From: a virus | Length of the DNA stretch: 32,906 nt | Direction: 5' to 3' (one strand) | IMG/VR virus record: IMGVR_UViG_3300050033_000100 | Coordinates: 1 to 32,906 of that record | In this document: positions 1 through 32,906 of the stretch, in pieces | Layout: each line of letters opens with the position of its first letter | Numbering within the stretch: position 1 is the stretch's first letter | Program-made: the position numbers and the translations under genes | The notes under the pieces: generated by a model | Databases searched by the model: none | What the model was told of the DNA's origin: nothing | What the model saw: only the letters and a program-made list of their open reading frames with translations

Positions 1-2
1 GC

Positions 3-116
3 AAAGCTGTCGCCGCTGACTGGGCTGAGACCCACGGGGGCGAATCCCTGCGTGACGCAACGGATCTCGGGAGCCTCGAACTGCTGCGCGATGACCTCAA
101 GGTGAGTGTGTCATGA
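3..116 (+). CDS. C-terminal fragment of an unidentified early protein
   Basis: An open frame enters from the left edge and ends at TGA 114-116, giving 37 residues that end in LELLRDDLKVSVS. The stop overlaps the ATG of the WhiB gene at 113 (ATGA), the coupling seen throughout this operon, which supports it as real coding sequence. The visible part is acidic and probably helical, and too short to assign to a family. Its beginning lies outside the window. Confidence 0.6.
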   Translation, partial: KAVAADWAETHGGESLRDATDLGSLELLRDDLKVSVS

Positions 117-583
117 AGCCCGACTACGCAGCCCCGTACGACTGGCGCGACCAAGCCAGCTGCCTCGAGCACGACCAGGAGCTGTTCTTCCCGGTCGGCA
201 ACAACGCCGCCGCCCTACGCCAAACCGAGGACGCCAAGGCTGTGTGCCGCGGCTGCCCGGTCATGGAGCCCTGCCTCATGTGGGCGCTGGAGGCTGGCGT
301 GGTCGGCGTATGGGGCGGCCTCACCGAGGATGAGCGGCGCGCTTTGCGGAAGCGCACCCAGCGTGTGGCGGCCCGGGCGCGCGACCGTGCGGGACATGGG
401 ACCGCTGCGCGGTACAAGGTTCACCGGCACGCCGGTGAGGTCGCCTGCGATGCCTGTAAGGCAGCTGAAGCGCAACGCGCCAAGGCGCGCTACCGCGCGG
501 GTGAGGGTGTCGCCAAGCCGCGGGAGTACACGTCCAGGGGCAGCGTCGTGGGGACCTCGTCAGGCACCAGGCGCATCTCATGA
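113..583 (+). CDS. WhiB-family transcriptional regulator
   Basis: This 156-aa protein has the WhiB iron-sulfur domain at residues 10-80. The four cluster-ligating cysteines are C17, C45, C48 and C54 (C-x27-C-x2-C-x5-C), followed by the family's GVWGG turn at 65-69 and a basic segment (RRALRKR) likely to contact DNA. WhiB proteins carry a [4Fe-4S] cluster and usually act with the housekeeping sigma factor; they are confined to Actinobacteria and their phages. The C-terminal 75 residues are basic and contain a CDAC pair near residue 112, which is an extra feature. It overlaps genes on both sides by ATGA. The role is inferred: it may redirect host or phage promoters, as proposed for mycobacteriophage WhiB proteins. 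Confidence 0.93.
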   Translation: MKPDYAAPYDWRDQASCLEHDQELFFPVGNNAAALRQTEDAKAVCRGCPVMEPCLMWALEAGVVGVWGGLTEDERRALRKRTQRVAARARDRAGHGTAARYKVHRHAGEVACDACKAAEAQRAKARYRAGEGVAKPREYTSRGSVVGTSSGTRRIS

Positions 584-1050
584 CGGCCCAGCCCGCACCT
601 ACCCGCCGTGGCCCACCCTTCGGCCAATACCAGCCCCCGTTCATGTTCACCCCGCAACCCTGGGCCAACCGGGCGTTGTGCAGGGAGATCGGCCACGACC
701 TGTTCTACCCAGAACTCGGCGAATCCGTCCGTGAAGCCAAGAAGATCTGCAGACACTGCCCCGTCACAGCCGAATGCCTCGCTTACGCCCTGGACACGCA
801 TGAACGGTTCGGCGTATGGGGCAACACGACCGAACGCGAACGCCGCGAGCTCAGGGGTGTGAACGCCTGCCCCGACTGCGGCGACGCGTTCACCTGGCCG
901 GCCAACCGGGACCGGCACATCGTGCTGCGACACAACCCCGCCAACCCCCACGTGTGCACCGTGTGCGGGCAAACGTTCCAGTTCCCCGGACCACTGCTGC
1001 GGCATGTTGATGCGCGCCACCAAACCAGCCCGATTGAGGTGGCCATCTGA
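580..1050 (+). CDS. WhiB-like regulator fused to two C2H2 zinc fingers
   Basis: This 156-aa protein has an N-terminal WhiB domain with C34, C57, C60 and C66 and a GVWGN turn at 78-82. Two canonical C2H2 fingers follow: C97-x2-C100-x12-H113-x4-H118 and C126-x2-C129-x12-H142-x4-H147. The spacing fits classical zinc fingers exactly, with aromatic and leucine core positions also present. The start ATG overlaps the stop of the preceding WhiB gene. The two WhiB domains look like a duplicated pair, with the second having gained the fingers. It presumably binds DNA through the fingers while the WhiB part contacts sigma factor, which is inference. No frameshift or stop separates the two parts. Confidence 0.9.
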   Translation: MTAQPAPTRRGPPFGQYQPPFMFTPQPWANRALCREIGHDLFYPELGESVREAKKICRHCPVTAECLAYALDTHERFGVWGNTTERERRELRGVNACPDCGDAFTWPANRDRHIVLRHNPANPHVCTVCGQTFQFPGPLLRHVDARHQTSPIEVAI

Positions 1051-1063
1051 TGCGCGAATCGGC

Positions 1064-1090
1064 TTGCGGCGCAAGGGTTTGCGGTATGAT
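1064..1090 (+). promoter_or_regulatory. candidate sigma-70-type promoter upstream of the methyltransferase
   Basis: In the 124-bp gap after the second WhiB gene, TTGCGG (1064-1069) and TATGAT (1085-1090) are separated by 15 bp. The -10 element matches consensus at five of six bases; the -35 is weaker and the spacing is short. It is one of the few real gaps in the early operon, so an internal promoter is reasonable. The rest of the gap shows no clear operator. Confidence 0.4.
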
Positions 1091-1174
1091 GGGACGTAGC
1101 GAGACGGCCCCGAGTGTGACCTCGAAGCCGCCTCTAGCACTCCAATCCAGATACCGGAAAGGAGGCGTTGACTC

Positions 1175-1888
1175 ATGCTAGAGCCAATCGCCCAGAGAAG
1201 TAAGACCCCCACCCCGTATTACCAAGACGACCTCGTGACCCTGTACCTGGGAGACTGTCGCGAGGTTACCGAGTGGCTGTCTGCCGATGTGCTCGTCACG
1301 GACCCGCCGTATGGCAGGGCGTGGCGACAGGGGCGACTCAAGGGGCACCATTCCGACAACCTCAACCAAGGCATAGCCAACGATGAGACGACAGAGGTAC
1401 GTGACGCAGCCCTGTCTCTATGGGGCATAGACCGACCTGCGATCTCATTTGGTGACCTCATGCTTCCGCCGCCCAATGGAACCAAGTTGGTCTGCATCTA
1501 CCGCAAGCCAGCCGATTCCGGTCTACGCGGTGCGATGGCTGGGGTCAGGCGTGACGCTGATGCGATCTACCTCCTGAACAAATGGACCTCGGGCATCGGT
1601 GGCAGATCATCAGTGTTCGCCTCACATCGCCCGCTTGTCGGAGGCTCAGCCGGCATTGTAAGTAGGGCTGGCGGCCACCCACATACCAAAGCGGGGGACG
1701 TCATGGTCGACCTACTGCGCCTCACGGAGGGCACTGTCGCAGATCCGTTCGCTGGCTCAGGCTCAACGCTCGTGGCAGCCAAACAACTAGGCCGCAAAGC
1801 CATCGGCGTCGAGATTGATGAACGCTACTGCGAGATCGCCGCCCGCCGACTGAGCCAAGGCGTCCTCGACTTCGGCGGCGTCGCCTGA
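1175..1888 (+). CDS. DNA methyltransferase (N4-cytosine/N6-adenine type)
   Basis: This 237-aa protein has the catalytic DPPY motif at residues 43-46 and, later, the S-adenosylmethionine-binding FAGSGST motif at 192-198, followed by GRKAIGVEID. Catalytic motif before SAM motif is the beta-class order. A long recognition-type segment (about 60-180) lies between them. A strong Shine-Dalgarno sequence, AAAGGAGG at 1157-1164, sits 10 bp before ATG 1175. No restriction gene is adjacent, so it is an orphan enzyme that probably protects phage DNA from host restriction or marks its own DNA. The target sequence cannot be read from the protein. The stop overlaps the next start by one base. Confidence 0.92.
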   Translation: MLEPIAQRSKTPTPYYQDDLVTLYLGDCREVTEWLSADVLVTDPPYGRAWRQGRLKGHHSDNLNQGIANDETTEVRDAALSLWGIDRPAISFGDLMLPPPNGTKLVCIYRKPADSGLRGAMAGVRRDADAIYLLNKWTSGIGGRSSVFASHRPLVGGSAGIVSRAGGHPHTKAGDVMVDLLRLTEGTVADPFAGSGSTLVAAKQLGRKAIGVEIDERYCEIAARRLSQGVLDFGGVA

Positions 1889-2274
1889 TGTCGAGAGACA
1901 AGCGCATCTATATCACTGTGGCCAACGACATGCCAGAGAACGGCAAGATCGAGGCCCTGTCAGACAAGGGGTTCCGCTGCCTAATCACCCTCTGGTGTTG
2001 GTGCTCGCGCAACGAGAGTGACGGCAAGGTTCCCGAGACTGTATGGCTCAAGCGGACGACACCCAAGGCCCGAACCGAACTGCTGATCCAGATGGTCGAG
2101 CCAATCAGGGGCGGCGTCTACATGCACGACTACCTCGAACACCAACGGTCCAAGGCTGAGATTGAAGCGTTGCGAATCAAGCGCTCCAACGCCGGATCTC
2201 TCGGCGGCATGCGAGCCGTCGAGTCACGTGCTAGAGACAAGTGGATCGACGCGGGAGGGGAAGCAAGTGCTTAA
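1888..2274 (+). CDS. phage replication-type protein (N-terminal DNA-binding domain)
   Basis: This 128-aa protein begins with a segment typical of actinophage replication-region proteins (NDMPENGKIEALSDKGFRCL), predicted to be a winged-helix-like fold. A basic helix follows, YLEHQRSKAEIEALRIKRSN, ending in GSLGGMRA, which usually leads into a long charged tail. Here the frame stops at TAA 2272-2274, inside the first of the iteron-like repeats. Downstream in the same frame, after a second TAA (2296-2298), an acidic tail-like stretch (SSKIQAETETGIRES) stays open to 2400. The tail therefore seems to have been cut off by C-to-T changes. Position and sequence suggest replication initiation or helicase loading; the exact biochemical role is inferred. 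Confidence 0.7.
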   Translation: MSRDKRIYITVANDMPENGKIEALSDKGFRCLITLWCWCSRNESDGKVPETVWLKRTTPKARTELLIQMVEPIRGGVYMHDYLEHQRSKAEIEALRIKRSNAGSLGGMRAVESRARDKWIDAGGEASA

Positions 2275-2332
2275 GCAAATGCTGCACCAAGTGCTTAAGC
2301 AAAATGCTGCACCAAGTGCTCAAGCAAAATCC
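2265..2332 (+). repeat. iteron-like tandem repeats, 2.8 copies of a 24/25-bp unit
   Basis: Units start at 2265 (24 bp), 2289 (25 bp, one extra A) and 2314 (partial, 19 bp). Each has the core AAGTGCTYAAGCAAA. Units 1 and 2 contain the perfect 10-bp palindrome TGCTTAAGCA (2268-2277, 2292-2301); unit 3 has TGCTCAAGCA (2317-2326). Helically phased palindromes at the 3' end of a replication gene resemble the arrangement of lambda ori within gene O. Binding by the product of the overlapping gene is inference. Confidence 0.8.
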
Positions 2333-2438
2333 AAGCAGAGACAGAGACAGGGATTAGAGAGTCTTTGGTTGGCTTACAAATCCAATCGTCACTTACGTAA
2401 CGCGCGAGGCCGCGACGTTTTGGAATTGCGAGCAAGCC
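2275..2438. other. candidate replication origin region (gene-free, locally AT-rich)
   Basis: This 164-bp stretch between two replication-type genes contains most of the palindromic repeats, followed by a segment (about 2327-2400) visibly richer in A and T than the rest of the genome. Iterons followed by an AT-rich unwinding element are the usual layout of an origin. All three forward frames are partly open here but none has a credible start. The origin assignment is inference. Confidence 0.4.
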
Positions 2439-2876
2439 ATGCCAACTGAAAACCAGATTGAACGCCTCGCCGCCATGGCCAACGCCATCCGCCCCGAATG
2501 GCCCATCCGCTCACTGCTCACCATCCTGACCCGCGACCACGCAACCCGCCCATACCGTGACCTCGCCGTCGCCCTCGCATGGATCGCAACAGACGCCAAG
2601 ACGAAAACACCGGCACGTCTCGCCGAGGCTGGCCCGTGGTGGACCGCGACATCCATGACCGAAGGCGCCGGACCAGGCCAGTCACGGATGCAGTGCGCCG
2701 ATCATGAGCGTTGGCACGCCGGTCACTGCCCCGACTGCATCGCCCATGCCGTCCCACGACCCGACAACCTCGTGATCCCCCGACCAACCAGGTCCCGCGA
2801 CTGGACACCCAAACCCGTACACGCCGACCTCACCGCAGCACGCGACAGCATCGACGCGAAAGGGGTGACGGCGTGA
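2439..2876 (+). CDS. conserved actinophage protein with a putative zinc knuckle
   Basis: This 145-aa protein has a helical N-terminal domain (residues 1-70; ERLAAMANAIRPEWPIRSLLTIL and RPYRDLAVALAWIATD). A short knuckle follows around residues 86-101 (C-x-D-H-x8-HCPDC), with a proline-rich tail. The arrangement recurs in proteins encoded beside replication genes of actinobacterial phages and integrative elements; no enzymatic motif is visible. The frame is open without a start codon from 2358, and ATG 2439 has a poor ribosome binding site, so the start is the weak point. The stop overlaps GTG 2873 of the next gene. Confidence 0.7.
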   Translation: MPTENQIERLAAMANAIRPEWPIRSLLTILTRDHATRPYRDLAVALAWIATDAKTKTPARLAEAGPWWTATSMTEGAGPGQSRMQCADHERWHAGHCPDCIAHAVPRPDNLVIPRPTRSRDWTPKPVHADLTAARDSIDAKGVTA

Positions 2877-3121
2877 AGCCCCGACTGCGCGCCTATCTCG
2901 TGCCCTATGGCCCGTTCGTGACGTTCCCACAGAGGACTCCACGATCAGGCAAGGTCAGGTGCTCCGTCTGCGGCGCGTCTGGATATGGCAACTGGTGGGG
3001 CGACTTCAGCCCATGGCAGAAGACGTGCATGCGAGGGCACAAGCCGTGTGACTACTGCGGGCGCATGTTGCGCGTCCTGCTCGATGGCTCGACCCGAGTC
3101 CACACAAGGTGCCCGTCATGA
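2873..3121 (+). CDS. small zinc-ribbon-like protein
   Basis: This 82-aa protein starts at GTG 2873 in a GTGA overlap. It contains a CSVCGASGYG pair and a C-x(n)-CDYCGR pair, i.e. CxxC knuckles about 25 residues apart with another Cys-His between them (KTCMRGH), a probable structural zinc site. No catalytic motif is recognised. It is the first of a run of Cys-rich small proteins. The ATGA overlap with the next gene supports the reading frame. Confidence 0.65.
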   Translation: MKPRLRAYLVPYGPFVTFPQRTPRSGKVRCSVCGASGYGNWWGDFSPWQKTCMRGHKPCDYCGRMLRVLLDGSTRVHTRCPS

Positions 3122-3333
3122 CCACCGTCACCCCAACCGACTACGACGCAGCCCACGGCCTCACCTCACGGCAGGCATGGACCCAGCAGCACATCTCAAG
3201 GTGCGCGCTCTGCGGCGCCTGGCAGTGCCTGACGCACTTCGAAACCCTGCTCCGCGCAGCACCCGGCTACGTGGCGCCCGCCTTTTGTGTCCACCTGATC
3301 CCTAAAGCAGCCACGACAGGAGCAGCAGCATGA
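3118..3333 (+). CDS. small Cys-containing hypothetical protein
   Basis: This 71-aa protein begins at ATG 3118, overlapping the preceding TGA; AAGGTG at 3106-3111 serves as ribosome binding site. A possible metal site is formed by C-x2-C-x4-C (CALCGAWQC) and a later FCVH. The family is not recognised. An upstream in-frame GTG at 3109 is a less likely start because the ATGA overlap is the rule in this operon. Confidence 0.6.
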   Translation: MTTVTPTDYDAAHGLTSRQAWTQQHISRCALCGAWQCLTHFETLLRAAPGYVAPAFCVHLIPKAATTGAAA

Positions 3334-3686
3334 TGGCCACCCAATCCCGAAAACACCGCGGCCTCAGAACACAGAAGGTCGTAGCTGAGTACCTCGCACT
3401 CAATGGCTGGCCCTACGCGGAATCCACAGGCGCCGGCCGGTCAGGATCCGACATCACCGGCGTCCCAGCCCTGGCGATCGAGGTCAAAGCCCGTGCAGCG
3501 TTCGACCCGATGGCGTGGGTTCGACAAGCAGCCTCGAGCGAAGGTTTGCCACTGGTCACGTTTCGCCCGAACGGCATGGGTGAGCAGTCGGTTGCGTCGT
3601 GGCCGTGCATCATCCGGCTAGCTGACCTGGTTGACCTGTTGCACGGGTCTGGCTATGGAACTGATAACCGCCAGGGACAGTCATGA
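3330..3686 (+). CDS. Holliday-junction-resolvase-like nuclease
   Basis: This 118-aa protein has a PD-(D/E)xK nuclease core: helix with LRTQKVVAEYLALNGW, D41 in GSDITGVP, then E51-x-K53 in ALAIEVKAR. A conserved helix follows (PMAWVRQA), and the strand PLVTFRPNG. This pattern matches small phage resolvases that process branched DNA after replication and before packaging. Length is typical for the minimal fold. ATG 3330 overlaps the previous stop; a second ATG lies at 3333. A general endonuclease role instead of junction resolution cannot be excluded from sequence alone. Confidence 0.75.
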   Translation: MMATQSRKHRGLRTQKVVAEYLALNGWPYAESTGAGRSGSDITGVPALAIEVKARAAFDPMAWVRQAASSEGLPLVTFRPNGMGEQSVASWPCIIRLADLVDLLHGSGYGTDNRQGQS

Positions 3687-4042
3687 CCGGCCAGCCGTGC
3701 GGCGCACCTACCCGCGCCGGTGGGCACTGCGCCAACCCGCCCATGCGTGGCGCCCTCAGGTGCCGCATCCACGGGGATGTGATCACTTCGTTCGTTGGCG
3801 CAATCCAGAAACTGGTGAAAGCCCAGCGTGAACACGACGAAGCGCTCGTTGAGGCTGAGCGGCTGTTCAGGGTTGCCGCTGATGCGTTGGACCGAGAGGT
3901 CGCAGCCAAAGCCGCCATCGAACGCGTCAAGGCGCTGCACGTTATCGCCGGCATTGGCCCCGACGTCGTGAAGTTCTGCTGCCACGACAACCGCAGATGG
4001 CCCTGCCCGACGATCCGAGCGATTGAGGAGCCGACGTCATGA
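3683..4042 (+). CDS. hypothetical protein with N-terminal Cys/His motif
   Basis: This 119-aa protein opens with a Cys/His motif: C6, C16 and C27 with H31, in CGAPTRAGGHCANPP and RCRIHG. The motif recurs at the N-terminus of phage and actinobacterial proteins and probably binds zinc. A long helical middle follows (about 35-90), rich in A, E and R and probably coiled coil. A second Cys pair near the end (KFCCHD) and PCP complete it. Function unknown. ATGA overlaps on both sides. Confidence 0.65.
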   Translation: MTGQPCGAPTRAGGHCANPPMRGALRCRIHGDVITSFVGAIQKLVKAQREHDEALVEAERLFRVAADALDREVAAKAAIERVKALHVIAGIGPDVVKFCCHDNRRWPCPTIRAIEEPTS

Positions 4043-4188
4043 GTGGCCCGTCATGCACCGCGGCCGCCTGCCGCACCTGCACCGCCTGCTACCACGGCAA
4101 CCACGGCGCCTGTAGGCGCACAGTTTGGTGTCCCGACGACCAGATCAGCCGCATCTGCCGATGCTGTGGCACGAAGGAGGAGAAATGA
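4039..4188 (+). CDS. very Cys-rich 49-aa protein
   Basis: The reading frame from ATG 4039 to TGA 4186-4188 encodes 49 residues with nine cysteines (C6, 11, 14, 17, 25, 31, 40, 42, 43) and two histidines (H19, H22), consistent with two zinc sites. It overlaps the preceding stop by ATGA and the following ATG at 4185. Its last codons supply the AAGGAGGAG ribosome binding site of the next gene. It resembles no family I can name. The continuous coupling and cysteine density argue that it is real despite its size. Confidence 0.6.
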   Translation: MSGPSCTAAACRTCTACYHGNHGACRRTVWCPDDQISRICRCCGTKEEK

Positions 4189-4415
4189 CCATCACTCGCA
4201 CGGCTGGCATTGACAGCATCGCCGTCCGAAGCAACCCGGCGCTCCATCACATGACAGTCGACCATCTGCTCACGTTCGCCACCGAGGTGCGTCAGGCGGT
4301 GGCTGAAGGGTTAGACCCGGACGCGCGGATCGAAGTCACCATGTCCACGACGAGCCACCTCATCAGCCTGTCGTGCCACTCAAACGTGCGCGCCGAACTC
4401 AGGGACCCGTCATGA
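4185..4415 (+). CDS. hypothetical protein
   Basis: This 76-aa protein has an excellent ribosome binding site (AAGGAGG, 4174-4180) and an ATGA start at 4185. It looks like a small alpha/beta fold: a helix MTVDHLLTFATEVRQAVAEG, then strand ARIEVTMSTT. No Cys cluster or known motif is present. The following gene overlaps its stop. Confidence 0.6.
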   Translation: MTITRTAGIDSIAVRSNPALHHMTVDHLLTFATEVRQAVAEGLDPDARIEVTMSTTSHLISLSCHSNVRAELRDPS

Positions 4416-4624
4416 CGCGCGCACTCAACCTCCTGGTCGACCACCTCACGGCCGCGATCGTTACCCGCGTCGAACGCCTCAAAGCCTGGCTGATCGCGCA
4501 CCACGCCCGGGCTGTGCGCGCCCACGTGCGGCACGCAGGCGCGCAATCCACGAATCCGGGCACTGGGAGACCTAGACCGGATTCTGTGCCGTCTACGGGC
4601 GCAACAAAGCCTGGTACAAAGTGA
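4412..4624 (+). CDS. hypothetical basic helical protein
   Basis: This 70-aa frame starts at ATG 4412 (ATGA overlap). Its first 45 residues are helical and basic (ALNLLVDHLTAAIVTRVERL), while the last 25 are low-complexity Pro/Thr/Gly. The tail reads as if it were out of frame: the +1 coding frame of the next gene looks protein-like upstream of its own start. The C-terminal part may therefore be altered by a frameshift. Function unknown. Confidence 0.45.
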   Translation: MTRALNLLVDHLTAAIVTRVERLKAWLIAHHARAVRAHVRHAGAQSTNPGTGRPRPDSVPSTGATKPGTK

Positions 4625-4794
4625 GCGACACGCCAGCGCACATCGTCATCAAGGACCGCCAAATCCGCGCCGTTGACACCGTCTGTCACCGATGCCTTTC
4701 CCAAGCCCACATCGGCCAGTACGACAACCCCGCCTACACCGACCAGAAACTAGCCGAATGGGTCGCACGCCACCTACATGAGGATCAGCCGTGA
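4621..4794 (+). CDS. small CxxC protein
   Basis: This 57-aa protein starts at GTG 4621 in a GTGA overlap and contains one knuckle (CHRC) followed by a helix (KLAEWVARHLHED). Upstream of the GTG, the same frame encodes TGFCAVYGRNKAWYK back to TAG 4573-4575, an aromatic-rich stretch that looks like genuine protein, so the current form may be an N-terminally shortened version. It shares the 11 bases GTGAGCGACAC at its start with the next gene. Function unknown. Confidence 0.5.
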   Translation: MSDTPAHIVIKDRQIRAVDTVCHRCLSQAHIGQYDNPAYTDQKLAEWVARHLHEDQP

Positions 4795-5702
4795 GCGACA
4801 CGACACCGATCTGCCCAACCTGTGACAAACCGATCCATGACAACGCCTACATCTGCCGAAGCTGCGGCGACAAACTGACCAAGGCGCTGCGACACATCGC
4901 GGCGCTGCACTCCGAACTCGACATCACCCTGGCCAGACAGTCGCGCATCACGGTCGACAACACCGGTGGGATTCCTGAGCCGCTGCAGGACTGGCCCGAT
5001 GCTGAACCTGGCGTCGTGGTGCAGCCGATGATGTTCCACGTCGGCGCATCTGATGTGGCACACGCGATCAACAACACGATCACGACATGGGCGCGAGTCA
5101 TCCTCGAGGAGCGAGTGCCGCGGATGGAACTGCCGCCGATCTCAGAACCGCCGATTGGGCCGATCTGCACGCCGACCGAATGCAAGCACGAGTCCTGCAC
5201 CATCATCCGCTGGCACATCAAGGACTCTGAGATCACCCATGCGGCCAAGTTCATCGCCGAGCGTGTCTGGTGGCTACGGCGTCGACCTGAGGCGCCGGAA
5301 GCGTTCAAGGATCTAACCGGAGCCGATTACAAGCTCGAGCGCATCATCGATCGCGCTGAGCCGCTGATCTACGCGGGACCGTGCAACATCTGCCGCAAGG
5401 ATCTGTATGCGCGCCAAGGAGCGGCTCAGGTCGAGTGTCATCCGTGCAATATGGCCTACGACATGGAAGGCCGCAGATCGTGGCTGCTTGAGCAAGCTGA
5501 GGATCGACTGGAGCGAGCGTTCGTCATCGCCCGTGCGCTCACAGAGTGGGGTTCACCGATCCACGTCGACCGGATCCGCAAATGGGCTCAACGTGGCCGA
5601 CTGATCTCGCACGCGACAGATGGGCTTGGACGACCTCTGTATCGCATCGGCGATGTGCGTGAACTGCTCAACCAAGACGCGCGACACGCCGTCAGTGCCT
5701 GA
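4791..5702 (+). CDS. zinc-ribbon and MerR-like HTH DNA-binding protein
   Basis: This 303-aa protein has three parts. An N-terminal zinc ribbon (C8-x2-C11 ... C22-x2-C25) comes first. A central helical region contains two further Cys pairs (about residue 205-230, CNICRKD and ECHPC). The C-terminal MerR-type winged helix (about 250-297) has the typical LTEWGSPIHVDRIRKWAQRG recognition helix and the GRPLYRIGDVREL wing. Such proteins are common in actinophage early regions and are presumed transcriptional regulators or replication accessory factors. GTG 4791 overlaps the previous stop. It ends this coupled block and a terminator-like hairpin follows. Confidence 0.75.
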   Translation: MSDTTPICPTCDKPIHDNAYICRSCGDKLTKALRHIAALHSELDITLARQSRITVDNTGGIPEPLQDWPDAEPGVVVQPMMFHVGASDVAHAINNTITTWARVILEERVPRMELPPISEPPIGPICTPTECKHESCTIIRWHIKDSEITHAAKFIAERVWWLRRRPEAPEAFKDLTGADYKLERIIDRAEPLIYAGPCNICRKDLYARQGAAQVECHPCNMAYDMEGRRSWLLEQAEDRLERAFVIARALTEWGSPIHVDRIRKWAQRGRLISHATDGLGRPLYRIGDVRELLNQDARHAVSA

Positions 5703-5774
5703 TGGTTGGCTTTATAGCAAGTACTGTGTCATGCTGAATTGCCAACGAAAAAAGGGACCCCGAAAACTATTGAA

Positions 5775-5797
5775 CCCCGACTGCAGGTCGAGGTTTT
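5775..5797 (+). terminator. weak intrinsic terminator
   Basis: CCCCGAC (5775-5781), loop TGCAG and GTCGAGG (5787-5793) form a 7-bp stem with one mismatch, followed directly by TTTT. It lies in the 114-bp gap after the HTH gene. The short U tract makes partial termination more likely than complete. The rest of the gap (5703-5774) holds an inverted pair GTTGGC/GCCAAC (5705-5710, 5741-5746) with no clear role. Confidence 0.4.
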
Positions 5798-5816
5798 GTC
5801 ATGTGGAACCCCCGCG

Positions 5817-5900
5817 ATGAGCCAACATCCGGGGGTGCGCAGAACCTACGAGCATATCGACGAGCTCCTCGAGCAACGGACGGTGCTGACCCATGGCTGA
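5817..5900 (+). CDS. possible 27-aa small protein
   Basis: ATG 5817 to TGA 5898-5900 encodes a charged, probably helical 27-residue peptide (TYEHIDELLEQR). It overlaps the next start by eight bases. There is no good ribosome binding site, so it could instead be a leader that couples translation into the next gene. Confidence is limited by length. Confidence 0.35.
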   Translation: MSQHPGVRRTYEHIDELLEQRTVLTHG

Positions 5901-6090
5901 GCGACTCGTCATCGTCATCGAGTACGAAGCGCGAGAAGACCTCGATGAGTTCGTCGATCCACTCAATGAGGCGACGATCCAACTCCGCACCTGGATCGAC
6001 GACCACAAGCAGCAGAACTTCACGCCTGTGCAGGTCTACGCAGCCATCAAGGACGACGCCGATCGAGTCCTCGCGGTGTTCGAGTCATGA
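5893..6090 (+). CDS. hypothetical small acidic protein
   Basis: This 65-aa protein has a beta strand start (RLVIVIEYEARE), then acidic helices (DEFVDPLNEAT and PVQVYAAIKDDADRVLAVFES). No motif is recognised. It overlaps the LuxR-type gene by ATGA and is likely co-translated with it. Confidence 0.55.
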   Translation: MAERLVIVIEYEAREDLDEFVDPLNEATIQLRTWIDDHKQQNFTPVQVYAAIKDDADRVLAVFES

Positions 6091-6434
6091 CATCGGTAGT
6101 CGAGATGCGCGCCGACCTCGAAGCCGCATACGCCGAGGTCAGCCGGTTGCGCAAAGCACTCACCACAGTCCGCGCACTCGAGGCGATGCTCACACCACCA
6201 GTGCATGTCCTCCATCCAGACAACGACCTGACCAGCAGGGAATACGAAACACTCGGATACCTCAGGCAAGGACTCGGCAACAAGGACATCGCCAACAAGA
6301 TGTGCGTGACCACCAGCACGGTTCGCACCCACGTACTTCACCTCTTCGCCAAGATGCATGTCCATACCAGGGCAGAGGCAGCCATCACTGGCATTCGGCT
6401 GGAGCTCAATCTCGAGGAGATGACCAGACCATGA
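6087..6434 (+). CDS. LuxR/GerE-type helix-turn-helix regulator
   Basis: This 115-aa protein has an N-terminal coiled-coil-like helix (residues 5-35) and a complete LuxR-type HTH at 48-108: LTSREYETLGYLRQGLGNKDIA, recognition helix VTTSTVRTHVLHLFAKM, and a final RAEAAITGIR helix. The Glu/Tyr and Val-Arg-Thr-His positions match the family. It lacks a receiver or ligand-binding domain, so it is a short, constitutive-type DNA binder that probably dimerises through the N-terminal helix. It sits just upstream of the packaging genes, which makes a late-gene activator role plausible but unproven. Confidence 0.85.
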   Translation: MTSVVEMRADLEAAYAEVSRLRKALTTVRALEAMLTPPVHVLHPDNDLTSREYETLGYLRQGLGNKDIANKMCVTTSTVRTHVLHLFAKMHVHTRAEAAITGIRLELNLEEMTRP

Positions 6435-6664
6435 CCATATCTCATAGCGCCACATTCACCCGACTCGAAGACGGCCGCATTCGCGTCGACAAAGCAGACC
6501 CCGTCATCTGGATCAGCAACGAACTGCTTGAGTCGATTGTGATCGATGGCGACATTGTGAAGTTCGGCGACATCAACCCTGTCACCTACCACATCACCGA
6601 ACGCCACACACGACACGTCGTCGCAGAGAAGGTGGACACACCATGCAACACATCGTCGTCCTGA
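6431..6664 (+). CDS. hypothetical small beta-rich protein
   Basis: This 77-aa protein begins at ATG 6431 (ATGA overlap). It is predicted mostly beta (SATFTRLEDGRIRV, ESIVIDGDIVKFGDINPVTYHI). No known domain was recognised. Its 3' end overlaps the next gene by 22 bp. Confidence 0.55.
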   Translation: MTISHSATFTRLEDGRIRVDKADPVIWISNELLESIVIDGDIVKFGDINPVTYHITERHTRHVVAEKVDTPCNTSSS

Positions 6665-6792
6665 TCCTGTTGACCATCGCCGCAGTCATGTTCCTACTCG
6701 CCGCACTCGGCACAGCAACCCGGGTCAACCTCATCGCTGTCGGCCTGTTCTGCTGGGTACTCGCCGTGATCGTGCCACTCGCGCAGCAGTAG
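6643..6792 (+). CDS. 49-aa two-helix membrane protein
   Basis: ATG 6643 to TAG 6790-6792 encodes 49 residues forming two hydrophobic segments (about 4-20, IVVLILLTIAAVMFLLAAL; and 28-45) separated by a short polar turn (GTATRVN). A ribosome binding site, AGAAGGTGG, precedes it. It could be a small holin-like or superinfection-related membrane protein, but its position before the HNH gene, not by the endolysin, argues against a main lysis role. Confidence 0.55.
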   Translation: MQHIVVLILLTIAAVMFLLAALGTATRVNLIAVGLFCWVLAVIVPLAQQ

Positions 6793-6795
6793 ACC

Positions 6796-7086
6796 ATGCC
6801 CGCATACCTGCGAACCAACAGGTACAACCAGGCGAAGGCACGCAAGCGACTACTGCCATACGCACTCAACACGTGGTGTCCATGCGGCGCATCAGGTTAC
6901 TGCACACATCAGTGTGACGGGTTGATGACAGACCCATCACGTATGGACTTGGATCACACAGTGCCAGTCGCACTCGGTGGTGGTGCAGTACCAGGTGACC
7001 GCATCATCTGCTCACACTGCAACCGCAGTAGTGGTGCCACGTTAGGCAACAGGATGCGCGGCAACCGATCCTCACGCGACTGGTGA
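6796..7086 (+). CDS. HNH endonuclease
   Basis: This 96-aa protein has an HNH core: the strand and histidine LDHTVPVALGGG (D52-H54), then ICSHCNRSSGA with the zinc-binding C-x2-C pair; a first Cys pair (CPCG, C28 and C30) completes the zinc site. In HK97-like phages an HNH protein encoded next to the terminase is required for efficient terminase cleavage at cos, and this gene sits just upstream of the small terminase. It is therefore more likely a packaging factor than a homing endonuclease. Confidence 0.88.
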   Translation: MPAYLRTNRYNQAKARKRLLPYALNTWCPCGASGYCTHQCDGLMTDPSRMDLDHTVPVALGGGAVPGDRIICSHCNRSSGATLGNRMRGNRSSRDW

Positions 7087-7197
7087 TGCGTCGCATGATG
7101 GCGGGGGGGGGGGCAATTAGTTCTCGCCAGGGGGGCCAGATCACCCCGCTTCGTTCAATTTCTCCATCCAATGTTTTCCACACCCAAGGAGGTCCCG
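7087..7197 (+). other. candidate cos/packaging region with G11 tract
   Basis: The 111-bp gap between HNH and terminase contains a run of eleven G (7103-7113), a second run of six (7130-7135) and a pyrimidine-rich stretch, with no ORF of note except the small terminase leader. A gap between HNH and terminase is where cos is found in HK97-like phages. The exact cut site cannot be fixed from sequence. AAGGAGG at 7187-7193 is the ribosome binding site of the small terminase. Confidence 0.4.
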
Positions 7198-7497
7198 ATG
7201 CCACGCAAGCCTGGTCTGCGCGCTGTCGGGACAAATGAGCGTCTCTCGCGAGTGGTTCACCAGAGCGTGGCAGTGGCTGCGGCGTCGGGCGATCACAAGG
7301 GTCTGCTGGTGGCGATGCGTGAGCGGATTGCCAAGGCGGTCTCTGACCCTCAGTGCCCTCCGCGTGACCTCGCGTCTTTGACTCGCCGGTTGCAGGACAT
7401 CTCCAAGGAGATCGCCTCGCTCAACCATGCAGAGAAGGTTGAGGCGGAACGTGGCGGCCCGACTGAGGACGAAGCCTTCGACGCGTCGGCTATCTGA
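7198..7497 (+). CDS. terminase small subunit
   Basis: This 99-aa protein starts at ATG 7198, five bases after an AAGGAGG ribosome binding site; an in-frame ATG at 7171 lacks one. The helical segment PRDLASLTRRLQDISKEIASL is characteristic of small terminase subunits of actinophages, which recognise the packaging site and recruit the large subunit. The 3' end overlaps the large subunit frame by about 70 bp. Confidence 0.75.
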   Translation: MPRKPGLRAVGTNERLSRVVHQSVAVAAASGDHKGLLVAMRERIAKAVSDPQCPPRDLASLTRRLQDISKEIASLNHAEKVEAERGGPTEDEAFDASAI

Positions 7498-9010
7498 GGT
7501 TGCTCGTCATGTCGTGATCCCTGAGGGGATCGTGTCGACGGGTTGGCCCGGCGTTGAGGCGAAGTGCCGTGAGTGGGGCGATGAGTTCGATCGCTGGCAG
7601 GCTGACCTTGGCCGCGTCATCCTCGGCAAGCGCGCGGACGGTCTGTACGCCGCGACGGTGGGCGGCGTCACGCTGTCGATCCCGCGCCAAGTCGCCAAGA
7701 CGTTCCTGGTTGGGCGGATCATCTTTGCGCTGTGCGTTCTGTTCCCTGGGCTGAAGGTGTTGTGGACTGCGCATCACACGGCGACGCTCGGGAACACATT
7801 CCGGTCGCTGCTGGGGTTTACTCGGCGCAAGTCTGTGGCCCCGTACATCCTCGCCACCCGGCGCGGGTCTGGCAAGGAGGCCATCGAGTTCGCCAACGGC
7901 TCGGTGATCTTCTTCGGCGCACGCTCGCAGGGTTTCGGTCGTGGCTTCGATGAGGTCGACGTCGAGGTGTTCGATGAGGCGCAGATCCTTGACGCGAAGG
8001 CGCTTGAGGACATGGTTGCGGCGACGAACCAGACCCGGCACCCGCATGGTGCGCTGCTGTTCTACATGGGGACGCCACCGCGGCCTACTGACCCCGGCGA
8101 GGAGTTCGCGGATCGCAGGAGGAAGGCTCTGGCGATCAAGTCGGATGGGCAAGGCGTCGTCGAGGGTGGCGAGGCTGTCTACATCGAGTGTTCGGCTGAC
8201 CCAGAGACGGGCCATAAGGGCGGCCCGAGCCTGGACAGCATCGAGCAGCTACGCAAGGGGAACCCGTCCTACCCTCACCGGACTCCATTGGCGTCCGTTA
8301 AGCGGTTGCGGGCCAACCTCAAGTCGGATGACTCGTGGCGCCGTGAAGGACTGGGCGTCTGGGACGATGTTGAGGCGGGTGTTGTGATCTCGCCTGAGTT
8401 TGTTGAGTCTTGCTTTGACGTGAAGTCGGAGATCGTTTCGGCTCCGATCTTCGCCTTGGATGTGTCGCCGGCTCATTCGTGGGCTGCGATCGCAGTGTCT
8501 GGCATCCGCGCTGATGGTCTGCCGCACATCGAGATCACCGCTGTCCATGGTGGTGCGGTGGATCATCAGCCCGGTACGGACTGGGTTGTGCCGCGCATGG
8601 TGCAGCTTGCCGAGCGTTGGCCGGACATGAAGGTCGCTATCGCGTCGGGTTCGGCGGCTGAGTCCCTGGTTCCGGCGTTGCAGGCTGTTGGCATCGAGCT
8701 GATTTTCATTAAGGGCAACGACGTTGCCGCGGCGTGCGGCCTAGTCTTCGACCTGTTCATGACCAAAGGTTTGCGCCATTTAGGGCAACAAGTGCTCATC
8801 TCGGCCTTGTTGACGGCTCGTAAGGCGGTTGAGGACGGCGAGGGTGCGTGGCGTTGGGGTCGTAAACGGTCCTCCGCTGACATCACACCGCTCTACGCGG
8901 CCACGTTGGCGCTGTGGGTCGCAATTAAGGGTCCAGACCCAGAGGTGTCGGTGTTCTTCTTCAATGACCTGGACGAGGACGACGAGTCCACCGAAGACAA
9001 CAGTTACTGA
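7427..9010 (+). CDS. terminase large subunit
   Basis: This 527-aa protein has the ATPase and nuclease domains of a phage packaging motor. The Walker A-type loop is PRQVAKT (86-92), Walker B is VEVFDEA (179-185), and a coupling motif follows (LFYMGTP, 211-217). The nuclease domain begins with FALDVSP (342-348), where D345 is the likely metal ligand. The start is uncertain: ATG 7427 gives the full frame, but GTG 7451 and GTG 7514 are alternatives, and the basic first 20 residues look less conserved. It translocates DNA into the prohead and cuts it to length. Confidence 0.95.
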   Translation: MQRRLRRNVAARLRTKPSTRRLSEVARHVVIPEGIVSTGWPGVEAKCREWGDEFDRWQADLGRVILGKRADGLYAATVGGVTLSIPRQVAKTFLVGRIIFALCVLFPGLKVLWTAHHTATLGNTFRSLLGFTRRKSVAPYILATRRGSGKEAIEFANGSVIFFGARSQGFGRGFDEVDVEVFDEAQILDAKALEDMVAATNQTRHPHGALLFYMGTPPRPTDPGEEFADRRRKALAIKSDGQGVVEGGEAVYIECSADPETGHKGGPSLDSIEQLRKGNPSYPHRTPLASVKRLRANLKSDDSWRREGLGVWDDVEAGVVISPEFVESCFDVKSEIVSAPIFALDVSPAHSWAAIAVSGIRADGLPHIEITAVHGGAVDHQPGTDWVVPRMVQLAERWPDMKVAIASGSAAESLVPALQAVGIELIFIKGNDVAAACGLVFDLFMTKGLRHLGQQVLISALLTARKAVEDGEGAWRWGRKRSSADITPLYAATLALWVAIKGPDPEVSVFFFNDLDEDDESTEDNSY

Positions 9011-9022
9011 GGAGGCAGGCCG

Positions 9023-9208
9023 ATGGGTGTTGTGTTGCAGATCCTCGGGTTCATCGCATTGGCCGCATGGTCTGGGCTGGTGTTCGGGCCGGCTTCGGCG
9101 CTGCTCGTCGCCGCGATCGCGTTCTTCATCATCGGCGTGGCCGTGTCGGACGTGAAGATGCCTCGTATCAAGTTGTGGCACCGCAAGCCAGGAACTGAGG
9201 CACCTTAG
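9023..9208 (+). CDS. small membrane protein between terminase and portal
   Basis: This 61-aa protein has two hydrophobic segments (about 3-20 and 25-42) and a basic C-terminus (RIKLWHRKP). GGAGG at 9010-9014 is its ribosome binding site. The stop TAG shares its last G with the GTG start of the portal gene. Small membrane proteins at this location occur in several actinophages; function unknown. Confidence 0.65.
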   Translation: MGVVLQILGFIALAAWSGLVFGPASALLVAAIAFFIIGVAVSDVKMPRIKLWHRKPGTEAP

Positions 9209-10485
9209 TGGACCTGCTGACTCGCGCGGTACGCAACGCAGGGATGTCGTTACGCTCGGCGAACCCAGCCAACACGTTCGGCGACTCGTCTATCCCGTCG
9301 AATAGTCAGATTCTGGGTAATGGTGGTGGTGGGTCGGTTGTCACAGAGTCTGGTGCGCTCGCCATTCAGACGGTCCTGAACTGTCTGCGTGTGCTCAGTG
9401 ACGACATCGGCATTCTTCCGTTTGGCGCATACCAGGGCGAGAAGCGTGGCGTGAAGTCAGCGATTGTCAACCAGCCTCAGATCGTCGCGGAACCGTTCGG
9501 CCCGGACATCTCACCCTCGGAGGGAATGGGGCAGATCACTGTTTCGATGCGGCTGCGCGGTAACTCCTACCTGTGGGTGGTCGCCGAGGATAAGTTTGGT
9601 TTCCCGATGCAGGTGGCCACGATGCACCCTGACAGGGTGCAGCCTGGCACTGACTCGCTGGGGCAGTTCTTCACGATTGCGGGCAAGAAGTACCGCCCCG
9701 ATCAGGTGAAGCACATCAAGGGCATGATGCTGCCTGGTGCGACCGCAGGGATCGACCCTGTGTCCTACATGCGGATTGCGCTGTCGCTCGCGTCGTCAGT
9801 CGCTGAGTATGGGAAGAATTTCTTCCAGAACGGTGCGGCGCTCTCGGGTGTCATCTCGATGCCTGGGGCTGGGGATAGAGACAAGGCGCGCGAGGTCAAA
9901 GAGATCTGGGAAGCAGGACACTCTGGCGTCGCAAACTCTCACCGGCCCGCCGTTATGTTCGGCGGTGCGGAGTGGAAACCGTTGTCGATCTCGAACGAGA
10001 ACGCGCAGTTCCTGGGCACGCGTGAGTTCTCCACCGAGGAGCTCTGCGGGTGGTTCGGTGTCCCGCCACAGCGAATCATGTCGATGTCTAGCCACGCCAG
10101 CCAGGGTGGCAAGGGTGGGCTGGACACGATTGACCAGGGTTACGCGACACACACGCTGGTGCCGATCACCACGACCATTGAAGGTGTGTGGGATCGGATG
10201 ATCCCGGGCGGTCAGCAGACCTTCACCCGGTTCATCTATGAGGGTTTGCTGCGCGCGTCGGCTCTTGAGCGTGCGCAAATCGCGCAGATTGACCGCCTAA
10301 TTGGTCGCCGCAACCGTAACGAGCTGCGTGCCGATGAGGGTTGGTCACCGATCGATGGCCCGAACGGCACCGACTACAACATCCCGTTCAACACGAACAC
10401 GACCTTGCCGGGGATTCTTGAGCCCGGCGAGACGGACCCCGCTTTGGTTGACCCTGCAGATCCCACGAACGGAGCGCTCGCATGA
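9208..10485 (+). CDS. HK97-family portal protein
   Basis: This 425-aa protein starts at GTG 9208. It shows the HK97-type portal pattern: an N-terminal AIQTVLNCLRVLSDDIG helix, a wing domain (RLRGNSYLWVV), the KHIKGMMLPG and PVSYMRIALSLA stem region, and the FGVPPQRI and LVPITTTIEG segments of the crown side. Length is typical. It forms the dodecameric channel at the capsid vertex through which DNA is packaged, and docks terminase and then the connector. The last codons overlap the protease start (ATGA). Confidence 0.95.
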   Translation: MDLLTRAVRNAGMSLRSANPANTFGDSSIPSNSQILGNGGGGSVVTESGALAIQTVLNCLRVLSDDIGILPFGAYQGEKRGVKSAIVNQPQIVAEPFGPDISPSEGMGQITVSMRLRGNSYLWVVAEDKFGFPMQVATMHPDRVQPGTDSLGQFFTIAGKKYRPDQVKHIKGMMLPGATAGIDPVSYMRIALSLASSVAEYGKNFFQNGAALSGVISMPGAGDRDKAREVKEIWEAGHSGVANSHRPAVMFGGAEWKPLSISNENAQFLGTREFSTEELCGWFGVPPQRIMSMSSHASQGGKGGLDTIDQGYATHTLVPITTTIEGVWDRMIPGGQQTFTRFIYEGLLRASALERAQIAQIDRLIGRRNRNELRADEGWSPIDGPNGTDYNIPFNTNTTLPGILEPGETDPALVDPADPTNGALA

Positions 10486-11411
10486 AGATCCGACACGGAG
10501 GGCTGCAGGAGCTGGAGCAGCGAGTGCTTGACGGCGACCCGAGGGCGATGCGTGCGCTGGTGCGGCAGTCCACCGGCCCGAACACGCTTGACCTGCGTTT
10601 CGAGGGGCAGACCGAGCTTCGGTCGGTTCCCAATGGCACGGGCGGCGAGAAGTTGCTCTTCACGGGTTGTGCGTCAAAGGTTGACTCGCCGTATGTGATG
10701 GCCGATTGGCTGGGTGACTACACCGAGATTGTGCGCTCGGCCGCGTTCACTCAGACGCTGAATGGCAACCCGGACGTGATTTTCACCTTGAACCATGACT
10801 GGTCTGGGGCGCCGATGGCCCGGACGAAGTCGGGCACGCTGCGACTGTCTGCAGCGCCTGACCTCATGGTTGAGGCTGATCTTGACGGTACTCGCGCGGA
10901 TGTCCATCAGATGCGCTCGGCGATGGAGGCCGGCGACCTTGACGCAATGTCGTTCGCGTTCTGGGTGACCCGCCAGACGTGGAGCCCCGACTACGACCAG
11001 CGCGACATCCTCGAGATTGACATGGACGGCGGTGACACGTCTGAGGTGACGTGGCCGGCGAACCCTGCGACGACGGGCACCACGGCGCTGCGCTCGGCTC
11101 AGGCCAAGGCGCTGATGCGGACCCGGGTGCCTGCACTGATCGCCCAGCGGGCACGGCAGGAGCAACGCGCTGGGGCGACCCTGTCGGCTGCCACGATGGC
11201 CACCCTGCAGCAGGTGTTGGATCTGCTCGCGGACGCCGACGACTCGGTTGACGCGGCGCTTCCGCTGCTATCTGAGCTGATGGGTGTCCCGAACCCTGAC
11301 GACGACACGACTTCCTCCGGCGCATCGTCGGAGAGTAAGAGCGAACCCAAGGGCATGTCCCTGGCTCGTCTGCGGCTGCTGGAAGATCCAGCGCTGCGCA
11401 ACATCGCCTGA
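10482..11411 (+). CDS. prohead maturation protease
   Basis: This 309-aa protein has the HK97 protease fold (S78/U35-like): FTGCASKVDSPY, strand with FTLNHDW carrying the catalytic H105, and GDLDAMSFAF carrying the catalytic S157, followed by the DISEVTWPANP-like strand. The region after about residue 210 is helical and Ala/Gln-rich (VLDLLADADDSVDAALPLL) and may act as the scaffolding portion. It processes capsid and scaffold during head maturation. No separate scaffold gene is evident, consistent with this fused arrangement or with the capsid's own delta domain. Confidence 0.93.
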   Translation: MKIRHGGLQELEQRVLDGDPRAMRALVRQSTGPNTLDLRFEGQTELRSVPNGTGGEKLLFTGCASKVDSPYVMADWLGDYTEIVRSAAFTQTLNGNPDVIFTLNHDWSGAPMARTKSGTLRLSAAPDLMVEADLDGTRADVHQMRSAMEAGDLDAMSFAFWVTRQTWSPDYDQRDILEIDMDGGDTSEVTWPANPATTGTTALRSAQAKALMRTRVPALIAQRARQEQRAGATLSAATMATLQQVLDLLADADDSVDAALPLLSELMGVPNPDDDTTSSGASSESKSEPKGMSLARLRLLEDPALRNIA

Positions 11412-11499
11412 CATTACGCCGGAGCCCACGCCGGACGCGGATCGCGCGCACCACCTGGGAACACCACCTGACGTCTGGTAACCCGCACAACACATCACT

Positions 11500-11515
11500 G
11501 CACCCGTGTGGGTGC
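11500..11515 (+). promoter_or_regulatory. hairpin upstream of major capsid gene
   Basis: GCACCC (11500-11505), loop GTGT and GGGTGC (11510-11515) form a perfect 6-bp stem in the 127-bp leader between protease and capsid. No U tract follows, so it is not an intrinsic terminator. It may be an mRNA stability or processing element that raises capsid expression. The rest of 11412-11538 shows nothing else. Confidence 0.35.
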
Positions 11516-11538
11516 CCCACGCCCTGAAAGGGATTCCA

Positions 11539-12975
11539 ATGCTTAAGCGACTTCGTGAACGACTCGACGCGCTCAACGCCGAGATCCGCGCCATCAACAC
11601 CCTCGCCGAGACGGAGCAGCGCACCGCGCTGACCTCCGAGGAGACCGACAAGTACGCCGAGCTGCGCACCGAGCGTGAGCAGCTTGAGGCCCGCATCGTC
11701 CAGGTCAAGGACGAGGACGACCGCCGCGCCGCCGCAGGCAAGGCCGCCGAGCTTCTCGGCAACACTGGCAACGCCGGCCCCGACGGGATTCCCGTCGCCT
11801 ACGTCACCTCCGAGCCGACCATCTACGGGCGAGGTTCCGGGAACAGCTACTTCCTGGACGTGGCCCGCGCCAAGACCGGCATCGACGGCCCCGGCGGTGT
11901 CACCGAACGGTTGCAGCGTCACGTGGCCGAGCTCGACGTCGACATGCCCAAGCGTGAAGCCAGGCGCGCGAAGCGTGCGGCGGACGGCGAAGAGCGCATG
12001 ACCCGAAACGGTGGACAGTTCGAGAAGCGCGTCAACCCGAACCGCACCGACGGCCAGGGCGGCTACTTCGTCCCGCCGCTGTGGCTGGTCGACGAGTTCA
12101 TCGGCTACCTGCGTGCAGGCCGCACCACCGCCAACCTGGCGATGCAGCTGGACCTGCCCACTGGAACCGACTCGATCAACCTCCCGAAGGTTGCGACCGG
12201 TTCCACGACCGCGACCCAGCTCGACGCGGGCACTGTGTCCTCGACCGACATCACCGACACGTTCGTGAGCGCACCAGTGCGCACCATCGCTGGCGGCCAG
12301 GACATCGCGATGCAGCTCCTGGACCAGTCCCCGGTTGCGTTTGACGAGATCGTGTTCAAGGACCTCATGGGGTCCTACAACCAGCAGCTCGACCTTGGAG
12401 CCCTGAACGGTTCTGGCGCCTCGGGCGCACTGAAGGGCCTGACGATCGTGTCGGGTACCAACACGGTCACCTACACGGATGCGACCCCAACCGCAGGTGA
12501 GTTGTACCCGGTCCTGGGGCAGGCCGCATCTCAGGTCGCTCGGCAGCGTTTCCAGATGCCGACCGGGATGGTGGTCACTCCGCAGCGGTGGTTCTGGCTC
12601 GTCACGCAGGTCGACAGCACAGGCCGCCCGCTGGTCCTTCCGAAGGGTCAGCCCGGGTTCAATGCCATGGGTGCCTACGACGGCACTGCTGAAGGTCTCG
12701 CGGGTGAGATCTTCGGGATCCCGATCTACGTGGACGCCAACGTCGTGTCCAACCTCGGAGTGGGCGCCAACCAGGATCAGATCATCGTCAGCAAGTTCGA
12801 TGACCAGTATCTCTGGGAAGGCGCGTTGCGTACCCGGGCACTCACCGAGGTGCTCAGTGGAACCCTGCAGGTGCGTTTGCAGCTGTGGAACTACGTCGCG
12901 TTCATGCCTGACCGGTACCTGACGTCTATCTCGGTCATCGGCGGGACCGGACTCATTTCACCTGCCGGCTTCTGA
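11539..12975 (+). CDS. HK97-family major capsid protein
   Basis: This 478-aa protein starts at ATG 11539 preceded by AAAGGGA; an upstream in-frame GTG at 11506 would begin inside the hairpin. Residues 1-70 form a coiled-coil delta domain (RLRERLDALNAEIRAI). The typical HK97 fold follows: GGYFVPPLWLVDEFI, DITDTFVSAPVRTIAGGQDIAMQLLDQSP, ALNGSGASGALKG, and FGIPIYVDANV. The delta domain is usually removed by the adjacent protease; a basic stretch near residues 133-146 (KREARRAKRAADGEER) marks the likely processing region. It builds the icosahedral shell. Confidence 0.95.
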   Translation: MLKRLRERLDALNAEIRAINTLAETEQRTALTSEETDKYAELRTEREQLEARIVQVKDEDDRRAAAGKAAELLGNTGNAGPDGIPVAYVTSEPTIYGRGSGNSYFLDVARAKTGIDGPGGVTERLQRHVAELDVDMPKREARRAKRAADGEERMTRNGGQFEKRVNPNRTDGQGGYFVPPLWLVDEFIGYLRAGRTTANLAMQLDLPTGTDSINLPKVATGSTTATQLDAGTVSSTDITDTFVSAPVRTIAGGQDIAMQLLDQSPVAFDEIVFKDLMGSYNQQLDLGALNGSGASGALKGLTIVSGTNTVTYTDATPTAGELYPVLGQAASQVARQRFQMPTGMVVTPQRWFWLVTQVDSTGRPLVLPKGQPGFNAMGAYDGTAEGLAGEIFGIPIYVDANVVSNLGVGANQDQIIVSKFDDQYLWEGALRTRALTEVLSGTLQVRLQLWNYVAFMPDRYLTSISVIGGTGLISPAGF

Positions 12976-12982
12976 TCTGACA

Positions 12983-13021
12983 CTGCTGTGCGGCCTGCCT
13001 GACCGGTGGGCCGCACAGCAG
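12983..13021 (+). promoter_or_regulatory. strong 13-bp hairpin after the capsid gene
   Basis: CTGCTGTGCGGCC (12983-12995) pairs perfectly with GGCCGCACAGCAG (13009-13021) across a 13-nt loop, eight bases after the capsid stop codon. There is no T run, so it is a poor terminator. A 3' stem of this kind can protect the upstream capsid mRNA or attenuate downstream genes. Confidence 0.6.
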
Positions 13022-13059
13022 CACCAACCACCGCACCACCCATCAAAAGGAGACCCATC

Positions 13060-13254
13060 ATGTCTGAACAGCCAGCAGTACCCGTCGCACCCGAGGACCT
13101 CAAGGGTGAGGCTCTGGCCGCGGCACTGGACGACGCCGGTCTGCCGAAGACTGGCACGGCCGATGAGAAGCGAGCCTCACTGGCTGAGCCCGAGCCTGTT
13201 GCCGAGCCCAAGCCTGTTGCCGAGCAGCAGCTCCACGGGAACGCTGACTACTGA
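13060..13254 (+). CDS. small SAP-like domain protein
   Basis: This 64-aa protein has a good ribosome binding site (AAAGGAG) and ATG 13060. Residues 10-40 (PEDLKGEALAAALDDAGLPKTG) resemble the LKxxxLxxxLxxxGLPxxG helix-extended-helix of SAP-like and Rho-N-like motifs. A tail made of repeats (EPVAEPKPVAE) follows. It lies between capsid and connector; such proteins are common there in actinophages, but the role is not known. Its stop shares one base with the next ATG. Confidence 0.65.
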   Translation: MSEQPAVPVAPEDLKGEALAAALDDAGLPKTGTADEKRASLAEPEPVAEPKPVAEQQLHGNADY

Positions 13255-13439
13255 TGGCGACGCGGGCCGCATACATCGCCGCGCTGCGCCGCGAAGCCGA
13301 AGGCCACGCCCAGGCCGGACGCGAACACCGCCTCGCCGCAGTCAACGCGGAGCTGTCCCGCTTCGACGACGAGCCGCAGGTCCAGATGCTGGAGAAGGCC
13401 GTCCTTGGCCCGATCTCACGGACGCGTCCCAAGTCCTGA
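13254..13439 (+). CDS. small helical hypothetical protein
   Basis: This 61-aa protein starts at ATG 13254 in a TGATG overlap. It is a charged helical protein (AAYIAALRREAEGHAQAG, RLAAVNAELSRF) with a basic end. Coupling to the SAP-like gene and position in the head module support it as real. No family recognised. Confidence 0.6.
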   Translation: MATRAAYIAALRREAEGHAQAGREHRLAAVNAELSRFDDEPQVQMLEKAVLGPISRTRPKS

Positions 13440-13471
13440 CCGGCCCGCTCGACAACTGAACAGGGAGTGTC

Positions 13472-14335
13472 ATGGCCATAGACCTTGGTGACCCGTACCC
13501 GTTGGCCGTGTTCATCACTGACGACAGTGGTAACCCGGCGAACGCGACCACCGTTGTTGTCACCGTGACACTGCCGGACCTGACCGTGGCGACGCCGGCT
13601 GTGACGAACGCGACGACCGGTACTTACACCGCGTCGTACCCGACGACGCAGGCCGGCCATCACGATGTCGGGTGGGTAGCCACCGGGCTCAACGCGTGCG
13701 CTTACGAAGACGCGTTCGATGTTGCAGTTCCTGAGCGACTCATCATCAGCCTCGCGGACGCACGCGCTGCGCTCGGCAAGCCCGCGGGCGACACTGTCAA
13801 GGATGAGGACCTTCGGCTGTACATCATGGCGGCGACCCCGATCATGGAGAACATCATCGGGCCGATCCTTCAACAGACACAGGACCAGTGGTATGACGGT
13901 GGCTCGCCGATCATCATGCTCACCAAGACGCCCGTCATCTCGGTCACGTCCGTGACTGAGACGTTTGGTGCGAACGTGATCCGCACCCTCATCTATCAGC
14001 CGTTGGACGGCATCACGCCCGTGGATGCGTTTGGTTACACGCTCGACTCTAAGTCGGGTGCACTGATCCGTCGCGTGTCCGGTGTGGCTGCACCGTTCGC
14101 TGCGGGGCGCCGCAACGTTCATGTCATTTCCCAGGTTGGCCGTGTCTTGACAGCGAACCAGGTCCTGGCAACCAGGCTGGTTGTGCGGCAGTTGTGGCTT
14201 GTGTCGGGGCAGCAGGGGTTGCGGCCAAGCATGGGCACCCCGGGCTCGGCGCCGTCTGCGCCGACCGGGTTCGCGGTCCCGAACGCGGTGTATGAGCTGT
14301 GCGCGCCTGATGCGAGCGTGTGGGGGATCGCCTGA
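13472..14335 (+). CDS. head-to-tail connector with N-terminal Ig-like domain
   Basis: This 287-aa protein has two parts. Residues 1-88 form an Ig/filamin-like beta domain (PLAVFITDDSGNPANATTVV and a TNATTGTYTASYP strand). Residues 90-287 resemble head-tail adaptors of the gp6/gp15 type: helix SLADARAALGKPAGDTVKDEDL, a second helix AATPIMENIIG, and strand ISVTSVTETFG. It follows capsid genes where the adaptor is expected. The N-terminal domain is an addition relative to the minimal adaptor and may decorate the neck. Confidence 0.75.
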   Translation: MAIDLGDPYPLAVFITDDSGNPANATTVVVTVTLPDLTVATPAVTNATTGTYTASYPTTQAGHHDVGWVATGLNACAYEDAFDVAVPERLIISLADARAALGKPAGDTVKDEDLRLYIMAATPIMENIIGPILQQTQDQWYDGGSPIIMLTKTPVISVTSVTETFGANVIRTLIYQPLDGITPVDAFGYTLDSKSGALIRRVSGVAAPFAAGRRNVHVISQVGRVLTANQVLATRLVVRQLWLVSGQQGLRPSMGTPGSAPSAPTGFAVPNAVYELCAPDASVWGIA

Positions 14336-14814
14336 TGCCAACCCAGTCGCTTGCGGGGGTGATTGCCGCCATCCGGTCGTCGTTCACGTCGCTGTACGCG
14401 GGTCAGGTGGGCACTGATGGCACACCGGTGCTGGTCAGTGACGGCAACCCGGGGCAGGATGAGCCGTCCGCGATCGTGGCAGTCATGGACGTCAACGGTC
14501 CGATCACGCGGCCGACGTTGGGAACGAACCGGAGCAGGGAGATCCACGCCGAGGTGACGGTCATCATCAGCGTGTACACGCCGGGTGACGAGTCGGCGCA
14601 GCCGTTGTCGACTGACTGCGCGCTTGGTCTGTTGACGGTCCTCGAGCAGTACCTACGGACGAGCCCGCAGGAGCGGTTCGGCGGGGCTTGTCGTGATGCG
14701 TGGGTGTCGGATATCAAGATGCACCCTGAGGTTGCTGTGGACGCCACGACGGGTGATCCTGCTGGGCGTGTGACGACGATCGAGACGACCATGACGGCGG
14801 TTGTCCGCTACTAG
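14335..14814 (+). CDS. probable tail terminator or neck protein
   Basis: This 159-aa protein starts at ATG 14335 (TGATG overlap with the connector). It is an alpha/beta protein with a helix at the start (LAGVIAAIRSSFTSLY) and strands REIHAEVTVIISVYTP and TTIETTMTAVVRY, compatible with tail-terminator or stopper proteins encoded at this point. Its TAG stop (14812-14814) overlaps the stop of the opposing minus-strand gene in the shared palindrome CTAG. Confidence 0.6.
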   Translation: MPTQSLAGVIAAIRSSFTSLYAGQVGTDGTPVLVSDGNPGQDEPSAIVAVMDVNGPITRPTLGTNRSREIHAEVTVIISVYTPGDESAQPLSTDCALGLLTVLEQYLRTSPQERFGGACRDAWVSDIKMHPEVAVDATTGDPAGRVTTIETTMTAVVRY

Positions 14815-15200
14815 AACTTCCACATCTTCTCGTTGTAGTCAGCATGGTCTGCGTAGGGCAGGGCGAGGATTAGGACCGTGTCACAGAGCGCTGTGACTGG
14901 AGTGGTCGTCCAGTCGGTATGCGTGGCTGATCCGCATTCACCGCATATTGCTGGCATGAGCGGTTCGTGTTCTTTCCCGCAGTGGCACGGCTCGGGCTGG
15001 ATCGGCTTGTGCAACTCCACGATCCGCCGTTTCGCCTCACACTCAGCCAGGACGCGGGCAGGGTTCACGACAAGCCCGTCATGCTCCCATTCGTACCGCC
15101 CGAAGTATTTGGACCCGTACTTAATATCCAGTTCAACGGCTGGTCGAACCATCGCCTCATCCTCCGCGATCCGTGCCAGTAGGAACTCAGTCAGCATCAT
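14811..15200 (-). CDS. DUF6221-like protein (cargo copy)
   Basis: This 129-aa protein starts MMLTEFLLARIAEDE and contains VNPARVLAECEAKRRIVELH, three Cys-rich segments (CHCGKEH, CGECG) and the ending LILALPYADHADYNEKMW. This is the standard DUF6221 layout of actinobacteria and their phages: N-terminal helix, AKRRIVE helix, Cys segment, LPYADHPDY. Function unknown. It is the last gene of the minus-strand cargo, directly after the ribbon-helix-helix gene, and its stop overlaps the stop of the opposing tail gene. Paralogues lie at 28773-28934 and 29751-30152. Confidence 0.75.
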   Translation of the reverse strand: MMLTEFLLARIAEDEAMVRPAVELDIKYGSKYFGRYEWEHDGLVVNPARVLAECEAKRRIVELHKPIQPEPCHCGKEHEPLMPAICGECGSATHTDWTTTPVTALCDTVLILALPYADHADYNEKMWKF

Positions 15201-15201
15201 C

Positions 15202-15444
15202 TCAGGCGATTCCTTCGGGCATGGTCTTGGCTGTTTCGGCCAGGATGCGCCGGAAGTTCGCCTCGTCCAGCGGCGACTCGTTCTGTTCGTACTCGATTCT
15301 GGCGTCCTTGTCGATGTACCACTGCAGGAACTCGCGGATGGCCTCGGACAGGTACTCGTCCCGTTCGTCGGCTTTGGTGTTTGCGGCGTCGCGTAACTGT
15401 CGGGGTAGCCGGATCGTCATGGACACCATCGCCTCACGGGTCAC
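15202..15444 (-). CDS. ribbon-helix-helix (Arc/CopG-type) DNA-binding protein
   Basis: From GTG 15444 this is an 80-aa protein in a GTGA overlap with the lipoprotein stop. ATG 15429 (MVSMTIRLP) is an alternative start. The strand SMTIRLP is followed by two helices (RQLRDAANTKADERDEYLSEAIREFLQWYID), the RHH fold, in which dimers bind direct-repeat operators. The remaining tail (NESPLDEANFRRILAE) is acidic. It likely regulates the cargo operon; a 12-bp-spaced direct repeat lies upstream of the lipoprotein gene. An antitoxin is also possible by fold, but no toxin partner is evident. Confidence 0.75.
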   Translation of the reverse strand: MTREAMVSMTIRLPRQLRDAANTKADERDEYLSEAIREFLQWYIDKDARIEYEQNESPLDEANFRRILAETAKTMPEGIA

Positions 15445-15833
15445 TTGACTGTCCCACCAAGGATCTTTTGCACTGCGGGCTCCTCGCTTGGGCTCGCGGG
15501 TGTCACCATCCACGTTCCACCGCTCACGTACCCGGTCCCGGCGCCCATGCTGGCGAACGCTGCCAGAACCTTCGTCATCTGGTCTGCGGTTGCGAACGTC
15601 GCAACCTCCACCTGGGTCCCGTTGTGCTGGCAGTTACCCGCCTCTGTGGGGCCGATGGCCCCCGGTTCTGGTGTCCACGCGGTGCAGGTGAACCCGCCCG
15701 CGCTCAACCCGGTCGCGATCGAACTGGCCGACGCGTAGTTGATGCCGCCGGCCGAACTCCCACCGCCTCCGCAGGCCGCTAGTGCCGAGATGGCCACGAT
15801 CATGGCGCCGATTCTGATCCCGTTTGTGTTCAT
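15441..15833 (-). CDS. secreted lipoprotein, probable lysogenic conversion cargo
   Basis: From ATG 15833 (minus) the protein is 130 aa; an upstream ATG at 15857 lacks support. It begins with a basic N-terminus, a hydrophobic stretch (IGAMIVAISAL) and the lipobox ALAAC, with lipidated Cys near residue 21, then a Gly/Ser linker. The mature domain has two cysteines (FTCTAW and GNCQ) likely to form a disulfide, and TQVEVATFATADQMTKVLA with a GGTWMV strand. This pattern resembles a family of small actinobacterial and phage lipoproteins. It would be anchored outside the membrane. A superinfection-exclusion role is inferred from its cargo position. Confidence 0.8.
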   Translation of the reverse strand: MNTNGIRIGAMIVAISALAACGGGGSSAGGINYASASSIATGLSAGGFTCTAWTPEPGAIGPTEAGNCQHNGTQVEVATFATADQMTKVLAAFASMGAGTGYVSGGTWMVTPASPSEEPAVQKILGGTVK

Positions 15834-15839
15834 GACCTG

Positions 15840-15874
15840 AGCATCCACCCTGTACATACATCTGTCAATACATC
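15840..15874 (-). promoter_or_regulatory. cargo promoter with direct-repeat operator
   Basis: On the minus strand TTGACA (15868-15863), a 17-bp spacer and GATGCT (15845-15840) form a promoter whose -10 lies six bases before ATG 15833, implying a leaderless message. Overlapping it, ATACATC occurs twice on the plus strand (15856-15862 and 15868-15874), 12 bp apart, spanning the -35. This is a plausible operator for the ribbon-helix-helix protein. The -10 match is only moderate. Confidence 0.5.
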
Positions 15875-15924
15875 ACCCCTTGCACATCCGTGTCAGGGTC
15901 CGCACCCATGCCATGGAGGCAGCC

Positions 15925-16239
15925 GTGCAGCTTCGCAATTGCAATCCGCTTGGGGCTGTCGATCTGCCCTTGATCGGCCGGACCCTCGCCGCGGGTGAGG
16001 TGTTCGAAGTCACGGCAGAGCAGGCCGGGCGCGCGCCGTCCACCAGCAAGGACGCGGACGGCAACGACGTGTTCGACCCCGGCGAGGGACTGCTGGCCCA
16101 GGTCGGCAACTACGAACTTCCCTACAACAACGGCGGATCACTGCCACCGGCACCACCGCTGCCACCGACCCCGCCAGATCCGCAACCCGAAGCCCCAGAG
16201 AGCCAGCCCGCAGCGGCTGAGGAAGCGGTGACCCCATGA
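15925..16239 (+). CDS. small neck/tail-region protein with Pro-rich tail
   Basis: From GTG 15925, with GGAGG at 15915-15919 as ribosome binding site, this protein has 104 residues; ATG 15913 is an alternative without such a site. Its N-terminus (VQLRNCNPLGAVDLPLIGRTLAAGEVFEVT) has the form of short phage structural proteins that precede the tail tube gene. The last third is Pro-rich (PPAPPLPPTPPDPQPEAP), probably disordered. It is the first plus-strand gene after the cargo and overlaps the tail tube start by ATGA. Confidence 0.65.
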   Translation: MQLRNCNPLGAVDLPLIGRTLAAGEVFEVTAEQAGRAPSTSKDADGNDVFDPGEGLLAQVGNYELPYNNGGSLPPAPPLPPTPPDPQPEAPESQPAAAEEAVTP

Positions 16240-17249
16240 CCTCCGTACAGGATGCATCGGTCGGTATCAGCGTCGCTGAGTCCACCTACGGCACCGCCGT
16301 GGTGACAACCCGGTGGTACGAGTTCCTGTCCGAGACGCTCGACTACCGCAAGAACGTGAAGCAGGGCGCCGGGATCAGGGTAGGTGGCAGGATCGCCCGC
16401 GACGGCAGGCGCAACGTGACGACCCACGACGGTGGCGGCGACGTGGTCATGGAGTGCGCCTCGAAGGGCATGGGCCTGTGGTGGCAGCTGAACGTTGGCG
16501 GCGGGACGAGCACTCTCGTATCTGGGGCGACATATCAGCAGAACTTCGTGGACTCTGACACCCCCGGGTCGGTGACGCTGCAGAAGGGCCTGCCTGAGGC
16601 TGGCGGCACGGTCGACGCATACACGCTTCCCGGGTCAATGGTCACCCAGTGGGAGCTGGACTTCACCCAGGGCGACATTGTGACGTTGAAGTCGACCATC
16701 GACGCGCAGGATGTGGTGTCCAGCATCGGGTACGCGGCGCCGTCGTACCCGGCCGAGCCTGTCAACCTGTACCAGTTCGCGGGTGGGTCGATCTACACGG
16801 GGGCGTTCACCGCGCCGACGACGAACATGATGGCTATCGGTGCGACGGCGTTGGCGAACGTTCAAGGCGGGACGATCATCTGCAACAACAACTTGAAGGT
16901 CGACCGGAACAACCTGAACAGCGCTGGGAAGAAGCGCGAGCCGACGAATGGGTTGGGTGCGATCAGCGGCACGCTGTCCGTGGAGTATGACTCGACGGCG
17001 TTCCGCGACGCGGTGATCGCTGACACCCCGATGGCGTTGGTTCTGACCTACACTGCCGGCGCGCTCGGGGTCGGACTGGAGACACTGCAGGTGGCCATCC
17101 CGTGCGTTCGCTTCGAGGGCACGCTGCCTCTGTCGAACGGTACGGATCTGATCGTGCAGGCGCTCAAGTTCACTGGCACGGACAACTTGACCGATGCCAA
17201 CAGGGGCGGCATATACGTCAGCGCACGTACGGCAGATGCAGCACTTTAG
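16236..17249 (+). CDS. major tail tube protein
   Basis: This 337-aa protein begins TSVQDASVGISVAESTYGTA, a start typical of tail tube proteins that assemble into hexameric rings. It is rich in beta strands (NVTTHDGGGDVVMEC, WELDFTQGDIVTLKSTID, GTLPLSNGTDLIVQALKF). Position directly before the gp10-like and tail-assembly genes supports the assignment. It has no C-terminal Ig domain, so this is the simple form. Confidence 0.85.
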   Translation: MTSVQDASVGISVAESTYGTAVVTTRWYEFLSETLDYRKNVKQGAGIRVGGRIARDGRRNVTTHDGGGDVVMECASKGMGLWWQLNVGGGTSTLVSGATYQQNFVDSDTPGSVTLQKGLPEAGGTVDAYTLPGSMVTQWELDFTQGDIVTLKSTIDAQDVVSSIGYAAPSYPAEPVNLYQFAGGSIYTGAFTAPTTNMMAIGATALANVQGGTIICNNNLKVDRNNLNSAGKKREPTNGLGAISGTLSVEYDSTAFRDAVIADTPMALVLTYTAGALGVGLETLQVAIPCVRFEGTLPLSNGTDLIVQALKFTGTDNLTDANRGGIYVSARTADAAL

Positions 17250-17270
17250 CCGCACTGCAGACACAGCGCT

Positions 17271-17822
17271 ATGAGTCCGAAGACGGCTGGCGCGGACTCG
17301 ATCCAGGTTCACGCGGACACGACCTCCTTTAAGAGGTTGTTCGACAAGTCGAGCCAGGTTGAGCCGAAGCTGAAAACGGCGCTGCGCAAGCGGATCCGTG
17401 TCGCGGCTGAGCAGTTGGCTGACACGTCCCGCCTGGAGGTCATGAACCATCCGGGCGGCACCGTGTCCGCGAAGCCACACCACACGGGGCTACGCATGGC
17501 GATCGCATCAGGCATCACGGTGAAGGTCATGACCGGGGCTCGTGCCGGGGTCACGATCGTCGCGTCGTCAGCGCAGATGCCTGCAGGCAAGGAGTCGCTG
17601 GTCAGGGCGTGGGAGATCGGCAACGGCACCGCGAAGGGCTGGCGCCACCCCGTTTTTGACAGGGACTCTCAACTCACCCCTGGTGGCAAGCATGGCGAGG
17701 GTCAGGTCTGGGTCACACAGAAGGGGCACCCGTACTTCGCACGCCCGATCTACACCGGCCGCGACGTGGTCACCAAGGCAGTCGAGGCCGCCATGGTCGA
17801 GGCCGCCGAATCACTCAAGTAG
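17271..17822 (+). CDS. HK97 gp10-like neck/tail component
   Basis: This 183-aa protein has an N-terminal helix of conserved type (KLKTALRKRIRVAAEQLADTSRLEVMNHP), a strand-rich middle (GVTIVASSAQMP), an ARPIY segment before the end and a final helix (VTKAVEAAMVEAAESLK). These are features of HK97 gp10-like proteins (tail completion). In most phages it precedes the tail tube gene; here it follows it, a local gene order change. The ribosome binding site is weak. Confidence 0.7.
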   Translation: MSPKTAGADSIQVHADTTSFKRLFDKSSQVEPKLKTALRKRIRVAAEQLADTSRLEVMNHPGGTVSAKPHHTGLRMAIASGITVKVMTGARAGVTIVASSAQMPAGKESLVRAWEIGNGTAKGWRHPVFDRDSQLTPGGKHGEGQVWVTQKGHPYFARPIYTGRDVVTKAVEAAMVEAAESLK

Positions 17823-17844
17823 CACCAAGGGACAAGGGACCAAC

Positions 17845-18324
17845 ATGAAGTTCAAACTGCACGACAAGGTGTACGACCTGGGGACGTTGGACCGGCTGTC
17901 GCTGCTGGACATTCTGATGATGGAGAAGGAGACCCGCGAGCTGGGCAACCCTTTGAAGTGGTCTGATGTGCTGCGGATCGTCGCGGAGGTTGAGGCGTTG
18001 CAGCCACCCGCGGGCGCTTCTGCTGCGGAGGTGGAGAAGGCGAAAGCCAAGGTTGGGGAGCATCCGGACATTCTGTGGATGTCCGCCATCACGATCTGGT
18101 CGTCTCGGCGCATCGCAGGCGAGAAGGTCAGTTTCGTTGAGGCGATTGACTTTCCGCAGTCCGACATGTCGTGGATCGCTGAGCCGCAGGACAAGAAAGA
18201 GGCCAAGAAGCGCCCTACGAACCCGGCTCGAACCCGTCAGGGTTCCGGTCGGGCCGTAAAGCGCCCCGCGCGGGCCGTGACCGGATCGCCGAAGACGTCT
18301 CCGGCAGCGTCCACACCCGGCTGA
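17845..18324 (+). CDS. tail assembly chaperone (short form, G type)
   Basis: This 159-aa protein (MKFKLHDKVYDLGTLDRLSLLDILMMEKETREL) has an N-terminal domain typical of the G component of tail assembly chaperones, encoded just before the tape measure. The tail after residue 115 is basic and low complexity (KKEAKKRPTNPARTRQGSG), as often seen before a frameshift. A -1 frameshift would fuse it to the 18183-18470 frame. It binds the tape measure protein and recruits tail tube subunits during assembly. Confidence 0.85.
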   Translation: MKFKLHDKVYDLGTLDRLSLLDILMMEKETRELGNPLKWSDVLRIVAEVEALQPPAGASAAEVEKAKAKVGEHPDILWMSAITIWSSRRIAGEKVSFVEAIDFPQSDMSWIAEPQDKKEAKKRPTNPARTRQGSGRAVKRPARAVTGSPKTSPAASTPG

Positions 18325-18470
18325 CGACGCTGTGTCACGTGTGGCCTGGGATCAGCCCGCACGGCTTTCAGGTTCCGACGAGCGTGTGGAACCTGAACTA
18401 CTCGACGTGGGTCGGGTTCGCCGCCGCGGTTGACCAGTGGATCGCCGACATGAAGAAACAGGAGGCATGA
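18183..18470 (+). CDS. T-segment of tail assembly chaperone, expressed by -1 frameshift
   Basis: The frame -1 relative to the G gene is open from 18183 (after TGA 18180-18182) to TGA 18468-18470. It has no convincing start of its own but encodes strongly protein-like sequence (LTTLCHVWPGISPHGFQVP, VGFAAAVDQWIADMKK). Ribosomal frameshifting between G and T just before the tape measure gene is a conserved feature of long-tailed phages. The slip must lie within 18183-18324; GGGTTCC at 18240-18246 is the nearest candidate but is not a perfect heptamer. The fused product would be about 205-210 aa. Confidence 0.8.
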   Translation, partial: AAGQERGQEAPYEPGSNPSGFRSGRKAPRAGRDRIAEDVSGSVHTRLTTLCHVWPGISPHGFQVPTSVWNLNYSTWVGFAAAVDQWIADMKKQEA

Positions 18471-18471
18471 C

Positions 18472-20943
18472 ATGGCCGATCTCAGCCTGCGCTACCTGCT
18501 CTTCGGGGAAGATCGCACCGCGTCGTCGTCCATGAAGGGCGTCGGTAAGGCTGCTGACGACGTCGGCACCCGGGTTTCGAACTCGGCGAAGAAGATCGGT
18601 GAGGGTGTCGCTGTCGCTGTCGCGGCCACTGTGGCGCTGTCCGTGCATAACGCGATGGCGATGCAGGAGAGCGACGCGAAGATCCAGGGCAGCGCCCAGA
18701 TCACGGCTGCGGCTGCGAAGTCGATCGGTGACGCGTTCCTGTCCACGGCTGGCAAGAGCACGTTCAGCGGCAAGGAGATGGCTGACTCGTTCGGCCCGGT
18801 CGCTGGGGTGATCCAGGAGGTTGCTGGGCACACCCTGACGGCCGCGGACTCCATGACGGTGATGAACGCTGCGACGACGCTGGCGGAGGCGACAGGTAAC
18901 GCTCTGGGTGCCACGACGGGCGACCTTGCCGCGGTGATGCAGTCCTACGGGATCAAGATTGGTGGCGCGGCTGCGGCGTCCAACATCCTGTTCAATGCCA
19001 GCCGTCTGACGAACGTCCCACTGGATACGTTGGCGACGACCGTGGACAAGTTGCACGGGAAGCTGGGGATCGCTGCGCCGACGTTGACGGACGTGTCGGG
19101 GCTGATGGTGGACCTGGCGAACCATGGCATCGCGGGCAGCCGCGGGTTGATGGTGGTCAACACTGGGTTGACGACCCTGATGGGCGGCTCGAAGGCGACT
19201 ACGGCTGAGCTGAAGGATCTCGGGATCCACATCTTCGACAGCTCGGGGAAGTTCGTCGGCATGGGCGCGGTCCTGTCCCAACTGACGCCGAAGTTGCGGG
19301 ATATGACGCAGCAGCAGCAGCTGGCCGCCGAGAAGGCACTGTTCGGCGCGGGCGCGGCGAAGGCACTGAACTCGACCCTGCTGGCTGGTGTGACCGGGTT
19401 CACGAACTCGACCAAGGCTGTGACCTTGCACAACGCGGCTGAGGATGCTGCGAAGGCGAAGGCCGCGACGTTGCAGGGTCAGATTAAGATCCTGACGGCT
19501 GCATTCATGGACATCACGACCGAGCTCGGTCAGAAGCTGATTCCTGTCGTCGAGATCGGCGTGACATGGCTGGATAAGAACCGGCTGGCGGCGTACGTCC
19601 TGGCTGGGATCGTTGGCGGGGTGCTGCTCGCGGCGACGATCGCGTGGACGGCGTCGATGGTGACGGCTGCGGCGGCGACGATCGCGGCGACGTGGCCGGT
19701 GATTGCGATCATCGCCGTCATCGCGGCTTTGGCTCTTGGGCTCGTGTACTGCTGGAACCACTTCTCGACGTTCCGCGCGGTCGTCACTGACACGTGGCAT
19801 GCGATCGCCTCGGGTACGACGTGGCTGTGGGGCAGCGTGTTGAAGCCGACGTTCATCTGGATGGCTAACGCGTTCATGACGTTCGCGTCCGTGGTCCTTC
19901 ACGGTGCGGCGTGGGCGTTTGGCTGGATTCCCGGTATCGGGCCGAAGCTGCGGACTGCGGCGGCACATTTCGACCAGTTCAAGAACAACGTCATGAACAG
20001 CATTAACGGGATCAACGGCCGCAGCGTGACGGTCGGTGTGAACTTCAGCAGCAGCAGCCAGGCCGTCGCCCACCCTGCCGGCTCGGCTGGGCAGTCGGGC
20101 CAGGTCGTCAAGGGTATGCGGTTCGGGGCGGTAGGCGGCAAGGTCAACGGGTCCGGGTTCATGGACTCCGAGCCGTACATGCTGATGCCTGGCGAGTTCA
20201 TCGTCCGCCGTGACGGGTCGAACCTTGGTGACGCGTTCAAGCACTACGGTGCGCGGGGTATGGCCGGTGGCGGCCTTGTCGTCAACGCGAGCATCCCGTC
20301 CGCGGCGCAGATCGGCAGTGCGGTGAACAGCGGCATGACCGGCCTTGTCGGGGCGCAGGACTTCATGAGCATGCTTGCCGCATCGTCAGGCGGTTCTGGC
20401 GGCGGTGGCGGCGCTGCGCAGTGGGCGTCGGTGATCCTCGCTGTCCTGGCGGCGTTGGGGCAGTCCGCGAACAACCTTGGCGCGCTCGAGCGTCGCATCA
20501 ACTTTGAGAGCGGCGGGAACCCGAACGCCATCAACCTCACCGACTCCAACGCCATGGCGGGACACCCGTCCCAAGGGTTGATGCAGACGATCCCGGGCAC
20601 CTTCATGGCTTACGCGGGCCCGTACGCGTCGCTGGGGATCACGAACCCGTTCGCCAGCATTTACGCCGGTGCCGCCTACGCCATAGCGAACTACGGCTCG
20701 ATTGCGGCGATCGACCCTCTGGTGCGGCCGATGGGCTACGACCAGGGCGGGGACCTGTACCCGGGCACGCACCTGGTGCACAACGGCACCGGGCAGATTG
20801 AGACGATCCGGCCGCATGGTGCTGGCGCCACAGACGGTCCGTTGACGATCAACCTGATCGTGAACGGGTCCCGGCTGGCGTCGGCTGTCCTGCCTGACCT
20901 GCAGCGGATGAAGGGTGCCGGTGTGCGGGTGAACCTCGGATGA
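18472..20943 (+). CDS. tape measure protein with embedded lytic transglycosylase domain
   Basis: This 823-aa protein starts at ATG 18472 after CAGGAGG. The N-terminal third is helical (PhageMin-type: LSLRYLLFGEDRTASSSMKGV, ATTLAEATGNALGATTGDLAAVM). Two or three hydrophobic segments lie at about 370-427 (AYVLAGIVGGVLLAATI, VIAIIAVIAALALGLVY). Near the C-terminus an SLT-like muramidase domain (about 670-755) has the catalytic Glu in INFESGGNPNAIN (E679) and GLMQTIPGTF. Length sets a tail of roughly 120 nm by the usual 1.5 angstrom per residue. The enzyme domain likely helps penetrate peptidoglycan at infection. Confidence 0.93.
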   Translation: MADLSLRYLLFGEDRTASSSMKGVGKAADDVGTRVSNSAKKIGEGVAVAVAATVALSVHNAMAMQESDAKIQGSAQITAAAAKSIGDAFLSTAGKSTFSGKEMADSFGPVAGVIQEVAGHTLTAADSMTVMNAATTLAEATGNALGATTGDLAAVMQSYGIKIGGAAAASNILFNASRLTNVPLDTLATTVDKLHGKLGIAAPTLTDVSGLMVDLANHGIAGSRGLMVVNTGLTTLMGGSKATTAELKDLGIHIFDSSGKFVGMGAVLSQLTPKLRDMTQQQQLAAEKALFGAGAAKALNSTLLAGVTGFTNSTKAVTLHNAAEDAAKAKAATLQGQIKILTAAFMDITTELGQKLIPVVEIGVTWLDKNRLAAYVLAGIVGGVLLAATIAWTASMVTAAAATIAATWPVIAIIAVIAALALGLVYCWNHFSTFRAVVTDTWHAIASGTTWLWGSVLKPTFIWMANAFMTFASVVLHGAAWAFGWIPGIGPKLRTAAAHFDQFKNNVMNSINGINGRSVTVGVNFSSSSQAVAHPAGSAGQSGQVVKGMRFGAVGGKVNGSGFMDSEPYMLMPGEFIVRRDGSNLGDAFKHYGARGMAGGGLVVNASIPSAAQIGSAVNSGMTGLVGAQDFMSMLAASSGGSGGGGGAAQWASVILAVLAALGQSANNLGALERRINFESGGNPNAINLTDSNAMAGHPSQGLMQTIPGTFMAYAGPYASLGITNPFASIYAGAAYAIANYGSIAAIDPLVRPMGYDQGGDLYPGTHLVHNGTGQIETIRPHGAGATDGPLTINLIVNGSRLASAVLPDLQRMKGAGVRVNLG

Positions 20944-23714
20944 CGTTGGCGATCGACCCGACGAGCCCGGTCAGCGTCAAGTCTGACCCGACGTCGGTGG
21001 GTAGCCTGACCACGGCTGCGTTCGTCCCGCCAGCCGGGAGCATCCTCGTCGGGGCCGCGCTGCTCGACACGGTCACGTCGACCGACACGAACGTGTTCAC
21101 CACGGCGACCGGTTCGACGTCTGCGTGGACTGTCGTGGAGGCGCCGGCCATCGTCAACGGCCTGGTCGACATCTCCTGGGCGTCCGTCACCTCGTCCGTG
21201 TCGACGTCGGTGAAGACGACGAACAACAACGCCGCCGACACGGTGATGAAGTGCTACGTGTTCACCGGTGCGAAGGTCGCCGCACCGATCGGCACCCACG
21301 GCCATGTGACGATCAGTTCGACCCCGCAGATCATCACCATCACCCCGACAGTGGTCGGCTCGATCATCATCTTCGGTGTCGAGAACGATCTCGGTGGGGA
21401 CATCACCATTGCGGGGACCACGACTGACGGGTTCCTGTCGATCAACTCTCAGGGCAAGGTCGCGCACCAGAGCGTGCCTGCCCTGAACCTGAACCCGATC
21501 GCGTTCGGCGTCACGGGTGCGATCAACAGCGCGCGGGTTGCGTGGGCTGAGATCGTCCCGGCAGCGGTCACCATCATCCCGACGGGTCCGCCACCAGGGC
21601 CCGGGATCCTGATCGAGTTCACCCCGAACGTGTGGACCGACGTCACCGCCGACGCTGACGACATGTCCGGGTTCTCCATCAAGTTTGGGCGCACCTCCGA
21701 GTTCACCGCGCCGCAGATCGGGACCATGACCGGGCCGCTGCTGAACAACATGACAGGGAAGTACACCCCCGGCAGTCAGGTGTTGAAGGACGGCACCGCT
21801 AACCCGAACTACCCGAACGTAGTCCCCGGCAAACGGATCAGGTACGTCAACACGGCGTCAGGGATCCGGTTCACCGGGTACATCACCGGGTGGCCGCCGT
21901 TCGTGGACCAGAACGGCACCTCGTGGGTGGCGTTGGCTGCGACGGACCGGGGCAGTCAGCTCGCCCGGGTGACGTTGAACGCGCCGTTGGGTGCGGACCT
22001 GCTGGTCACCCCCGACCTGTCGTGGCCCTGCACGGACGCGGCGGGCGTCAACCATGCCGCGGAGGCCAACGGTCGGCAGCCGCTGACACCGAACGGCATC
22101 AGCCAGTTCGCACCACTGGTCATCTACGGGGCGCCCGGTATCCGCGGCGGCACGTCGTTGAAGTTCGTCCCGTCAGCGGGCAACCTGGGGATGACCGTGT
22201 GGGCGCCGCTGGCACCACTGGACTTCACCGCGTTCACCATCGAGATGTGCGTCAACGTCGGGTCGTCGCTGCCCGCGTGGGGCGGCATCAACATGACGGT
22301 CCTGGGTTTCGACAACGCGAACAGCACCATCGCCGGACTGGTCTACCTGAACGCTGGCATACCGTCTTTCCAGGATTCGACGGACTTCGTGAACGGGTCC
22401 ACGTCGATCGTGGACGGCGGATGGCACCATGTCGCGGTCAGTAGGACTGCTGCGGGTGGACCGGTCACCTTGTATGTCGACGGCGTAGTGCAGGGTGCCA
22501 CCGGATCGTCGTCGTCGTTCACAGCCCCGACAATCCTCGAGGTTGGTGAGGATGCCAGCCCGAACACGTACACCCCGTCACGGTTCCGGGGCAGCGTCGC
22601 CTACATCAACGTCTACACGTCTGCGGTGCCGGCTGCGCGGATCGCGGACCATGCGGCGGCCATCTCAGGGTATGCGGGTGACACGACGGATGTGCGGATC
22701 GCGCGGTGGCTGGCCGATGCCGGGTTGTCGTCGACCGACTGGGATCTTGACCCGGGTGTGGCCACGGTTGGGCCGTACCCGCAGGCGGGGAAGGACATTC
22801 TGACTGCGTGCCAGGACATGGCTGTCACGGAGGGCGGGGGCGCCGCCGCGTGGATCGAGCCGAACGGGAAGTTCCGGTTCGCGAACCGGGTGTTCCGTGA
22901 GAACTCGATCCCGGTGATGACGTTGGACGCTGAGGCTGACCTGGACGGCAGCACGTACGCGCCGAGCTTTGACTGGCTGACCCTGTTGAACTCTTCGACT
23001 GTGACGCGTGCGGATGACACAGGGACCGCGCTGAGCGTGCAGACGTACACGGACATGGTTTCTGTTGCCGCGTCGTGGCTGATCTCGGAGACGGTCACGT
23101 CGTATGCGGACACCGATTTGGACGCGTTCAATCTTGCTCAGTCGCGGGTCGCGGTGTCGGCGTATCCGGGGTTCCGGTTCGGGCAGGTTGCGGTGGACTT
23201 CTCCACGACGACGAACACGCTCTTGTACTCGCAGTTGGCGAATGTGCAGATCGGGTCCAGGTTGCGGATCACGAACCTGCCGGTGGCTCAGGCGCCGTCG
23301 ACTCAGGTTGACGTGATTGTGGAGGGTTGGACGGAGACCGTCACGCCGGAGTCTTACCGGGTGGTGTGGGACACAAGCCCTGCTGACAACCCGGCCAGGG
23401 GCGTGTACGACGATCCCGCGTACGGCAGGTACCAGTGTGACGGGCAGACCCTGCACACGTCCCTGACCAACGCCGGCACAACGGTGGTGGTCGACACCGC
23501 GGTCGGCAAACCGACGTTCACCACATCCGCGGGGCAGTACCCGTTGCAGATCATGGTCGGGTGTGAGGTCATCACGTTGGGGTCCGCGCCGGGCGGCTCG
23601 AGTTCGCCGCAAACGTTCACCGGTTGCACCCGTGGTGCGGCTGGCACCTCGAAGTCCGCTCAGGCATCCGGCTCGGTAGTCACGTTATTCCCGCTAGCCA
23701 CGTATGCCCTCTAA
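20940..23714 (+). CDS. large minor tail protein with LamG-like domain
   Basis: This 924-aa protein overlaps the tape measure stop (ATGA). Residues 1-210 form beta-sandwich repeats (FVPPAGSILVGAALLD). About 215-350 resembles a distal-tail-type domain (MSGFSIKFGRTSEF, GKRIRYVNTASGIRFTGYI). About 415-575 is a concanavalin/LamG-like carbohydrate-binding domain (FTIEMCVNVGS, DGGWHHVAVSRT, TLYVDGVVQGAT). The C-terminal part (about 590-924) resembles tail hub and baseplate proteins (VIVEGWTETVTPESY). It probably combines distal tail and hub functions with host-surface binding. Confidence 0.85.
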   Translation: MTLAIDPTSPVSVKSDPTSVGSLTTAAFVPPAGSILVGAALLDTVTSTDTNVFTTATGSTSAWTVVEAPAIVNGLVDISWASVTSSVSTSVKTTNNNAADTVMKCYVFTGAKVAAPIGTHGHVTISSTPQIITITPTVVGSIIIFGVENDLGGDITIAGTTTDGFLSINSQGKVAHQSVPALNLNPIAFGVTGAINSARVAWAEIVPAAVTIIPTGPPPGPGILIEFTPNVWTDVTADADDMSGFSIKFGRTSEFTAPQIGTMTGPLLNNMTGKYTPGSQVLKDGTANPNYPNVVPGKRIRYVNTASGIRFTGYITGWPPFVDQNGTSWVALAATDRGSQLARVTLNAPLGADLLVTPDLSWPCTDAAGVNHAAEANGRQPLTPNGISQFAPLVIYGAPGIRGGTSLKFVPSAGNLGMTVWAPLAPLDFTAFTIEMCVNVGSSLPAWGGINMTVLGFDNANSTIAGLVYLNAGIPSFQDSTDFVNGSTSIVDGGWHHVAVSRTAAGGPVTLYVDGVVQGATGSSSSFTAPTILEVGEDASPNTYTPSRFRGSVAYINVYTSAVPAARIADHAAAISGYAGDTTDVRIARWLADAGLSSTDWDLDPGVATVGPYPQAGKDILTACQDMAVTEGGGAAAWIEPNGKFRFANRVFRENSIPVMTLDAEADLDGSTYAPSFDWLTLLNSSTVTRADDTGTALSVQTYTDMVSVAASWLISETVTSYADTDLDAFNLAQSRVAVSAYPGFRFGQVAVDFSTTTNTLLYSQLANVQIGSRLRITNLPVAQAPSTQVDVIVEGWTETVTPESYRVVWDTSPADNPARGVYDDPAYGRYQCDGQTLHTSLTNAGTTVVVDTAVGKPTFTTSAGQYPLQIMVGCEVITLGSAPGGSSSPQTFTGCTRGAAGTSKSAQASGSVVTLFPLATYAL

Positions 23715-23723
23715 GGAGATTCT

Positions 23724-24227
23724 GTGACCTCTTATGTGGCGCCCTCGGTGCCCGCGGTCGGTGGCGCGATCACCGCAACCCAGGGCGACATCCTGGCGAA
23801 CAACTGGCTGACAATCGGCGGCGCGTGGACGCCGTACACCCCAGTGCTGACTGCGACGACGACGAACCCGACACTCGGCTCGGGTGGCACGATCACGGGC
23901 CGGTACATGCAGATCGGGAAAACGGTCATGGGTTGGGCCACGATCACGTTCGGGTCGTCAGGGACGAACGCGGGGTCGGGGCTTTACCGGGTGACAGTGC
24001 CGGCCACTGGGCTGGCTGGGCAGAACTTCATCGGTGATGGCAGGTTGGTGTGCGCTGGTGTGGCCACGCGGCTCCAGGTTTTGGCTGGGGTGTCCGCGGG
24101 CATAGTCGGTTTGCGGTACTACACGACCGCGGTGGGCGGGACGAATCAGGATGTGACGAACACGACGCCTGGGGCGTGGACGATTAACGATTCGATCAAC
24201 ATGAGTTTCCTTTATGAGGCGGTCTGA
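23724..24227 (+). CDS. minor tail protein, receptor-region beta domain
   Basis: This 167-aa protein starts at GTG 23724 after AAGGAGA. After a short linker it contains the motif WTPYTPVLTATTTNPTLGSG followed by GRYMQIGKTVMGWATITFGSSG, a domain repeated in many actinophage tail proteins and usually annotated as minor tail protein. It is beta-rich and probably trimeric. It overlaps the next start by one base. Confidence 0.8.
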   Translation: MTSYVAPSVPAVGGAITATQGDILANNWLTIGGAWTPYTPVLTATTTNPTLGSGGTITGRYMQIGKTVMGWATITFGSSGTNAGSGLYRVTVPATGLAGQNFIGDGRLVCAGVATRLQVLAGVSAGIVGLRYYTTAVGGTNQDVTNTTPGAWTINDSINMSFLYEAV

Positions 24228-24433
24228 TGGCTCAGATGACTCCGACGAACACGCCTGTCGCTCCGAACCTGTCTGCGGCGTTCACGGCCGCGATCGCATC
24301 GGCTGGGGCGGCCGCGGCTGCGGCAGCCGGGATGGTGGTCGTGGACAACGGCGACGGCAGTCTGTCGATCACCCCGGTCAACCCTTCGTCGGTAGCTGAT
24401 AACGGCGACGGCACCATCACCATCACCGCCTGA
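24227..24433 (+). CDS. short tail-associated protein with DNGDG repeats
   Basis: This 68-aa protein starts at ATG 24227. An Ala-rich segment (residues 17-35) is followed by two copies of a beta-hairpin motif (VVDNGDGSLSITPV, ADNGDGTITITA) of the kind found at the ends of phage tail fibre proteins. It lies between two tail genes and probably associates with the tail tip. No enzymatic role is suggested. Confidence 0.6.
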   Translation: MAQMTPTNTPVAPNLSAAFTAAIASAGAAAAAAAGMVVVDNGDGSLSITPVNPSSVADNGDGTITITA

Positions 24434-24449
24434 CTAGGGAGACCCGACT

Positions 24450-26069
24450 GTGACCACGTACAAAGCGTCTAAGGATGTCCACGCGAGCAGGCACGCGGCT
24501 GGTGGCGCGGACCCGATCACGGTCGTCGACTCCCAATTGCCCAGCACCGCGCAGGCGGCGACCCTTAGTTCCACTTACCTACCGTCTGCCGGAGCCGTGG
24601 TCGTCCGGCCGGAGTCTTACGGCGCAGTCGGAGATAATGTCACCGACGACAGCGCGGCGATCGAGAATGCAATCTCGGCGGCTGTGGATGCTTGTATCGC
24701 GGATCTGTCCTTCGAGTGCACCGTCCAGTTCGACCCCCGCAAGACCTACCTGTGCTCCCGAGCTTTGCAGCAGGGCGGCGCGGGTCTGTGGAACGCGCAG
24801 GTCCGGCTGCCCTGGAGAACACCGACGAGCAAGGTCGTGTTGCGGCTGCGCGGCGGGCAAAACCCACAATGGGCCTACCCGGTGCTTTCCGCCTATAACC
24901 AGTCCTCCGGTGCCACCATCCGGTCCTCCTTGGCCCCGGCCTGGTCTGGGACTTACGGCGTTCCGTCGTGCATTGGTGGTCCCACCTACACGCAGTTGAC
25001 TGGTGCCACGACCTTCTCGTTGCTCCAGGTGGTTGTCGAGAACCTGCGCTTCCGGGCACCTGACAACCCGTCGATCACCATGCTCGACCTGTCCAAGGTG
25101 TACGCGGCAGAGATAGATGGTGTCGGGTTCGACACGAACGTGGCCCTGTCGAGCATCTCTCAACCGACGAGCCCCACCGGGCTGGCATACCTGCTACCAC
25201 AGGTGAACAACAACATCATGCTCCGTACCAACCGGGTGAGTGTCGTCGGCTACTTCGGTGGGCACGACATCGTTGAACACGTACAGCACGGCTGGATCGC
25301 CTCTAGCCGCTGCGCCGTGGCGTCGTTCTTCCGCCAGCCTGGCGATCACGCCAAGTTGATTCAGAACTTCGATGACGAAGGCAACATTTATGGCCTGGCG
25401 ACCATCGACCCCAGCGCCGGACTGGTCGGCACGCCGGTCTGTAACCTACAGATCCTCAACTGGCAGATCGAAGGGGCCGCTTCGGGCTGGCAAACCAGGG
25501 TCAACGACGTCAGGGACCCCACCAACGCTCTCGTCGGACGCTTCAGCTACTACAAGAGCACCGGCGCGCTGCAACTGTCCGGGGCTGCTGGCTGCCAGTT
25601 CTTCGACCTGCACCTGACCTCGCAACAGCAGGGCATTCGGAAACTGCTTGCCTACCACGCCTACAACTCGCTGACCGGCACGTCCCATGCCGGTGACACC
25701 AGCTTTGTCGATGTGGACGCCACGAATGCGGCAGTCACCTTCATTGTTCCTAGCTCGGGGAAAGTTCTCATCGAAGTAGAGGCCCCGGAAGCGTCATACG
25801 GCAACGCTGCTCAAGTAGGCAGCGGCTATTGGGGACTTCGGGAGTCGACCACTGATGTCTCATCAGGCGGTCTCTATATGTCTGCGGCGCAGGGCGTTGC
25901 TGCCGGTGCGGCCATCTACACCCGCAAGCGGGCCTCTTTCACGATCATTGGTCTCACGCCTGGGGATACGCACACCTATAAGTGGTCGATCAAGGTGGAC
26001 GACGCCGTCGATGGCGTCACCGAGGCCGTTTTGAAGCAACTCACCATGCAGGTGTTCGAGATCCCATGA
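24450..26069 (+). CDS. tail spike / receptor-binding protein with pectate-lyase-like fold
   Basis: This 539-aa protein starts at GTG 24450 after AGGGA. The N-terminal part contains ASRHAAGGADPITVVDSQLPS, an attachment segment common to actinophage tail fibres. At 57-75, GAVGDNVTDDSAAIENAIS is the signature of the pectate-lyase-3 (beta-helix) superfamily, where many depolymerising tail spikes belong. The middle is consistent with a right-handed beta-helix, and the last 150 residues form a beta-sandwich (NAAVTFIVPSSGKVLIEVEAP). It likely binds and possibly degrades a host surface polysaccharide. Catalytic residues are not identifiable by eye. Confidence 0.8.
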   Translation: MTTYKASKDVHASRHAAGGADPITVVDSQLPSTAQAATLSSTYLPSAGAVVVRPESYGAVGDNVTDDSAAIENAISAAVDACIADLSFECTVQFDPRKTYLCSRALQQGGAGLWNAQVRLPWRTPTSKVVLRLRGGQNPQWAYPVLSAYNQSSGATIRSSLAPAWSGTYGVPSCIGGPTYTQLTGATTFSLLQVVVENLRFRAPDNPSITMLDLSKVYAAEIDGVGFDTNVALSSISQPTSPTGLAYLLPQVNNNIMLRTNRVSVVGYFGGHDIVEHVQHGWIASSRCAVASFFRQPGDHAKLIQNFDDEGNIYGLATIDPSAGLVGTPVCNLQILNWQIEGAASGWQTRVNDVRDPTNALVGRFSYYKSTGALQLSGAAGCQFFDLHLTSQQQGIRKLLAYHAYNSLTGTSHAGDTSFVDVDATNAAVTFIVPSSGKVLIEVEAPEASYGNAAQVGSGYWGLRESTTDVSSGGLYMSAAQGVAAGAAIYTRKRASFTIIGLTPGDTHTYKWSIKVDDAVDGVTEAVLKQLTMQVFEIP

Positions 26070-26179
26070 GAGCACTAAGACGCCTATGGACTCGCCTGGT
26101 CAACAGGATCGCCCCGATCCTGCCCGACGAACCGAGCCGACTCGACCACCTCGACAGGCACAAGAGACCCGGCAGTTAA
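26066..26179 (+). CDS. 37-aa basic small protein
   Basis: ATG 26066 overlaps the tail spike stop (ATGA) and the frame ends at TAA 26177-26179. The product is basic at the start (RALRRLWTRLVNRI) and then polar (DEPSRLDHLDRH). The coupling suggests it is translated. No function can be proposed. The following 69 bp hold only the leader of the next gene. Confidence 0.45.
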   Translation: MRALRRLWTRLVNRIAPILPDEPSRLDHLDRHKRPGS

Positions 26180-26248
26180 GACCCGGTTAACGACCGCAAC
26201 ACAATCCCGGGAGGGACCATTGAAACAACCAACCCGAGGGAACCCGCC

Positions 26249-27019
26249 ATGATCGAAGAGACCAGCGCCAAGTCACAGCCTGACCCCTCGGTACGCACAC
26301 TCGAGGCGTCAGGGCGCGCGAAGGCCGACGCCGACCAGGTTGACAGTATCCGGCAGGAAGCCCTCGACCGTGAGTTCGCGCTCCGGCAGATACGCAACAA
26401 CGACCAGATAGAGGCGCTCAAAGACAAGATCAAGAAATCTGGTCACTCCAGTCGGCGACTGCTCGAGGCTGAACTACGAGTCGTCCAAGAACAGTTCAAA
26501 GGCCAAGACCGGATCCTGGGCCTCATGGAGACCCACCGTCTCGAGCTGAAATCCGACTCTGAGAAGACGCTGACCACGGCGACGATCGCCGCAGAGAAGG
26601 CCGTGCAGGCCGCCCTGGCAGCCGCTGAGAAGGCCCGTGACCAGCAGACCATCGCGTCCCAGCTGGCAACCACTAAGGCCGAGGAAGCGTCCAAGGAGCA
26701 GCTGAAGCAGCAGGGCGAGACGTTCACCACCGGCATCGCCGGGCTGTCCACGGGGTTCAACGACGTGAAAACCCAGTTGTCTGAGTTGCGCGCCGAACGT
26801 CGTGGCGGGCAGGAGCAGGTGACTGTGTCCAGGGATAGCGCGGCTGACCTGAAACCGATCCTGGACGCGATCACGGAGCTGACGAAGGCCCAATCGGCGG
26901 CGGGCGGTGCGAAGGCGCAGGTTGTGGAGTCTCGCGCCGTGTCCATGCAAACCATCGCGGTCATCGCCCTGTTCGCCACCGCGCTGGGCGCCGTGATCCT
27001 CAAAGCGTTAGGTGGCTGA
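26249..27019 (+). CDS. coiled-coil protein with C-terminal membrane anchor
   Basis: This 256-aa protein is almost entirely charged helix with heptad patterns (about 20-190). A single hydrophobic segment sits at the C-terminus (TIAVIALFATALGAVILKAL, about 235-253). A GAGGGA ribosome binding site precedes ATG 26249. Proteins of this layout lie next to endolysin genes in many actinophages and are candidate holin-like or spanin-like membrane factors, which is inference from position. It overlaps the endolysin leader. Confidence 0.7.
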   Translation: MIEETSAKSQPDPSVRTLEASGRAKADADQVDSIRQEALDREFALRQIRNNDQIEALKDKIKKSGHSSRRLLEAELRVVQEQFKGQDRILGLMETHRLELKSDSEKTLTTATIAAEKAVQAALAAAEKARDQQTIASQLATTKAEEASKEQLKQQGETFTTGIAGLSTGFNDVKTQLSELRAERRGGQEQVTVSRDSAADLKPILDAITELTKAQSAAGGAKAQVVESRAVSMQTIAVIALFATALGAVILKALGG

Positions 27020-27020
27020 C

Positions 27021-27923
27021 ATGACCCTCACGTTGGCTGACGTCGCCGAGTTCGAACAGACCATCAACTGGGTTGCCTACGGCGCAAGCAACCCAGCCGT
27101 TATTGTTCGAACGCACAACAGCAACCGGGCGGACTACTTCGCGGTTCCCAACATCGCCGGAGCTCGGAAAAACTGCAGGTGGAGGGGCTTCTACCAGTAC
27201 TTGACCGCAGGCGCTGACCCGGTCGCGGCAGCCCACGCGTTCCAAGCCACCACGGGAGTTCTCCTGCCTGGGGAAGTCGCCATCGTCGACATCGAGGAAG
27301 GCACCGGCGACCAGACCGGCCGCCGCCAAGCGTGGCTGAGCGCTTTGCAGTGGAAGGACCCGGTCGAGTGGACCTACTCCGGTGTCGCGTTCGCCCGCGC
27401 CCACCTCGCCGACAAGGTCGACTGGGTCGCCGCGTACGGGCAGGGCGAACCCACCGACGCGCACACCCTCTGGCAGTTCACCGACAAGCAGAACTTCGCC
27501 GGGATCGCCACCCCGTGCGACGGGTCCGTCTTCAACGGCACCATCGACCAGCTCATCGCCCTCACCCAAGGAGCAACACCAGACATGGACGCCAACCAAG
27601 CAGCCCAGCTCACACAGGTTTTGTCGATCCTTACCGGCCTCGACTTCGCCATCAACGACGGCCTCCCGCAGCCGTACTCCGAACGTGGCGAGGTCATGCT
27701 TCGCCTGCGGACCATCGACGGGCACACCATCGCGCAGCCCGTCCCGGCCGCCGACGTCGCCACCGCAGTCGTGGCGAAGATGCCCCCGCCCACCATCACC
27801 CTCACCCCGGCCAACATCGACACCCTCGCCACCGCGGTCGCCGCCAAGGTCACCGCCGGCGCCACCGCCGCCGAAGTGGCCGCAGCTGTCCGGACCACGC
27901 TCGCCACCAACCCGCTTCGCTGA
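27021..27923 (+). CDS. endolysin, glycoside hydrolase family 25 muramidase
   Basis: From ATG 27021 (ribosome binding site AGGTGG, 27009-27014) the protein has 300 residues; GTG 27012 is an alternative. The GH25 fold is seen in VIVRTHNSNRADY, GFYQYL and the catalytic strand VAIVDIEEG with D90 and E92. The late strand DAHTLWQFTDKQ is the typical GH25 end strand. Family members cleave the MurNAc-GlcNAc bond. Residues 195-300 are a separate helical, Ala-rich domain (LTQVLSILTGLDFAIND; ATAVAAKVTAG) of unknown, possibly wall-binding, role. It has no signal peptide, so it needs a holin. Confidence 0.9.
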   Translation: MTLTLADVAEFEQTINWVAYGASNPAVIVRTHNSNRADYFAVPNIAGARKNCRWRGFYQYLTAGADPVAAAHAFQATTGVLLPGEVAIVDIEEGTGDQTGRRQAWLSALQWKDPVEWTYSGVAFARAHLADKVDWVAAYGQGEPTDAHTLWQFTDKQNFAGIATPCDGSVFNGTIDQLIALTQGATPDMDANQAAQLTQVLSILTGLDFAINDGLPQPYSERGEVMLRLRTIDGHTIAQPVPAADVATAVVAKMPPPTITLTPANIDTLATAVAAKVTAGATAAEVAAAVRTTLATNPLR

Positions 27924-27933
27924 AAGGGACATC

Positions 27934-28083
27934 ATGGACCTCAAGACATGGGCGGCCGACGTCGCAGTCCGCGCCATCAAAACCGCCGCACAGACCGCCG
28001 TCGCAGCACTCGGCGTCAACGCCTCCGGGCTCCTCGACGCCGCCAGGAACGCCGTCGGATCACTCGCCGGGCCGCCGCCGTGA
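27934..28083 (+). CDS. 49-aa protein resembling the N-terminus of r1t-type holins
   Basis: ATG 27934 follows AAAGGGA and the frame ends at TGA 28081-28083. The start (LKTWAADVAVRAIKTAAQTAVAAL) matches the conserved first helix of r1t-like holins, but the second transmembrane helix expected in the family is absent. The remainder (GLLDAARNAVGSLAGPPP) is short and amphipathic. It may be a truncated holin or a single-helix type. The location directly after the endolysin supports a lysis role. The next gene overlaps by GTGA. Confidence 0.6.
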   Translation: MDLKTWAADVAVRAIKTAAQTAVAALGVNASGLLDAARNAVGSLAGPPP

Positions 28084-28316
28084 CGTGCATCTTGCAGAAC
28101 CTGACCACGCTGAACCTCACCCCGGCCGCACCGGTCGCTGTGCCCGTCGTGCCCTACACCGGCCCCAGCGCCCCCATGGCTGTCACACCCCCGGCACAGC
28201 CGCTCACCATCCCTGAGCCGCCCGCTGCGGACCCGGCCGTCAGGGTTTCACCGACCGCCAATGACGTCTACACGCAGGCAACGACCGTGCCCCCCGCCGC
28301 ACCGCCAGCCGTCTAG
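28080..28316 (+). CDS. Pro/Ala-rich hypothetical protein
   Basis: This 78-aa protein starts at GTG 28080 in a GTGA overlap. It is strongly Pro-, Ala- and Val-rich (PAAPVAVPVVPYTGPSAP), probably extended, with one Cys at residue 3. It has no predicted domain. Coupling and position suggest expression with lysis genes; a structural decoration role is equally possible. Confidence 0.5.
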   Translation: MTCILQNLTTLNLTPAAPVAVPVVPYTGPSAPMAVTPPAQPLTIPEPPAADPAVRVSPTANDVYTQATTVPPAAPPAV

Positions 28317-28325
28317 TCCCATGCC

Positions 28326-28451
28326 ATGCCCGGCGCCGCCTATCAAACCTGGTGGGACCAGCACCAGGCCGCACGGGCAACCCAGGACCGCAGACACGCC
28401 CGCGTCACCGCCCACCGCATGAAGATCCGGCTACCTCCTCGAACCCACTGA
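28326..28451 (+). CDS. possible 41-aa basic protein at the end of the late operon
   Basis: ATG 28326 to TGA 28449-28451 encodes 41 residues, basic and helical (TWWDQHQAARATQDRRHARV). It lies between the Pro-rich gene and the terminator and is the last possible gene of the rightward transcript. Spacing is fine, but no strong ribosome binding site is visible. Confidence 0.4.
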   Translation: MPGAAYQTWWDQHQAARATQDRRHARVTAHRMKIRLPPRTH

Positions 28452-28478
28452 CTGCCCCCGGTCCCGGGGCAGCAAGAC

Positions 28479-28524
28479 GCCCGCTCGCCTTCCCCAGACT
28501 CCTGGGAGGCGGGCGGGCTTTCTT
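28479..28524 (+). terminator. strong intrinsic terminator of late operon
   Basis: GCCCGCTCGCCT (28479-28490) pairs with AGGCGGGCGGGC (28507-28518) over 12 positions with one G-U pair, and the loop can extend the stem; TTTCTT follows (28519-28524). It lies where the rightward late genes meet the leftward lysogeny genes. A second hairpin (TGCCCC/GGGGCA, about 28453-28471) precedes it. The stem can work in both directions, though the U tract favours the plus strand. Confidence 0.85.
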
Positions 28525-28530
28525 GCGCGC

Positions 28531-28776
28531 TCAGGCAGGCCGCCAGAGATCCATCCAGAGCGGATCGCCATGGTTACGTTTGTCGCGCTCAATCTGAAGC
28601 CGAGAACGCCACTCGGCTTCGGGTTTGTGATAGGTGGCGATCTGGTGCTCTCGCTTGACCGCCGAGTAACCCTCATCCTCGGGGCCGATCGATTCCCAGT
28701 CGTAGTCGTAGTCGTCACAGTTCCAGTTGCCACAGATCGGGTAGTAGATGCGTTGCCCGCTTGGCTTCTGTGTCAT
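28531..28776 (-). CDS. hypothetical acidic/aromatic protein
   Basis: From ATG 28776 (ATGA overlap with the short DUF6221-like gene) the protein has 81 residues. It contains CGNWNCDDYDYDWESIGPED, an unusual Asp/Tyr/Trp-rich stretch with two cysteines, then EHQIATYHKPEAEWRSRLQI and WMDLWRP at the end. The family is not recognised. It is the last gene of the leftward operon before the terminator. Confidence 0.6.
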   Translation of the reverse strand: MTQKPSGQRIYYPICGNWNCDDYDYDWESIGPEDEGYSAVKREHQIATYHKPEAEWRSRLQIERDKRNHGDPLWMDLWRPA

Positions 28777-28934
28777 GGTTTCCACTCGGGCTGGTAGTCC
28801 GGGTGATCGGCGTAGGGGAGTGCGAGGGCGCGCAAGGCATGGTCGGCCCACCCGGCAGGGAAGTCCTCTAGCCTGAACAATCCACTGAGATTGTCCTCAG
28901 CGATCCGCGCCAACAGGAACTCAGTCAGTGTCAT
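28773..28934 (-). CDS. internally deleted DUF6221-like protein (53 aa)
   Basis: ATG 28934 is preceded by a good ribosome binding site (AGGAG on the minus strand, within the integrase 3' end). The product begins MTLTEFLLARIAED and ends LALPYADHPDYQPEWKP, matching the two ends of the DUF6221 proteins at 29751-30152 and 14811-15200, but the middle (AKRRIVE helix and Cys region) is missing and replaced by about 20 residues. The frame and signals are intact, so it is a shortened paralogue, not a decayed one. The next gene starts in its stop codon. Confidence 0.65.
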   Translation of the reverse strand: MTLTEFLLARIAEDNLSGLFRLEDFPAGWADHALRALALPYADHPDYQPEWKP

Positions 28935-28944
28935 GGTCAGTCTC

Positions 28945-29754
28945 CTATCGGGTTACCGCGGCGGCGATGATGTCGAGTTCTGCGTCCGACGTCCACACAT
29001 AGCCCGCCGTGGTCGACACGGACGCGTGACCCATCGCCCTACTCACCGCGAGTAGGTTGGCGCCGTTCGCCAAAGCGATCGTCCCAAACCGGTGCCGCAA
29101 CTGGTGGAAGGTGGCATGGACGCCAGCTGTCTCGAAGGCCCGGTTCACACGCCGCTGAAGCACACTGGCGCTGCTCGGCTTCCCGCCGGCTGCCACGACG
29201 TTACCCCCGGTATTAGGCAGCAGGGCATCCAGCAGCAGCACGGACAGCCCTACCTGCCTCGTCTTGGAACCCTTGCCCAGGACCCGGATCCGGTTCAGCT
29301 CAAGGTCAATGTCAGCCCAGTCCTGAGAGGCCGCCTCAGAGACCCGCAGACCAGCCCACGCGCCCAAGGCTGCGGCGCGACGCATGTCGGGTGGCAGCAC
29401 GTCAAGGAGATGGTTCAGGTCAGCCCTGGACATGGGCCGAGGGAGGCCCTTTGGGACCTTGGGCGAGTCGATTCGGTGTGTCGGGTCGTCGGTTGGCGGC
29501 CGGTGTTCCCAGCGTCTGCACCACCGGTAGAACGATCGGAGGTTGGCGAGGTCGTTGGCGCGGCTGGCCGGTGCGTGGTCGGTGCGCGCAGCCCACCATG
29601 CCTCGACGTCCTCGCGGGTTGCCGTCCCGGCGCTGGGCATGGACCGGAGCGTGGCGAGCCGGCGCGCGGTGGTGTTGGTTGGGATGCCTTCGTTTATGCA
29701 CCATTGGAGCCACGCGATCGACAGCGGGTCAGTCAGCGGGATGGGGTGGCTCAT
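28945..29754 (-). CDS. tyrosine integrase
   Basis: From ATG 29754 (ATGA overlap with the DUF6221-like gene) the protein has 269 residues; ATG 29763 would add three. The N-terminal SAM-like core-binding domain (about 5-95) precedes the catalytic domain with the first Arg in WAGLRVSEA, Lys in GKGSKTR, the H-x-x-R box in FHQLRHRFG, the second His in MGHASVSTT and the nucleophile Tyr in TAGYVWTS. The set is complete. It has no N-terminal arm-binding domain, which makes it a small, simple integrase. It catalyses attP-attB recombination; the att core is not identifiable from this window alone. Confidence 0.95.
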   Translation of the reverse strand: MSHPIPLTDPLSIAWLQWCINEGIPTNTTARRLATLRSMPSAGTATREDVEAWWAARTDHAPASRANDLANLRSFYRWCRRWEHRPPTDDPTHRIDSPKVPKGLPRPMSRADLNHLLDVLPPDMRRAAALGAWAGLRVSEAASQDWADIDLELNRIRVLGKGSKTRQVGLSVLLLDALLPNTGGNVVAAGGKPSSASVLQRRVNRAFETAGVHATFHQLRHRFGTIALANGANLLAVSRAMGHASVSTTAGYVWTSDAELDIIAAAVTR

Positions 29755-30152
29755 GGCCGCCACTCCTGCCGGAAGTCCGGGTGGTCGGCGTAGGACAGCG
29801 CGAGGAGTTCGACCGTATCCAACGCGAACGTGCCGAGCTCATCGCATGAACACAGGTTGTAGATGATCTCGCTGCATCCCTCCACGATCCGCCGCTTCGC
29901 CTCACACTCAGCCAGGACGTGGACAGGATCGAACCAGACGACATACTCCATGACTAGCGCAGACCCGCGAGCCACGCTGACATTCCCTTCGTTTCGGACG
30001 CTGGTTTGGGTTATGAAGCGCTCACCCCTGGGGATCGACTGAGTGTTCACGAGCCACTTTTGTGGTGCATCGCCGGGGAGTGCAGGTTGTGCAGCCCGCG
30101 CCGTCTCCTCGTCTTCAGCAATCCGTGCCAGGAGAAACTCGGTGAGTGTCAT
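29751..30152 (-). CDS. DUF6221-like protein (lysogeny-block copy)
   Basis: This 133-aa protein runs MTLTEFLLARIAEDEETARAAQ, then FDPVHVLAECEAKRRIVEGC, a CSCDELG segment and the ending LLALSYADHPDFRQEWRP. The full DUF6221 pattern is present. It sits directly upstream of the integrase in the same leftward transcript, with ATGA overlap. Function unknown. Its N- and C-terminal segments closely match the copies at 28773-28934 and 14811-15200. Confidence 0.8.
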   Translation of the reverse strand: MTLTEFLLARIAEDEETARAAQPALPGDAPQKWLVNTQSIPRGERFITQTSVRNEGNVSVARGSALVMEYVVWFDPVHVLAECEAKRRIVEGCSEIIYNLCSCDELGTFALDTVELLALSYADHPDFRQEWRP

Positions 30153-30270
30153 GTGTTCGCCATCCCTTCATGAAACATCACCCTGGCCGTGGCGACCATC
30201 GGCGTTCCGGTCACTTGTGTCACCCGTTTAGGCTACCCTTGTAAACACTTTGAACACACCTTATCGGTCA
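30153..30270. promoter_or_regulatory. upstream region of the DUF6221/integrase operon
   Basis: This gene-free 118-bp segment contains, on the minus strand, two GTGTT repeats in GTGTTCAAAGTGTTTAC. A possible weak promoter, TTCAAA-17 bp-CTAAAC, lies well before ATG 30152, whose own leader carries AAGGGATGG. Unlike the repressor, excise-like and lipoprotein genes, this start would have a leader of about 70 nt. It is one place where attP could lie, but no core can be identified. Confidence 0.35.
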
Positions 30271-30450
30271 CTAGACACGCCGACTTGTCCGCTCCTGCTC
30301 GACGTACTCAAGCAACGCGCGCTTGCGGGAGATGAACTCAGTCATGCGCTCAGAGTTCTCATCGACGCGCTCGGTCGCCAGCGCTCGGGCCTCGTGGGCG
30401 ATCCATTGGAGCTCGGTCGTCGCGTCGTCGCCGAACCATCGGGTACTCAT
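30271..30450 (-). CDS. 59-aa protein coupled to the repressor
   Basis: ATG 30450 overlaps the repressor stop (TGA 30449-30447) and the frame ends at TAG 30273-30271. The product is charged and helical (TTELQWIAHEARALATERVD, MTEFISRKRALLEYVEQE), probably a coiled coil. Tight coupling to the repressor suggests a lysogeny function, such as modulating repressor or acting as a small accessory factor; no family is recognised. Confidence 0.65.
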   Translation of the reverse strand: MSTRWFGDDATTELQWIAHEARALATERVDENSERMTEFISRKRALLEYVEQERTSRRV

Positions 30451-30767
30451 GACGCCAGCACCAGCTCGCGGCCAGGGTGAATGACCGGGGACTCGTGACT
30501 CTTATAACGGTCGGACACGGTCATCGTCGGCAAGAGTGAATCGTCACCCTTCAGCAGCCAGTCTACCGTGCGGCCGGTATGCGACGCGATCGACTCCAAG
30601 TAGACCCACCGGGGGACGATCTCGTCGTCTTCGTATCGGGTCAGAGTCTTGACCGTCATGTGCAGGAGGTCAGCGAACTCCTGCTTCTTCTTGTAGCCGG
30701 CAGTGATCCGGGCCTTGCGCAGGCGGTCACCGACTGTCCACTCGGTCCCGTTGTCGATGTCTTCCAT
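30447..30767 (-). CDS. immunity repressor (Cro/CI-type HTH)
   Basis: From ATG 30767 the protein has 106 residues. An upstream in-frame start at 30812 would overlap the promoter. The XRE-type HTH spans about 11-74: DRLRKARITAGYKKKQEFADLL, turn, MTVKTLTRYEDDEI, VPRWVYLESIASHTGRTVDWLL. A short C-terminal region follows without a protease or dimerisation domain, so this is a short-type repressor. It diverges from the excise-like gene across a 143-bp region with operator-like half-sites, the usual immunity switch. Confidence 0.85.
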   Translation of the reverse strand: MEDIDNGTEWTVGDRLRKARITAGYKKKQEFADLLHMTVKTLTRYEDDEIVPRWVYLESIASHTGRTVDWLLKGDDSLLPTMTVSDRYKSHESPVIHPGRELVLAS

Positions 30768-30773
30768 GACTGC

Positions 30774-30803
30774 ACTATCACACACATGCGGAACGTAGCG
30801 CAA
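30774..30803 (-). promoter_or_regulatory. candidate leaderless repressor promoter
   Basis: On the minus strand TTGCGC (30803-30798) and GATAGT (30779-30774) are 18 bp apart. The -10 lies six bases before ATG 30767, so transcription would start at the start codon. No ribosome binding site precedes the ATG, consistent with a leaderless message. The -35 match is weak, as expected for a regulated promoter. Confidence 0.5.
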
Positions 30804-30833
30804 TGGTCCCACATGACTATTTCTTGACCAAAC

Positions 30834-30906
30834 TCACAGACACGCCCGAGATGTGCGACACGTCAAATTACCTATTGACACCAAATGACGAAGCGCGTAA
30901 CTTGAC
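30834..30906. promoter_or_regulatory. operator-like half-sites in the immunity switch
   Basis: TTGAC occurs at 30834-30838, 30875-30879 and 30902-30906, and its complement GTCAA at 30862-30866. The pair GTCAA-N8-TTGAC (30862-30879) forms an 18-bp dyad overlapping the -35 of the rightward promoter, placed so a dimeric repressor would block it. The third site covers the start of the excise-like transcript. Assignment to the repressor is inference. Confidence 0.5.
30875..30903 (+). promoter_or_regulatory. rightward early promoter, leaderless
   Basis: TTGACA (30875-30880), a 17-bp spacer and TAACTT (30898-30903) form a good promoter. The ATG at 30911 lies seven bases after the -10, so the transcript would begin at or within a base of the start codon. 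No ribosome binding site is present. Confidence 0.65.
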
Positions 30907-30910
30907 GCAC

Positions 30911-31096
30911 ATGCACCAAAACGACCTGATCAGCGCACGCGAGGCCGCGATCATCCTCAGCATCAACCGAGCAACCGTCCACCGTTGGATTGAGCAGGGT
31001 CTGGTGCCCGTGGCGGTCAAGGCCCCTGGCATTCGCGGCGCTCGGATGTTCCACCGCGCCGACATCGAAGCGCTCGCCGCCAAGCGCGCCGCGTAA
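30911..31096 (+). CDS. excise-like MerR/Xis-type HTH protein
   Basis: This 61-aa protein is a compact winged-helix: LISAREAAIILSINRATVHRWI recognition helix, then EQGLVPVAVKAPGIRGARMFHRADIEAL, typical of the excisionase-like family (helix_turn_helix_17). First gene of the rightward transcript, opposite the repressor. It could be an excisionase, a Cro-like regulator, or both. ATG 30911 is chosen because the promoter ends just before it; the larger upstream frame would need to read through the promoter. Confidence 0.75.
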   Translation: MHQNDLISAREAAIILSINRATVHRWIEQGLVPVAVKAPGIRGARMFHRADIEALAAKRAA

Positions 31097-31221
31097 CCAC
31101 CAACGCCGTCGCCACGCTGCCTAGACACAAGCAACGTGGTGGCGGGCACACCCACACAAAGCGAGGCCCGGCCTGCTCCTCAGCAATGACCGGACCTCAA
31201 CCTCGAAAGGAAGAATACCAA

Positions 31222-31545
31222 ATGGTCACCTACGCCGACTACGCGAAAGACCTACGAGCCCTCGCGCTCACCTTCGAACTCCTCGAGCCTGACCTGCCGA
31301 TGCCGAGATACGCAGAGCAAGGCCTCAACATCACCATCCAAACATTCGAAGCCGCCGACGTCATCCAGGCAGCGAAAGCCCTCAACACCGATGTCGACAT
31401 CCACAACGGCCACACCACGACCACCGCCGACTTCGGCACCGTCACCTTCGAGTTCGTTCACGTCAGTGACGACTCGATGGCCGAGCACTACGTAAGGCTG
31501 GAATACCTCAAGACCATGCCGAAGATCAACCGGGATGAGTCATGA
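31222..31545 (+). CDS. hypothetical protein of early operon
   Basis: This 107-aa protein starts at ATG 31222 after GAAAGGAAG (31204-31212). It is alpha/beta (VTYADYAKDLRALALTFELL, LNITIQTFEAADVIQAAKAL, FGTVTFEFVHVSDDS). No family is recognised. It overlaps the next gene by ATGA. The preceding 125 bp hold only the leader and imperfect inverted repeats. Confidence 0.65.
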   Translation: MVTYADYAKDLRALALTFELLEPDLPMPRYAEQGLNITIQTFEAADVIQAAKALNTDVDIHNGHTTTTADFGTVTFEFVHVSDDSMAEHYVRLEYLKTMPKINRDES

Positions 31546-31784
31546 CCTGGTCTGACCGGGACGAAGCCGGTCTCGAACTGAACGCCGCGAAGAAACACCC
31601 CCCACTGCTGGCCACCACCCACTGGGACCTGATCGTCCTCACCCGCTGGATGCACGCCGAGGACTACGACGTCGAGCGGATCCTAGACGCGGCTGCGGCA
31701 CCGTGGCAGTGGCGCGAGGAGTTGGCGCAGGCGAAGACCGACCTTGAGGCCGCCGTGGCCGCACACCCAGCAGGTGCGCTGTGA
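31542..31784 (+). CDS. hypothetical helical protein ending in AAHPAGAL
   Basis: This 80-aa protein is helical (SDRDEAGLELNAAKKHP, WDLIVLTRWMHAEDYDVERI, REELAQAKTDLEAAV). Its last residues (VAAHPAGAL) are encoded by the exact 127-bp repeat that recurs at 32780-32906, so the same ending is shared by the unrelated membrane protein at 32622-32813. GTGA overlap with the following small frame. Function unknown. Confidence 0.65.
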   Translation: MTWSDRDEAGLELNAAKKHPPLLATTHWDLIVLTRWMHAEDYDVERILDAAAAPWQWREELAQAKTDLEAAVAAHPAGAL

Positions 31785-31877
31785 GCATCTATATCGCAGG
31801 CACCGGCGCCGTCGACCCGAACCCAGGAGAGCCATCGTGACCGAACCGATCCGCTACTACAAGGCGACATGCCCGGA
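31751..31877 (+). repeat. 127-bp exact direct repeat, copy 1
   Basis: The 127 bases here are identical to 32780-32906, the last bases of the window, at an offset of 1029 bp. The base before each copy differs (31750 C, 32779 G), so the repeat begins sharply; its other end is cut by the window edge. It covers the end of one gene, the 19-residue frame and the start of the tetrapeptide-repeat gene. Confidence 0.97.
31781..31840 (+). CDS. possible 19-aa peptide between coupled genes
   Basis: GTG 31781 to TGA 31838-31840 encodes 19 residues ([18 protein letters not shown] after the start). It overlaps the preceding stop and the following GTG by GTGA on both sides, and its own 3' end supplies the AGGAGAG ribosome binding site of the next gene. 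It may simply be a coupling leader. It is duplicated at 32810-32869. Confidence 0.35.
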   Translation: MSIYIAGTGAVDPNPGEPS

Positions 31878-32625
31878 CGGGACGGACTTCCGCACCGGGA
31901 CCGTCGACTACGGCGCCGCGCTCATCACCGGTGATGTCGTCACCCACCCGAGCGTGAAACAGGTCAAAGATGACCCGGGCACCTACCTGTCGGTCAGTGT
32001 GTCACCCACGGACTGCACAGGGATGAAGTGGCCGTGCCGCCTGTTCCTGGTCCAACCGGTCGGGCGCGCACTGACGGCTGGTGATGACCTGCCATCCAAG
32101 CGTCGGCTGAGCAGGCTGCGTGTGACTGAGGAGTTGCCCGCGCATGAGGCGTTCGGCCCACAGGGTGAGCAGGTCGCTGCGCTGGTTGAGCGTGCGGGGC
32201 GGTTGACCTTCGCTGAGGGTCAAGCATTCGCCGCCAGGTACGCCGCCAGGAACGCCGCCAGGAACGCCGCCATCGACGCCGCCAGGTACGCCGCCATCGA
32301 CGCCGCCATCGACGCCGCCAGGTACGCCGCCATCGACGCCGCCAGGAACGCCGCCTGGTACGCCGCCTGGTACGCCGCCTGGGACGCCGCCTGGTACGCC
32401 GCCATCGACGCCGCCAGGTACGCCGCCATCGACGCCGCCAGGTACGCCGCCAGGGACGCCGCCAGGTACGCCGCCAGGAACGCCGCCATCGACGCCGCCA
32501 GGGACGCCGCCTGGTACGCCGCCTGGGACGCCGCCTGGGCGTTGGTCGTCAAAGACCTCATCACCCCGAAGCAGTTCGACACCCTTTACGGCCCATGGGC
32601 GTCCGTTTGCGGCGGCCCGTCATGA
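31837..32625 (+). CDS. two-part protein: conserved N-terminal domain and AAxx tetrapeptide repeats
   Basis: From GTG 31837 (AGGAGAG upstream) the protein has 262 residues. Residues 1-130 form a conserved globular domain of actinophage proteins ([47 protein letters not shown]). Residues 132-235 are 26 consecutive units of Ala-Ala-x-y, x being Arg, Ile or Trp and y Tyr, Asn or Asp, with Ile always followed by Asp. A short tail follows ([19 protein letters not shown]). The repeats predict a long Ala-rich helix. Function unknown. The start of a second copy appears at the right edge. Confidence 0.8.
32230..32541 (+). repeat. 26 tandem 12-bp coding repeats
   Basis: The segment is exactly 312 bp, 26 units of 12 bp, each GCCGCC followed by AGG, ATC or TGG and then TAC, AAC or GAC (the last unit ends GCG). 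Every unit keeps frame. By count the third residue is Arg 12 times, Ile 7 and Trp 7. Variation is limited to two codons per unit. Confidence 0.97.
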
Positions 32626-32813
32626 GCACCGTGTTCCTTGCCGTCCTCGCCGGCGCGTCCGTCGCCTACATCGTTGCCGTCGAGCTGCGCACATCCTGGC
32701 ACCGCACCGGTGCCCGCCTCGACCACGACCTACCCCGGCTGCTGGACAACGCGCACGAGTGGCAGTCGGTCCCGGGTAGCGCCGTGGCCGCACACCCAGC
32801 AGGTGCGCTGTGA
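32622..32813 (+). CDS. small membrane-anchored protein ending in the repeated segment
   Basis: From ATG 32622 (ATGA overlap) this 63-aa protein has one N-terminal transmembrane segment (VFLAVLAGASVAYIVAVEL) and a basic/polar remainder. The final nine or so residues (VAAHPAGAL) come from the 127-bp repeat, the same ending as the protein at 31542-31784. The C-terminus is thus either a true duplication junction or an artefact of assembly. Confidence 0.5.
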   Translation: MSTVFLAVLAGASVAYIVAVELRTSWHRTGARLDHDLPRLLDNAHEWQSVPGSAVAAHPAGAL

Positions 32814-32869
32814 GCATCTATATCGCAGGCACCGGCGCCGTCGACCCGAACCCAGGAGAGCCATCGTGA
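32810..32869 (+). CDS. second copy of the 19-aa frame
   Basis: Identical in sequence to the frame at 31781-31840, with the same GTGA overlaps on both sides, because it lies within the repeat. Whether it exists in the real genome depends on how the repeat is explained. Confidence 0.25.
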   Translation: MSIYIAGTGAVDPNPGEPS

Positions 32870-32906
32870 CCGAACCGATCCGCTACTACAAGGCGACATG
32901 CCCGGA
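32866..32906 (+). CDS. start of a second copy of the tetrapeptide-repeat gene (cut by window edge)
   Basis: GTG 32866 begins [12 protein letters not shown], identical to the first residues of the gene at 31837, and runs off the edge after 13 codons. If genuine, a tandem paralogue follows in the genome; if not, it is the repeated assembly node. Confidence 0.35.
   Translation, partial: MTEPIRYYKATCP

Follow-up and report, generated by a model that had tools for sequence, protein, structure and literature searches.

Known WhiB proteins dock on region 4 of sigma-A, and in the sigma-bound state the WhiB tail adjoins the DNA (PMC10245118). WhiB7 reads the DNA upstream of the -35 element by means of a C-terminal AT-hook; WhiB3 contacts DNA through an Arg motif, and the C-terminal tail of WhiB3 is not needed for activation in M. 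smegmatis (PMC10245118). Zinc fingers of the eukaryotic C2H2 type have been reported to be practically absent in bacteria (PMC3541406), in agreement with a first-pass annotation of the DNA described here, which had called them rare in that domain of life and had singled out a phage gene in which two such fingers follow a WhiB domain.

Here, we describe a computational analysis of that gene and of its relatives. The window analysed is the complete virus record IMGVR_UViG_3300050033_000100, 32,906 bases in length, which encodes a portal, a capsid protein, a tail tape measure, a lysozyme-type hydrolase, an integrase and a helix-turn-helix repressor, and which is therefore probably a temperate siphophage-like virus. 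The record is a virus of actinobacteria; its terminase has its nearest counterparts in Gordonia, Arthrobacter and Mycobacterium phages, and a Megablast search with the first 25 kb returned no related phage record. Elsewhere in the window, a protein without a Pfam match, encoded at 31744-32625 (+), contains a tetrapeptide repeat, AA[RIW][YDN], that corresponds to a 12-base tandem array of about 26 copies at 32229-32539, and two DUF6221 proteins are encoded at 14811-15200 (-) and 29751-30152 (-).

The fusion gene and its zinc-finger tail

The frame of the fusion gene is open, and its product scores 81.4 bits against the WhiB family PF02467 in Pfam (cut-off 23.6), which upholds the earlier description of one 156-residue protein with the four WhiB cysteines (C34, C57, C60 and C66) and a GVWGN turn, in which N replaces the last G of the WhiB turn. 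The start codon overlaps the stop codon of the upstream WhiB gene in an ATGA junction (Table 1). An AlphaFold model of the fusion protein was built from ten sequences and is a modest one (mean pLDDT 65). When it was submitted to Foldseek, WhiB proteins in complexes with RNA polymerase or sigma-A4 ranked first (8dy9, E-value 1e-4; 6ono, 1.4e-3; 8cyf), and C2H2 proteins followed at lower ranks with weak E-values. In the model, the WhiB domain thus appears to keep the sigma-A4-binding fold, and by analogy with the WhiB family it is predicted to bind a [4Fe-4S] cluster and region 4 of sigma-A.

Table 1. Features of the two adjacent WhiB genes in the window
Feature	Residues	Nucleotides	Strand	Basis
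Upstream WhiB gene, different tail (H...CDACKAAEAQRAKAR)		113..583	+	PF02467, 79.9 bits; tail by reading
WhiB-C2H2 fusion gene		580..1050	+	156 aa, ATG start, open frame
WhiB [4Fe-4S] / sigma-binding domain (predicted)	28-91	661..852	+	PF02467, Foldseek
C2H2-like finger 1	97-118	868..933	+	motif CPDCGDAFTWPANRDRHIVLRH; ligands C97, C100, H113, H118
Linker NPANPHV (7 residues)		934..954	+	direct reading; tail alignment to ZNF568
C2H2-like finger 2	126-147	955..1020	+	motif CTVCGQTFQFPGPLLRHVDARH; ligands C126, C129, H142, H147

Both fingers follow the pattern C-x2-C-x12-H-x4-H with a phenylalanine at C+4, and the linker that joins them is as long as the eukaryotic TGEKPYx linker, with its proline at the corresponding position. 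The helix hydrophobic residue expected three positions before the first histidine is L139 in finger 2; in finger 1 this position is occupied by R110, where leucine is typical. Among 300,000 shuffles of the 75-residue tail, one exact motif arose in 0.04% and two in none, so that the first-pass annotation was right to place two correctly spaced fingers after the WhiB domain.

Profile searches were less generous to the tail. In contrast to the WhiB domain, which lies well above its cut-off, only finger 2 was seen by Pfam, at 21.2 bits for zf-C2H2_4 (cut-off 27) and 18.5 bits for zf-C2H2 (cut-off 25.2), and finger 1 matched neither family; because these scores fall below the cut-offs, Pfam alone would list neither finger. 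The first-pass annotation had itself named a miss against zf-C2H2 profiles as evidence against the fingers, and on the cut-offs such a miss is what was found. We therefore describe the tail as C2H2-like by motif and similarity, without Pfam membership. When compared with solved chains, the tail aligns to tandem C2H2 proteins such as ZNF568, with a best single-stretch i-Evalue of 0.0008; this is the fair value, as the whole-sequence E of 2.7e-22 is a sum over repeats and is thus inflated. In the AlphaFold model, finger 1 folds into two short strands and a helix (residues 107-118) in a beta-beta-alpha arrangement, with block pLDDT of 74-81, but finger 2 shows no helix and its pLDDT stays below 50. 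When the tail was modelled in isolation, with no alignment as input, the result was poor. We accept the fingers on the strength of the matches to tandem C2H2 proteins, the beta-beta-alpha model of finger 1, and the recurrence of such fingers in the corresponding position of other phage WhiB proteins.

Zinc tails and their apparent exchange among phage WhiB proteins

The upstream gene had been taken for a plain WhiB, and the fusion for its duplicate with a domain gained afterwards. The upstream protein is not plain, as its own tail carries an H...CDAC (H/CxxC) motif; similar H...CxxC tails are found in the phage WhiBs L085, L118 and L128. A recent duplication of the neighbouring gene is disfavoured by the identity between the two WhiBs of the record, which is 39% as against 56% (L051) and 60% (L098) for the closest other WhiBs, and by trees over 71 columns, in which the two fall in different parts, although the test did not reject a topology uniting the pair (p 0.075).

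IMG/VR was surveyed by pattern scans and a profile search, and the matches were read frame by frame; since several of the scans selected for zinc motifs, the counts that follow are not frequencies. A single C2H2 finger follows the GxWG turn in five further phage WhiBs: L006, L051, L052, L065 and L050, the last of which is more divergent. These proteins have the domain order and the x12 finger spacing of the fusion, and they differ from it in possessing a single finger and, for L006, L051 and L052, in an N-terminal helix-turn-helix-like region (sub-threshold). The two-finger form was seen nowhere else in the IMG/VR survey, and the architecture is very rare.

Nor did broader comparisons yield a counterpart. 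Protein comparison found no close relative in IMG/VR, and among 50,697 phage records no match covered 80% of the whole fusion protein, the best identity being 56%, over the WhiB part, and nothing credible matched the finger tail alone. A pattern scan of 84,980 cellular species genomes gave no credible fusion, with a pattern narrow enough that it would miss L051, L052, L065 and L050; its lone match, on a Zetaproteobacteria contig (L009), was considered as a pointer to a cellular source and was judged to be chance.

Among the fetched loci, the best matches of the fusion protein are L051, L006 and L052, and these run through finger 1. One origin for all WhiB-C2H2 proteins was considered and not adopted: the tree places the fusion WhiB of the record apart from the L006 group, but a single C2H2 clade (without L050) is not rejected, at p 0.12. 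IMG/VR relatives of the record's terminase show 73-89% identity, with one at 100%, and several of them share metagenome numbers with L006, L051, L052 and L065. A conserved position of WhiB beside the terminase was also discarded, as no WhiB was seen in L159-L168, which are close relatives by terminase and whose DNA is mostly too short, L165 with its 7.6 kb of upstream DNA included.

In many phage WhiBs, from IMG/VR and from annotated phages alike, the site of the fingers is filled by Cys4-type tails. Those of Mycobacterium phage Jabbawokkie gp71, in which two Cys4 units stand in tandem, and of prophiGD91-2 gp46 resemble the tail of the fusion in being of zinc type and in their position, but they follow the pattern C-x2-C...C-x3-C (FCS-type) rather than C2H2. 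The tail thus looks like a swap site. L060 groups with L006 as its sister in the tree and has the same WhiB, but lacks the finger on it, indicating that the finger is non-essential in the L006/L060 group. A separate downstream protein with a C2H2 finger is present in L006, L051, L052, L060, L081 and L082; this, and the fingerless WhiB of L060, suggests that finger modules come and go within the group. In L006 (3259-3984), L051 (2645-3457), L060 and L081, this downstream protein has a region resembling a coiled coil and, at its C-terminus, a C-x4-C-x12-H-x4-H finger.

A scan for tandem fingers of the spacing found in the fusion returned 12 IMG/VR loci, none of them with WhiB; one of the 12, L153, is of low complexity and is probably no finger array. 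L150 (3280-3921) is an endonuclease VII on a viral contig of 67% GC and bears two C2H2 fingers in tandem. By domain search, L151 matches DUF559 and weakly Vsr, and L152 weakly matches HNH; L147, L148 and L154 are endonuclease-like by reading only. The endonuclease VII of L150 and the proteins of L147, L151 and L154 share with the fusion two fingers of the C-x2-C-x12-H-x4-H type and the length of the linker, and differ in bearing these fingers on nuclease-like proteins without WhiB. Because tandem C2H2 fingers with such spacing are otherwise found in phages mostly on endonucleases, a phage source is plausible, and the finger module was probably acquired from the phage gene pool, with genes of this kind as candidate donors, and not directly from a eukaryote.

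Proposed promoter contact and competing readings of the tail

The best explanation of these observations, to which we assign a probability of about 0.5, is that the fusion protein is a phage WhiB-like transcription factor in which the tandem C2H2 module replaces the usual short basic or AT-hook tail and makes the contact with the promoter. As judged from other members of the family, the WhiB domain with its [4Fe-4S] cluster would dock on the host's housekeeping sigma factor at region 4, and this docking would put the C-terminus of the domain beside the DNA upstream of the -35 element. The two zinc-loaded fingers would then contact the upstream promoter DNA, and may guide the host's RNA polymerase to some phage or host promoters or divert it from them. 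The proposal of the first-pass annotation that the fingers give the WhiB protein a sequence specificity of its own is plausible, but the composition of the tail argues for caution. From residue 96 onward there is no Lys, and the 5 Arg are balanced by 4 Asp and 1 Glu, leaving no net charge, and the positions of finger 2 that usually contact bases (-1, 2, 3 and 6) are F, G, P and R, unlike those of well-studied DNA readers.

It is on account of these residues that promoter contact is put no higher, and that we keep in view a doubtful but serious reading in which the fingers form a module for protein-protein contact or structural support: WhiB would dock on sigma, and the tail would bind a partner from the phage or the host or stabilise the protein without reading any DNA sequence. 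Such a module would suit a neutral tail with unusual contact residues in finger 2, and the occupation of one site by C2H2, Cys4 and H/CxxC tails is what would be expected if a compact zinc-held tail suffices. Against it, the other tandem C2H2 fingers of phages accompany nucleases, for which DNA contact is the expected role, and in a WhiB bound to sigma the tail is adjacent to DNA (PMC10245118).

It is unlikely that the protein is instead a WhiB antagonist that competes with or represses host regulators of the WhiB2 type, the tail lending non-specific affinity for DNA or RNA. The model for such a role is the WhiB of phage TM4, which reportedly acts on host WhiB2. Among phage WhiBs, the TM4 protein alone is cited as having a function studied during infection (PMC8612146), and the predicted retention of the sigma-binding fold in the fusion would be compatible with antagonism; this role, however, leaves the retention of a two-finger tail unexplained, and the tail has no net positive charge. 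Finally, it is highly improbable that the tail has decayed to a remnant or shows its Cys/His pattern by chance, with no folded finger, since the sub-cut-off Pfam scores, the missing helix leucine of finger 1 and the poor model of the tail without an alignment are opposed by two full sets of ligands, a phenylalanine at C+4 in each finger, a linker of canonical length, the failure of shuffling to produce two motifs, and the presence of the same finger type in other phage WhiBs.

The one-finger versions in related viruses make the fusion look like one case of a repeated, apparently undescribed way to re-tail WhiB. A bolder and less likely reading is that actinobacteriophages repeatedly graft eukaryote-type C2H2 fingers, in tandem in the present case, onto WhiB, and so produce a class of regulators that dock on sigma and owe their choice of promoter to interchangeable finger tails. 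If true, a natural C2H2 fusion to a sigma-docking WhiB would mean that phages evolve promoter choice by tail swapping. Intact and tail-less phage WhiBs, comparable in a laboratory host by the promoters that respond, offer a ready test system.

Comparison with described WhiB and C2H2 proteins

WhiB, C2H2 fingers and other zinc tails on phage WhiBs are already known. The architecture that joins WhiB to C2H2 is real and rare, and it seems to be undescribed: a search of open-licence papers on WhiB with C2H2 or zinc fingers found none describing the fusion, and a survey of WhiB in actinobacteriophages does not mention zinc in its main text (PMC8612146). The first-pass annotation had reasoned that many described WhiB-C2H2 proteins would make the fusion ordinary, and no such set appeared in this literature.

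The fusion has in common with the Wbl family (WhiB1, WhiB3 and WhiB7, and the phage WhiBs of phrog_1333 and phrog_472) the four cysteines, the G[VI]WG turn and, as modelled, the sigma-A4-bound fold, and it departs from that family in carrying a tandem C2H2 module in place of the basic tail or AT-hook. Its tail shares the spacing, the conserved Phe and the 7-residue linker of eukaryotic tandem C2H2 proteins (ZNF568, PRDM9 and CTCF), from which it differs by H-x4-H in both fingers, by a linker that is not TGEKP, and by its junction to WhiB. Like the fusion, Ros/MucR and AFV1p06 are zinc-finger regulators outside eukaryotes. The Ros zinc finger has x9 spacing. AFV1p06, unlike the fusion, has a single finger that lacks one ligand His (PMC3541406). 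Finally, a WhiB-sigma factor fusion provides a precedent for WhiB joined to another transcription module (PMC6282962), the partner there being a sigma factor and here a pair of zinc fingers.
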